DNA from: Bullera alba | Taxonomy: Eukaryota; Basidiomycota; Tremellomycetes; Tremellales; Bulleraceae | Reading direction: 5' to 3' | DNA: 64,000 bases | NCBI GenBank assembly: GCA_001600095.1 | Contig: BCIX01000001.1 | Span: forward strand, 7,279,198 to 7,343,197 | Shown: positions 1 through 64,000 of the stretch, piece by piece | Layout of the letters: each line of letters begins with the position of its first letter | Numbering within the stretch: the first letter of the stretch is position 1 | Program-made: the position numbers and the translations under genes | Notes under the pieces: generated by a model | The model's database searches: none | The model's input: only the letters and a program-made list of their open reading frames with translations | Told to the model about the DNA's origin: nothing

Positions 1-123
1 TACTTGACGAAAGTCCTTCAGCCCTGGTTACAGACGGAGCTCAATACGGAAGGAGAGAGCGGATGGGAAGTTTTGGTCAGCAAGACCGATGCAGATCCTC
101 TAAGAACAGTGTAGAATGCATCA

Positions 124-3100
124 TCACTCGTAGAAGATCTCCCCGGTGAGACCAGCTTCCACCGACGGCCAGTCGACCCCGGCGTTCGAGTACACCCCCT
201 CAAACGTATCTATACTAGCGCGGGAAAAGAACGGTTGTAATTGACGCAGGCTTGTGATCGACCTGGTCTCGCTCAAGCGGGGTTTGCGGAGTCCACCCTC
301 GGACGTCGCCAGCTCTAGAGGCGGTGCCTACGGTATCAGCGGTGTCGAGATTCGTGGACTCACCTTTGAATCCACCTGCTCGGACAGGATCTCAGAGATG
401 ATATCCATGATAGCCTCGGCAGAATACTCTTCTGGCGGGTAAGCCGCGTCCGTGGTATCCGTCACAAACATCCACTGATGTATCTGAAAGTCCTCCGACT
501 GTATCACCAACAGCAGGTCCAGAAACTTGCAAGCCGCCAGGGCCAATTGCAGTGATTCCGAATTATCCGCCGGTGTATCCTCCATGATCGTCTCAAACAC
601 CCGTAGTAGCTCTGCGAGGATGACAGGCCAAAAGTTGGTCAGATGCTGTGGACTGATCCTACACATGAGGACCCGGAGGCACAGATACACCTCGCTGTGG
701 ACTCTCGGCGAGACGACGTTGGTTCGGAGAATGTCCACCAGCTTCTCCTGTATCGCAGGGAGTTGGGTCAAAAAGTGATTCTGCTCCGCGGCGAGAATGA
801 CGAATGATAGGCGACGAAGGTTGAGCGAACGCGTGATCATCTCTTGCTCTCGATTGGTGAAGATGTTGGCGGAGGGTGCGGCCGTGATGCGACCGAGTAG
901 ATCCGCAAACCTCTCCTTGTCTCCGTCCATAAGCGCGCAGATGAGAGGCTTCCACCAGGTGATTTCGTCGGGTCTGCAGCGGAAGAAGCGATTGTCGTTG
1001 AATGCATCGCCGACAATAAGCCGCCATGACCGGGTCGCAGAAGGGATCTTGGTCATCTCGTGGATGATCCTGATGATCGAGACGTCTACGCGAGACTGCT
1101 TGAAGGCGGGGGTGACAATGTTGGCAGAGACAAGCAGGCATATGCCGGTCGCCCGGTCATTGTCGCCCATGAACGATCGGATATTCGGAATGACACCATC
1201 GGCGAGATAGTCGTAGATCTAGAGTCAGCAGTGTCATAGACTCTGACTCACGCTCTCCTGACCATCCAACACGCCTTTCTCATCCGACAACAATGGCGAG
1301 GCGCTGACGACTCTTGCGGCATTCGCCGTCACTGCATCAACCAGCTTTGGGTAGACGTCTTGGAGATCCCTCCTGAGCTTTTTGTCTTCCAAGGCGGATG
1401 TCGTCGCGACGGTCTGACCGAGGGCGGTGATGCATCTAGAGTCAGCGGAGAGCTACACTTGTACTCACTTGAGGAGTGGGTAGAGCTGGGCCTTTGCATT
1501 TGGCGTGCCGGCGCTTGTGATCATCTCGCGGGAGAATGAGAACATGGTGTTCCAGATCTGGACTGCTATAGGCGCCTCGAGTTGCCGGATGTAGGCTTCT
1601 AGGAACGCCATGGCAGAGGCAATGGCACTAGAGTTAGCGCCGCCACTATAGTCACTCACGAAAACGAGAGGCTCCGGCTTTGCTTCGGCGACAAGCCATC
1701 GGTGATCACCTCGACCACGCGTTGAGCGCTCGGTGCCAAAGAATCGACAAAGTGGAAGATCGAGTTGGTCTATCATCAGCGGGTTCAATGGACCTTGCTC
1801 ACTTCTACATCAGGGGACGGATCCACCCAGGCTTTTACGCTGACACCGATCACGGACGACGGGTGGGTTTTGAATATCCGCAGGGAGACCTCTTTCGACT
1901 TTGTCCTGATCCGACTCATGATCCGAGAGCGGGATGCAGAGGTAGGTCCGGAGGAGTCGGTGGGCGTGGTGATAGTCCAAGTCACGAGCAATGTTTCCAA
2001 CAGAAAGTCTTGCGAAGGTGAATCGTCTGCTCGAGGCTGAACATCAGCCGTGTCCATTACTTGAACCCACCCTCTCATCCGTCGCATCCGCCACAAAGAC
2101 TCCAGAGACAAGACCAAAGATGCCACTTCCGCCCTCGTTGCCCACTCTCCCTTCGGCAGGTCTCGCCCCCACAGAATCCACCGACAACAACCTCTCGATA
2201 CAAGACAAGAGCATGACCGGCTCGATGTCGCTCAGCGAGGTCGGCGACGACTTGTCAAACGAGTTTCTCAGCTCGATCATCAATGATCGGAGCTGCTCAC
2301 TCAGACTCGTGATGAGAGTGTGAATTATTCCGGGTCGCGAGGCGAACTGCGGGGCCATGAGGATGACAAAGTCGACCCAATGCTGCATGACCGGTCGGTT
2401 CGACGTCGAGCGGATACCGTCAACAGCGAGGTGGGCGATGATCGTGTCCATCTCGTCTCCCTCGGTCAAAGACGTCGATCTTCGGTGCGTCTTTGCCATT
2501 GTCGAAACTGCCGAAACGGTTGAGTGCAGAATATGCAGCATCTTGCTCTGAAGCGTGACGGTGTGAGTTTGAGTCGCAATGTTGAGCTGATCGACCAGTG
2601 TCCGGCGAATCAAGTTCAAGCTTGGTCTGTTGAGATCCTGCCTAGTAATTACCAGTTGGAGGAGTTCGAGGATTGAATTTTGCAGTCGAATGATCTGTGG
2701 CCGCTCTGCAGTGCTCCTCCGTCCGTCGTTGGCGGATTTGAGGTGGCTCAAGGTCAGTCGTGGCGATTGAAGAGACTTACCTGACGAGGACCAAGATCAC
2801 ACTGCTGAGATAGTCTCCTGTGATTGATGCTATCTTTCAGCTCGAGCCAAAATTTGGACTCACCCTTCTCAGCCCGGCTGACCAGGGAGGGATGCACCGA
2901 GACGCCAATCTGGGTGGACTGGCACGCCTTGCTCAGACTCTTTCCCCCGAATCGGAACAGTGTCGTCAAGCTCTCGACCTGGTATTGCACCACTGGCAGA
3001 TCCACACTCCCACGACCGGCCACATCACCGCTCGACGCGGACGGGTCAATCAATCTGCACAGAATGGGATCCACCACTCTACAGATCAGCACCGAATTCG

Positions 3101-5769
3101 ACTACGACTCACCGAAAGTATGACCCGAGATTACACCGCATCCACATTTCCCCCGCCCTCTGTCTATCAGGATCCGAGCTCTTCAACGTGTCCAAGACCA
3201 ACGCGATCGAAGTGTTGAACATTTCCCCGGGCAATAACGAGTCGTCGGTCAACCGCCAGAGCACACCAAACGCCTTTAGATCGTTGGAAAAACGGGTTTG
3301 ATTAGAGGTTGAGAGCTGGGCGCAAATGACATTCTCCAAAGTGTCGAGTTGGGTCAATGCGTTGAAATCCCAGATGAGCTGTACCACCCTGGCATGGAAT
3401 ATCGCGAATTGCGGTGACAGGAAGCGGAAGAGCTGGAATTAGCTCTGTCCAAAGAGTCAACTCACCGCTTCTATCACTCGAAGGCCAGCACTTTCGTGAC
3501 TGAGATCCACTTTCGTCTCAAAGACACCCGAGCGACATAGCTTGAGGACCAACGTTGACACCGCTTCCACTACGGGAAACGTGGCATCTCGCTCAAGCCG
3601 CCGCAGGGCGTTCTGAACCCAAGTGTCACCGCTCATCGCAGAAAGGGCAACCGCATCAGCGTCGACCAAGTCGGTCGCAATGGCAACGCAGTCGACCGCA
3701 TCGTTCACATCCAGAGACTTGTCGCCAACGAGGTCGAGGATGATCTTGGCGAGTGACGGGAGAGTGTGGAGAATTATCGACTCGCTAGCTCTGTCGGGTA
3801 TGCTCGAGGTGTTGTATAGTTCCGTGGTGATCCTCGAAACGTCGTCAGGGCTCGGAGACCGCTGGAGAAGGGCCGAGGGGATGTGCCGGAACAGTAGACG
3901 AGCCAGCTGAGTATCGCGATACTGTCCGTCAGCTTGGCCAGAGCATTCGCTCACCTTTGGACCTTGCTCCAATAGCCATGCTAAGACGAGCGGGATATGG
4001 AGATGCATAACCTCTTCGTCCTTTTGAGGTAGAGATGCCAGTATCCACCGGAGTAGCTCGTCACCCTGCCGTCAGCTAAATCCAGCCTCTAAACTCACCT
4101 CTGTACTATGCCCACTCAGAGAATGGAAGATGGCCCGCCAGATGATGAGCGGCTCCACTGCGTCGTACACGGCCGTACCGGTGGTCGTGGCCTATGGTCA
4201 GCGGTGCCAACCTCTTGACTCACCTCTTCAGCACTAATACGACCCGTAAGACTCAGCCGCCTGATAGCCTGTAGCGCCGGAACACCCAAACGCTCGGATA
4301 GCGGAGCGCCAATCTCCCATCTATCCAGCAGGGACAAGAACACCTTGAACGGTCTCTGCGCGTCTTCCAGCGGGTTCTCCATCTCGCCGAGTAGGGTGCT
4401 GGAGAGTATGCCCAGGCCATGGCTCTGAAAGTACTTCGCCTGGGCCTCGTGATTGTCGTCCGTGCCGAGAAACCAGGTGTAAACCCTCCGACTGAGAGAC
4501 AGCTCCCGCTGCAGAACCACCCCACTGGCCGCTCGAACCAAGAGAGCTTTCTCCTCGTCATTTGCGTCACTGCAGTCAGCTCACAAACCAATCACTACCC
4601 ACCTGAAGACCGTCCCGTCCAGTGCTATAGCCCGTAGCAACAGGTCCAAGCCTGCTCGCTGAACCAGACTATTCTGGTCCTCTAGCACCGCCGCCACTCC
4701 TCGAATGATCAATCCCGTATCGCTAGAGCTGACCGCTTCGGGCGGCCGAGTGAGCGTCTTGGACAGGTAGTTGAGACCGGCGAGCCGGGATGTTGGGTTC
4801 GAGATGAGGACGAGAAAGATGTTTTGTAGGAAGAAACCTGGGGAGATGGCCTTTGACATCCGTTGAAGTAGTGTCGACACCTGCCATCAGCAAAGTCCCT
4901 AACGATCACTCACTCTATCGAAAAAGTCGCCAGTCTCCTCCTCTACACCCGGGAGAAGAGCCAGTATGAGCGCCTTTGTCGCTGGTCGAAGGTCGCTTCC
5001 CAAGGGCAAGTAGTACGTCTCGTAGATGTTGATGAGAATGGGGCGGACCGAAGTCGCGGCAAATTGAAAGAAAGGAAAGAGACCCGAAGACCATATCAAG
5101 AGGTCCCGCCGGAGGCCGTCAACCTGAGGTCAGCGAGTCCTATCAACCAGACTCACCCCTATCGCCGAGAAAATATGCGCGTAGACATCCAAAGCCCGCT
5201 GATGAACACCAGAGGGCAGAGCCGGGTTCAGACATTGTGCCAGACGCTTGGCCACGATGAGCTTCCGAGGTATCTCGTTGTAAGCCGGTGACGGAGATTG
5301 CAAGGTCTAAACCGTCAGCGACGAGCACCTCCTCGACTCACCTTGAGTAATCTTGACAAAAAGGAGATAAAGTCTGCCCATTCATTCACACTCTCAAACG
5401 TCTGGAGAGCTTTATCCACCTGGGCCGCATACTTCTTGTACCTCCCATCGTTGGCGAGCAAGGACGCGGCGGCCGCTGACTGTGAGCTCTGAGCTTGACT
5501 ATTCACTCACCTCGAGTGGTCCGCCGACGCTGCTCTGGCGTCGTCCGGCCGCTGGCCACCTCGTCTGCATATGCCGTTGCAGTAGTCTCCTGCTGAGAGG
5601 CCGAGGAGCTGCTGCGTGATCTGCCTGGACGCATCAATTTGGCCAGGCGACCATGCGATGCGGGTCGGCGAAGTGTCCTGCCTTCTGGATCTGGGGAGAC
5701 CGTCCGCGTGTTTGGCAGCGAGGAAGGTCCTGCCTCTGGCTCGTTGATGATTGGCGTCCCCGTCGCCAT
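124..5769 (-). CDS. DOP1: Dop1/Dopey family trafficking protein
   Basis: Very large protein of roughly 1,600-1,700 residues in many exons. It belongs to the Dopey family, which acts with Mon2 (and in yeast the flippase Neo1) in endosome-Golgi traffic. After a Ser/Arg-rich leader of about 85 residues come hallmark Dopey N-terminal stretches: KYAAQVDKALQTFE...NEWADFISFLSRLLK, then IPRKLIVAKRLAQCLNPALP and SGVHQRALDVYAHIFSAIG. Helical-repeat sequence follows to the C-terminus. The ATG at 5769 (MATGTP) opens the exon joined to this domain. Introns are short with CTGAC/CTCAC branch sites; several read as GTGAGT...CAG on the minus strand. The last exon (SITSLRQLQPFF...GEIFYE) stops at 124-126, so the gene appears complete, with only its 3' UTR reaching the left edge. 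It is divergent from the triple-START gene. Family assignment is confident; exact internal exon borders are not. Confidence 0.88.
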
Positions 5770-6009
5770 CCTGCGTGCTCAGTGCCGTATGAGCAAGTGA
5801 ACGTATTGTTGTTGCTTTAGAAGGCTCGGCTTGGGTGATGTGGAGGTCACGTGAATGCGCCGGTGGATGGCGTCGGACGATGTTATGACGGCTTCAACGT
5901 AACTCAACGGTACTCTTACACCTCTATACCAAGCTTCTGGCATTGCCAGGGTATGCCCACGGCGACAAGTCAGCCCTCATTTGAGCAACGCTCATGACCG
6001 GTCCCCAGG
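5770..6009. promoter_or_regulatory. Divergent DOP1 / START-gene promoter
   Basis: This 240-bp spacer lies between the two start codons and must hold both 5' UTRs and promoters. It contains a perfect 8-bp palindrome, TCACGTGA, at 5847-5854. That is the classic E-box core of bHLH factors (Cbf1/Pho4/SREBP-type in fungi). No clear TATA box was seen. Use of the E-box is inference. Confidence 0.45.
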
Positions 6010-9000
6010 ATGCGTCTCGAGACTCTCGATGACGGAACAAAGTGGGTCAACTTGGCAAGTTCATAGCTGACTCTAGGCTGGAAGCTGCGTGGTCAGACGC
6101 TCTCACCTCGTCGCTGGCATACTTTCGAGCCCTCCTAGCATCATCCGGGTCGTCGTCTTGGAGACCAGTCAAAGTCCTCCCATTGACCGCCTCGAGCGTC
6201 GCTCACGATGACGGACACCACGGCACCTCGATAGGACGGGTCACTGCCGGGGATGTAGCCGTGCACAGGCGGAGTGGGAAGAGCGGGGAAGTGTATCGCG
6301 CAGTGGTAGAGGTCGAGTGTGGAGGAGACGTCAGTATAGACACCTTTAGGGGCTGTCTTGTGACCTCTGAGACGAGGCCAAACTGTGAGTCTAGACTCGA
6401 GACTCGACTGACGACAGGGGACCGGATGGTGGAAGAAGCAGAGACTCTGGACGTGCTTGACGCTCATACGAGGATAACGAGGACAAAATACCGTCTTGGC
6501 TGGCCTTCAAGGTAAGCGCCCCTATCGACATGGCTAACACCAGTCCCCGGGACGCAGTGACAATATCCAAAACCCTAGTCGATCAATACACCCTCGTCGA
6601 CATCTCCACCTCTCTCCCTCGGTCTCGACACGAACCAGCCTACCTCCGTCCAGCACCCCCCTTTGTCCGCGCCCACGTCTCACTCCTTGCGTGGTGTATT
6701 CAATTGCCCAGCAGCAACGACCTCGATAGTAAAGCCCGCATCACATGTTTCTGGTCTTGGAACCCAAAGGGCGCTTGGGCAGTGGGTGGGGGCGTCCCAC
6801 AACACCTGCCCTCCTTGATGGTCGGATTGGTCGACTATGTTGCAGAAGGAAGCGACAAGGTCCCCTTGCTCAACAACTATGGCCCCGACATCAGCATCAG
6901 CTCTGTCGAGTATGACACTGCCAGAGTCACTCTCTCCGTTGGCTACGCTGTGGTCAATTCTGGTCAGGAGGGTGAGGGTAGTAGTCGACAAACCGAATTC
7001 AGCCTCTCCTCGACTCAAAGCTGGGACGTACAAATCCACGTGAAAACACAGCAAGGGCAACAGTCATCCTCTACAGAATGGTCATCGTTCGTTGGCCAAA
7101 TGTCACCCATCAGTGTCAAGGCTGCCGCGCCAAAGCGACTAGTATTGCGTTTCGCCCATGCCCCTCTACTCCTCGATGAAGAGCTAGTCAGAGTCAAGGT
7201 CTCGATCGAGCGGACGACCTCGGTCAACCCAGGGATCAGGATCAACGGTATCCCAGTCACCATCGAGCGGATGCCGGCGAGGCCGCCCAAACGGCCTCTC
7301 TTGGACGATACTGGTAGCTCTAGCGCAATATCCCTTCGAACTCTCAGTACAGTCGGGCCGATGACCACTGACACGGTGTCCCTGAAGCGAGAAGGAAGCA
7401 GGACTGCGGCAGCAGAGAAGAGCATTGCGTCGCTGATACGGCGTAACTACATCTGTAAGTGAAGACCGTTATTCCCGCTGACAATAGACTTTACTTCCCT
7501 ACTGCAAGAACCCGAGGCGAAATGGCGACCAGTTCTAGACAACCGAGGGGTTGCGATACACCAGCTTGACTCTATCGACAAGACGCTAGTGGTATTCCGT
7601 GCCGAAGCGGTATTCGTCGGCGTCAGCATATGGGACCTTTTTGCAACTATTGCCAACCCCGGCGCCCGCTCCATCTGGGACAAGAGTCACGACGAGGCGA
7701 GCTTGGTAGAAGACGTCAACGAGCTCACCGATCTCTGGCACTTTCGATCCAAAGCCGCATGGCCCGTGGCAGCTCGAGACTCTGTCATGCTGCGGACGAC
7801 ATACAAATCCTTGTCCTCGGTACACATCTTTGGGTTCTCCGTTGAGGATACCGACTTGTTTCCCCGCATTCCCCCGTCAATCGACCCAGTGGTGATCCGA
7901 ACTCAGGTCGATCTGCAGGGATGGTCGATCGAATCGCTTTCTCCAAACACTACCCAGGTCACATTGCTCGAGCAGAGCGATCCTCGGGGATGGTCAAACA
8001 AGTCGTCAATACCCCAAGTGATGATGTCCACGCTTGCCGGGATCGGCGAATTTGCCATCAAACACGGTGCTCCGCCCATAGCAACACGACTCGGTGGAGC
8101 TCGAGCCGTGTTCTCCAAGTACGACGTGGAAAAGGAGAGCTATCGGTTCGAGTACGAGGCAAATGAAGCTAGGCGATCGGGATCATCCAGCACATCTACG
8201 GCATTCCCACTGCCGGTCGCTGTTCGAGCCGTCGACGAGAGTAGCGATTCCGGCAGTCTCAAGTCCCTGTCCACGTCCAAACCAGCTCTCAATCTCGAAT
8301 GCGAGATCCGATGCGACGCGGATCAATGGTCAAACAGCTATTCCATCGTCATCGACCCTCCTCACGCCTCTATATCCGCCCTACGCCGGCATAAATTGTC
8401 TCAAGGGGGAGGCGGGCTATGGTTGACCATTGAGCACAGCCCGCTCGATCTCGGCTCGGATCGAGTCGTGGTGACTGTGCGGCGAGGCGCTGTCGTCGTC
8501 GGGGGAAAGACCAGTGTGATCGTAAACGGCAGCAAGATAAAGGTGGATTCGGAAGAATTGCCAGAGACGGATGTCAAGTTGTTGAAAAAGCAGAAACGGG
8601 CTCGACCCACCCGAGCGCCATTGGACCAACCGGCTGCCCTGGGTACATTGCGCAAAAAGCAAAGTACGCTAGACATCAACGCGTCTACCGAGCACCCACG
8701 GACAGTCTCTCAAGCGTCTAGCTACTCTCGCTTGACCATTCCCCTGGCCAAGTGGTACAATGTTGCCGCCGAATCCACCCGCTCCGCCATCATCCCCATG
8801 CCGACACAAACTTCTCGCAACGCTACGAACCTCACTCCGGTTGATGCCGCCGTTCAAGCACTCGGTCAACTCACCCGAATGCACGGGGATAGGGACGGTG
8901 AATCGACGGATCCACACTCGTGGCAGCAAGTCTCGGATAGGGACGGGCTCAAGGTGGAGAAAAAGGTGGTCAATCACATTTCCGACACGTTTCCCGTGTT

Positions 9001-10972
9001 CAGAGCAGGCCGAATCATCGAGGGGTTCACTGCGGAAGAGGTCTCTGCAACGGTATCAATGACGAGAAAAGACGAGAGGTTTGAAAAGGCCAACAACCTC
9101 GAGTCGTACGGGATCGGAATATACACTAGCCATACTGTCGCCCACACCACCTTTCCATTCAGAGACCGGAGTGTCCTCTTGGCCAACATTGTCGCGAGAT
9201 TACCGGAAGGTCCGCCACCCTCGCCCTCTGTCATCACACACTCGGCATTGTCCACCATCCTACATGCGTCTACCTCGGCCTTTGACCCAGCGACGACGAA
9301 CCTCGATCCGGCAAAGTACAACCCTGCAGATTTACCACCAGGTAAGGTCATCCTGGAAGGCTGGATTCTCGAGACTGTGGACCCATACTCTCACGAGCAG
9401 TACGCCATTCCCTCTACGCGATGCCTGTATGTCGTTGTGGTGGACTTTGGCGGCAGCATGCCGTTTTCCGTCAACAACATGCTCAATGCCGCTTTGCCTC
9501 GGAGCATACTAGCTGTGCAGGCAAAGCTCAACTCGCAAGGACCTCCCTCTCGACCTCGCCTCCCCGCACCTACAGTCTTGGCACCAGACTCTACATACCA
9601 ACCACCCTGGGCTCTAGATGGCCTAGGGGATGAACGAATGGGTGTCGGCAGTGAGAGCGATGATACAAGATTCACGATGACCGTAATCGTCCAGCCCACC
9701 TCGAAAAGCCGCGATTCCGACTCCAACCTCTCCCTCACCCCGGCTCTTCGACACACCGACAGCAGGGTTTCTGTCAACTCGGCCAGATCGACAGTGATCG
9801 ATCTAGCAGAGGAGATTAGAAGAGGTCGAAAGGATCTGGTGGTGCTCGAAGTCGAGGTTGGTTCGAGGATGGCGAAAGAGGGCTGTGATATCAAGCTCGT
9901 ATCCCAATCACTCCCCGCGGCTCAGACAATACAGCAGGGGTCCGCCTCGATACTCCCGTTGAGACTTTCGGGTGTCAAGACCGACCTCCCCTTCAAGGTG
10001 TCGATAACGGCGCTAGCACCGTCGGTTCTGCAATCGGCGTCTCTCGACCCAGGAGCATCCGCACGACATCTGCTACGAGTTGTGCTGCCCACGTCTGGCT
10101 TTGAGCAGCAGGTGGACGATCCACTAAGCGGTCGAACTCCACCACTACCTCGACCCCGATGGTTATTGGACCTGCTCAACGACGGTGCGGTGGTCGAGCT
10201 CTCTCTTAGTCAACGAGACACGGTTGGATATCGATACTTGGACGAGGAGCTGCCCGTGGAGGAGGACAAGAAGCTGCTAGGGACTAAGGACGTGCGGGCT
10301 CAACCCGCGAGACTGGTAAAGTGAGTGAAAAGCCCGTACCACACTGACTTTAGTCGATCGACACACCACAGTCACAGCCTAGCAACCCCGCTCGCCGTGG
10401 CCAAGGAGTATGCAGCTCGAGTGGACAAGGTGACCACTGCTCCGGTCGAAGTCGACATTTCTGAACCCATCGAGGAGCCCGCCCCCGCCGAGGTCAAGGT
10501 GAGTTCCTACTTTGACCAGGCTGACCCCCAGCCGCGAGAATCAGAGCCAATGGCACCTACTACCTCGGATCCCAAACGATATTCATTCTGGAAATACCCC
10601 AAGCTGGGCTTCTCCAACTCTGCTCCACACTCGCTCACCTCCAGCCCTGTCAAAACGCATGTCGCGACATTACCTGAAGTCAAACTCGATGTGGAGCCTG
10701 AATCCTCAACCATAACCCCGCCGTCTATTGTCACAGAGTTCAAACTCCTCCAACCGGTCATCTCGCTCCCGAGCCTCATTGTGGCGTGTCTCGTCTGCCT
10801 GCTGCTGGGATCATTGTTCAGATCGCTGTTGAGTGAAGCGGACTATGTGATCTATCAACCCCCTGGAGGAGTCACACCCCCGGGTGAACATTGGCGAGAG
10901 CTAAAGCGGATAATCGAGTGGAGAATAGGTTGGAATAGGGATCTGATCATAGCTGTAGCCCGGCGTAGGTGA
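6010..10972 (+). CDS. Triple START-domain, tail-anchored lipid-binding protein
   Basis: About 1,600 residues. The ATG at 6010 opens an 11-residue exon (MRLETLDDGTK), spliced over a GTGGGT...CTAG intron into KLEAAWSDAL. Three START/SRPBCC-like segments are visible. The first is around residues 90-280 (FVRAHVSLLAWCIQLPS...RITCFWSWNPKGAWAVGGGVP). The second is around 480-670 (VFVGVSIWDLFATIANPGARSIWDK, then RSKAAWPVAARDSVMLR). The third is around 940-1,140 (SWQQVSDRDGLKVEKK..., FPFRDRSVLLANIV, then TRCLYVVVVDFGGSMPFSVNN). Acidic and Ser-rich linkers separate them. Near the C-terminus one hydrophobic helix (LPSLIVACLVCLLLGSLF) precedes a basic tail, as in a tail anchor. Introns are likely at 6385-6417 and 10499-10531, both 33 nt and stop-free. 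START domains bind sterols or other lipids, so a role in lipid transfer or sensing at a membrane is inferred. I know no gene name for this architecture. Confidence 0.75.
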
Positions 10973-11024
10973 TGCAGGCAATGTGCTCATAATTCGCATC
11001 ACAATCCAAGCGATATACAACAGA

Positions 11025-12644
11025 CTAAATGACATCCTCGATCGCGGTCGTACTGTCCACTGGATGAATCTCCTGAGCCAACTTTGACTTTCTCGGCGGT
11101 TTCGACTTTGCGGGTCTCGCCTTTGGCTTTGCGACTGAAGGACTCGCGCTTTGGCCGGCGCTGGCCACGCTCTCCTCCCCGTCACCAATTTCGGACACGC
11201 CGTCCGCACCATGAGCATCGTCCACGGGGTGCTCTTGAGGAGCGACGGACTCGAATGATGTTCCCGTGACGAGCACCGGTCGAGCGGGCACTTCGGCGGA
11301 GCTTTCTGCCAGTGCAGCTGCGGCCGCGGCCTTGCTCTTGAGACGTGCTTGATCCTTGGCCTCTTTGTCCGCTTGGACCAGACGACCGAGTTCGGATTGT
11401 GGGCCTGAGAAACATGAGCCATGTACGAGGGTACCACACTCACCCATTCCCCAGGTCTTGAACTTCAACTGCCCGCCTCCGATCCCAACCAACGTCCTCT
11501 CTGTCGACGTCCACGACCTGACTTTTTCCTTTCGAGGGAATTTGCCCACATCGCCTCCATTGTTGAGCCAAAAGTACGTTGTGACCTGATATCAGCTCGA
11601 GTCTAATTTTCGCACCCACCCTTGGAAACGCTCCGAGGTTGAGCTTTGGTGCAACTATTGGCTTGCTGAATACTGGGAACCCGAGGGCTTTGGCATCGGC
11701 GGGCACGAATGGGGTCGACGTGTCGACTGCGGGAGGAGCTGGTTCTAATGATCAGTCCTGGCATCTACACAACGACTTACCGTCCGCCATGGCTGGCTCG
11801 GGAGACCCTCCCATACTCCTCGGGGTGGCGTCACCGGGCGTGCTCGTACCTCCTCGCCCATCCTCAGAACCCCCTCCATCCTTCCACGACATGAGCATGC
11901 TCTTCTTGATGCCCTTTCTCCAAGCCTTTCCAGGCCCTCCAGGTTTCTTCTTGTGACTCTTCTTCTTCCCAGAGTCGAGATCCTCAGGCTTGATGTCGTC
12001 TTCTGGCACCCAACCCGTGATCTTTGGCGTGCCTCTGTCCGGTGGACCATGATGCGATGCCCCAGCGACCGAAGGTTCCAGCCAGTCATAGGATTTGCGA
12101 TGGCCAGTAGCATCTGATCCGGTATCGAGAGTGTGGGGCGGAGGGTGCAGCTTGGTGTGCGTGGGTGATTTGGGTGTAGGGCGGGCCTTCTTCTTCGGTC
12201 GTGGATTGGACGTCTGCGCTACTGCCTCCGCTTCCGAGTCATCGTCGGAGGATCCAGAGGACGACGAGTATGACGCCTTTTCTGCAAGCGAGGATCGCTG
12301 GTGGAGGCCAAACTTGAGGGTGATCGGTGGCGGAGGGGACAGTGATGAACGATCAGACGCTGGCATGTTGGGGTACGAAGGAGGAGTGTTGGCGTCGTGA
12401 ATCAGGTTGTTCACGCTGGGGCGGAACTATGCGTGGGTCAGTCATAGAACGACAGGTGCTCGAGGGAACCCACTGTGAGCTTGACCCTCGGGACGCCGTC
12501 AACCTTGGGACTCTTGGACGGTCCACCGGTGCTCTCCCTGCTCTTCCCTTTGCCCTTAGGAGACGACACATTTCCCTCGGAGTGGTCCATGACTCTGGGA
12601 TGAGACGCTCTACGCTCGGAGACTGGGGCGTGGTCGACGTCCAT
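11025..12644 (-). CDS. Possible INO80 subunit Ies4-like nuclear protein
   Basis: About 480 residues in five coding exons, starting MDVDHAPVSER at 12644. An early VPRVKLTVGS/FRPSVNNLIHD stretch resembles the short Leu/Val motif that opens Ies4 proteins. The middle is Ser-, Pro- and Lys-rich, with KKKPGGPGKAWRKGIKKSMLM. The best-ordered block is PKLNLGAFPR-VTTYFWLNNGG...FPRKEKVRSWTSTERTLVGIGGGQLKFKTWG. It is followed by an Ala-rich helix (DQARLKSKAAAAAALAES). Layout and the K-x-RSWT...LKFKTW end loosely fit the Ies4 family, but the protein is much longer than yeast Ies4 (about 116 residues). The name is tentative; the gene itself is well supported by four clean splice joins. A further GTGAGT...CTCAG intron lies in the 5' UTR (about 12670-12705). 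Its stop is only about 50 bp from that of the convergent START gene. Confidence 0.5.
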
Positions 12645-13757
12645 GCTGTTGTGGGTGCGGTTGCTGAGGAGACGTGAGCAACCTCGAGTTGACGACGACT
12701 CACGACGAGCATGAAGTGAGCGCGGAGCGAGAGCGGCGGAACCAAATCTTGTGTGCCCTATATAACGTTGCAATTCCGGCTAAACTCTTCCAGCTGGCGG
12801 CTCTCGTGCAATTCCTGATCGGCACCTCGCCTTTTACTAGATGCCGCAGTGTTCGGGGGCCGAATGTCAGCGTTCAAATTTCTTCCTGCACACTTTGTGC
12901 CCAAGTTTAATTACTTCTTTTTGTTTTTGCCTGCGTGTCCATCGATCTGATTGGTGGGAGCGGTCATCGCGGCTCCACAGGACATCCTGCGCGGAGCTCA
13001 AGTGCTGCACTGCAAACCATCTGGAGGCAGCAGCGAGTTCCACCACGTCTTATGAAGACTCATGCATCTATCTCGTCGACTGAAGCGAACCTGATGTGCG
13101 TTGTTTTCGACGCGTACCCCCCAGCTTGTGCCTCGCCACAACACCGCTCTCAAGTCACCCCCGACGATTTGATTCCGTCATAAAGACCGCTTTTACCCTG
13201 TGACCAGTGGGACCAGCGACACTCTCACTCCCGTGCGAGGTTACGAGTGCTCCGGTGTTCAACGTCAATCTCACGACGATCATCTCGCGCAAGAGCTCAC
13301 CGCATCGACACACCAACAAACGGGAGCACCTGCTTGTCACCGGTGAGTACTGAGTTCTTAGACGCAAATAATCGCAATCATACCACGGATTTCGATCCCG
13401 ACCAATCCTTGCCATCCTTTCAATCTCGCGCGTTGATCCTTTCTTGCCTCGTCGTATACCAATCTTTGGTCACTCTGAGCGAGTTGTCAAGAGAGCGTTG
13501 TACCATCGTGGAACATCCTCACACTCTGGCTATCGAATCAAGTGCGACATCTCACACTTTTACAGATCAGTGCGACTCACACCTGAAACATCTGTGCTCG
13601 GCCTTGTCAACTCGGAACGTCAGCCCCGTCTCGACAATCTCACAAAGGGGTATCTGATATACAGTCAACTCCAACTCGACACTTCCTCATTCTCACCCAA
13701 GCAGCTGGCTGCTAGAACTACGTCGGCTGGACCTAGACCTTTACCCTTCCTTCCAAA
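12645..13757. promoter_or_regulatory. 1.1-kb divergent non-coding region upstream of the syntaxin
   Basis: This lies between the Ies4-like start (minus) and the syntaxin start (plus). No open frame with coding character or family match was found. On the minus strand a TATATAGG-like box at about 12756-12763 lies roughly 115 bp upstream of the Ies4-like ATG. The right half is C/T-rich and probably forms a long syntaxin 5' UTR or promoter. Confidence 0.5.
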
Positions 13758-15036
13758 ATGGCCAGAAACCGACTCGCTGGAGATGCTGTAAGTGTGCATT
13801 CATCCTAAACGACTCTCGCTGACAGTCTCACAGAACCGGACATACGGGTGAGATACATATGATCAGAGATGAGAAACTCTCTGACACGTTTGCAGCGACG
13901 CACCCACCCCACAACCCGTCACTTCCTATCCGCCCCCATCCAACGCCGTGATCGGCCAGTCGCGAGGTGAAAACCCGTACGCCCAGCAGAATGTCGCCGC
14001 GGCTCCAGGCAACAATGGCAACTACAACGCCTACGCCGCGCCCCAGGCTCAGTATGATGGCGGTAACCCATACGCCAACAACCAGTATGATCAGCAGACG
14101 GGCTATGCCCAGGGCGGTGCCGCTCCTGCCGCCGGTGGGGACTTTTGGTCAGAGCTCAGCGATACCAACTCCAACCTCTCCAGCTTGCAGGAGCAGATCC
14201 AGGCCGTCCGATCCGCCCACCAGTCGAGCTTGGTACGTACTACAGAGAGAGATGAGCTAACGACAGACTTCGACCGACCCCCAAGCGTCCAGCTACGCGG
14301 ACCAGCTAAACGACCAGGCCCGAACCACCCGAGAACAGTGCAAGAACCAGATCAAGCGATTGTTCAAGCTCGCAAAGGGCGACAAGGCGATGAAGAACCA
14401 GGTCGAGGCGGTCAAGACACGCTTCACCTCGCTCCTCCAAGAGCACCAGGTCGTCGAGAAGGAGTTTAGGAAAAAGGTCAAGGACAGAGTGGAGAGACAA
14501 TACCGAATCGTCAACCCTGCCGCCACCGAGGAGGAGGTCAGGCAGGTCACCGAGAGCGACAACCCTCAGGTGTTCTCCCAGGCTGTGAGTGAGCCCTTGT
14601 CATCGGTCACTGACACTTAGTTGCTCAACTCGAACCGATACGGTGCTGCTCGAGGCGCGTACCGAGAAGTGCAAGAGAGACACGCCGAGATCCAAAAGAT
14701 TGAAAAGACGCTCACCGAGCTCGCCCAAATGTTCTCTGAGATGGCAATGCTGGTCGAGCAGCAGGACGAGACCATTGTCAATGTCGAGACGCAGGCAATG
14801 GGCGTGGACAAGGACGTGTCTGAAGGGTGGGTCACGCGATAAAGCTTTGACTGACAAGTAGTTTGAAACAAACGGATCGAGCCGTCGAGTCTGCCAAGAA
14901 GGCCAGGAGAAAGAAGTGGATCTGCTTCTGGATCGTCGGTAAGTCTTCTGCTCGTGGGACACGGCTAACTCGCAGTCGTCATCATCGCCATCCTGGCCTT
15001 GGTTCTCGGTATCTACTTTGGAACGAGAAAGTAGAT
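13758..15036 (+). CDS. SSO1: Plasma-membrane syntaxin (Qa-SNARE), Sso1/2 type
   Basis: About 340 residues in seven exons. The ATG at 13758 encodes MARNRLAGDA, then a 14-nt microexon (13834-13847) gives NRTYG, then DAPTPQPVTSYPPP. A long Tyr/Asn/Gln/Gly-rich N-terminal tail precedes the Habc bundle (FWSELSDTNSNLSSLQEQIQAVRSAH...). Downstream are FRKKVKDRVERQYRIVNPAATEEEV and the SNARE motif, from about REVQERHAEIQKIEKTL through LAQMFSEMAMLVEQQDETIVNVE. The zero-layer Gln lies in this helix. A basic KKARRKKW linker leads to the C-terminal anchor CFWIV-VVIIAILALVLGIYFGTRK. This is the standard exocytic t-SNARE that pairs with Sec9 and Snc at the plasma membrane. The family is certain. The SSO1 symbol is by analogy, since basidiomycetes usually keep a single such gene. 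Confidence 0.9.
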
Positions 15037-15468
15037 GGTGTATCTGTCAGCTGTTTGCGAGTTTAATACCACTTTTGCTTCGAGATCCCCTTGTCCTGAG
15101 TTGCTGGTGATAATACGCTGTAATCGATTCCCATTTGAGCGAGTAGTACGAGTATGCAAAAGACTGCTGCAAGACGTGGTGGCGTGTATTTCTGAAACGC
15201 GCAGTCGAGACGTAATCGTCGAACAAGTCCATCTCACCATCTCACCATCTCACCGCTCGACTCTTCTCGCGACCACATTGTAGCACTAATTCACTGTACC
15301 TATAGTTCTTTCTTCGCGACATTGGCCTCAAACTCGACAACAGACGTGCCTTTGGTCTCAACAAAGGTACGACACACTGCCCTGACATTGCTGCCCGAGA
15401 CTCAACATTCTTGACCTCGAGACAATTTTTCCTCAACTTCGACCTTACACCTCGCCAGTACTATTACA
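15037..15468. other. Syntaxin 3' UTR and HMT1-type 5' region
   Basis: A 432-bp tandem intergenic gap. It contains a short imperfect CTCACCAT repeat (three copies near 15233-15256) and a C/T-rich stretch directly before the transporter ATG. No coding or RNA gene was seen. Confidence 0.45.
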
Positions 15469-18400
15469 ATGGCACCGGCGCTAGCATATCTCCATTTGGT
15501 CACCCCACTGATCCTCCTCCTCCCACTCGCCACGCTGCTGCCCGCCCCTCGACCTCCAGTTGCCGAACCCGATGGTATCATACCTATAACGATACGCAAA
15601 GTCACGCCCAGACGAGGTGCTATCATCTCCCTGCTCGTCCTACTTGCCATCACCTCAATTCTAGACACGGCCAACCTTGTTGGAACCTTTATCCTGCGCA
15701 CGGAACTCGCGAAAGCGCACAATCTTGCTGGACTCAACCTGGCCGCATGGGTCGTTTACGCTTTTGGAGGGTTCCTGCTATGGTCAATAACGACCTTGGT
15801 CGTCGAGTACAGAGCGAGATGGGCGGATAAAGGCGTAGCGACGCTGGCTGTCCTGGCAATGGCGATGGAGATTCCCAATCTCGTCCTTCTGGTGGTCAAC
15901 CTAAAACATGCAGGTGAGTTGAAAGAAGCGTCGGCTCTGACGACTGTAGCCCCGGACTGGAGACTATTCTATATCCTCTTCATCCCAACCTCCGCCCTGA
16001 GGCTCGTCCTCCTTCCCGGCCTGCTCACCGCAGTGGCCAACTCTCGTGTCACCTACGAGCCCGCCGACGAGACCAGCCGACTCCTCGGCGACAGCGAGAC
16101 CGAAGAGCAAGATGACACTATCGCCGGATCGTCCACCCCCCAAACCGCTGCCTATGGCACGTTTGACAATGGCAAACCTGCCCAAACTACAACTGGAGCC
16201 AGCACGCCAGCTGCCAATAAACCACCCTTGATCATACCGAAACAGCTGGGCGAGCTAAAGACAGAGGACAAGCCGCTCGAGTGGAGAGAACTTTTTGCTC
16301 GAGTACGAAAACTCTCGCCTCACCTCTGGCCCTCGACCTCGCGCAGGTTGCAACTCCACGTGCTCATCTGCATCGTTCTCCTGCTGGCAGGTAGAGTCCT
16401 TCAACCCCTACTACCGCTGTCCCTCGGCAAAGTTGTCAAGGTACTCTCGGCCAACCAGGGCCAGCAAGGCAATGGCGCGTCTATATGGCCACCCTTCATC
16501 CTGTACTTTTTCGTGCGAATCTTCATGTCTGGAGCCGGACTCATCTACTTTATCCGAGAGTCCCTCTGGATCCCGGTCTCCCAGTATACCGATCGCGAGA
16601 TGATGATGCTCTGCTTCAACCACCTGCTCAACCTCTCCCTGGCGTATCACACCAAGCGAAACACGGGAGAGGTGCTCAAAGTCATCGACAGGGGGTCCGC
16701 CGTCAACAACTTGTTCCAAGTCGTCCTCTTCACCGCCGTGCCAACAATCCTGGACATAGTTATCGGGTTCAGCATATTCTTCTACCTCTACGGTGGACTG
16801 CTCGCGCTGGTGTCCATCGCCGTCATGGCCGTCTACGTCTGGGTCTCGGTCGTCGGCACCAGGCGACGTGTGGTCACACGAAGACTTCTGGGAGAACGAG
16901 ATGTCAAGCAAAGGGGTATCATCTCGGACGTCCTGACCAACTGGGAGTCGGTAAAATACTTCACGTCGGAACAGAGGGAATCGAATCGATACCGAGAAGC
17001 CGTCGTCTCGTACCAGGAGATGGAGGCGAAATGGCAGTTTGACTACCAATTCCTATACCTCTGCCAATCATTCCTCCTCTCGCTCGGTCTCCTCTCTGGG
17101 TCCCTGATCATCGCCCATCGAATCCTAAACGGCAATGCGGATGCGTCGGAATTCATCACCTTTGTCACCTACTTCCAGCAACTGTCATCACCACTCGACC
17201 GTCTGGGCTCGCTATACCAATCGCTCAATCGAACCTCGACCGACGCGGAGAAAATGTTCAATCTGCTCGCCCAGGCGACCGAGGTCAACGACAAGCCTGG
17301 AGCCAAGGATCTCGTGGTGACCGATGGCGTGGTCGAGTTTGACAATGTCAGGTTTAGCTACGACGGCAAGGTGACCGCCCTCAAGGGCGTATCCTTCAAG
17401 ATTGACAAGGGGCAGTCGATGGCACTGTGAGTTTTGTCGATCTGGGCTATACTGACAATTAGCGTCGGCGAGAGCGGTTCTGGAAAGAGCACGATTTTGC
17501 GCCTCTTGTATCGATTCTACGACATCGACTCTGGGGTGATCCGAATCGACGGACAGGACATTTCCCAGGTGACCCAGCTCTCCCTCCGCCGAGCGATCGG
17601 GATCGTCCCGCAAGACTCTGTCCTCTGGAACGACTCAATCGGCGCAAACATATCGTACGGAAAGGAAGGCGCGACCGACGAGGAAATCATCCTCGCCGCG
17701 CAGAGGGCAAAGCTGCACGAGAGGATTCTCGGCTTTGCCGAGCAGTACTCTACTGTGGTCGGTGAACGAGGTGTGAGGCTCAGTGGTGGGGAGAAACAAC
17801 GAGTCAGCTTGGCGCGAATGTTCCTCAAGTCGCCGGCGATTCTAGTGAGTTACCACTGTTGTTCTAGCTGACGCCAGGTATTGGACGAAGCGACGAGTGC
17901 TCTGGATACGACGACCGAGAGGGAGATCCAAAAGTCCCTCTCCGAATTAGTGAGCGATGCGGGTGGAGTTTCGCTTACAAACAGGCCAAAGGCAGGAGTT
18001 CGCTGTCCATCGCCCACAGGCTCTCCACGATCATCAACTCGGACCAAATCGTGGTGATGAAGGACGGCGAGGTCATTGAGAATGGAGCATACAAAGAGCT
18101 GCTCGAGCTCAACGGCACTTTTGCGTCGATGTGAGTATGAGCCGAGCGACACGTGCTGACTGTGTAGGTGGAAGAAGCAGATCTTCACCGAAGCGGAAAT
18201 GGTGGCTCAAGCTAATGGATCGACTGCCGAGCCCGACTTGATCCAGCTTGAGGAAGAGGTCAAGGAGGAGGGATCAACAGTGGTCCAGCCAGACGACAAG
18301 CCGGATGACGGAGCGGATGATGCCGGTGATGCAGAGCCAGTTGTACAAGGTGGCTTTGATGTGCCCTCTACCGTGGATGAAGACGCCACGAAAGGCGAGA

Positions 18401-18951
18401 CAGCGATCAGCTATGCCGATGCCGTCAAAATCTCCCCCGAAGGCGGCAACGACTCGCTCAGTCAGCAGATCCAGGACGACATCGAGCAACCCTCTATCGA
18501 GGCCGAAGGCGCCACTGTACCACCCCCTCAGCCCACGGAGACGCCTCGAAAGACCCCTGGCGAGGTCAGGCCAACACCCGAAAAGAGGGTCTCGTTCCCT
18601 CAATCCCGAAACCTACCCACGTCTGAATCCCAATCGTCCAATCTATCCGACTTCCAGTCGTCCGAGACCAGTTCTACACCCCAAAGATCCTCTTCCCAGG
18701 TCGAGCTCGCCTCGACGGACAGCACGCCAGGATCCAAGGACAAAGGCAAGAGCCGCAAGAGGCTCGACTCGCTCAAAGGCTTTGTCAGACGAATCAGCGA
18801 TCAAAATGTGAATAAACCCCTCAGCCGAAGTAACAGCACCCACAGCGCCACCGGAGCGAAAAGTCCCATGGGAGAACCAGACGAGAGTACAGCGTTGATA
18901 CCCGCGGGCAAGGAGGACAAGAAGAAGAAACGACTCTCGCTCAAGAAGTAG
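15469..18951 (+). CDS. HMT1/ABCB6-type vacuolar half ABC transporter
   Basis: About 1,100 residues. A five-helix N-terminal domain (residues 1 to about 210) precedes the ABC membrane domain (about 300-590: [21 protein letters not shown]..., [38 protein letters not shown]) and one nucleotide-binding domain. Motifs seen are Walker [11 protein letters not shown]-loop IVPQDSVLW, signature [15 protein letters not shown], Walker B/D-loop [10 protein letters not shown] (across an intron) and switch SIAHRLSTI. This is the organisation of S. pombe Hmt1 and human ABCB6, which move metal-chelate or porphyrin-like substrates at the vacuole or organelles. Location and substrate are inferred. A 250-residue Ser/Glu-rich tail after the ATPase is unusual and carries KRVSF (18583-18597), a possible PP1 docking motif. 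An intron at 15914-15949 is 36 nt and stop-free. The end is convergent with GPI13. Confidence 0.88.
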
Positions 18952-19071
18952 GTAGTAGTACCCAGGGAACGGCTTTGACGCCATTATATCATGATTCGGA
19001 AAGCTCAGCATTCGTTGGTGCTTGGGCTGGTTGTGCATGCATAGTCGCTACATATGATCCAAACTCTATGT

Positions 19072-22000
19072 CTACGTGCTCACACACTTGAACGTCTTGT
19101 ACACCTTCCAGCTGGTGACCCTCATTCCAACTCCTATCGCAACCAGCAAGCTGAGATCGACGATGAGCAGCGTCACCCCTGCCAGCATGAACCTCGGCGC
19201 AAACACCTTCCAAACCATCAAATGTCGCCTCAACCAGGCTGCACACACTGCGCTGGAAAGGGTGATGATCGTGTGGTAGATGCTGAAAGCGATGCACAGC
19301 TGGACGGTATGTGCCAAAAGCGGTATAGTCCCCGAAGGCCTCGGTGAGATGTTCCAAATAGCCAGCAGGGGCACCGCCAGCGCCGTCAGGGCTATCGGAC
19401 CCCAAGTGTTGACCACGACTAGCAGCGGGGAGAACGGGTAGGTGACGGTGGTGAACCCGACGAAAGCGGCTTTCCACTGGATCGACGTGAGAACAGCTTG
19501 GTGACCGGTCGCAAAGAAGCCCAAGAATCCAAGCATAGCCAGCGGCGTGACGTCGGTGAAAGTGGGTCGGACGATCTTGGCCGAGGGGCCGGTATTGTCC
19601 AGACCGTCGAATCCCCCTGGTCCACCTTGCGACTGAGACTGGGCAAAGGACGACGTCATGAGAATAGCGTCCCTCTGGCTATCCGTGACCTCGAGATGAG
19701 TGACGGTGATGATGAGCATGGCCGAGAGTGCGAGCTGGGCCATTGGCTGAGAGACAAGGTGGACGAGTGTATATGGGATCAAGAGGAAGATGAGGTATGT
19801 CGACCCATAAGCATTGGCGAATCCAAAGACCGTGACTGCTTTCTGATCTCCCGTCTGGTCGGGGTCCCGTTTGACTTGAATGCACAATCCGCTGAATGCC
19901 CATAGATATGGCAAGAGTAGGAGGATTGAGCCAAAAGACAGACGAGCCAACCATAGCCTGAGGCCATTGACAAACGGCACTCGATCCGCCTGCAGACCTT
20001 CCCAAGACTCCAACCACTCTAGGATCCAGTACACCGCGTTGAGGACCATGGTACCTCTCCAGGCTTTGCCGAGGAACCCGGGCGCTGGACCGGCCAAAGA
20101 CTTTGAAAAGTCCAGCAACATGCCAATTGCTCTTGGGAGGTGTAGCGCAACGACGAGAATGGCACCGAGGGCGTAAGGCGATGCGGTGGGAGTGGACCCG
20201 CTGTAGAACGTAACGTGGCAGTAGGGCTGTTGCTCCTCTCTGCACACGGTGATACTGCCAATCAAGCGGACTAATCCCATGATCAGGCATGATCCCCCGG
20301 CAATGGTCCATCGCATCGACGATGTAGGTGCCGTTGGCGCTTTGAACAGGTGTATCAGGGGGATAGTGTTGAGAAGAAAGATCATCATCCGGTCTTCCCA
20401 CATGACAAACGAGTTGGAGGCGAATGCGATCGTGTGAAAGAACAGCATGATGGGACCTATGGCCCTCTGGATCGGCCATTGCGTTCGGTCCGGTAGGCTG
20501 ATCTGCACCAAGAGAGGGAGTATGAGGAATAACTCGGAGACGAGTGCAAAGGCGACGGCGGAGACTTTGACGGCGGTGATCAGGTTTTTGGTGAGAACAG
20601 CGGTGGTAATGGCTGAGAGTGCGCCGGCACCGAGGGACGGCAGGAGTAGCGTGTCGATAGCCAGCCGAACATAGACGTCCCAATTTGGCCCATTATTGCG
20701 GACCGCAATGTACAGGGCAATCAAGGAGGGCACACTGAGCGCTAGCACCAAAATACCGGTAAGGATCAATGGGACCGAAAACTGCGCCCACAGTGCTCGC
20801 AAGTTTGCCAAAGCGGTTAATGCGACTTTGCGGTGTAGTTTGATCGAGAGCCGCTGTGCTTGTTCTGAAGTCCCGTCGATTGTCTCGCCCAATTCCGTGG
20901 CTAGCCATTCGACCCAGATCTCCTTTGCCGACTCCCCCTCGAGAGCCAAACTAGCTGTAAACTCTGCGGCATCGGAAGCCCGTTGCCAGAGAGGCAGTAA
21001 CGCCCGCTCGATATCCCTGTCTCCGTACTCTTCGACATAGCGCATGATCTGCTCGGCGTTGACCTTGACGGCGTCGTCGAGCAGGGTGAGGTTTGATGCA
21101 AAGCACTGAGGAATTGCCAGGCCGAGGTTGTTGAACGGGATCGGAATGCCAAGTAGCAATGACAGGGTGGGCACCAGGTCGATTTGGTTGACGTGCCGGA
21201 GAGGAATGTCGGTCCCTGGAAACGCGTACATTGGCCAATCGCGCACTAGCTTGGTATCGGGAGGTGCAATTCCCGTAAGTGATGGCCCCTTGGAGTATAG
21301 CCATAGCGCCGCCGCGGTTTCCAGCTCTGAATCACCCCCATGATTGCCTTTACTATCCATCCCGTGGTCTCCCAACACCACGAGCAGAGTCTCATCGTCC
21401 AGCCTCTCCACGACATCGCGCAAGACTTGGTCCATCTGACTCAATTTGGCCTTCATCGTATCCCTCTCCGGACCGACCCTATGGCCTACATGATCCACTC
21501 CGAGGAAATGGCCGATAAGCACGTCCCACTGGGTTTGGTTCTCCGGCGCGAGGTGGGGGAACAAATGCTCAACAACTCCATTATCCACCGTGTGTAGATC
21601 CTCCACGTTGAACGAGTCGAACGGGTGTGACTGGTGAAAGCTCGCCGGGAATAGGTTCACCCAAGTATCGTCTCCCATAAAAACAACTCTCTTATCCGCC
21701 GCAACCAGCTGCGATATCCACGAGTCCTCCTCAATGGCGGTAGAAGCAAAGTTTGCGCCGGCGTCGATAAACGTAGGTAATGATCCGGTGGTGATACCCT
21801 TGATCCTCTGCATGGTGGTCGTAGGCGGATCCGAGTAGGTATTGAAGATGAGCGACCTCGAGGGGTCTTTCGCCCAGAGCTCTGCGGGGAGGGTGAGTAT
21901 TCCATGGTGATTTGGCGAAGCTGGTTCTGGGTGGTGCGGTGAGATAAAGTCTGTCCGTAGAGCGTCTATGATGAGCACCACGGCCTTTTTGTGCGTCGCA

Positions 22001-22272
22001 GGGATGATCGGTGGTGATGAGAGAGAGTACGGAGGTGTGACGGTAGGTATTGCCATTCGAGAGAGGAGAAACCCTCGCGTAAAGGTGTATAGACCGGTAA
22101 GGTGGATGGACGTGATGTAGAGGAGGAGCAGGACGGCCAGGTTTGCCTTGGAGACGTTCCGCAGCCACCGAGTCCGGATATCCTCGACCTTCATCACTTT
22201 TGGTTTGGGCGCTGACGTTGCGGTGGGAGCGGCAGTGGGCGCAGCATTGCTGCTCGCCTTTTTCTGGGGCAT
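19072..22272 (-). CDS. GPI13: GPI ethanolamine phosphate transferase 3 (PIG-O)
   Basis: A 1,066-residue protein with no coding intron, striking among such intron-rich neighbours. It adds ethanolamine phosphate to the third mannose of the GPI precursor in the ER lumen, just before transfer to proteins. After a cytosolic leader and one helix (LAVLLLLYITSIHLTGLYTF) comes the alkaline-phosphatase-like domain. It has VVLIIDALRTDF, the Thr nucleophile region YSDPPTTTMQRIKG, GDDTWVNLFP, GHFLGVDHVGHRVGP and LGDHGMDSKGNHGG with the metal-binding Asp/His residues. The second half is a long run of membrane helices, as in PIG-O. The ATG at 22272 (MPQKKASSN) follows a likely 5'-UTR intron (acceptor CTGACCTAG). 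It is divergent from the CLPTM1-family gene. Confidence 0.92.
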   Translation of the reverse strand: MPQKKASSNAAPTAAPTATSAPKPKVMKVEDIRTRWLRNVSKANLAVLLLLYITSIHLTGLYTFTRGFLLSRMAIPTVTPPYSLSSPPIIPATHKKAVVLIIDALRTDFISPHHPEPASPNHHGILTLPAELWAKDPSRSLIFNTYSDPPTTTMQRIKGITTGSLPTFIDAGANFASTAIEEDSWISQLVAADKRVVFMGDDTWVNLFPASFHQSHPFDSFNVEDLHTVDNGVVEHLFPHLAPENQTQWDVLIGHFLGVDHVGHRVGPERDTMKAKLSQMDQVLRDVVERLDDETLLVVLGDHGMDSKGNHGGDSELETAAALWLYSKGPSLTGIAPPDTKLVRDWPMYAFPGTDIPLRHVNQIDLVPTLSLLLGIPIPFNNLGLAIPQCFASNLTLLDDAVKVNAEQIMRYVEEYGDRDIERALLPLWQRASDAAEFTASLALEGESAKEIWVEWLATELGETIDGTSEQAQRLSIKLHRKVALTALANLRALWAQFSVPLILTGILVLALSVPSLIALYIAVRNNGPNWDVYVRLAIDTLLLPSLGAGALSAITTAVLTKNLITAVKVSAVAFALVSELFLILPLLVQISLPDRTQWPIQRAIGPIMLFFHTIAFASNSFVMWEDRMMIFLLNTIPLIHLFKAPTAPTSSMRWTIAGGSCLIMGLVRLIGSITVCREEQQPYCHVTFYSGSTPTASPYALGAILVVALHLPRAIGMLLDFSKSLAGPAPGFLGKAWRGTMVLNAVYWILEWLESWEGLQADRVPFVNGLRLWLARLSFGSILLLLPYLWAFSGLCIQVKRDPDQTGDQKAVTVFGFANAYGSTYLIFLLIPYTLVHLVSQPMAQLALSAMLIITVTHLEVTDSQRDAILMTSSFAQSQSQGGPGGFDGLDNTGPSAKIVRPTFTDVTPLAMLGFLGFFATGHQAVLTSIQWKAAFVGFTTVTYPFSPLLVVVNTWGPIALTALAVPLLAIWNISPRPSGTIPLLAHTVQLCIAFSIYHTIITLSSAVCAAWLRRHLMVWKVFAPRFMLAGVTLLIVDLSLLVAIGVGMRVTSWKVYKTFKCVST

Positions 22273-22661
22273 CGCGCTGTCTAGGTCAGGAGAAGTTTTT
22301 CGGCTGAACTCACTTGGATCTAATAGCGATGCTCCCTAGAGGCAACAGAACATGTATATCAAAAAGCTGAATGATAGCTCGTAAGCTCTTGGAGGACACC
22401 TGAAGAGTACCCACAAGCTCGTCAGTACCGCGTCGAGCGAGCGATCTGTCGGAAATCTCGAATCTTGTCTAGCCGCGCGGATAATCACCCGTTGAGGCTG
22501 ATAACCGCGCTTATCAGATACCGGGCCGGCGGAACTCACAACACTTGTCGAGTGCTCCACGTTCAATCTTCCAACCTCTTCCATCCTCCCTCAGTTCTCT
22601 GCTATCTTCAACACATCCCGAGATCTAGGGCGCACAGCAGCCCGAAGTATCTCACACTACA
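22273..22661. promoter_or_regulatory. Divergent GPI13 / CLPTM1-family promoter
   Basis: A 389-bp spacer between start codons, containing the GPI13 5'-UTR intron (donor AAG|GTGAGT side near 22312). The two genes share this control region and both may act on GPI lipids. No decisive factor-binding site was recognised. Confidence 0.5.
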
Positions 22662-25027
22662 ATGTCGCAAGCTCGCGCGGTGGCGCCAGCTGGAGCGGCA
22701 GCTGGACCCGCCCAGGATGACAGCATGTTTGGCAAGATGAAGCCGATCCTTCGCTCGGTCATGATCTTCCTGGTTATCCAAAATGGTAAGTGTGCAGAGT
22801 GCAAGTCAGCGTCGGTGCTGATCTCGCGATACAGGAATGAAATACGGAATGAACTACGTAAGTCAGCTACCCGACATTATAAGCATGGAGCTGACCGGTA
22901 TCAGCTTGGCATGGGCAGCACACCCGAAACAGTATCCCACACCCCCAACCCAAACGCTCCATCGGACGCCTCTGCCGTCGTGCCAAAGACTGGCGTGGAC
23001 ATTGCTCAACCCGCCTGGCCGTTGGGAACGAAATTGTCCATGCTGTTCTACCCATCCACCTCTGAGACTCCCGAGCAGAAGACTGAAGACCCCTTGTTCG
23101 TCTGGGACGACTTGACCTATGGTGATTGGAAGGACACACGGGATACCGAGCTCATGCTCGATGTCCCCGAGTCGGTCAAGAATCACAACGGGACTTGGTT
23201 CATGGACATCCTCCTCGTCAAGGGAGGAGGAAGCACTCTTGCTGGTAAAGGCGAGGGCGATGTCGCTCTCTACCGAAAGCGTGAGTCTCCAGAAGAGAGC
23301 TGAGCTAATCGGTATAGAACTCACCAGGTTCCTACCCAAGAAACGAGTGAGAAAGGAGAAGAAGCTCATTGGCAACGAAGAGGACGTCGAGGACGAACCT
23401 GAAGCACCAGAGCCTGCTCAACAAATCGTCGCTCATTGGTCCAACAACCTCACTCTTGCACTCATCTCCGATGGCAAACCCGTCAACCTCGCCCAACTAG
23501 CTCCACCCACCGCACCCTTCTTCATCGTCGCTCCGTCCCCGGCAGAATCCACCACCAAGCACTACTACCCCGTCCTGTTCCCAAACGACTTCTGGGTCCT
23601 CCGAGAGTCCCTCGTGACGATCAACGAGACGACCTCGCAGCTTCCCTTGAGAGTGACCTACTCGGCTCTCGGCGCGCTCAAATTCCAAATGTACGCGACC
23701 ATGACCCAGTCCATGGATCAAGCTGCCAATAGCCAGGGCACGGGCGCGGAGATGGACGAAGTCAAGCGAATGTTCATGGAGACCAGCCCCTGGTTGCTCA
23801 TCACCACAGCGTTGGTCACGATTTTGCACACGCTGTTCGAGTTTCTGGCCTTTTCCAGCGATATCGGCCATTGGAGGAAAAAGGACAAGGATCTCGTCGG
23901 AGTTTCCGTCAATACGATCTTGACGAATTGTTTCGTTCAATTGGTCATCCTGCTTTACCTCCACGATAGCTCCGAGCAGACGAGTTTCATGATCTTGTTC
24001 GGTCAAGGAATGTAGGTCAAGTGACTTGGGATGGAAGCTGATAATCAGGGGCCTGTTGATCGAAGCGTGGAAAATCACTCAGGGTGAGTTTACACAACTA
24101 ACCAAGCTGAGCTTTAGTCGTCAACATCAGAGTGCGGGAAGCACCCGGAACGCTTATCGGCTATCAGGTCACTTTCGAGGGTGAGTCCGGGCAGTCCGGA
24201 TGGGTCTGACTCTTTTAGACAAGAAGGTCCTCAGTGAGGACGAGAAGAAAACGCAAGAGTACGACAGACTTGCTTTCAGACTCGTGTCGTACTTTGCCAT
24301 GCCCGCTCTGGCCGGGTACACGGTGTACTCGCTCCTATACGAGTGAGCTACTTCATTCTCCCAGAGGCCAATACAGCTCACTCTTATCTCAGGACCCACC
24401 GGGGGTGGTATTCGTTCATCGTGACGACGCTCGCTCAGGCCATCTACATGTTTGGCTTTGTCCAGCTTGTCCCACAGCTTATCATCAACTACAAGCTGAA
24501 GAGTGTTGCGCACATGCCGTGAGTGAATTTGCGGGTTATGAGATCAGTACTGACCATGAGTAGGATGAAAGCGATGATGTACAAGACACGTGAGCTGACT
24601 AGCTTTGATGTTTGAGCTTAGCTGACTCTTTCTAGTGTCCACTGTTGTCGATGATTTCTTGTGAGTACCTTGATAGTGCAGATGAGATTGGGCTGACATT
24701 CCACAGCGGTTCGCACCCTCTTTTCCAGATTTGACCGGCTGATACTGACCTTCCTTAGCGTTCTGCATCAGGATGCCATGGTTGCACAGGTGAGCTGCCT
24801 CTGGACCGATGTTAGCTCGCACTGACACACCCAGACTCGCGTGCTTCCGAGACGACGTCGTGTTCGTCGTCCTCCTCTACCAGCGATGGATCTACAGAGT
24901 CGATTACTCCCGAGTCAACGAGTACGGCCAAGTGGTCGAGGGCAAGGTCGAGCCCGTTGGCGAGGGTGACAATGCCGATGAAAAGGTCGTCAAAGCGCTC
25001 AAGGGCGAGACCAAGAAGAACAAGTAG
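22662..25027 (+). CDS. CLPTM1-family ER membrane protein (putative lipid scramblase)
   Basis: About 600 residues in at least a dozen exons. The start is MSQARAVAPAG at 22662. The leader helix VMIFLVIQNGMKYGMNY spans a 23-nt exon (22835-22857). A luminal beta-rich domain follows (NHNGTWFMDILLVKGGG, LTRFLPKKRVRKEKKLIG, HYYPVLFPNDFWVLRESL). Helices then carry family hallmarks: SDIGHWRKKDKDLVGVSVNT, IGYQVTFEDKKVLSEDE, YDRLAFRLVSYF, PQLIINYKLKSVAHMPMKA, and LACFRDDVVFVVLLYQRWIY with VDYSRVNEYG. Human CLPTM1L is reported to scramble glucosaminyl-PI in GPI synthesis and CLPTM1 affects receptor traffic; function here is inferred. Keeping the conserved DDFFAFCIRMPWLHR in frame seems to need a 2-nt exon at 24707-24708. 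The stop lies 48 bp from that of CNS1. Confidence 0.88.
24707..24708 (+). other. Candidate 2-nt microexon (CG) of the CLPTM1-family gene
   Basis: The upstream exon ends ...GAT GAT TTC TT at 24660 and the downstream exon starts CG TTC TGC ATC at 24759. A direct join breaks the frame of everything downstream. The intervening 98 nt divides into two GT-AG introns (24661-24706 and 24709-24758), each with a CTGAC branch site 10 or so bases before the AG. Between them lies CG, giving TTC GCG TTC and the family motif F-A-F. The donor of the second intron, GTTCGC, is weak. The alternative is one 111-nt intron to the AG at 24771, which stays in frame but deletes five conserved residues. Confidence 0.55.
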
Positions 25028-25075
25028 AAGTGAAGGGAGAAATAGCGTGTTGGCTGAAGTCGAAGGAATGCATTG

Positions 25076-26442
25076 CTACGATTTGTCTTGATCCCTTTTC
25101 CGCTTGTACTCCTCTATCCACTTTTTCTCCTGTTCGCCCTTGACCAAGACGATAAAGCTGAGCAGACCGTCGCGCAGCACCACACCGTCCACTTTACCGT
25201 CGTCTAGCGTCTTGATGGCTTTCTGGATGACCTCTCGCAGAGTCAACTCCCTGCCGGCTTTCAACGACCGCCTGTGCGCCGTTTCGAGGTATACCACGAG
25301 ATTTGGCCCGCAGTACTCCCGCTTAGTGTCCCAATCCGCCCAGCCTGACGATGCCGAGGGGGACGGAGGGAACATGACGTTGATGTGATCTGACAGTGTG
25401 GTGTTCTCGTCGAAATGGGTAATGAGGTCGGATTGGGAGTACGTAGGGTAGAGCAAGAAGACGGGATATATGAGCGGAGCGTGGGGTGGAGGAGGTGTCC
25501 ACGGCTCTACTGATGCACTCCCAGGAGGGGTGTACAGGGGTGGATCAACGGGAAGTGACTCCGGGTCAAAGTGCGGTGGATGGGGATTGTCGGGTGGACT
25601 GGGAGTGTTGACGACCACCAACCCTCGAGACTAGAGTCATTCAGTTCTCGTTCATATTGGAGACGCTGGACCCACCTGTATAGCCCGTTTCAAGGCGATT
25701 TTGCCCAAAGTCGTCCGCCTCTCCCTCTCTCTACGCTCCTCCACCGTTCTCTGACCCTTTTCCACATCCTCGCCCAGCTTTTTCCACTCGGGCTTGTTCT
25801 CCTCGCCTTTCATCTCCCTGCCTCGCTTGACGACATCCCTGGCTTCGTCCCATCGCTCAAGGCAGATGAGCGCCTGTCCCGATCGATAGAGCGATTTCAC
25901 AGGTGGAACCTTGCCCGCTTTGATGCTGAGGGCGATGATGGCGCCAGTGTCCTTGAGTGTGGCTCGGTAGTTTTTCAATGCCAAGTTGGCTGCCGCTCGA
26001 TTGTTTAGTAATGAGATCCGAAGGTCAAAGTCGACCGGGCCCGCCGTGACACCTTGAGTGTATGCCTCTACTGCCTCTTTGTACGTCTTTTGCGAGTAAA
26101 GCTCGTTTCCGTGGTTCTTGAAGTTCATCGCGACCTCTGCCAAACTCAGCAAGCTGTCAACTGGAGATTAATGGAATGCGACCCACCGTCACCCTCTCCT
26201 TCAAAGACCAAGCTTCTAAGCGCTTCCAGAACATCGTTGGTCTCTCCATCCTTAGGCGTCTCACGCATGAACAGAGGCGTCTCGTCAAGGACCTTTTGAA
26301 ACTCTTCATAGGTGACCTCTTTCTTGGTAAACCTCGAAGGTCCGGCGCTGTTGTCCGGCATGGCGTCAATCACCTTTTCCAAGGACACCTCTAGAGGTTC
26401 TTCCACCTCTGGTTCGTTGATCACTTCGATTTTCGAAGGCAT
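25076..26442 (-). CDS. CNS1: Hsp90 co-chaperone, TPR protein of the Cns1/TTC4 family
   Basis: About 425 residues in three coding exons, starting MPSKIEVINEP at 26442. The N-terminal region has VTYEEFQKVLDETPLFMRETP, typical of TTC4/Cns1. The TPR domain follows at about residues 90-200: AMNFKNHGNELYSQKTYKEAVEAYTQGV, then RISLLNNRAAANLALKNYRATLKDTGAII and KSLYRSGQALICLERWDEARDVV. The Lys/Asn positions of the carboxylate clamp that grips the EEVD tail of Hsp90/Hsp70 are visible (KNHGN, NNRA). A charged helix leads to the C-terminal wheel domain (IYPVFLLYPTYSQSDLITHFDENTTLSDHINVMF, then LTLREVIQKAIKTLDDGKVDGVVL...LSFIVLVKGE). Cns1 is essential in yeast and supports Hsp90 clients and eEF2 folding. 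It is divergent from TGL2. Confidence 0.87.
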
Positions 26443-26698
26443 TGTGAATGTCTCTGTGGGGCGATTGAGGAGCAGTCGAAAGTTGCACAAGGTAGATGGA
26501 GGTTACTGATGGCCAGAGTCTCACGTCTATGGAGGTCTCTGGCTGAGCAACTTTTGGTGTCAATATGTGGGGCCCCGGGGCGCAGTTTGCTATGACGACC
26601 GAGGACGTTGTTGCTCGCTCACTAAACCCACCAAGCTATCCATTGCCACCTTGACCCAGACACAGATGCCTTGAAGAGGTACCCACATTCACAGCTTG
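26443..26698. promoter_or_regulatory. Divergent CNS1 / TGL2 promoter
   Basis: A 256-bp spacer between start codons, G/C-rich (GGGGCCCCGGGGCGC near 26571). No recognised element beyond that. Confidence 0.4.
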
Positions 26699-28830
26699 AT
26701 GATACGCCGAGGCGTCACACGCCTCAACTCCACGCAAGCAAGGCAGACGCGTGGAAGGACCATGTCGCGTACACCCACCACCCATTCAACCACGCAATCA
26801 CCGAAGCCGGACAAGGGCAAGGGCAGACTGATCGACCAGGACAACCACCGCAAAAGCAGCCTACCGAAGAAGTTGGACGCCCTGAGGTCGGATGGTGATC
26901 CTGCCATATCTTCAGCTGTAGAGGAAGCGCTGGAAACACCACTTTCCCGCCTATCAATCTCGTCATCGGTAGACTCGACTGCCTCGTCCTCGTCTTTCGG
27001 TCAAAGATCGCCTATACCGCGACCACCGCTAGCTCATCACACGTCCTCGTATGAGAACATGCAGCCGAGGATATTATCGCAACTGGCGAGATCCACCCTG
27101 CCCACCGCCAGTCTGACGTACGCCTCAGCGAGATCCCCCTCGTACAGAGCCCAGGTGGATGGTATTCGCAGATCCACATATGCCGCAGGGGATCAGCATC
27201 CGGAAGGTCACGCCGAGTCCTCAAAGCACGGTGCAGCACTGAGACGAGTCTCAAGTCCGATGCAATTAGACAATGATCCGTTCCCGGATCTGAATCCGAC
27301 GACCGGTTTGCCCATTGGACCAGCCATGCCTTTACGGAGAGACTCTGATGCGCCGTCATTACACCTCCAGCGGACCATCACGGGCTTGTTGGAGACGCCC
27401 AAACGAGCACCATCAGATCCGCCAAATACCTCAAATGCATATCTCCCGTCAATGTTCAACCTCAAAGTCGGGATGCCCACAATGCCCAGTCTACCCAACA
27501 TACCCAGTTTGCCCAATATGCCCAGTATACCCAGCATACCCAATCTCCCCGGTTTTAACAGGTCCCAGAATGCCACACCCGACTCGAGGCGGAACTTTAG
27601 CACGACATCTCAGAACGACGACTGGCTGTCCGGCGTCACGGGGTGGTGGGGTGGGAACAAGAAAAAGGTCGACGCGACCTTGTCAGAGGAAGATCAGGCG
27701 GAGACGGTAGAGGAGGAGAAGGAGAATATACAGAGAAAGTGTAAGTACCCAGCTGTCGGACTCTCTGACATTTAGATCGCTCGCCAAAGAATCCAATAGT
27801 CTTTTGTCACGGCCTGCTCGGTTTCGACTATCTCGGTGAGTGATCAAGCTGGGGTTGAGCTGACGTTTTAGGTCCTGCCAGTCTACCACCGTGAGGCATA
27901 TCTCAAGTTTCCGAGCTAACTATGCAGCTTGCAAATATCGCATTGGCGAGGGATCCGGGAGGTGCTCGAGTCCAACGGCACCGAAGTGCTCATTGCCAGA
28001 GTGGCCGCCACGGCTTCGATAGCCGAGAGAGCTGCGACACTCGAAGATCTGATAGCAAAGACCTATCCGGGTCGCGAGGTCAACCTCATAGGTCATAGCA
28101 TGGTGAGTGGAGCTTCCGCGGCGGGTCTGATACTCTCCAGGGCGGTCTTGATTGCCGGTATTTGGTGTCCCAAATCGCCCCACAGTCCTTCAAGCCCATC
28201 AGTCTAACGACCATATCTACCCCACATCGCGGATCCCCCTTTGCCGACTACGTGATTGACAATGTCATTGGCCGTAAGTAAGCATCCGCCCTCTTCTTAC
28301 TGACAACTCTAGGTGACCGCCTACCATCACTCCTGTCTCTCCTGGAGACCATGAAGCTCCCTCAGTCCGGTGATGGATCCGCTTTCAGCGCTCTCGGAAC
28401 GCGGTCAATGCGAGAGTTCAACGCAGAAGTCCTTGATCGAGACGACGTGAGCTACTTTTCCTGGGGAGCCTCGTTCGACCCGGGCTTGCTCGACACATTT
28501 CGATGGCCCCACTCTGTCATTTTGGCCAAAGAGGGCCCTAATGACGGGTTGGTCAGTGTGACCAGTGCCAGATGGGGAGAGTATCGAGGGACACTGCTAG
28601 GTGTGAACCACCTGGATCTGTGAGTAACCTCTTGGTGAATTGGAACGTTCGCTGAGACCTGGGCAGCGTCGGGTGGGTGAATCACGTCCGATACGTTCTG
28701 TCTGGATGGACCGGTAACCCGATCACCTTCAAACCCGCGACATTTTACCTCGAGGTGGTGCGTACTCCGAGTGCTACGAGGCCCGAGCTGACCTTGGTAG
28801 GCGGATTATTTAGCCGAGCAGGGTTTCTAG
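26699..28830 (+). CDS. TGL2: Mitochondrial-type triacylglycerol lipase, Tgl2-like
   Basis: About 600 residues in eight or nine exons. The ATG at 26699 gives MIRRGVTRLNSTQARQTRGRTMSR, Arg-rich with no acids, fitting a mitochondrial presequence. A Ser/Pro-rich region of about 330 residues follows, containing a nine-copy tripeptide repeat (27473-27553) and WLSGVTGWWGG. The alpha/beta hydrolase domain starts at YRSPKNPIVFCHGLLGFDYLG, with the oxyanion HG. A 19-nt exon (27872-27890) encodes GPASLPP, then LQISHWRGIREVLESNGTEVLIA. The nucleophile elbow GHSM|GGLDCRY spans an intron. The Asp is likely in ILAKEGPNDGLVSV and the His in GVNHLDL. The last exon adds ADYLAEQGF and stops at 28828-28830. Yeast Tgl2 is a mitochondrial lipase of short- and long-chain glycerides; the N-terminal extension is not in the yeast protein. 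Confidence 0.82.
27473..27553 (+). repeat. 9-nt coding minisatellite (Met/Leu/Ile-Pro-Ser/Asn repeat)
   Basis: Nine consecutive 9-nt units of the form [ATG/CTA/ATA/TTG/CTC]-CCC-[AGT/AAC/ACA/GGT]. They encode MPT, MPS, LPN, IPS, LPN, MPS, IPS, IPN, LPG inside the TGL2 extension. CCC is invariant in all nine units while the flanking codons vary. Confidence 0.9.
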
Positions 28831-30244
28831 TCATCAGACTGGGCCTGGCTGCTGCCATAGCTGTCAGCAGATGCATGGGGCTGGCTGGATGCGACGTTGT
28901 GCAGCGTTGTGCTCGAGCATCAAAAGTCCCGGCTTTGCCGGCCGGCCCAGAGTTTCGGGCCGTGTTTACGTAACCTAAGACCGGTCGATCCTTCCCTGAT
29001 GACGTGCCTGGGTGATTCACCCTGTGCTGAACCAAAACAAAGTTTATTTGGCGCCTGGTTTTTTCACAATCTTCACTCCTTTCCGGCATTTGGATCGGTG
29101 GTCTTTCTTCCATTCCTTGCCCAAAAGAGAACATCCATGCACTCGAGCAAGCAAGATTCAAGCTTGTACAAATGCTGACGCTGCGCAAGCTCTGGCCAGC
29201 TCTCTAAGCGAATCTCTGCGAAGCTTCCAAGTCCGCCACGAGCGTTTCCAACAAAAGAACACCCGTATCATTTACCCTCACTTGCCCGATTAAATCTGAC
29301 CCTATCTGACCAGCTTTCTGGGGGATCGACGTCCAAGGGCGTCAAGAAGGCCGCCTCACAGGAGACTTCAGGACATTACCGGCCGGGCGTTACGCCATTG
29401 TCATGTCCCACAGCGGTACCTCTATCGAGTCCCAGACTGTCCCAGAGCAGCATCAGGAGTCCCTCCCGGTTCATCCGCTCATGGCTGCTCCTGGCATTCC
29501 TGGCAGCATGCCGGTCATCAGAAACTTGACATCCCCGACACGGACGTAAACAAAGAGGCATAAATTCTTAATTAGTACCATGGCCTTTTACCTCTTGACG
29601 TTACTTGTGCGTAGGTGAAGCGTCGCTCCCGTTCTTGTTCCACCTCCCCATCTTGTTTTCGGGCTCTCGTGATTCGAACATCTGTGGATCTCCGCCGGGC
29701 CCTCTTGTGTCGCCGGCCCACTGTCTCCGTCATCACAGAGTCGAGAACGAACCGAAGATCCTCCTCCTTGTGTCAGTCACGGTGGCCGTGTTTCAACAGG
29801 TTTCAACCACCTAGAGAGTGAGACTACGACTTGGCGATCGTATCACGACCCATTGTCATCACATCTTTCGATATCCGAACACCCAGCTCTAGGTGTTCTC
29901 GCCCGGCTCGCGTGGACACAACAACAGGTACACCGAGTGCCACGGTCCGACCATAATCGGCAGCTTACACGCTCCCCCTTCTGGTCGAGTTTCATCCACC
30001 GTCGCCCTGGTCAGCTTTGGAACATTCCAAGAGTCTGGCCACCTCGCGATCTACCCAGTGTCAGCAATCATCAAGCGAGTCTGCGAACCTCGACGTGGAT
30101 CGCGTCGTGACTCGCGACAAGTGGGTATCGAGATTCTCAGCGCTCGACTCGAATAGCATCGACATTTTAGGACGAGACGCATAGCAGGGTACCAATAGAC
30201 CCGCTGCGCGTGGATCTGTCATCAGCACAGAGCGGCACGCCGCG
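28831..30244. other. 1.4-kb non-coding region upstream of the receptor gene
   Basis: The largest gap in the window, between the TGL2 stop and the receptor ATG. Short open frames exist on both strands, but none has splice-consistent extension, family resemblance or coding character. It probably holds the TGL2 3' UTR and a long regulated promoter or leader of the receptor. A TGACGTG (CRE-like) lies near 28998 and an A/T-rich patch (ATAAATTCTTAATTAG) at about 29560-29577. No tRNA or repeat was seen. Confidence 0.45.
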
Positions 30245-32341
30245 ATGGTGGCGTGGTTGTTCATCAATACTATAGGGGGTCTGATCATCTCGGCGTTGAC
30301 GCTCGTCGCGGCGACATATCTCCTCGTGTCGCTATGGAATCAGGGCAAGGGCAAGCTGCGCGTGCGGCTGCTGATGGGGATGGTCATTAGCGATCTGCTG
30401 TTGGGGTGAGTCACTTGTCTGCTTTGGTGGATGGTCACTCACGTTTGTTATAGAGTGGGGGCAATAGTGCCAGAAGCCTTGTTCTTAGCAGATAAACCCC
30501 TAATGACGGGCACTCATGGCTGTGTGAGTCTACCTGCCTCGCCTCGGTGAGGCTCATACTCATGGCACTTGTAGGACGCCCATGGATTCATCTTCACCGC
30601 CATCCTCTTCAGTCAACATCTGTGGACGCTAGCCATTGCTATCGCCACGTTTCTCCTCCTCGTCAGTGATACGGACTCAAATATTTGCCTCTTAGCTGAC
30701 CTAGAGCGTAGAAACATCCGTTGTCGCGTGCGACGACTTTGATGGAGCGGTATTCCTGGGCTGCGGGGCCAATCATCTGGACCATCTCATTCCTCCATTC
30801 AGGCAGTGAGTATCTTCTCCGGCATCGCCAGACTCGACGGCTAACTACTCGCCTCAGTCTGGTGGGCATGCGTTGGATGGTCCAGCACAAGCGCACTGTG
30901 CTACTATGGCAGTAGTCCGATGGTGAATGGGCTAGACGCCCGGGATCTGATCCAGTTCATACCCCGAGCCTTGGTCTTTATCGTCATTGTCGGGCTATAC
31001 TCGACCCTGTTCTCCTTTCTCCGACGACCGGATACTATCCAACTATCCTCCCAATTCATGTCTGGGGAAGTGAGCCGGAGCGACCCGGCAGAAGGACCCA
31101 ACGGGACCCATCTCTCGCGTATGATGAAAAAGTTGGGCAGGAATCAGACCAAGAAGACCGAGGCGATCAACCCAGAGGCACCCTGGGAACAGATGGAGTT
31201 TGTCCAAGTCGGCCACGGGCGGAATTTCGGAATGACCAGCGTGACCAGCACCCCAGAAGTCGAGTACAACAATTGGAATTACAAGGCCTCTTCGCCGTCG
31301 ACTGCTCGTCCGTCACTCCCCAACAATATCACTTTCAACCCCCTTGCATCGATAGGCAATGGCTTGGATGACGACATTGCTCAAGATCAAGAACGATCTT
31401 TCTCCGCCAAACCCTCAACCGACCATTTGGTCCAGAAATCCTCCTCCTCTACGTACACAGACTTGTACCCCTCCGAAGCATCGGATTCGCCCAAAACCCC
31501 CATCTCCAACTCTCAGCGTCCGAGCGAAACCGAGACGTATATCGATGGTGGCCAGCACAATCTCCTGTATGGCGCCAGTACGCCCAGTAGCGAAGACACG
31601 GCGAGCTACTCCAACGACAAGTCGACCAAGAAAAAAGAGCTTTCGCCCATTCTGTCCCATGGATCAATGTTCACCTCGTCACTGCACTACGAGGGCGAGA
31701 TGGAGAGCCGGCGAGCGTCAATGTCGCCATCGGTGGTCAGAGATTCTTCTCGGACAAAAGGCACGGGCGACGCCGAATCGATATCGAGCAGTGATAGCGG
31801 TCGACCTCCGGGCCAAGCCCTGAGAGAACTCTTCCAGGCCAATCAGGCGTTTCCCAACCCGGACGACGAGGTCGGCGGCGGGACCAGCGGCTGGCACAAG
31901 CCTGGAGGCGGTAGAGGCGGTCTGAGCGGGCTAAATGGGGCAATGGCCACATCGGGCAATGGCAAGTCGGCGGGCGCACCAATGATGAGCGCAACGGCGT
32001 ATTTCAACAGACAGGCCAGTCTCCTCATGCTGTATTTCCCTCTCGCAGTGAGTAACCCCCTTGACGACGGATTTGGGGCGTCGCTGACTCGACCTAGTAT
32101 ATGGCGGTGTTCAGTATATCCCTAGTGAGGCTGATTTACGCCATGGTGACGGCGAAACCCTCGCCGGTGCTATCGCTCATGTCCGCGTGGTCGATCCTCG
32201 CCGTGGGATTGATAGATGGTTTGGTCTACGTGAGTGGCATCTGAACGCTCTGTCGATACAATGACTTACACCCTGTAGGGCATCGCAGAGCTGCTGGTCA
32301 GACGGCGGGTTAGACGGAAGATGCCGGATCGAATGGGTTGA
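30245..32341 (+). CDS. Seven-helix G-protein-coupled receptor, Gpr4/Git3-like
   Basis: About 600 residues in seven exons. The start MVAWLFINTIGGL leads directly into TM1 (LIISALTLVAATYLLVSLW). TM2 is VRLLMGMVISDLLLGVGAIV and TM3 HGFIFTAILFSQHLWTLAIAIATFLLL. TM4 is WAAGPIIWTISFLHSGIWWACV and TM5 LIQFIPRALVFIVIVGLYSTLFSFL. A Ser-rich third cytoplasmic loop of about 330 residues follows, then TM6 (LLMLYFPLAYMAVFSISLVRLIYAM) and TM7 (SWSILAVGLIDGLVYGIAELL). It ends in a short basic tail, RRRVRRKMPDRMG. Cys residues before TM3 (THGC) and in the second outer loop (ALCYY) can form the usual disulfide. This layout matches fungal Git3/Gpr1/Gpr4 receptors, which sense nutrients and feed cAMP-PKA through a G-alpha protein. 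Ligand and pathway are inferred. The short C-tail and very long loop 3 are typical of the group. Confidence 0.78.
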
Positions 32342-32458
32342 TCGCCAGTGTTCATCTTTTGGGTGCCATATCTTGTTATTCAGCATTTGTACATCAGTAG
32401 ACATTCATCATGGGGCCTCGATCTCTGTCAGCTATAGTATTCAAACATGCATATCCTA

Positions 32459-34097
32459 TTACGCCTTGGTTGCCTGGCGGATGCGTCTGATGGCGTCCGT
32501 GGCTTGCCGCTTGCCTTCGGTGTAGCCAATCTCCCTCGCGAGGACAAGTGCAGAGTTGAAGTGCTTCAACGCCGTGTCGGTGTCTTTTTCAATCTATGAG
32601 GGTCAGCGGTATTCCTGAGGGAATTGACTCACCTCTGCGATCATACCCATGTTGAAACGAGCGGCACAAGTCGATTTTTGACACAGGGCTATGGCGATGT
32701 TATTATCGGCTGAAGTGCGGCCAGTCTCCTTGAGGACCTGATCGGCGATTTGAAGGGATCTCAGAGACCAGGACTTTGACGCCTTGATCGCAGAAGCGGT
32801 CATTGGGTGGATGGCATGTGATGACACGGTCGACATGAGCTTTCATGTCAGCACACGGCCAGATAGGATCACTTACTAATGCCGCCTGACATCTATCCTT
32901 TGCTGGAGGCTGTTCCGTCGACTGAGGAGGCAACAATGTCGAGATTGCCTGAATCAACAATTGACCTGCTATTGCCGGCTCGCCCTTTGTCGCATAAACC
33001 TCTGCCAACCACTCCATCGTCATGCCCAGCCCCCTGATATCGACTCTGCCCCCTCCATCATCCTCCTCCCCGACAGAGGCTTCGGGCAGCACGACGTCTT
33101 TCCCAACAATGACCCTCCCGTGACCAGCACTTCCCTTGATCGCCTTGTCCTCCCCGCTGATCGAACCCGGGGGCTGGGGACCGTTGACATTGAGCCCGAG
33201 TCGCAACATGGCGTTGAGCGCTTCGGAGAGGTACTTCTCCGCCGCGTCGAAATACGATTTGGGCGCCGACCGATCCTCACTGGCAGGATAGATGTGGGCG
33301 GTGGCACCGGTGGAGATTTCCAAAGCGAGCTGTCCCAGCTTTTGGGTTATGCCAATCGCCCTAACATGGTCGGTCTCGCTCAAGAGAACCTTGCCGCTCC
33401 AAGTGCCTGCTATACGATCTTGGGGGTTGGGGGAGAGGGGAGCAGATCCGAACTGCTCCAGAGCGGTTTGTAGTTGAGCGTAGGCTTTGACCTTGTTACT
33501 GGTCTGCGTCTCGAGAAAGTGCGAGTAGGCAATGTATAGTCCGGACAATTTGGCCAATGGATCCGGAGCCAACACTGACGGTGGGACCGATAATGCTGCC
33601 TCGATGGCCCTACACCCATCAGCATCTTCTTGCACATGTCCTTGTCGCGCTGGACTCACTCGTTAAAGTACATGTCGGCTCGGGTGGTATCACCCTGATT
33701 CTTCGCCTTGATGGCTTTCTTCAGAGGCGTCCGGACCGGTTCCGGCCATGTATCCAGTGCGTAGAGGTATTCCAGGCTGTATCGGTCAGAGAGACACCGC
33801 GGCACCGTTGACCACTTACGTGGTGTAAATGGTAACAAAGAGTCCGACGCCTACTAGACCTAGGAAGAGGTGTACCGGCTTGACACCTTTTCTACGGCCC
33901 AAGAACCCAGAGGGCGGCGAGGTAGAGTTGAGACGCTTGGGAAGCACAAGAGTAGGGCGAAGAGGATGCGATGGAAGTCTTGAGGGACCAGCTTGGGACA
34001 GGTGGGAGAAGCATCGGACCGGGGCAGTGGTGGTTGAGGTTCCAATGTGGTTGCTCAGGACCGATCCCGTCCTCGCAATGCTCCTGATCCTTGACAT
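32459..34097 (-). CDS. Mitochondrial TPR protein, Mgr3-like
   Basis: About 470 residues in six exons. The likely start is MSRIRSIARTGSVLSN at 34097; an in-frame ATG at 34151 would add 18 residues. The Arg/Ser-rich, acid-poor first 70 residues look like a mitochondrial presequence and precede one membrane helix (VHLFLGLVGVGLFVTIY). LEYLYALDTWPEPVRTPLKKAIKAK and YFNEAIEAAL follow and match fungal Mgr3 proteins. TPR-like helices continue (LAKLSGLYIAYSHFLETQ..., AIGITQKLGQLALEI, YFDAAEKYLSEALNAMLRL, MEWLAEVYATKGEPAIAGQLLIQAI). The C-terminus has CAARFNMGMIAE, then DTALKHFNSALVLAREIGYTEGKRQA. Yeast Mgr3 is an adaptor of the i-AAA protease in the inner membrane. Family resemblance is fair; the symbol is not certain. 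Confidence 0.6.
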
Positions 34098-34369
34098 GGC
34101 GTACTGATTAGTGGTGGGCACCCGTGCGATGTTGGCGGGTGAAAGATACAATGCCTATAGTGCTCGCTATCAGAGTTGACGTTTAGATCGACTGCCTCCA
34201 CCCGGCACCCATCGAATTCTGCGAACTACTCGAGACGAAAGTTGAAAATCCAACTGTGTCAGTGTCCGACTCGGTCATCAATACACCTAGTACACTCAAC
34301 ACCACCCTCCGAGCTCAAGGCCTCACACAGTGGTCTAGCACGCATTTGCGCTCTTGCTCGATCAACAGT
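34098..34369. promoter_or_regulatory. Divergent MGR3-like / eIF2B-alpha promoter
   Basis: A 272-bp spacer between start codons. A GTTTAG acceptor-like site at 34182-34187 hints at a 5'-UTR intron for the eIF2B gene. No other element was recognised. Confidence 0.35.
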
Positions 34370-35822
34370 ATGTCCGTCGTATCGCCCCTGCCGCAGAGAC
34401 TCGGCGTGTCCATTGCCGGACCCTCGTCCAGACCGCCTTTCCACTCTACTGGCAGTAAATCCTTCGACGTGATCTCCGCCTACAAGCGAGCCCTCAACGA
34501 TGAGCAGGTGGGTCACAACTACGCAGGACGATGACTGACCGAATAGGTTCCACATCCTATAGCAGCTATACTGGCCTTGGTGGAATTGATGGATGCCTCG
34601 ACCGGTGAGATCTTTGCCAGCTGAGATGGTGCTAAATCCGAGGCAGCCTCTACGGTCACTGGTCTCTTACAGGAATTGACGCACGGGAGGCAGAAACTAG
34701 TTGCGACACAAGCGAGTCTCGGAGTCAGAGCCGGATGCCAACTATGGGAGCGATTCATCTCCACCAGTACTGGAGGCGAGGTGCGTCAAGTCCATCCCCG
34801 GAGGGAGGTGTTGACTGATGCCTGGGGTAGGAGTTCCTGGTGTATAAACGATCTATCATCGCCCAAGGTAGAGCCTTCTGCGCTATCACCGCGCCTCAGT
34901 GTAGAGAGAAGATTGCCGCGCTCGCGGTAGACTTCCTAGTGGATGACTGCACGGTGAGTAGTGTAGTCAAAGGTCTGAGTAAAGCTGAGTTCTCTAGGTC
35001 CTCACGCATAGCTATTCCCGGACGGTGATTCAGACCATCCTGCGGGCACACAAGCAGCACAAGAGGATAAAGGTGTATGTCACAGGTAAGTGCCTCTTCC
35101 ACACATGTTGCCTCTGCTGATCAAGTCTTAGAGGCTAGACCCGGATGTCTAGGGTAGGTCCGACCTCGAAGCTGGATCAGCGAGCTCACCTTTTTAGCCT
35201 CCGAACGCATCAAATCCTCACGGCGGCCGGTATACCATGCACAGTCGTCCTAGACAGCGCCGTAGCATACGTCATGGACCGAGTGGACATGGTGCTCGTT
35301 GGCTCGGAAGCCGTCGTCGAGTCTGGCGTGAGTGATCCTCCTATCTCAAGCGCCAAAGCTGATCCCGACGTTTAGGGCCTGGTGTCATCTGTCGGGACGT
35401 ACCAAGTAGCGCTCGTCGCCAAGGCGATGCAGAAACCATTCTACGCTCTGGCCGAGTCGTACAAATTCCTCCGACACTATCCGCTTTCGCAAATCGACCT
35501 ACCCATGCCCAGGTCCGAAGGCGGTAGAGAGCCCCAACCCCCACTGACATTCTCAAACACCATCCCACCGCCAAAAGCGACACTGGGCAAGCTCGAGGGG
35601 GCAGCCTTGCCGCCGGCTACGCCGGCAATAGAGCACAATTCGGAGAAAGGATACATTGGCGAGGATGGCGGTCGACTTGAGATGACTAAGGAGATGGAGG
35701 ATTTGAATCCCATGGTGGACATTACCACCCCTGATTTGATCGACTTCATCATCACCGATTTGGGCGCACCGCTCTCCCCAACTTCTGTCAGTCAATACCT
35801 CGTAGCGCAGTTCTCCTCGTGA
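34370..35822 (+). CDS. GCN3: Translation initiation factor eIF2B, alpha subunit
   Basis: About 370 residues in nine short exons. The ATG at 34370 opens MSVVSPLPQRLGVSIAG. Family sequence starts at SFDVISAYKRALNDEQ-VPHPIAAILALVELM. It continues as [135 protein letters not shown] and YQVALVAKAMQKPFYALAESYKFLR. The EARPGCLG segment comes from a 22-nt exon (35132-35153). The product is the regulatory alpha subunit of the eIF2 guanine-exchange factor, which senses phosphorylated eIF2 in general amino-acid control. A stretch of about 60 residues before the final TPDLIDFIITDLGAPLSPTSVSQYLVAQ is an insertion compared with yeast Gcn3. The stop is 60 bp from that of the convergent CUE gene. Confidence 0.92.
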
Positions 35823-35882
35823 TCAGCAGGGTTGGACGAACATGTACATGATAAAGATTGAACAAGCCTTAATGCTATGGTC

Positions 35883-38800
35883 TTATGCCTTGATCACAGT
35901 CCCTCGTTTCTCATCTTCGAGATACATCCTAAGTCTCATCAGCACCACTCTAACCTTAATAGAAATCACTCACCCTATTGCCTGCATCTGATCGCCATAA
36001 CGGGACAAATAGGCTTTGATGACCGGCAAACTGACATGCGGGAGGATATCACCCATAGACCTGACCTCGTCCGCGCTAGGGGAGGCATCTGCACTTGGGT
36101 TGAGGCCCGATGGTCTCGGTGGGAGATTTGGCACTGCTCCTTGACCGCCCTGGTATCCCAGGGTTGGCGGCAGCGACCCCTTGTAGCTCCTGGTCGAGGT
36201 AGAATCGAAAGACGACCTTGGACCAGGGACAGAATGGTTCAACCGACTGAGCCCAGTGTCCAAGCTCGCCCTACCGCCCATCTCGGCCGACCTCTCTGGG
36301 AACGAAGGCGGGGGAGTGAAAGAACCGACTTTGGGACCCCTTGGACCCATTGGCGCCGAGATATGCCTCGAGCCTTCCTCCATTGTCCGCTGGGGAGAGG
36401 TCGAGCTGTGACCTGAACGAACACTGCTCCCACTGCTTGCTCCGGGGTATGTCGGGCTGGAAATCGCCAATCCCCTAATATCCTTCTTGTTCGGGTGGAT
36501 AACTCCAGTGGGCGGACCCAAGCCCGATGCAGAGTCCTTCTTGGAAGACCCTTTTTTGCCAATATGCGAGAAAAACCCTCCTCCGGATTTCTTGCTGGAA
36601 AAGCTGGCGACGGATTGCATCGACTGACTTGGCTTCATCCCGCCGCCACCGTATGCCGGGGTGTACAAGCTGGCATTCTGCTGGTGCGGCTGTAATTGGG
36701 GGTAGGGCAAGTTTGGGGGTAATGAATCCGGAGCGTCTTTCGGGTCGATCGTGCGCAAGGGTATTTCTTTTGCGGTATACGAGTCTGCCCGCATGGGGAA
36801 TTCCGAGCTGGACGAGACGTTGCGCTGATGAGGCGTGGGCGCGACGAGGGTGGATGTGGTGGAATACCCGGAGGATCGAGCGCCGAGCGATCCAAACGTC
36901 GAGGTTTTGGACGTTGTCGCACGCATCGGAAGGCGATTAGGCTGCGAGGCTTCGGTGGAGTCAGCTCACCTCCGCTTTCGCCCACTTACAGCACGCCATG
37001 CACCACTCTTTCATGCCAGACTCTGCGCGAGACAGATCGTTGATCCCTTTAGCATAGCCCTTCGCCCTGTCGCCAGCGTATTTCAGCCCCTTGATATGGC
37101 TGTACAGCATCGCCGCGGGCCATGGTCGAGGGGTGACATTGAACGTCGCTCCAGGGGGCGATTTAAGTGACGCCTGCGTGCCCGTCTGTACCGAGATGTC
37201 CGTCCGCAAGGACAAATTCGAAGGCAGCCTCCTCAATTTCTCCTGATACCTGGAGGGCAAAGCTGGCGGTCCCATCGGCTCAGACTCTGTCGACGAGGAT
37301 TTAGGCAGTGAAGCACCTCTAGATGGCAGGGAGGTGGGCGTGCTTGGCCCTGCGTCCACCTCCGCAGCGGGGGCCAGAGAGAGCGATAACGGGCTCTTCT
37401 CCCGCTTCACCTCGTGTATCGAAGGCGGAGGCGTGTCTCTCGAGTCGACAAGACCTATGGCGTCGATAGCCCCGCCCAGCATCTCCGTCAGATCGGTAAT
37501 CGTCGTAGAGGACGTCAACATTGGTGTCCGGGAAGGCGACCTGTCCGGACGAGCCGGCTCGTCTCGGTGCAAGATCGGGGTCTGAGGCTGGGCCGTGTCC
37601 GAATGGCCGCGAGGTCGGGCGGGGGAGGCATCGGGAGAGTGCGTCGTGTTGATGATGGTGGGGAGATCGACCGATGTCCGAGTCATCACATTCAGTGGGT
37701 TGGTCTGCCGGGGGCTGTCAAAGTCGGGTACGTATCTGCTCAGCGTAAGCTAAAGTCCTTCTTTTCCGTGGCGGTACTCACTGTGGCCGAAGGGTGCTTC
37801 TTGGAGGGGGTTCCGGGCTCCTTGCGACGTTTGAGTCCATCGATTCTCTACGCTCAGGCGTCGAAGTCCCACTCGAGGCCTTTTGCGGGCTGAGCAGGTC
37901 TCTGGACGCTTCCTGGAGACTATCTATCGATGCTGCGCTGACCAGTGACGAGTTTGCAGGCAGAGTCCTCCTATTCCGCGCCTTGATTGTATCCTCGTCT
38001 TCCTCCTCTTTCGCATTGGGCATCGATCTTGACGGTCCGAAATCGCCTAGATCCCCAAAATCGCGTTTCGAAGCCGGCGCTGATTTCGGTTCAATGTATC
38101 TATGCGTGTGAGGCGCCAGAACAGTGTCGTTGGACGAAGCAGACGTCGGGAGTTGGGTACTTGGCGACGGTCTCGCGGTCTCCAATGGCGTCGTAAAGGG
38201 AAGTCTGCCCGACGTCGGGGTGTAGTTTGATGCCGAAGGACTGGGTGTTGGTCGGGTGGGCGTCGTTTGGACCGTCATTGGGGGTTTCGCTCGGTCCAGC
38301 GTGGGGTACGAGTGGTGGGGTTGTGTCATGCTGTACGATTGGGAAGGTGTGGAGACCTCTCTCTCTTGGTATTCTGGGGCCAGGGGCGTCTTCTCCGAGG
38401 CGTCGTGATACACTTCATCCTCCTCTCTCGGCTGAGTCGGTCGATAGGTCGATATCGTCGCCACGCTATCCCTGGGTTCTCCTCCTTTTCTATCTGCATC
38501 TCTGGCTCTCTCTACGCTATCTTGACTGCTGGATGCGGTGAGGATTGGTCGTCTGCTTTCACCCTGGGTTGAACGGTTCGATGCTGCGGCCAGAAAAGCA
38601 CGATAGTCTGCTGGATCATAGTTTGATCCGTCGCTCGAGTCTCCACCTAGGGATCCTATACGTAGGCCTTGGAAATCCAAAGGGGACAGTCCAGCGCTTT
38701 CCGAGTTGGAGTAATCGCTCGATGAAGTGGACCATCCTCCCGGCGACTCCATCTCCCTTCTTCCCAGGATCCTCGAGCTTCCAGCCGGCGGAGCCAGTGT

Positions 38801-39351
38801 CGTGTCTATACCCGGTCCATACCTCGAGTTTCCCGTCAAAGACTGTCCAGCTCCGCCTCCCTGCCTCGCAGGCTTTGGCGCGATGGGAATAGGCGGTGTA
38901 TTGGCCGCTTCTGCCCTAGCGGCTTCTTTGAGGCTGAGCTGGGAACGACTTCGCATTGCCGAGGCAGAGAGCAGATCTCTGGCGGAGGGCGAGGGGGATA
39001 TGGCCAGTGATGACGATGACGAGCTGTGACCTGCGCCAGCTAGAGAGGACCAGTAATAGTCCAATCCGCCAGAATTGTCGGTCGACCGTCTGCGCAAGAC
39101 GCCAGGGTGATTCAACGGCGAGGCCGAGCTCGAGGACAGGGCTGTGTGTGGTCAGTGCGGTTCACTAGTCTCGTCATGTGATGACAGGTGTGCGACTCCA
39201 CCACGAGCGAGTACGATGAATTCAACTCACCGCTAGACGACCTCGACATCGGTCCGGAAACACTCTCGTCCATGGGTGAAGACGTCGCCGGCGCGAGAAG
39301 ACCCGCCGGAGACCTGGGTATCCCTCTAGGAGCGGTCATCCCGACCTCCAC
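35883..39351 (-). CDS. Large Ser/Pro-rich protein with C-terminal CUE domain
   Basis: About 1,070 residues in five exons. The start is MEVGMTAPRG at 39351 or the internal MTAPRG at 39339. Almost all is low-complexity Ser/Pro/Thr sequence. One ordered segment in the middle, PWPAAMLYSHIKGLKYAGDRAKGYAKGINDLSRAESGMKEW, is predicted helical and amphipathic. The C-terminus has DEVRSMGDILPHVSLPVIKAYLSRYGDQMQAIGMYLEDEK, a good fit to a CUE ubiquitin-binding domain (three helices, hydrophobic P and LL-type surface). The last exon ends TVIKA at 35883. An intron at 36950-36989 has a GTAAGT donor and an unusual AAG acceptor; the GTGAGC alternative inside it would leave only 28 nt. Ubiquitin binding is inferred; no further function is recognised. 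Confidence 0.62.
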
Positions 39352-39863
39352 CGTGCGTGCTGTGACGAGGAGCTGAGGTGATGTCGAGCCAGTAAAGCCG
39401 GTGGTTCGAATGTTGTATTGTGATGTGGGGTATTGGAGTGTACTGGGTAGAAGTATGATCCGAGTTGATGTGACGTGTTGAGCGTCGTCGCTTTGGCGTT
39501 GAGAGCCGAGTAAGGTTCAGGGAGTGGTGGCTATGTTCAAGTCCTGATGATGTCGTCGATTTCCATCTCACAGCTTCATCGCCTTGCTTCCTCAAATATC
39601 GCTTCAAAGCTCCGAGCCCAGAGCAAGCCCATGGTCGAGCTGATGCAAGCGTTCTCGCGGTGACAAGCAAGATGACAATGGCGAGCAAGAGTCAAGAGAG
39701 AGGGAGAGGACAAGAGCCACGTGCGGCGCGTCAATCGCGGGCGTCTCAGCGTCTGCTTCGGACTCGTCGGTGTCGTCACCCGCAAGCGCTATCTGGTCTC
39801 TACATTACATTGCATACGTACAGACGCATCTGGTCCTACACATCACCTATCATGCACATCGCC
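39352..39863. other. Spacer between CUE-gene start and dynactin p62 stop
   Basis: A 512-bp tandem gap on the minus strand, serving as p62 3' UTR and CUE-gene promoter. A CACGTG E-box lies at 39719-39724. A GGTTCGAA at 39403-39410 looks like a tRNA B box, but no tRNA fold surrounds it. Confidence 0.4.
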
Positions 39864-41795
39864 TCATTCCACCTCTCCTGCATTCACTCTGATCCAGAAT
39901 GTGAACGTCTTGTACTCGTCTTTACCCCCAGTCTCCTTTTTATCAGGCGCGTCTTCCGCTTTATACTTGAACCTGACCTCGAGGTCGAGCTGAGATTCTG
40001 TCAGCTACATCGGTCAAGTCGACAGAGGCGATAGCTAGACTCACCTCTAGGCTTCCTTGGGCTTCTGGGGAGATGTCCAACTCCAAGCCGACTTTACTAC
40101 AATTCGCCTTTTTCTCCACCCCGCTCTCACCCTTTCGCTTACTCTCCCTTATACTCCCCGAAGTGACACTCTCCAGCAAGCTCTTTCGATTTCGCCTGCC
40201 CAATGTGCCCAAACCTCCCCGGGAACTCGCCCCGGCGTCCTCGCTGCCCAGTTCAGAGCTGTCCATCGCGGTCAAAGCGTCGTCTTCCTCGTCCTCCTCG
40301 TCATAGGCCCAAGCGTCTTTCATAGCGGCAACGGTGAAGTGCGGTGTGGGTATGTGAACCTGCCACTGTGCCGTAGGTGCCGTCTTTGGTTGACTGGGCT
40401 GCGTCAGTCGGATCTGAATTGGGTCGTAGAGGGGGTTCGTGAAGGCCAGTTGAAAGGTGTACTATGATCGGTCAGCTCGAATGCACTGAGGTTAAGGTAG
40501 CTGACAATGAACTCACCGACTGACCCGCCCTCAAAGGCTTGTCCATGTCCTCATCCTCTTCATCACCTCTGCCTCGAGTGCGCCGCCTATCCCTGCGCCT
40601 CTTCTCAATCTCCTCCGCCGAAGCACCCTCCGGCAAGTCCCCCTCGAGAACCTTGCGGCGTCTCCTGCCAATCTCAACAGCGGGGAGGTAACTCCCAGCG
40701 ACCATCTTTATCCTGAACCGGGTCGATTTTGGGTCTGGCTGAATGAGCAAATGTCGACATGCGGAATGGGGGCATCGCTTGGTCAGTTTCGTTCGTAGGG
40801 GGATACGCTGGGGTAACAACGAGCTATGCCGTATCAGCGCCGTTCTTTCGCCGCTAATCACCCACCTCCTGGCCCTCTCCCTGTCCCAGCTGAAGGACCA
40901 AGTGTCTTCAATTGCGGCAAGCTCTACAGCCGCCTCTCGCATATCGTCGACAGGTTGCATTCCGAGGTGCAAACCCTGCTCTTTCCAACTGTGTTTCACT
41001 TTCGCCTCTGCCAACTCGTCTGGGGCTTGATAGTTTCCTTGCACTGCGGCATCATTGCCACGGGGTCGAATTCGCGGTTTGTTCATTCCCGGAACATCGC
41101 GGTGTAGCGCTTTGGCGGCCATTTGCGTCAAGTGGGAGATATGCCGAGTCGGTCCAGAGCTCGACTTTGGTGCAGACTTTGGTGGAATAGCGGAGGACTT
41201 TGTCGATTGGGTGATGTAGGATTGTAGATGATCTTTGAGGTTGTCAAAGTCTGTTTGAATGGTTTCCACCTCGGTATTCATCTTCTGCAATTGCACTAAG
41301 CATGCGTCAGCCGTGTGACCTTGACATCTCGGATATAGCTCACTTGCTATGCTGGTGCTCTTGTCAAAGACCCAACCGACCTCTGCGCTACTCCACTTGC
41401 AGCCCGGACACACTAAGAGATACGGCGGTCCTAGCACCGGTTGGGATCCCTCTGCTACTGTCTCTGTGCCTTGTGTCTGGAGTGAAGAGCTGCATTGTGG
41501 ACAGGAGAAGCACGATCTTGCACATCTATCCAGAAGTCAGCCCCAACCCAACACGCGCAATGACTCACCGGTTCTTGTCCGCGCGGACATTTGCGCTCGG
41601 CACGTCGAACAGGCAGTTCGGGCAGTAATAGCTCGCCACCTCACATGCAACACACTCGTTGCATCGGACGCTATCGCATTCCTCGCAAAAGTACAAGTGG
41701 GTCAGCGGCGAGAAGGCGAACGAGGAAGAGGGGTAGGAGGGGGGTAAGGGCGGATGCGGGTCTGCCAAGTGAGGGCAATTGTAGAGGATCGACAT
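39864..41795 (-). CDS. Dynactin subunit p62 (DCTN4)
   Basis: About 540 residues. The ATG at 41795 opens MSILYNCPHLADPHPP. The N-terminal zinc-binding region has FCEECDSVRCNECVACEVASYYCPNC, then RCARSCFSCPQCSSSL and LLVCPGCKWSS, the paired Cys pattern of p62. A helix follows (LQKMNTEVETIQTDFDNLKDHLQSYI), then LPQRIPLRTKLTKRCPHSACRHLLIQPD and FRIKMVAGSYLPAVEI. The C-terminal beta-rich part is YTFQLAFTNPLYDPIQIRLTQP...WQVHIPTPHFTVAAMKDAW, LELDISPEAQGSLELDLEVRFKYK and FTFWIRVNAGEVE. The last acceptor is TCTCAG rather than the earlier GACAG, because only that keeps this C-terminus in frame. The product sits in the pointed-end complex of dynactin and helps target dynein cargo. It is divergent from the SERCA gene. 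Confidence 0.9.
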
Positions 41796-42120
41796 GGTTA
41801 CGGGAGCGTCTTTGATTGAACTTCTGGCATGCCTGTGCGTCTGAGACTGGGGCGATTGGCGATGTTGTTGTCGAAGGTGTTGCTGGTATTGCTCAACATG
41901 AAACCTCTCCCGGTCCACCTCCGCGTGGGTAGAGAGTATACTTTGAATTCCCACGATCGCCCCCCGGACGCGCTTGTTTCGGAATTTTGCCACCCAGCCA
42001 GAGACCCTGAGACCTCCACGTCGCAGTTGCTGGAAATAAAAACAGTCATCCTCACCCTATCAACCACTGTACATATCACCTCTTACTCTCCCTTTGTCCT
42101 CACACAAGCACTGGTACACC
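41796..42120. promoter_or_regulatory. Divergent p62 / SERCA promoter
   Basis: A 325-bp spacer between start codons. No clear element was seen; the C/T-rich run just before 42121 fits the SERCA 5' UTR. Confidence 0.4.
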
Positions 42121-45396
<3,276 letters not shown>

Positions 45397-45516
45397 TGGT
45401 CAAGTCGACTGGTAATCTGCTCCAAACAGACAGGTCATCTAGCGTAGCCCACTCATCATATGCATATACCTTGAGCCTCGACACATCACGGTTCCAGCCG
45501 CACTAACCTCATTATT

Positions 45517-46474
45517 CTACAGAATTATACACTTTTTCCCATCTCTATACCTCTTCTTTCCGCCCTGTCGGACTCCCTTTACCAAGTCATTATGCCTCAA
45601 CTGACGGACGATCTCCTGAAACACCGTAGTGATATTCACGTCATACCTCTAAGCGCTCACTTGATCAGCTCCTCACGGGTATTGTAGAGGTATAGACTCA
45701 CCGCCGATGTCTCAAAGTATTTCACCTGCCAGTTCCTCGTGGCTGCTTGTACCTCTGCTTTATCCACCTCGCGCTCGTCCTCCAAGTCGGATTTGTCTAA
45801 CCGATAAGCCAGCTGACCGACGATTGTTGTCGATCTGACTCACTCCCCACGATGACGATTGGCAGCCGTTCAGATTGCAGCATGGGCGGTTTGACCCTGA
45901 AGATCATTTCGCGCAGCCTCACCACGTCTTGGAAAGAGTCGCGCTGGTTGATCCTGCCAAGGGTCAGCCGGTGGACGATGGTGACCATGTGAGATGGACT
46001 GACCCAAAGACGAGGACGAAGGCTTCCGACTCTCGGATGAATAAGTCGTTCAGAGCCACAAATTGGTCTACACCGGCTGTCAAGCTGTCAGCAGAGGAAC
46101 CGTCTCAGGGGCGACAGACAGCCAGTGACCGCGACTCACCTGTGTCCAGTATTTCGAGGAGACACGGCTTGCCGTCGACTGATATCTGCTTGCGATCTGC
46201 CAATGTCACTACGTGTTCGGGTACAAAGAGGGAGACTACCCACACGAGTCTTCGACTGAAAGCAGAGCAGTTTCAGCCCAAAGCCCTCTCGCGATGCGCT
46301 GGCTGTACAACGACTCACTGGTGGGATCGTAGGACTCGAGGTAAGAGCCATTCACGAATCGTACCGTGATGGAGGACTTGCCTACCCCTCCCGTACCCAT
46401 CACCGCGCACTGACTCCCATGAGCGAGCATATCTGAAGTGGAGGATGATTGCTGCTCACTTGATATATCCTCAT
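45517..46474 (-). CDS. RSR1: Ras-family GTPase Rsr1/Bud1
   Basis: About 210 residues in seven or eight small exons. The ATG at 46474 gives MRIYQ, spliced over a 50-nt intron to CAVMGTGGVGKSSITVRFV. That puts M1 and the P-loop exactly where Ras proteins have them. Visible motifs are effector YDPTIEDSYRKQISVDG, switch II EILDTAGVDQFVALNDLFIRESEAFVLVFG, GNKSD (across an intron) and FETSA. The C-terminus is basic (GGKKRYRDGKK) and ends CIIL, a CaaX box whose Leu favours geranylgeranylation. Residue 61 is Val instead of Gln; yeast Rsr1 also lacks Gln61, which supports Rsr1 over Ras. In fungi Rsr1 links landmark cues to Cdc42 and sets polarity or bud sites. Confidence 0.85.
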
Positions 46475-47251
46475 GGCGCTACTAGGCGCGCTGCCAACGC
46501 CGTGCTACTGGCCTGCTATGAAGAGGCTGATTCTATGCTCATACCGCTCCCCAAGCTCACCGACGAGGGATGTGGCGTGGTAGCTGCGGACAGTGGTGAT
46601 TGTCTGTGGGAACGCGTCGTAAGATATTGTCTCAGAGATAAGTGGATACTCGCGCAGCAGTTGACCGTGGTGGATAGAGCTTAGAGAGAGTATAAGGTGT
46701 GACAATGGGACGGGGCTGGTCGATGAAAGTTTCGAGGTCGGCGGTCACTCCACGTGGGGGATGACTCCGATCAGCTCACAAGCGGCCCGATACTCCATCG
46801 CCGATCAACAGGCCTCGGCCCTCGGCACCAAAGTATGATGATCTGTGCATGAAGATTGGGGTTGGAAGTGGTTGTCAGGTTGATAACTCGCCAGTTGTCA
46901 AGGACGCAGTGATGATCGACGCGACTCGTTCTAGTTTCAACCTCCACGTTTCATCTTTCCGTCATTAGGATCCATAAGAAGATGCATTACGATCCGTGGT
47001 TAGTACTCTACAAAGCATTAGAAACTCACGTACCCTGATTTCGTAATGCTGACTTCTGAAACGTCATAGCGTGCATAGCGTTTCCGATCACCGGGATCGC
47101 CGACATGGAGAAGTTTGCATGTCGGTCGATTCTTGTTGGCGCTCGACTCTATCTATCAAGTGGGTGATTCGACCAGACCTGCTTCACCACTACAGATCAG
47201 TCCTGCACACAAGGAGAGCAGTCTGTACACCGCATACAGATCCCTTGTGCC
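46475..47251. promoter_or_regulatory. Divergent RSR1 / MBOAT-gene intergenic region
   Basis: A 777-bp spacer between start codons. No coding segment with splice support, no tRNA and no repeat were found. It probably carries both promoters and the 5' leader of the acyltransferase gene. Confidence 0.4.
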
Positions 47252-48799
47252 ATGCCATTTCTGCCCACATCAGAGGCACCGTTCGGCATCGTTCAACCCA
47301 TCCACGAATACATCCTGCACAATGCCACTCCGATATCCTCCTCCAACTGGTACCACATATTCATCATCCCCTTCATCCCCCTCGGCCTGGTCACCTGCCT
47401 CGTTCAATACCCCAATACCCGCTCATACCGCCTTCCCATCGCCGTTCTCGGAACCACTTTGATCCTACACGCCGGTCTTCATTATCGCTTCGACTCGCCA
47501 TACTTTAATGCCTTTAACAACGGCCTTCCCATCACGATCCTACACCTAGTGGTGAAATATCTCGAGTATGGACTGATAGAGGGACCGATGATCGACCCAA
47601 GGGTGGAGAGGGGGGAGAGGTCAAAGTGGTTTGCAGGGTTTGATCTCGCTGGCAACTCCCGGATGATCGGTCTGGGCATGATCGACCTGAGTCAATCAAA
47701 GCAGACTTTTCACGAGGATCAGCTCAAACCAAAGGCCTCGACTTCTGCTGCCTCAATATCTGGTCCAGACGGAGGTGTAGCCAAGGGCAACACCGCTATG
47801 CCTTCAAAGAAGTTACATCAGGAGAATTGGCTGCCGTATACAAACGTGGAGCGATCTCGACTCGCTGCGACCATTCGCCACATCACCCACGCAGTCTTTC
47901 ACTACACGATCATCGACGTTTTCTTACAGCTATTGTGGTATCTGGGAGGGGACAACATTGGATCCGTCAAAGCTGTGCCCAACGCCCTGGACAAATTTCT
48001 CGCTCAGAACCAATTCTACCTCTTGCCCAATAACCCAATCATTCGGCCTATCCCCGTGCCCAGTCTGATCGTCGAGAGTATCGTCATCGTCAGCGTCGGC
48101 GTTTGTGTGTGGCAGGGTATCAGCTGGGGATATCACACGCTGGCGGCGCTGGCCGTCGGCAGCTTCTTCTACGAGGTGGATGCGTGGGAGGTGGATTTGT
48201 TCGACTCGCCCTTGATGGCGAGTAGCCTGTTGGACATGTGGGGCAGGCGGTGGCATCAGGTGCGTCACATCTTCCCTGTCGACCATTTCTGATCTCGGTG
48301 CTAACTCCGGCCTCCTCCCGTAGTTCTTCAGAGTGAGTCTATTCCCAACGATTCTCCTTGGGCGATCGCTGACTCTTCCTAGCACCACTTCTTGCTACTC
48401 TCCACACTGATCCTTTCCGCTTTACGACTACCCCTCCGCCCACCATTCGCCTTTCCCCTCATCTTCTTCTTCAGCGGGATGATGCACTCTATCGGCGAAA
48501 TCGGTATGGATCCCGTCCCGAACCCCTCCCATATCTCCGTGTTCTTCTTCTGGTCCGGGGTGGGATGCGCCCTCGAAGCGGCGTTCCGCGGGGTCACCGG
48601 CAAGCGCGTCAGGGGGGCTTGGGGCAGGCTATGGATGTGGACTTTCTTCCTTGTCACGGCAAAACCCGCCGTGAGTGCGTGGTTGGATAGTGGGATTGGG
48701 GGGAGCAGGCTGGTGCCGATAGAAGGGCACAACTATCGGCCTGGGCCGGTAGTCGTGGATTTTCTCATAAAGCACGTCTTGTACGCCGAGAAGAAGTGA
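47252..48799 (+). CDS. MBOAT / wax-synthase-like membrane acyltransferase
   Basis: About 480 residues in three exons, starting MPFLPTSEAPFGIVQ. About eight hydrophobic helices are visible, for example WYHIFIIPFIPLGLVTCLV, IESIVIVSVGVCVWQGIS-type and LIFFFSGMMHSIGEI. The diagnostic segment DSPLMASSLLDMWGRRWHQ-FFR-HHFLL matches the wax-synthase/MBOAT signature (P...S...FW.RRWH..FR..F). It is assembled across a 9-nt exon (48324-48332, encoding FFR). The catalytic His is expected in the later helix HSIGEIG. Fungal relatives include acetyltransferases of secondary metabolism and sterol-type acyltransferases; the substrate cannot be told. No biosynthetic cluster surrounds it, so a housekeeping lipid role is as likely. 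Confidence 0.75.
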
Positions 48800-49026
48800 T
48801 CAGAGAGTGGATCTGTAGATATACCCAGCAAATGAATACCAATGTCAATTTCACCACGTCCAATCCAATGACTCCATGTCATGAATACAAACAATGCTAG
48901 AGTACAACTGTGATGACTCGGCAAAACAGACTAGTCTCGGTCGTTGATACTATGCTCCTCTCATCCCTCTGTCCTCCTTGTTTCCTCTGATCTTTCCCTC
49001 CTTCCACTCCTCTCCATTTGCCCACC

Positions 49027-52000
49027 TCACGACGTCGCCTCGACTCTTGCCTTCTTCACCTCCTCTCCCGGCTCCTCCTCCAACTTGCGCTTGACGCCCC
49101 CAGTGGCCGACACCGCCGGCACCACCGTCTGTACTTTGGCCGCTGTTGTCGCTGGGACTTGGACTGGCGGGGCCAGTGGCCGTGCTGGCGCTGGCGCTGC
49201 GGCTTTGGCGATCGGCGCCGGGGTACCTGACACAGCTGGCTTTGGTGCCGAAGGCGAAGGAACTACTCCCGGCTTGACCACACCTGGCACCGAGGTCGAG
49301 CTTGTCGCTGGCTTGGCCTGGGGTGTTGACCCCGCGGCCGGGGGCATTGGCTTCCCTCCGTTCGGTTTGGCTCCACCGGGGGGTACACCCTTCTTCGCCG
49401 GCAGGGGTGGAACTATACCCGTCGCCCAGATCCTTTCCGCAACTCTGAGATCAATGTCCACACCGACGACCCTGATGTATCGCAACAACGCGCTCGCATT
49501 CGGGCCCACCGTGTTGACGTCTCCTTTGGCATTGGCGACTTCGGCAATCATTCCAATAACCTTTGTCAGACTCGCCCCGGGCGGCGCCGGACCAGGCAAC
49601 GGTTTCCCAGTGGGCCCCACGGGTTTGCCAGCGGTAGAGGGAGCAGTCGGCTGAGCTCCGGGAGGTTTGGTCGCGACGGGAGTGGGCTTTGGCTGGATCG
49701 TGCCTGGAGGTGGATTCGGCGAGATGGATGCACTGGACCCCTGGGGTCGATTGGCATTGGCCGTCAAGCCGGCTTTGATACTGGCCGCAGTGGGTTTCGG
49801 CGGTTGACCACTCGTTCCCTGGGCCTGTGCCGCCGCGGCCGCTCTGGCAGCTTGATTCTTGTTCTTGTTGATGACCCAAGCGCTCAAAACGTCGACAGCG
49901 CCGGCGGCACCCAACAGCGTCAACTTGTCGATGATATCGCCGGTCAAATGGCCAAAAGTCGCTTGATCGAGCGTCAACGTCGTGCCATCGCAGGCAAATG
50001 GCAGGGGGTTCCCAGCAGCGTCTGTTGTCGAAATGACACTCTTGGCCCGATGTGCCGGTGTCAGGGTTTGAATCGAGACTGTGATCTTGCCCTTTGGCGC
50101 GAGGAGACCCTTTGAGTTTGCGGATATACCAGTAGTTGCAGCTTGCGCGCGCTGGATCACCGGTCGAGGATGCGGCTGGACATTTTGCCGGATCGGCTGG
50201 GGTGCTGGTCCCATGGGTCGATTCACCGGGAGGGGCTGTTGGGCAGGTTGGAGCATTGGCTGAACTTGACCGCTATTGGCCATTTTCGCTAGATTCGCCT
50301 GTGCTTGTGCTGCTTCCATTGCCATATCCCTCGCCTTTCGCTGTCTCTCCTCGGTCTTGATCCTGTCCCGCTCCCGCTTGTTCTCCATCGTTTTGTCCTT
50401 GCCCATCGACTTCATGGCGTCCTTGCGCTGCTTTTCCTCGAACAACGGCCCTTCCTCCGGGTCGATGATCCACACACTGCCCTTGGATTCTGGGTCGTCT
50501 TCCGGTATACGGGGCACTTTGAGGAAAGCCTTGTTGAGGGAGAGATTGTGTCTGATGGAGTTTTGCCATCCAGCATCAATATTCAACCTGAACCATTCCC
50601 ACTCTCCCGCTACCCAATTACACACTTCCCCCAGGGTACCCCTACCTCTTGGGAGGTAGAGCAGGGCGCGGTGGATAATGGTCGCAAAGGTCGCAGTGGG
50701 CTTGAGCGGCGGAGGACCGATAAATGTCTTGCCGTCGAGACCGATCAATGGACCGGGAGGTGGTCTTGGACCAGCCCCCGATGGAGGGATAGGCACGTTG
50801 ACGACGATATGACCCGGTCTGCCTGGTGTCTCCTTGAGCTCGGTCAGGTAGAAAGGTCGTTGAGGCTCAGCCGGACCGTTGGTCGAGGCACTATTCGCCC
50901 GGCCGAGATTTGGCGCATTACCCGCCGACGAGGCAGGCGAGGCGGGTGTCGAGGCCGAAGCAGCTCTTTGCAAATGAGGAGGAACCGGAGCGCCAGGTGG
51001 ACCGACCGGTCTGGGAGCAGGTCCATGCACCGGTCCTTGTGTCGGGGCGGTATTGGCGCCCTGAGGACGGATCGCCGGAGTTGGCTTTGTCATCGGCGTC
51101 GTTGGACCTGGCGGTGGGATTGATTTCGCTTGTATCGGTTTGACCTGGGCAGCCGTCGCTGGAGGCTTTGCACTGGGTGCAGGAGTCGGGGTGGATACGA
51201 CCGGTGTCGTCTCCTTCATGACCTGAGCCAGTGTTTGCGCCGGCGGTGGAGCCGTCGGAGCAGGTTTGATCTCCTGCTTGACAGTAGGAGCCGGTGTTGC
51301 CGAGGACAATGAAGCCTTCTTCTTCTTGAAAGGTTCCTTCTTCCCGTGCGTCGGCTTCTCCTCGGTCTTCTTCTTTGCCTTGTTGGGTGTAGTCTGGGTT
51401 CCGGCCTCTGAAGGCGTTGGGGCCGAGACGTCAATCACCTCCACATCCATGGCATCATCCTCATCCTTCTTCCCCTTCTTCTTCTTTGAAGCTGTTTTTC
51501 CTGCTCCTTTGCCTCTGGAGGGATCTTCAATCGGGGTGATGACATCGTCTTTGCTATTCTTCCTGCCATTGCCCAGAGCCTTCTTCCCGGACATTGCTTG
51601 ATCCTCTGGCACTTCGGATCCCTTCTTCAACTTCAACTTCAACTTGGTTGAAGATCCCGCCGCTCCATTGGACCCTTCCTCCCCATCATCCTCCTCTCCC
51701 CCGCTCATCGACTCTGAATCGCCTTCGCCCCGGTTGTCCGAATCGGAATCCCATTCGTCGTCCCAGAATCGCTTGCCCTCTGCACCCTCGATACCGAGTC
51801 CAAAGCCGTCCGCCGCAAACGCATTGAAAGGCGTGGGGACTTGTCTCGCGGCGATGCTGGCAGATGAGGATGGACCAGGCCCTGGCTCTCCGTAAAACTC
51901 GTTATAGCCGACCTGCCCGGGCGGTAGGTTGTACGGGTACGGCACGTCTTCGAGCGAGTTGGACGTGTCTTCCAGGCTGTAGGGCGAGTACGAAGGGTCG

Positions 52001-53134
52001 GCAGAGGGAGGGAGGATGAATGAGAAGATTCGAGTGGCAATCTGGATCTGGGATCTAGAAAACAGGTTAGCACCCAAAACTTTGACTTTCAGACGGGACT
52101 TACCCCTGATAGAGGGGCACGGTTGACCCTTTGACATAGTACCTGTCGTTGACCCAGACTCCATTCCGTCCACAGATTTCCAAGCAGAAATGCCCAATAT
52201 CATCCCTGTACTCGATCTTGGCGTGGTTCCTCGAGACCGACTTGAGCGGTCCCAGATCGACATCGACCGAGTCTACGGGCGCAGACGTCTTGCTCGGTGG
52301 AGGGGGAGGGACGTCGTAGTCGACCCCAAAGTAATCCCCTTGATCTAGTCCTCCTATTTGTGCACCGCCAAATGCCTCTTGTGGTTCGGATTTGACGAGA
52401 TCATACTGGCCTATTTGAGTTGGCGTTTGGAGCTCGGCGTCGCTGGCCAAAGCGACCAGATCGCTCATATTGGCGGCTAGCAATTCCGGCGGGATGCTGT
52501 CAAAGCCGCCTTCCATCCCGGTCAATCCTGACAGATTGGCCCCGCTCGAGTCCCTCAATTCCGGCTCTGCAGTGTCCGCCCTGGCCTCTGTCTTGACCAA
52601 GCTCTGTTCTGGCAGCAATGATGACGAAGCGAGGGTCGACCGTGGCAGTGTTGACGAAAGCGGAGGTACTGGCGGGGAGGGGAAGTCGGCAACGGGCGGA
52701 GTGGTTAGGATCGCATCGGAGATGATGGGCGGCGGAGTTACGATCGAGTTCTGGCCAACGTGTTTGAGTGGTGGTATTTGCGGCACAGACGGATCTGTTA
52801 TCACGGGCGGAGGAACCGCTTTCTCCTATCAATCCACACTAATCAGTCAAAAACCCTACAGCACTTGAAGGTGACCCACGCAATTCCTGCCGATGATAAC
52901 CGACAATGTCCTGACATAGTAGCTAAACCCGGTGAAGTCGTCTCCAAATTGCAGCTTGTAGTAGGCCGGCTTGGGATCCGTCTTGCTCCTGTCTATAGGC
53001 AGGGACTGGAGGGAGGGTGCCGGCGGACCCCACTGTTGCTGCTGATGGGCATAGACCGCCGTTTGGGGGTGAATGTGCGACTCGTCCCGGGTATACGAGG
53101 CTTCATGTTCGTTGACTTGTCCATTGACAGACAT
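49027..53134 (-). CDS. FHL1: FHA plus forkhead transcription factor, Fhl1-like
   Basis: About 1,330 residues in three exons, starting MSVNGQVNEHEASY at 53134. The FHA domain opens with YYKLQFGDDFTGFSYYVRTLSVIIGRNC (to residue 85). It is then interrupted by about 185 Pro/Ser-rich residues and resumes with VDVDLGPLKSVSRNHAKIEYRDD...LEICGRNGVWVNDRYY and LYQGSQIQIATRIFSFILP. An acidic, Lys-rich nuclear stretch follows. The forkhead domain at about 770-870 has TFATIIHRALLYLP...WFRLNIDAGWQNSIRHNLSLNKAFLKVPR. The rest is Pro/Ala-rich, with one ordered patch (LTLDQATFGHLTGDIIDKLTLLGAAGAVDVLSAWVINKNK) and another near RVVGVDIDLRVAERIWATG. In yeast, Fhl1 sits on ribosomal-protein promoters and recruits Ifh1 or Crf1 through its FHA domain under TOR control. 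That role here is inferred from architecture. Confidence 0.85.
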
Positions 53135-53593
53135 GAAGGAGTGGTCCGCGCTGAAGCGATCAGCCCTCTGTCCCAGGGATACCCGAGTTCAACTGGTGAA
53201 CTCAGAGTATGCCTGCGACTTGGACTGCCTGCTGATCCGGTTATTCCAAACGGTCGAGCGGCGGGATCTGAACTGTCGAGGTCGGTCCAATCTTCGCTCG
53301 AGTATCCTTGTCCTCTCTTTCTCTCTGTTGACTCTATCTCCCTCTGTCGTCGCTGTCGCTGTCGCTGATATCCCTGAGCGCTCTAATGTAGTATGCGTTG
53401 GACACATGCCTAGACGTTGGATCAACAAAGAATTCAAGCGGGGGGCGGCATCAAAATCTTCAAAATTTGCAAAAAGGTTTTTCATTCCGAATCTTCCGAT
53501 CGATCCCGGGCTATACATTCAAGCAAGACATGCATCGGGGCATACAGACAAGTGTTCAAGAGGGGTCATACTCTCACATGACAATGCCAAGTG
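53135..53593. other. Spacer between FHL1 start and BUR1 stop
   Basis: A 459-bp tandem gap on the minus strand, serving as BUR1 3' UTR and FHL1 promoter. It includes a short GTCGCT run at about 53347-53365 and an A-rich patch (about 53447-53475). No gene was seen. Confidence 0.4.
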
Positions 53594-56500
53594 CTAGCCT
53601 GAGATATCATCATAGTTCAACCTCTCCCTCGGCCGCTTATCCGCACTCGGGCCCATAGGCACGTCGGCAGGTCTCTTGGCCGGAGCGTAGGACGCACTGG
53701 TGACTGGTCTCGGGGGCAGGCCAGCGGCTCTACCAGGAGCCAGCTTGAACGGAGGGGCCGGTAATTGAGACGAGGACCCAGGTCGATTTCCCGTCAGGTT
53801 CGGGTTCATAGGTAAACCCATGTTGGGACCGGTATAACCTCCTCCCATCCCGTTCATCGGCTGGGCAGACATCGGAGGACCACCTCTCGGAGCATTCGGG
53901 AGGCCGTGCGGCCCTTGGGACTGATAACCAGGTCCGTGGGCCATGTGGCCGTTGCCATAAAGAGCCGGAGGTCGAGGAAGGCCATTTTGAGGTCCGGGGT
54001 GGTTCCCCGTGAGCGGTTTCTGTCCTGCGTAGGGGTTGATTCCCATTGGAGGTGGGCCGTTCCACCCTTGGCCCGGCGGGCCACCTGGGCCGCCCGGTGG
54101 AGGTCCTCCTCCATAATTCCCAGGTCCTCCTGGCCCTCCTGGCCCTCCTGGCGGTCCGACAGGCCTCATCCCTGGATCACCCTGCATAGCCCCCAGAGCC
54201 GGTGGTCTCGGATTATAACGAGGCTGCTGGGGTCGGTATGGCCTAGGCTGCATTGGCGCCATTGCCTGTGCTGGAGGATCATTCTTCCGTCTGATCGTCA
54301 TTTCGTGCGATGGATCGACTTCGATAATGGTCTTCGACAGTAGTGCCGGCTTTGGACTGACGTAGAACCATGGGTGGTCTATTGCGTCGGTCGCGGTAAT
54401 CCTCTTCACTGGGTCGAGGCGAAGTAGCTTCTTCATAAGGTCTGCTCCCCCGGCATCCATCCTATATCCCATTAGCTCAAACCCGTTATCATTGGAGTAA
54501 TACACTACTTACCCCCACTTTCTCGCCATGTCCACGACCGAGACCTGCTGGACTTCTCGATCCCATGGATGCTTCTCCAGTCCAGGGAACCCTGGCAGTC
54601 GGCTCCAACCGGGGAATGTCTCTTCGTTCAGAGGTCCACAATGAACGGCTATGCGTCTCAACTGGTCGTCGTCGTTCGGTCCGCCGGGCAGGATAGGTTC
54701 TCGATTGTACAACTCGCCCAATACGCATCTACAAAGGGTCAGCTGTGCCATCGCTTCGCTTTCGTCAGCTGCTCTCACCCTAGAGACCACATGTCGACGG
54801 CAGGTCCATACCGCGTATCCCCCAACAACAACTCCGGAGCCCGATACCACCGCGTAACCACCATATTGGTGTACTCATTCGCCAGGTGGGGAGGCATCTC
54901 CGGGTCGTTTGTCCACGACCTCGCGAGACCAAAGTCGGCGATCATGATCGAGCCATTACGGCCCACCAGAATATTTGCAGTTTTTATATCCCGGTGGACA
55001 TAGTTGTTCTGCAGACATCAGCATTCATACCTGTCTTGTGAACTCCGTACTCACCGCATGGATATACGCCATTCCCTCGAGAATCTGCTTCATGAGCAAT
55101 TTCGCCAGAGAAGGCACCATCTTGAAGTCGGTGTTGCCCAACAAGCCACAAAGGTCGTGATCCATATATGGAAACACCATAAAGATCTCCTGTCTACCTG
55201 ATTCGCTATTTTTGACTAACGTGACTCAGCAAGCCGACCTGAGTAGGATTTGACATGTTCCTACTCACTTGGGTGCACGACCATGTCGATGATGGGCACC
55301 ACATTCGGATGTTCGAGCGATTTGATGATCTTGATCTCTCTCACCGTCGTCACAGATACCTAGAATCGTCAGACCGTATACTCCCCATCTAACAGTTTAC
55401 TCACTCCGTCTCGGACGTTATGCGTGAGAAGCTTCTTCAAGGCGACTATCCTTCCACTGCCCTTCTGAACACCTTTTGTCACCACACTGCAGGCGTGTAA
55501 GCGCAATCTATACTGAGCTTTGTCACTCACCCAAACGTTCCCTCGCCGAGCTTGTTTCCGACATCATAGGCATGCAGCGAGCTCGTGCCTTTGAACTCTT
55601 TGCGCAGGTTCTTCAACTCTTCCTCTGCCGTCGGACGCCGGATGCTCTGGGGGGTATGCGTGACCCTCACCGCGGGCGCGTCCCGCGAAGGGGTTGATGC
55701 TCGAGTGGTAGGGTAGACTAAATTCCTATTGGGCGCGTCCGGCGGTGGGCCGTGAGCGTGGAAATCGTCGTATTTCGAGCCGTAGAGCTTTGTCCCCTCT
55801 ACCAGCTTATTCCGGGGCTGAGACGGGGGCACCCTCTCCGGTCTGGGTGGGAGATGCGGAGATGTGGTGGAGCCAGTCTTGACGTTGGGCGTGTCATTTT
55901 GTGACGACATGGCCGGCGGGCTAGGTGGTGGTGGGGGCGCTTCGTCCACTGGGGGAGGAGGCGGTGTATTGAGGGCACGATGTAGAGGTGGTGGCGGGGG
56001 ACGATGGTTCATTGTCAATTTGCGATGTTTGTACGGATTTGCACTTGGTTCACCGGGTCCGTCCGTCCGATCAGAGTAATCGCCCCATTCGGCATGGCCA
56101 TTGGGAGAGGATTTGTTCACAGCACCTCCCTCTTTGACAGGTTCATCCTCTTCAATCTCGCCTTCTTCCACAGCGGGGGTCGGAGACGGAGGCCGTCTCG
56201 GCGACGGAGGTTTCGGTCGACGGAGCGTACGCACCGGCGATTTCGCTTTGCCTTCCCTAGTGTCATACTGCAGTACGGGTGATCGAGGCCGTTTGTGCGA
56301 GTCGCTCCCGTGTCCATTCCTCCTGGACTCGTGGTCGTAATCGTCATACGTCTGGCGGGAATGCTGTCGGCCGCTCTCAGCGTATCGATCGTACCGGTCG
56401 CTTCTGGGGTCGTCGAGCGGAGCCCTCCGACTTCTCTCCCCTTCGTACCGATGATCGTCGTCGTACCGACCTTGGTCATCGTCATAGCGATTCCGGAAGC

Positions 56501-57455
56501 CATCCCGTTCGCGGCCATAATGATGAGAAGGGGGAGGTGCCCATATCCGGCCATTGGGTCGTGGATCTCTGTCGTGCCGGTACAGAGTCGAATCACTTGG
56601 CGATGAAGGTGGACGATACTCGTTGTTCCCTCTGATTTCGGGGTATTCGCGGTCTCCTGATCGACGTGGTGTGTCAAGCCTCCTGATCTCGTCTCGGTCC
56701 CAATCTCTGTGTCTGTCCCTGACCTCGCCATCCCGCCTGGAATCCCAATCTCTATATCGATCTCCTCTATCCCCATCCCAGCTCCTGTCCGGATCGACAG
56801 GCCTGAACGACTGAGAACCACCATGTCTGGCCTCTTCTGACAGACGGAGCGATCGATTCGACCTCGTCGGACTGCGGTCCCTCTTTATGGGATCCCTGGA
56901 GTGGCCATTACGACTCGGCGAAGCCACCAACCTCGGGGGAAGAACGTCTTTGTCCTTTGACGTCGTATTGGCGCGTTTCGTCATCGACGGAGGTGGAGGT
57001 GGGGAGGTGTGTCCGAGTGGATTCTCCCATCGTTTGACTTTGACAGGGGATATTCTGCCTACTTTGTCTCTGCCAACTACTGCGCCATCGCGGCTGCCAC
57101 TCCCGCTCCCGTTCCCTGTCTCACCGCTTCTCGGCGGTCTAGGCGGGAGTTGATGCGTGATTGATTTGGGGGTAAGATCCTGGCTGTCCCCGACCTTCGG
57201 GACCTCCTTTTCCACCCAATCCTTCACATCATCGTCCATTCTCTCCTCCCTCTCGTGGGACTTTTGCGAGGACGGTCCTGCTTCACTCTGCGACATTGCG
57301 TGTCTTTCTATCTCCGTATCTGGCGCAGCGGTTGAGACGCGAGTTGACGTCGAAGCAATGTCGAAGTTGAGGGGGCTCGATGTAGACTGATTTTCAGGTG
57401 TCAAATCCCATTCCGCACTCCAAGAGTTGGTGTACGCGGGCGATGGCTCACTCAC
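53594..57455 (-). CDS. BUR1: Bur1/CDK9-type transcription elongation kinase
   Basis: About 1,100 residues in nine or ten exons. The first 620 residues are Arg/Asp/Ser/Pro-rich with many RD, RS and PP runs (55560-57455). The kinase begins [18 protein letters not shown]. It shows the Lys in IVALKKLL, the C-helix [37 protein letters not shown], catalytic [14 protein letters not shown] in [11 protein letters not shown], the T-loop [19 protein letters not shown] and [21 protein letters not shown]. The tail of about 270 residues is Pro/Gly-rich. [11 protein letters not shown] and the T-loop fit Bur1/CDK9 better than Ctk1/CDK12, though the long RS-rich N-terminus recalls CDK12. Large N- and C-terminal extensions are known from Cryptococcus Bur1. 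With cyclin Bur2 it phosphorylates RNA polymerase II and Spt5. Confidence 0.85.
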
Positions 57456-57784
57456 TAGTTCCCCCGCCGTCTCACATTACTATACACTGACAAGAGACTA
57501 GACGTGACGTGCAGACATGACCCACGCTACCAAGTACGCTCTTCCAAAACGTCAAAGGTTCGTCTCGCTCGTGGCAGAATTTGATCCCGCTCAAAGTCAC
57601 CCAGTCAGTTAGAGTTGGCCCCTCCGAGACCTGCCAGCTGCTAGGCCCAGCTGCGCAGACACTGCGTAGAGTGCTTGAGTTCTAGCTATACACGACACTT
57701 TGAAAGCCTACGCCACCAATCCAACCCGAAGACGAGCTTTGATGCATGATTGTCCCGTCTGAGTTTCTGACATCGAACACCCGC
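57456..57784. other. Spacer between BUR1 start and rhamnose mutarotase stop
   Basis: A 329-bp tandem gap on the minus strand, presumably the BUR1 promoter. Nothing else was recognised. Confidence 0.4.
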
Positions 57785-58570
57785 CTAGCCCTCCATCCGG
57801 AAGACCTCCTCGGTTGCCGACCACCACCCTGGCCCACTGGCCGATCCCTCTGCGCCGGGGATGAAGGACTCTTGCATGCCGTCTGTGAGCTGGAGTAGGG
57901 TCAGCGATGCACTTGTGGGTGTCACAGAGTCACGGATGCGTTTGCTCCGAGGGATGAACAGGACGATGTGGTAGTGCCTAGCTCGGGTCATAGCGAATCA
58001 CCCTATCGACTTTGCGACCGGGTGTACCACCCGAGGAAGGGATAGTCATTCAATTGACATGGAGCTCACCTTCCACCACCGCCTGGTCGGCTCGTCGTCC
58101 TTGACTTTCTCCATTGTCGACTCGAACTCGTCCTCGGGGCCAATGTATCGCATATGCGCGATCAACAGGTCCAGCTTGTCAAAGTAGTGTATCGAGTAGT
58201 CTAAGAGATGCGCGTCAGCAAGGTCTCGTAGAGGGAGCCTGTACGACACCTGTACGACATCTAGCCTCTACGAGGAAGGCAGTGAGGCATTCAGGGGATG
58301 CTGAAGAGATGATGATATCAGATCGCCCACTCACCGACAATGTTCGATCGCCTCAGGCACGCGAGCACCTCTGGCCATACATCGGCGTGCACCTGAGTGG
58401 TGGATCAGCATCTCGTGCACAGCTCCACGACGGACTGGACGGCAGCCTCGGTCTCGTCTCACCTTCTTATATTCCTCCAAGGCCTCCTTCTTCACTTTGA
58501 TCACTTGGCATATCCTCTTTCCCTCGTCGGTGCGGGGCAGCACGAGCTTTGGCAGGTTTCCAGTGGACAT
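57785..58570 (-). CDS. L-rhamnose mutarotase family protein
   Basis: About 130 residues in four exons, starting MSTGNLPKLVLPRTDEGKR at 58570. The RhaM fold motifs are RICQVIKVKKEALEEYKK-VHADVWPEVLACLRRSNIVG-DYSIHYFDKLDLLIAHMRYIG. They continue with FESTMEKVKDDEPTRRWWK-LTDGMQESFIP and end GWWSATEEVFRMEG. The catalytic His (VHADVW), the Tyr (DYSIHYF) and the paired Trp residues are in place. The enzyme interconverts alpha and beta anomers of L-rhamnose. Fungal relatives are small cytosolic proteins, and a link to oxidative rhamnose breakdown is plausible but no pathway gene is adjacent. Two introns are long for this window, about 130 and 180 nt. The first of these carries a hairpin and a tandem repeat. 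Confidence 0.85.
58225..58274 (-). repeat. Intronic hairpin with internal 11-bp tandem repeat
   Basis: A perfect 10-bp inverted repeat, CTCGTAGAGG at 58225-58234 and CCTCTACGAG at 58265-58274, flanks a 30-nt loop. The loop holds two exact tandem copies of CCTGTACGACA (58238-58248, 58249-58259), and each copy contains GTAC. It lies wholly within an intron of the rhamnose mutarotase gene, upstream of the CTGAC branch site. Confidence 0.8.
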
Positions 58571-58796
58571 CTTGCTGGTCTGATTGGTTCTATGGATGGT
58601 GCAGCAACGACAAGTCGACGACAACGCAGATGTATAGCTGCTCTGGCTCGGCGGTTCGGTGTATCCAACGGCCCGGCGGGATCTCGGCCGCTCGGATCCG
58701 GATTCCGAAAAGATGCATTGGGGTCAAATTGGGGTGGTACAGACTGCTGAGTTACTGCTACTACTTGCTCTTGCTACAGACATCCTCGTCATAGTA

Positions 58797-60664
58797 TCAC
58801 GCCATCACTGGACATTGCAACGTGCTCTCAACTCCCAATCGATCCCCAGCATCCATAACTTCGCAGCCTGGAAGCGCATCTCCGGCTTGCTTTGGCGAAG
58901 GGTACTCCGAGACCTCGAGGTGGAGCGGTTTTGGCGGGACGTACGTCGTCTTCGAGAAGGTCCTGCTCATCGTCTTCGTGATGAGGGGTACTGAGAACGG
59001 GGCGGTGTTCACAAAGAGATGATTGACCTCATCAGCCTTGTCGCTAGCCACGATCTCGTTGAGATTTTTATCCTCCACCTCGAGTATCTCCTGGCACACG
59101 ACGGTTGACGGCTTGGTGGTGATGACCTCGATCACCCTCTGGAAAAGCGGGAGACTGGATAGGAAACCCCCATGGTCCACATTCTCAAACACCTCACAGT
59201 CGATATTTGCCATCTTGCAATCGATCTCGATATTGGATACCGGAACCAACCCGTCTTTCCTGGCCAAAATGACTTTGACCGATCCATCTCCTGGAGCCGT
59301 TCGGACGGGGAGTGCGGCGTTGAAATAGTCAAACTCCCTGAAGAGGTAATATGCCACTCCACGCTCTGTCGAGACGTATCGCAACAACGCTGAGAATGCC
59401 GAGGTGGCCCTAGTCCTCGTCACGCTTCTTATCAAGTTTGACTCTGACATGCGCATCGAGATCGGGTCGATCAACACCGTGTCGAACGTCGCCATCCCGG
59501 CAGACGCCTTGAGACCAGAGGCCAGGCTTGATCCGAGGGAGTGAGCGACAATGGTGCCTCTGGACTGGTGGAGCGTGGGTGGGAAAGAGTGTCTGGTCAA
59601 CATGTAGTTGACCGAAGTTACCATTTGGGCCATACTGGCGGTGACAGGGCGAGATTTTGCGAATGTGAGTTTGAGCGAAATGTGCGGTTGGTCGACCAAG
59701 AAGATCGGTCTGTTGGTGGACAAGAGGCCGAGGATGAGACCGGTCAGGGGGGCGTACCCGCCCAGACCATGGACCAAGATGATGGGCGTTTGGACCTCTG
59801 CCTTCTGCTTCTTCGAGGCGAGATAGCATAGTAACCCCGCGGAGGGACTGCTCAGCCCTGGGTGGTAGAAGTATCCAAGGGCTCGACCGGAGCTCGGAGG
59901 GTAATACTCGAACCCAGCTGTCCACAGCAAACAATCCACCACACTGCTGACCACCGCTGCGGCGAGGTAGAAGGCTAATGGCTTGTGTGTCGTTCTGACA
60001 GTTTCTACCGCCGGGGCGATCGGCTCGAGGGCAGGGTTGTAGCCCGTTTGGAAGCGGAAATTCCGTTTGGCCTCCAAGGCCAGCACCATCGCCTGTAGGA
60101 GATGGTGGCTAGGTGCATCTGAGAGGACTTGGGCTATCGGCTTGTGGATGCAGAATCCTGACATCTTGTCAGCTCATCCTTCCGTCCTTATCGATGATAC
60201 TACACACCTGATAACCATTCTTCGATGTTTCCCCGCTTCACCTCCGCAATTATCACTTTGCCCTCATCCTCATCCATCGAGCCGGATATCCAAGCAGAGG
60301 CTTTATCCCTAAGCGACGTCGGAGGGGGTTTACGGTCAAACCACGAGCATAACCAGGTATCCACACTCGCGGCATTATCCAGCGTTGCCATCGTCTCCCG
60401 CCAGAACCTCTTCCTCGCCTCCACGTCAATCGGTCTCAGCTGTCGACCTTTGTCCGTCTGGAAGTGGGACCACACCCAGAACGCCGCTTCGAGCCATACG
60501 GCGGTCCGTGCAGTCGAGCCGAGCTGGAGGGCGAAGGAGCTGCCGGTGATCCCGTTGAACAGCATGATCACCACGTCCGCCAGGGCGAGCAGGGCACAAG
60601 AAGGCGCTACGAGGTCTAGCGAAAGGGCGAGCGCCTGGGTGGTTATAGTAGCAGGTGAGATCAT
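58797..60664 (-). CDS. Membrane-associated alpha/beta hydrolase, unknown substrate
   Basis: About 605 residues in two exons, starting MISPATITTQALALSLDLVAP at 60664. The first 60 residues hold one or two hydrophobic helices, and a further helix (LAFYLAAAVVSSVVDCLLWTAGF) lies at about residue 215. The hydrolase core is IILVHGLGGYAPLTGLILGLL (oxyanion HG), nucleophile elbow IVAHSLGSSLASGL (A-H-S-L-G rather than G-x-S-x-G), acid VILARKDGLVPVS and His in FENVDHGGFLSSLP. All three triad residues are present, so it should be active. Similar proteins occur in many basidiomycetes without a known role. A lipase/esterase-like function on membrane lipids is inference. Confidence 0.72.
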
Positions 60665-61280
60665 CTTGGTGGTGCAAGAGGTGGTAATTGAAGATGGGAC
60701 CGGCCCGTCGAAGAAGTATTGAGCGAATGGAAGTGTGGTAGAAGTGAGCAGAACAACACAAGTCAGCGATGTATACCAACACCTTCCTCTTCACCTTCCT
60801 ATATGCATCTCCACCCCATCCAAATCGGGTTACGTCGTGCTGAAACACTGGAATCGCCCCGCATGCAGCAATGCTGGATGAGGGACAAGACTGAAACTGG
60901 GCCGAATCGAAATCTCAACCGCATCGGTGACCCATCGTCTGTATCCACCTCGTCTGCCAAGTGACGAGGTACTCCAGGTCTCAGCCTGCTGTCTCGCACC
61001 CCAACTTGGTCCCCGCGGGCCGTCATTGACTATGAATGAGGATGTATCATGGACTGTGCTGTGATACATGCGGCTAATGCTAAGCTACTACATGAGCTCG
61101 CAGTCGACATGACTGTGTCCCCGGGCGAGCTTGCTTTATACTGTGCGGGGTTATGTACAATGTGGTCCGCCCATGCACCCTTGGTTTCCCGCTTACAACA
61201 TGACCTTCGTTTCCGTCGTCATCATATCCCGTCGTAATCCGATGTATTCATGAACATGCTCTCGATTTTCTTGCGGGAAA
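60665..61280. other. Spacer between hydrolase start and RTC4-gene stop
   Basis: A 616-bp tandem gap on the minus strand, serving as RTC4-gene 3' UTR and hydrolase promoter. No coding segment, tRNA or repeat was recognised. Confidence 0.4.
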
Positions 61281-64000
61281 TCACCTCGTGCTGATGGTGG
61301 ACGAGGGGTGATCACGTTCCACATCGGCGGTCAGTCGAACTGCTTCATCAAAGAAGTCGGTGCCAAAGTCCGCGTCGAAGCTCGAACTGGGGTCGCGGTA
61401 TGAAGCGACTTTGCCGAATTTCCTGGCTGTCGGGCTTGGCGGGATAGTGCGCTGGCTCTTCTCTTTGGACTGTGATCCACCTCCCGTCTCCTTCGACTTC
61501 TTCTTATCGACGTGTTTGCCTTTGCTGGACGTTGCCTTGTGGTGATCGTTGCTATCTGAACTCTTTGGCGGTGTTGGCAGATGGACGATCGAGCTCTGTG
61601 ATGCCGGAGAATCCGGCACCTCTATGACTGGGTTGTCGACTGATACCGGAGTCGACACCCTCGTCTCCATCCTCTCATTCCCTTCCGTCTTCGCTTGACT
61701 CGCCTCCGACTCGTCCTCGCTCTCGAACCAAGTGTGCTGCGCCTTGTCCCTGATCATCTCACAAGCTATTTTCGTCGACGCATCCTTCTTCCTCAGAACG
61801 CGCATCACGCTCTTCGCCTCCTCACTGTCCTCTCTGTACTTCCATCTCCCATATTCCACACTGTCCTTCCACACCCGGAATGCCACACCCCGCGCTGTCT
61901 TCCATTCTGGGGTCTGCTTGTCCTTTTGACCGGTCCAGCCCTGGTCGGACATGATCAGCCGGATCGCAGCTTCGGGTACCATAATGTGTCCGATGAATTC
62001 GAGCGGCGTGAGTGGGTATATCGGCGATATCTCCTCATCCGTGTTGCTCAACGAAGGGAGTAGTCCCCACATGAGGAGATTGGAGAAATGTCTCAGAATG
62101 ATCGTTCGGCCAAGATGCCCATAGCTGTCAGAGTCAGCGAGATCTCAAGACCTGCAACGGCAACTCACTACCCAGGCATGGAGTAGTCGACAACCTGCTT
62201 GGCCCCTTGATTACCAATATCCGCCCAGCCACTCTTGCCCTTTTTGCCAATATCCCTGACGACCTTGTTGAAGAAAGCGGACCTTTCGGGCTTGTGCATG
62301 ATTCCTTGTAGCTCTTCCCTCAGCCAGCTAAATTCGAGTCGGTCGGGCACTTGGGCAAAGCTGATGGTTTCGGGGTATCCCGCTCGAATACCGAGGGGTA
62401 TGATCGTCGTCTCTGCTTCGTGTATAGCGCAAAACTCGACCGTCGTCTGCCAGGGAAGCATATCGCCATTGTTTCGCTTAGCAGCGAGGATGTCGAGCTC
62501 GATGCGCATCTTGCAGACCTGGGGACTGGGCGATAATGGCATTGCGACGGCGCAGTACTGCGTTAGGTCAACACGCCGTTCTCCGTACTTATAACAATGG
62601 CTTACCTTGCAAATGTCCTGTGGGTCGATGTATGAGTTACAGTAGGCCCTTTCCTCGGGAGTGAAATCGTCTTCTATCTCGATACGCGGCTCTTCCACGG
62701 CGACGGCCGTGGGCAGGGACCTAAAGTCAATTCGTATCAGCCATAGCCCACGCAATCTGACTGGCACTCACGCTATTACCATATCGGCGAGCGTCTGTGC
62801 TGTGGCATCCGCCACTGCTTTCACTTTCGCCTCGCGATCCTTCCCCGACGAGGAACCCTCGGCGCTATGAGCTGAGTCTTCCGATTTCGTTGAGCGTTTA
62901 GCTTTAGCTGGGCGTTCTGGAGTCTTTGATTGCGGTCCTGTGAAATCGATGACGCCCGACTCCTTCTTCCTGGCTTTACGAGGCGTTGTATTTGGCGAAT
63001 CCTTCTTGACTGGCTGTTTCTCCTTGGCTTGAGGGGTAATGTCGATGTCGGTGTCCGAGTCAGATTCGATCCTCGTCGCCTTCTTCTTCACGCCTGTCTT
63101 GGCAGTGGGCTCTTTGATCTGATCGGTAGAGCTGCTTGGGACGAGGACTCGGCTCTTCGGAAGAGCTTTCACATTCGCTGGACTATGTCGAATTCGCTTC
63201 GACTCGCTTGGTTCTTCCAAGAATGCCTCCTCGGCCTTAAGGCGACTTGTACTCGCTCCACCGGATTTCGTCCGGAAGATCCCGGCTTTGTTGCGGTCGT
63301 ATGTAGAGGATGTGGCATACTCGCCCTTTGGCTGGGATTTAAGAAGGATAGCGAGTGGATCAGGTGAATCTGTCGACGGAACATTGGCGAAGCGATTTGG
63401 TTTGGGCGTCTTGTCCGACTGACCCACTAGGACGTTGATGTTGCTAATGGAAGATGCTTGGTTGAACTTCTTGCTGTTCGTAGCCGAAGGTTCTAGGTTT
63501 GAAGTCTTTTGTCGTTTTCTGCTGGGTTCAGAGATCGCGACGATGGACGATGTGGACGATGAACTACACGATATCGCCCGGTCGATTGGCGCTCTCTGGC
63601 TCGCCTTTGGAATATTGATGGGCTTGGAGTCCCGCTGAAGGTTGCTCGAAGGGATGATTGCTGATTGTCTGAACGAGCCTGATGACGAAGCCTTTGAAGC
63701 CTTCGTGTCCGACATGCCTCCCTTCGAGCCTTTGACGAGCCTGTCGACATTGCTCCCCGAGTCTCTCGCAGGGGCCTTGCTCTTATCGCCGTCTTTCTTG
63801 GCGGCTTTACTCGGCTTCTTTGGCTCGTCAAATTCGCCATTCATCCTGGCTTGCAGCAATTCCCTCGGCGAGAGTTTCTTCCTGACTTCTGGCTCCTTGG
63901 CAACGAGTTTTACCGATGCACTAGACGAGGAGAGTTGAGATGAAGGGCGCTGTGGCGAGAATCGAGATGAGGCAAGTTTCTTCGCGAGCAGATCCTCAAG
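61281..64000 (-). CDS. RTC4-domain nuclear protein (5' end outside window)
   Basis: About 840 residues are visible; the frame stays open to the right edge, so the true start lies beyond 64000. The N-terminal half is Ser/Lys-rich and disordered with basic clusters (SRKRQKTS, KARKKESG). The folded C-terminal half starts about FTPEERAYCNSYIDPQDICK and has VCKMRIELDILAAKRNN. It runs through FSWLREELQGIMHKPERSAFFNKVVRDIGKKG, then YGHLGRTIILRHFSNLL and PIYPLTPLEFIGHIMVPEAAIRLIMSDQG. This matches the RTC4-like domain, in which the final VPE..IRLI segment is diagnostic. Yeast Rtc4 was named from a telomere-capping screen and its molecular function is unknown. After the domain comes an acidic/Ser-rich tail ending HPSSTISTR. 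An intron lies at about 62577-62604 and others near 62120-62170 and 62720-62775. Confidence 0.75.

Follow-up and report, generated by a model that had tools for sequence, protein, structure and literature searches.

Two introns with complete splice signals lie next to each other in a CLPTM1-family gene of Bullera alba and leave only the dinucleotide CG between them, which raises the question whether these two bases are a coding exon and, if so, how such an exon could be spliced. The gene was analyzed in a stretch of 64,000 nucleotides (the window), which is part of contig C1 of the genome; for genome-wide searches 19.4 Mb in 7 contigs were scanned.

The CLPTM1-family gene and its two-base joint

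The gene model was built by hand and contains 12 introns, all of which (12/12) are GT-AG, with an unbroken reading frame (Table 1). The encoded protein of 613 aa, a conserved membrane protein, matches the Pfam family CLPTM1 (PF05602) with 433.2 bits and an E-value of 1.4e-129, which clears the curated cut-off of 22 bits, and it belongs to the CLPTM1 family. Its best named relatives are from Tremella, Kwoniella, Cryptococcus and Naematelia. In the whole genome, the family was identified at one locus only by a best-candidate search, and the gene is apparently single-copy. No solved structure for the family was found by sequence search at E 0.001.

On the reverse strand of the window, positions 19072-22272 contain an unbroken frame of 1066 aa that is GPI ethanolamine phosphate transferase-like (Phosphodiest, PIGO_PIGG). 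This gene is divergent from the CLPTM1 gene, with ∼390 bases between the start codons. Given this arrangement, and since CLPTM1L is termed an ER lipid scramblase in one abstract, it is a possibility that both genes are co-regulated and take part together in lipid or GPI work. A Cns1/TTC4-like gene (25076-26152, reverse strand; Wheel domain with E 4e-31, TPR matches under the cut-off) converges on the CLPTM1 gene, with ∼50 bases between the stop codons.

Table 1. Predicted features of the two hand-built gene models; coordinates refer to the window unless contig C3 is given.
Feature	Coordinates	Strand	Description
CLPTM1-family gene	22662..25027	+	Start to stop codon, 13 exons, 613 aa
Exon 10	24636..24660	+	25 nt, end ...GAT GAT TTC TT
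Intron 10	24661..24706	+	46 nt, GTGAGT...CTGAC...CACAG; tail GGGCTGACATTCCACAG; after CTGAC: ATTCCACAG
Exon 11	24707..24708	+	2 nt, CG
Intron 11	24709..24758	+	50 nt, GTTCGC...CTGAC, TTAG acceptor; tail ATACTGACCTTCCTTAG; after CTGAC: CTTCCTTAG
Exon 12	24759..24789	+	31 nt, CG TTC TGC ATC AGG ATG CCA TGG TTG CAC AG; start CGTTCTGC
Intron 12	24790..24834	+	45 nt
Exon 13	24835..25027	+	Encodes LACFRDDVVF...QRWIYRV and stop
Permease exon AT	C3:329888-329889	-	2 nt
Permease exon TGTCATTTACA	C3:329812-329822	-	11 nt
Permease exon TTCT	C3:329758-329761	-	4 nt

The joint had been noticed in a sequence-only reading, and when both introns and the CG were re-read from the sequence, the coordinates given there proved to be exact. 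Introns 10 and 11 are both GT-AG, in each of them CTGAC ends 9 nt before the 3′ end, and their lengths match those of the other ten introns of the gene (34-50 nt). Their pyrimidine tracts are short and mixed. As is characteristic for a microexon, complete introns with canonical borders are present on both sides and the CG is required by the frame and by the conserved protein. Intron 11 starts with GTTCGC and carries a CTGAC site, and is thus not of the U12 type, whose donors are such as GTATCC or ATATCC.

With CG included, the C completes TTC (Phe) and the G opens GCG (Ala), and the sequence TTC GCG TTC TGC yields F-A-F, which fits the conserved residues of the relatives; the protein reads DDFFAFCIRMPWLHRLACFRDDVVF...QRWIYRV. 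Also the claim that the CG is needed holds. When it is skipped, the frame shifts, and the result is a protein of 593 aa in which the conserved end is replaced by a scrambled tail. Retention of intron 11 results in an early stop after 547 aa, and retention of intron 10 in ...LSTVVDDFL followed by a stop (539 aa).

Splice paths through 24640-24776 were enumerated, using introns with GT-AG, GC-AG or AT-AC borders and a minimum length of 25 nt, and were kept only if the downstream MPWLH frame was preserved without a stop. This resulted in 3 single-intron and 28 two-intron in-frame paths. The exact peptide LSTVVDDFFAFCIRMPWLH was obtained from only one of the 28 two-intron paths, that with the 2-nt exon and two GT-AG introns (score 108), and the runner-up (score 91) uses a GC donor. 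Of the single-intron paths, two use AT-AC borders (scores 86 and 71) and the third is a 111-nt GT-AG intron. When any border dinucleotides were allowed, the best single deletions removed 96 nt between non-canonical borders. Readings with a single intron cause a frameshift, drop five conserved residues, or require borders other than GT-AG. Based on the unique path and on homology, 24707-24708 is predicted, with a probability of about 0.9, to be a coding exon of two nucleotides.

This reading was weighed against several others. One intron of 98 nt (24661-24758), combined with a 2-base assembly error or a real loss of two bases just past the acceptor, would be in line with the weak second donor, and two suitable extra bases after 24758 would restore the frame. 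However, such an intron would be about twice as long as the others in this gene, and no frame error is found elsewhere in the gene model. Furthermore, the interior of the region was shuffled 20,000 times with dinucleotides preserved, while GTGAGT at the outer donor and the last 14 nt (branch site, acceptor) were kept fixed. Any in-frame exon of 0-12 nt appeared in 3494/20,000 shuffles and the exact peptide in 74/20,000, but an internal acceptor and GT around a short exon giving the right peptide, together with a correctly placed branch-like site, arose by chance in only 12/20,000. The arrangement of the 2-nt exon exceeds chance, and the 98-nt intron is very unlikely. The in-frame intron of 111 nt (24661-24771) does exist, as the sequence-only reading had pointed out for a junction from 24660 to 24772. 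It has a strong donor and a CAG acceptor, keeps the frame and is the only in-frame GT-AG single-intron path, but it is longer than every other intron of the gene. The resulting protein, with DDFLMPWLH, lacks five residues in a segment that has the same spacing in 119 of the 120 relatives listed, and the alignment score is 59 compared to 108 for the 2-nt exon, which makes this intron highly improbable.

Frame and length are also preserved by single introns with other borders, namely AT-AC at 24654-24749 (DASLAF; score 86 of 108) and the 96-nt introns GT-TT at 24661-24756 and GA-AG at 24663-24758 (DDFLAF and DDFLSF; scores 102 and 99). The gene's other introns never have such borders, however, and L would replace the F that is present at this position in 118 of the 119 readable relatives among the 120 matches listed, so these introns are scarcely credible. 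A chance close to negligible is given to a nested stwintron, in which a splice signal of the external intron is split by an internal one, a stwintron-like arrangement having been offered in the sequence-only reading. Stwintrons are described as well documented in fungi, and, as is proposed for the CLPTM1 pair, they are adjacent fungal introns removed in consecutive reactions (PMC6616335, PMC5639578). In a stwintron as presented there, one intron lies within a splice signal of the other, whereas donor, branch site and acceptor are whole in both CLPTM1 introns and the CG between them is required in the mRNA for the frame and for Phe-Ala. With all splice signals intact and two bases retained between the introns, the pair is not a stwintron, and this part of the proposal is dropped in favor of the 2-nt exon.

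Proteins of relatives and origin of intron 11

The residues at the joint were compared with 120 relatives, the matches listed of 2198 in a protein search. A 38-residue stretch over the joint, MKAMMYKTLSTVVDDFFAFCIRMPWLHRLACFRDDVVF, is identical in 13 of these 120 (nine Kwoniella, two Cryptococcus, one Tremella and one Naematelia), and the 20-mer LSTVVDDFFAFCIRMPWLHR over the joint is identical in 18 of them. Of the 119 readable relatives, 118 have F at the residue completed by the C of CG, and at the next residue, whose codon starts with the G, 115 have A and 4 have S. A second set comprised shorter CLPTM1 fragments (120 matches listed of 448). Among these matches F was found in 114 of the 115 that could be pattern-matched, of 119, and no near-identical protein was present among the 120 listed of 448, the top identity being 87%. 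The 120th relative of the first set is P0029 from Tremellales sp. Uapishka_1, for which the deposited CLPTM1 model is garbled exactly at the joint. It looks as if intron 9 is retained in this model, and Tremellales sp. Uapishka_1 may also have an unusual gene structure at this place.

Some of the proteins end close to the introns. Three of the 239 relatives in the listed matches of both searches (P0318, P0322, P0323) end with ...STVVDDFL, the peptide that results from reading into intron 10. Four others of the 239 (P0032, P0035, P0041, P0270) read through DDFFAFC(I/V)RMPWLHR and end at most 15 residues after LHR, at or just beyond the position of intron 12, where P0002 has additional residues. 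The simplest reading would be that the truncated relatives are frames read from genomic contigs without splicing. An intron at position 10 would then be present in some relatives, others would have neither intron 10 nor intron 11, and intron 12 appears to be shared. Since the protein ends point to intron 10 in some relatives and to neither intron in others, intron 11 is the likely newcomer, and it was probably gained two bases away from an older intron at position 10.

Other origins of intron 11 were considered as well. A 63-base query over intron 11 matched only itself, no second copy was found in the genome, and a repeated or mobile intron was rejected. The 3′ ends of introns 10 and 11 can be aligned (CTGAC-TTCC-AGCG-TTC-GCA) and rank first or second, depending on the scheme, of the 66 intron-end pairs of the gene; this likeness is mostly due to the shared splice signals. 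With two scoring schemes, 58 and 108 of 1000 shuffle pairs scored as high, and tandem duplication was rejected as the source of the two introns; it is a weak idea.

The weak second donor and the order of splicing

The sequence-only reading had called the second donor weak, and this could be confirmed with two measures. Using a leave-one-out matrix, GTTCGC scored -2.0 bits, the lowest of 27 donors (next lowest 3.6), in a comparison of the 12 donors of the CLPTM1-family gene with 15 of a permease gene (see below), which leans to good donors because GT donors were used in the manual placement of the permease introns. The predicted pairing with the 5′ end of U1 was -2.8 kcal/mol for intron 11, the poorest of all 12 introns of the gene, compared to -4.6 to -11.7 kcal/mol for the remaining 11. 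The predicted pairing is equal before and after removal of intron 10. Intron 11 keeps a G at +5, the CTGAC site and the usual length. The weak donor is the main point against the 2-nt exon and also the most interesting feature of the joint.

For the 2-nt exon, it is proposed that the pre-mRNA would be spliced by intron definition in two reactions, one after the other. The footprint of U1 on a donor extends from about -3 to +6. On the donor of intron 11 it would occupy 24706-24714 and reach into the intron 10 acceptor (24705-24706), covering its final G, and therefore simultaneous use of this acceptor and of the donor of intron 11 is very unlikely. A two-base exon is an implausible unit for exon definition. 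Since intron 10 has a strong donor and is transcribed first, it would be expected to leave first, which places TTCTTCG directly in front of GTTCGC, and removal of intron 11 would then give TTC GCG TTC. Removal of the strong-donor intron 10 before the weak-donor intron 11 is most likely the order, and the predicted joint in the mRNA is ...GATTTCTT-CG-CGTTCTGCATC. Successive intron-defined removal, the other part of the earlier proposal, is most likely the best mechanism for this joint.

If intron 11 were slow, an unspliced product with an early stop would arise. A more far-reaching idea is that exons of 2-6 nt are ordinary in this fungus, that splicing of the CLPTM1 pair is obligatorily ordered, with the donor of intron 11 too weak until intron 10 is gone, and that the 2-nt exon with its slow intron 11 could be a checkpoint of expression, since retention of this intron stops the protein after 547 aa. 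This combination is regarded as doubtful.

Tiny exons in the same genome and in other organisms

The genome was scanned for splice motifs that enclose very small exons. The bare motif CTGAC-N(3-14)-YAG-NN-GTNNGY was found at 154 sites, compared to 206 for the reversed control, and when 30 of the 154 sites were tested for open reading frames, 2/30 could be arranged with two plausible introns. The motif CTGAC-N(3-14)-YAG-N(1-6)-GTRAGT gave 56 sites compared to 91, and a third motif scan 32 compared to 187. As all three scans (3/3) remained below their reversed controls, a genome-wide excess of tiny exons was rejected. Since the bare motif is common, the CG exon is accepted on frame and homology and not on the splice motif. 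The reading-frame test covered all 56 loci of the GTRAGT scan (59 matches), and the DNA was read for L035, L007, L019, L043, L052 and L030.

L035, found by the GTRAGT scan on the reverse strand of contig C3, is a gene for a major-facilitator permease. In its model, a single splice path placed by hand, the tiny exons (Table 1) are consecutive (C3:329758-329889) and lie between introns of 48, 65, 50 and 52 nt. They would encode DLRFSILIVIYILNYIDRNN, which is identical over the stretch to P0122 of Cryptococcus depauperatus. Both donors adjoining the 2-nt exon are GTGAGT. The 10-residue spacing is shared by 49/49 pattern-matched relatives, with 71 of the 120 listed unmatched; of the unmatched relatives displayed, some have other residues at normal spacing and in some the start is unrelated or missing. 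The downstream exons equal P0240 at 178/178 shared residues after correction of the intron 8 acceptor, which P0240 itself had prompted. P0240 is a protein of 380 aa from a JGI contig of 1,308 bases, which has no room for the introns of the model, and this suggests that spliced transcript data from this species or a nearly identical one are present at JGI. Five Kwoniella permease models (P0124, P0128, P0130, P0132, P0133) are altered or garbled at the place of the tiny exons, which suggests that deposited protein models of relatives go wrong at such places. At L019:1517-1522, in what is presumably a gene for a GH1 beta-glucosidase, the 6-nt exon CTGGTC is needed to give FAWSLMDNFEWASG. Judged from these models, very small exons seem to be spliced more than once in this genome, and the permease gene, as modeled, supports the 2-nt exon of the CLPTM1-family gene as a second case.

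Further candidates were observed at other loci. At L007 (1517-1519, reverse strand) a candidate 3-nt exon, TCT, lies between two GTGAGT introns and the frame cannot decide on it. L030 contains a candidate 1-nt exon, and L043, L044 and L052 are additional candidates, all of them known as open frames alone.

The sequence-only reading had placed a 2-nt exon near the physical limit of exon definition. This is overstated, because exons of 1 nt are already published (PMC4674806, PMC8831610, PMC12940212), and the CG exon is less surprising than first claimed, since smaller exons are known. In Arabidopsis APC11, a constitutive coding exon of 1 nt between two introns was tested with reporter constructs, and its authors favor intron definition, with the introns removed one after the other, over exon definition; removal of the second intron before the first, in a potato gene, is mentioned there as well (PMC4674806). 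The CLPTM1 case is likewise a predicted ultra-short coding exon between two introns, but it is 2 nt long, comes from a basidiomycete, has a weak downstream donor and is known from sequence alone. APC11 and VPS55 of plants are reported to contain 1-nt microexons conserved across land plants and, like the CLPTM1 exon, very small and missed by genome annotation; the donors in VPS55 are described as conserved GTRAGT, unlike the GTTCGC found here (PMC8831610).

A fungal parallel is the 1-nt exon of Fusarium CYP621A, reported in many orthologues and confirmed by reads, in a source that also mentions exons of 2-5 bp in Arabidopsis, Drosophila and humans (PMC12940212). As for the CLPTM1 joint, this fungal exon was inferred from a phase misfit and a conserved motif that needs the missing base, but it belongs to an ascomycete P450 with support from orthologues and reads, whereas the CLPTM1 exon is read from one genome. 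The bglA genes of basidiomycetous yeasts share with the CLPTM1 case intron richness, short introns and tiny exons. Their shortest exons, determined against cDNA, are 5 and 6 bp, and in contrast to the CLPTM1 case none of those in the table consulted goes down to 2 nt (PMC9142197). In the literature searched, which left most subscription journals outside its coverage, no report of a 2-nt fungal exon and none of microexons in Tremellales was found. In excerpts of two Cryptococcus annotation papers (PMC8022950, PMC3990503), microexon search is mentioned only as an aligner setting.

In view of the published 1-nt exons (APC11, VPS55, CYP621A), the predicted 2-nt CG exon would join the known ultra-short exons. 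Exons of one or two bases probe the minimum exon that is needed by the spliceosome, and they are missed by gene-finding programs. Flanked by an intron with a strong donor and one with a very weak donor, the predicted 2-nt exon of this conserved gene makes the CLPTM1 joint a clean, testable natural substrate, at which the order in which two overlapping splice sites are used can be addressed.
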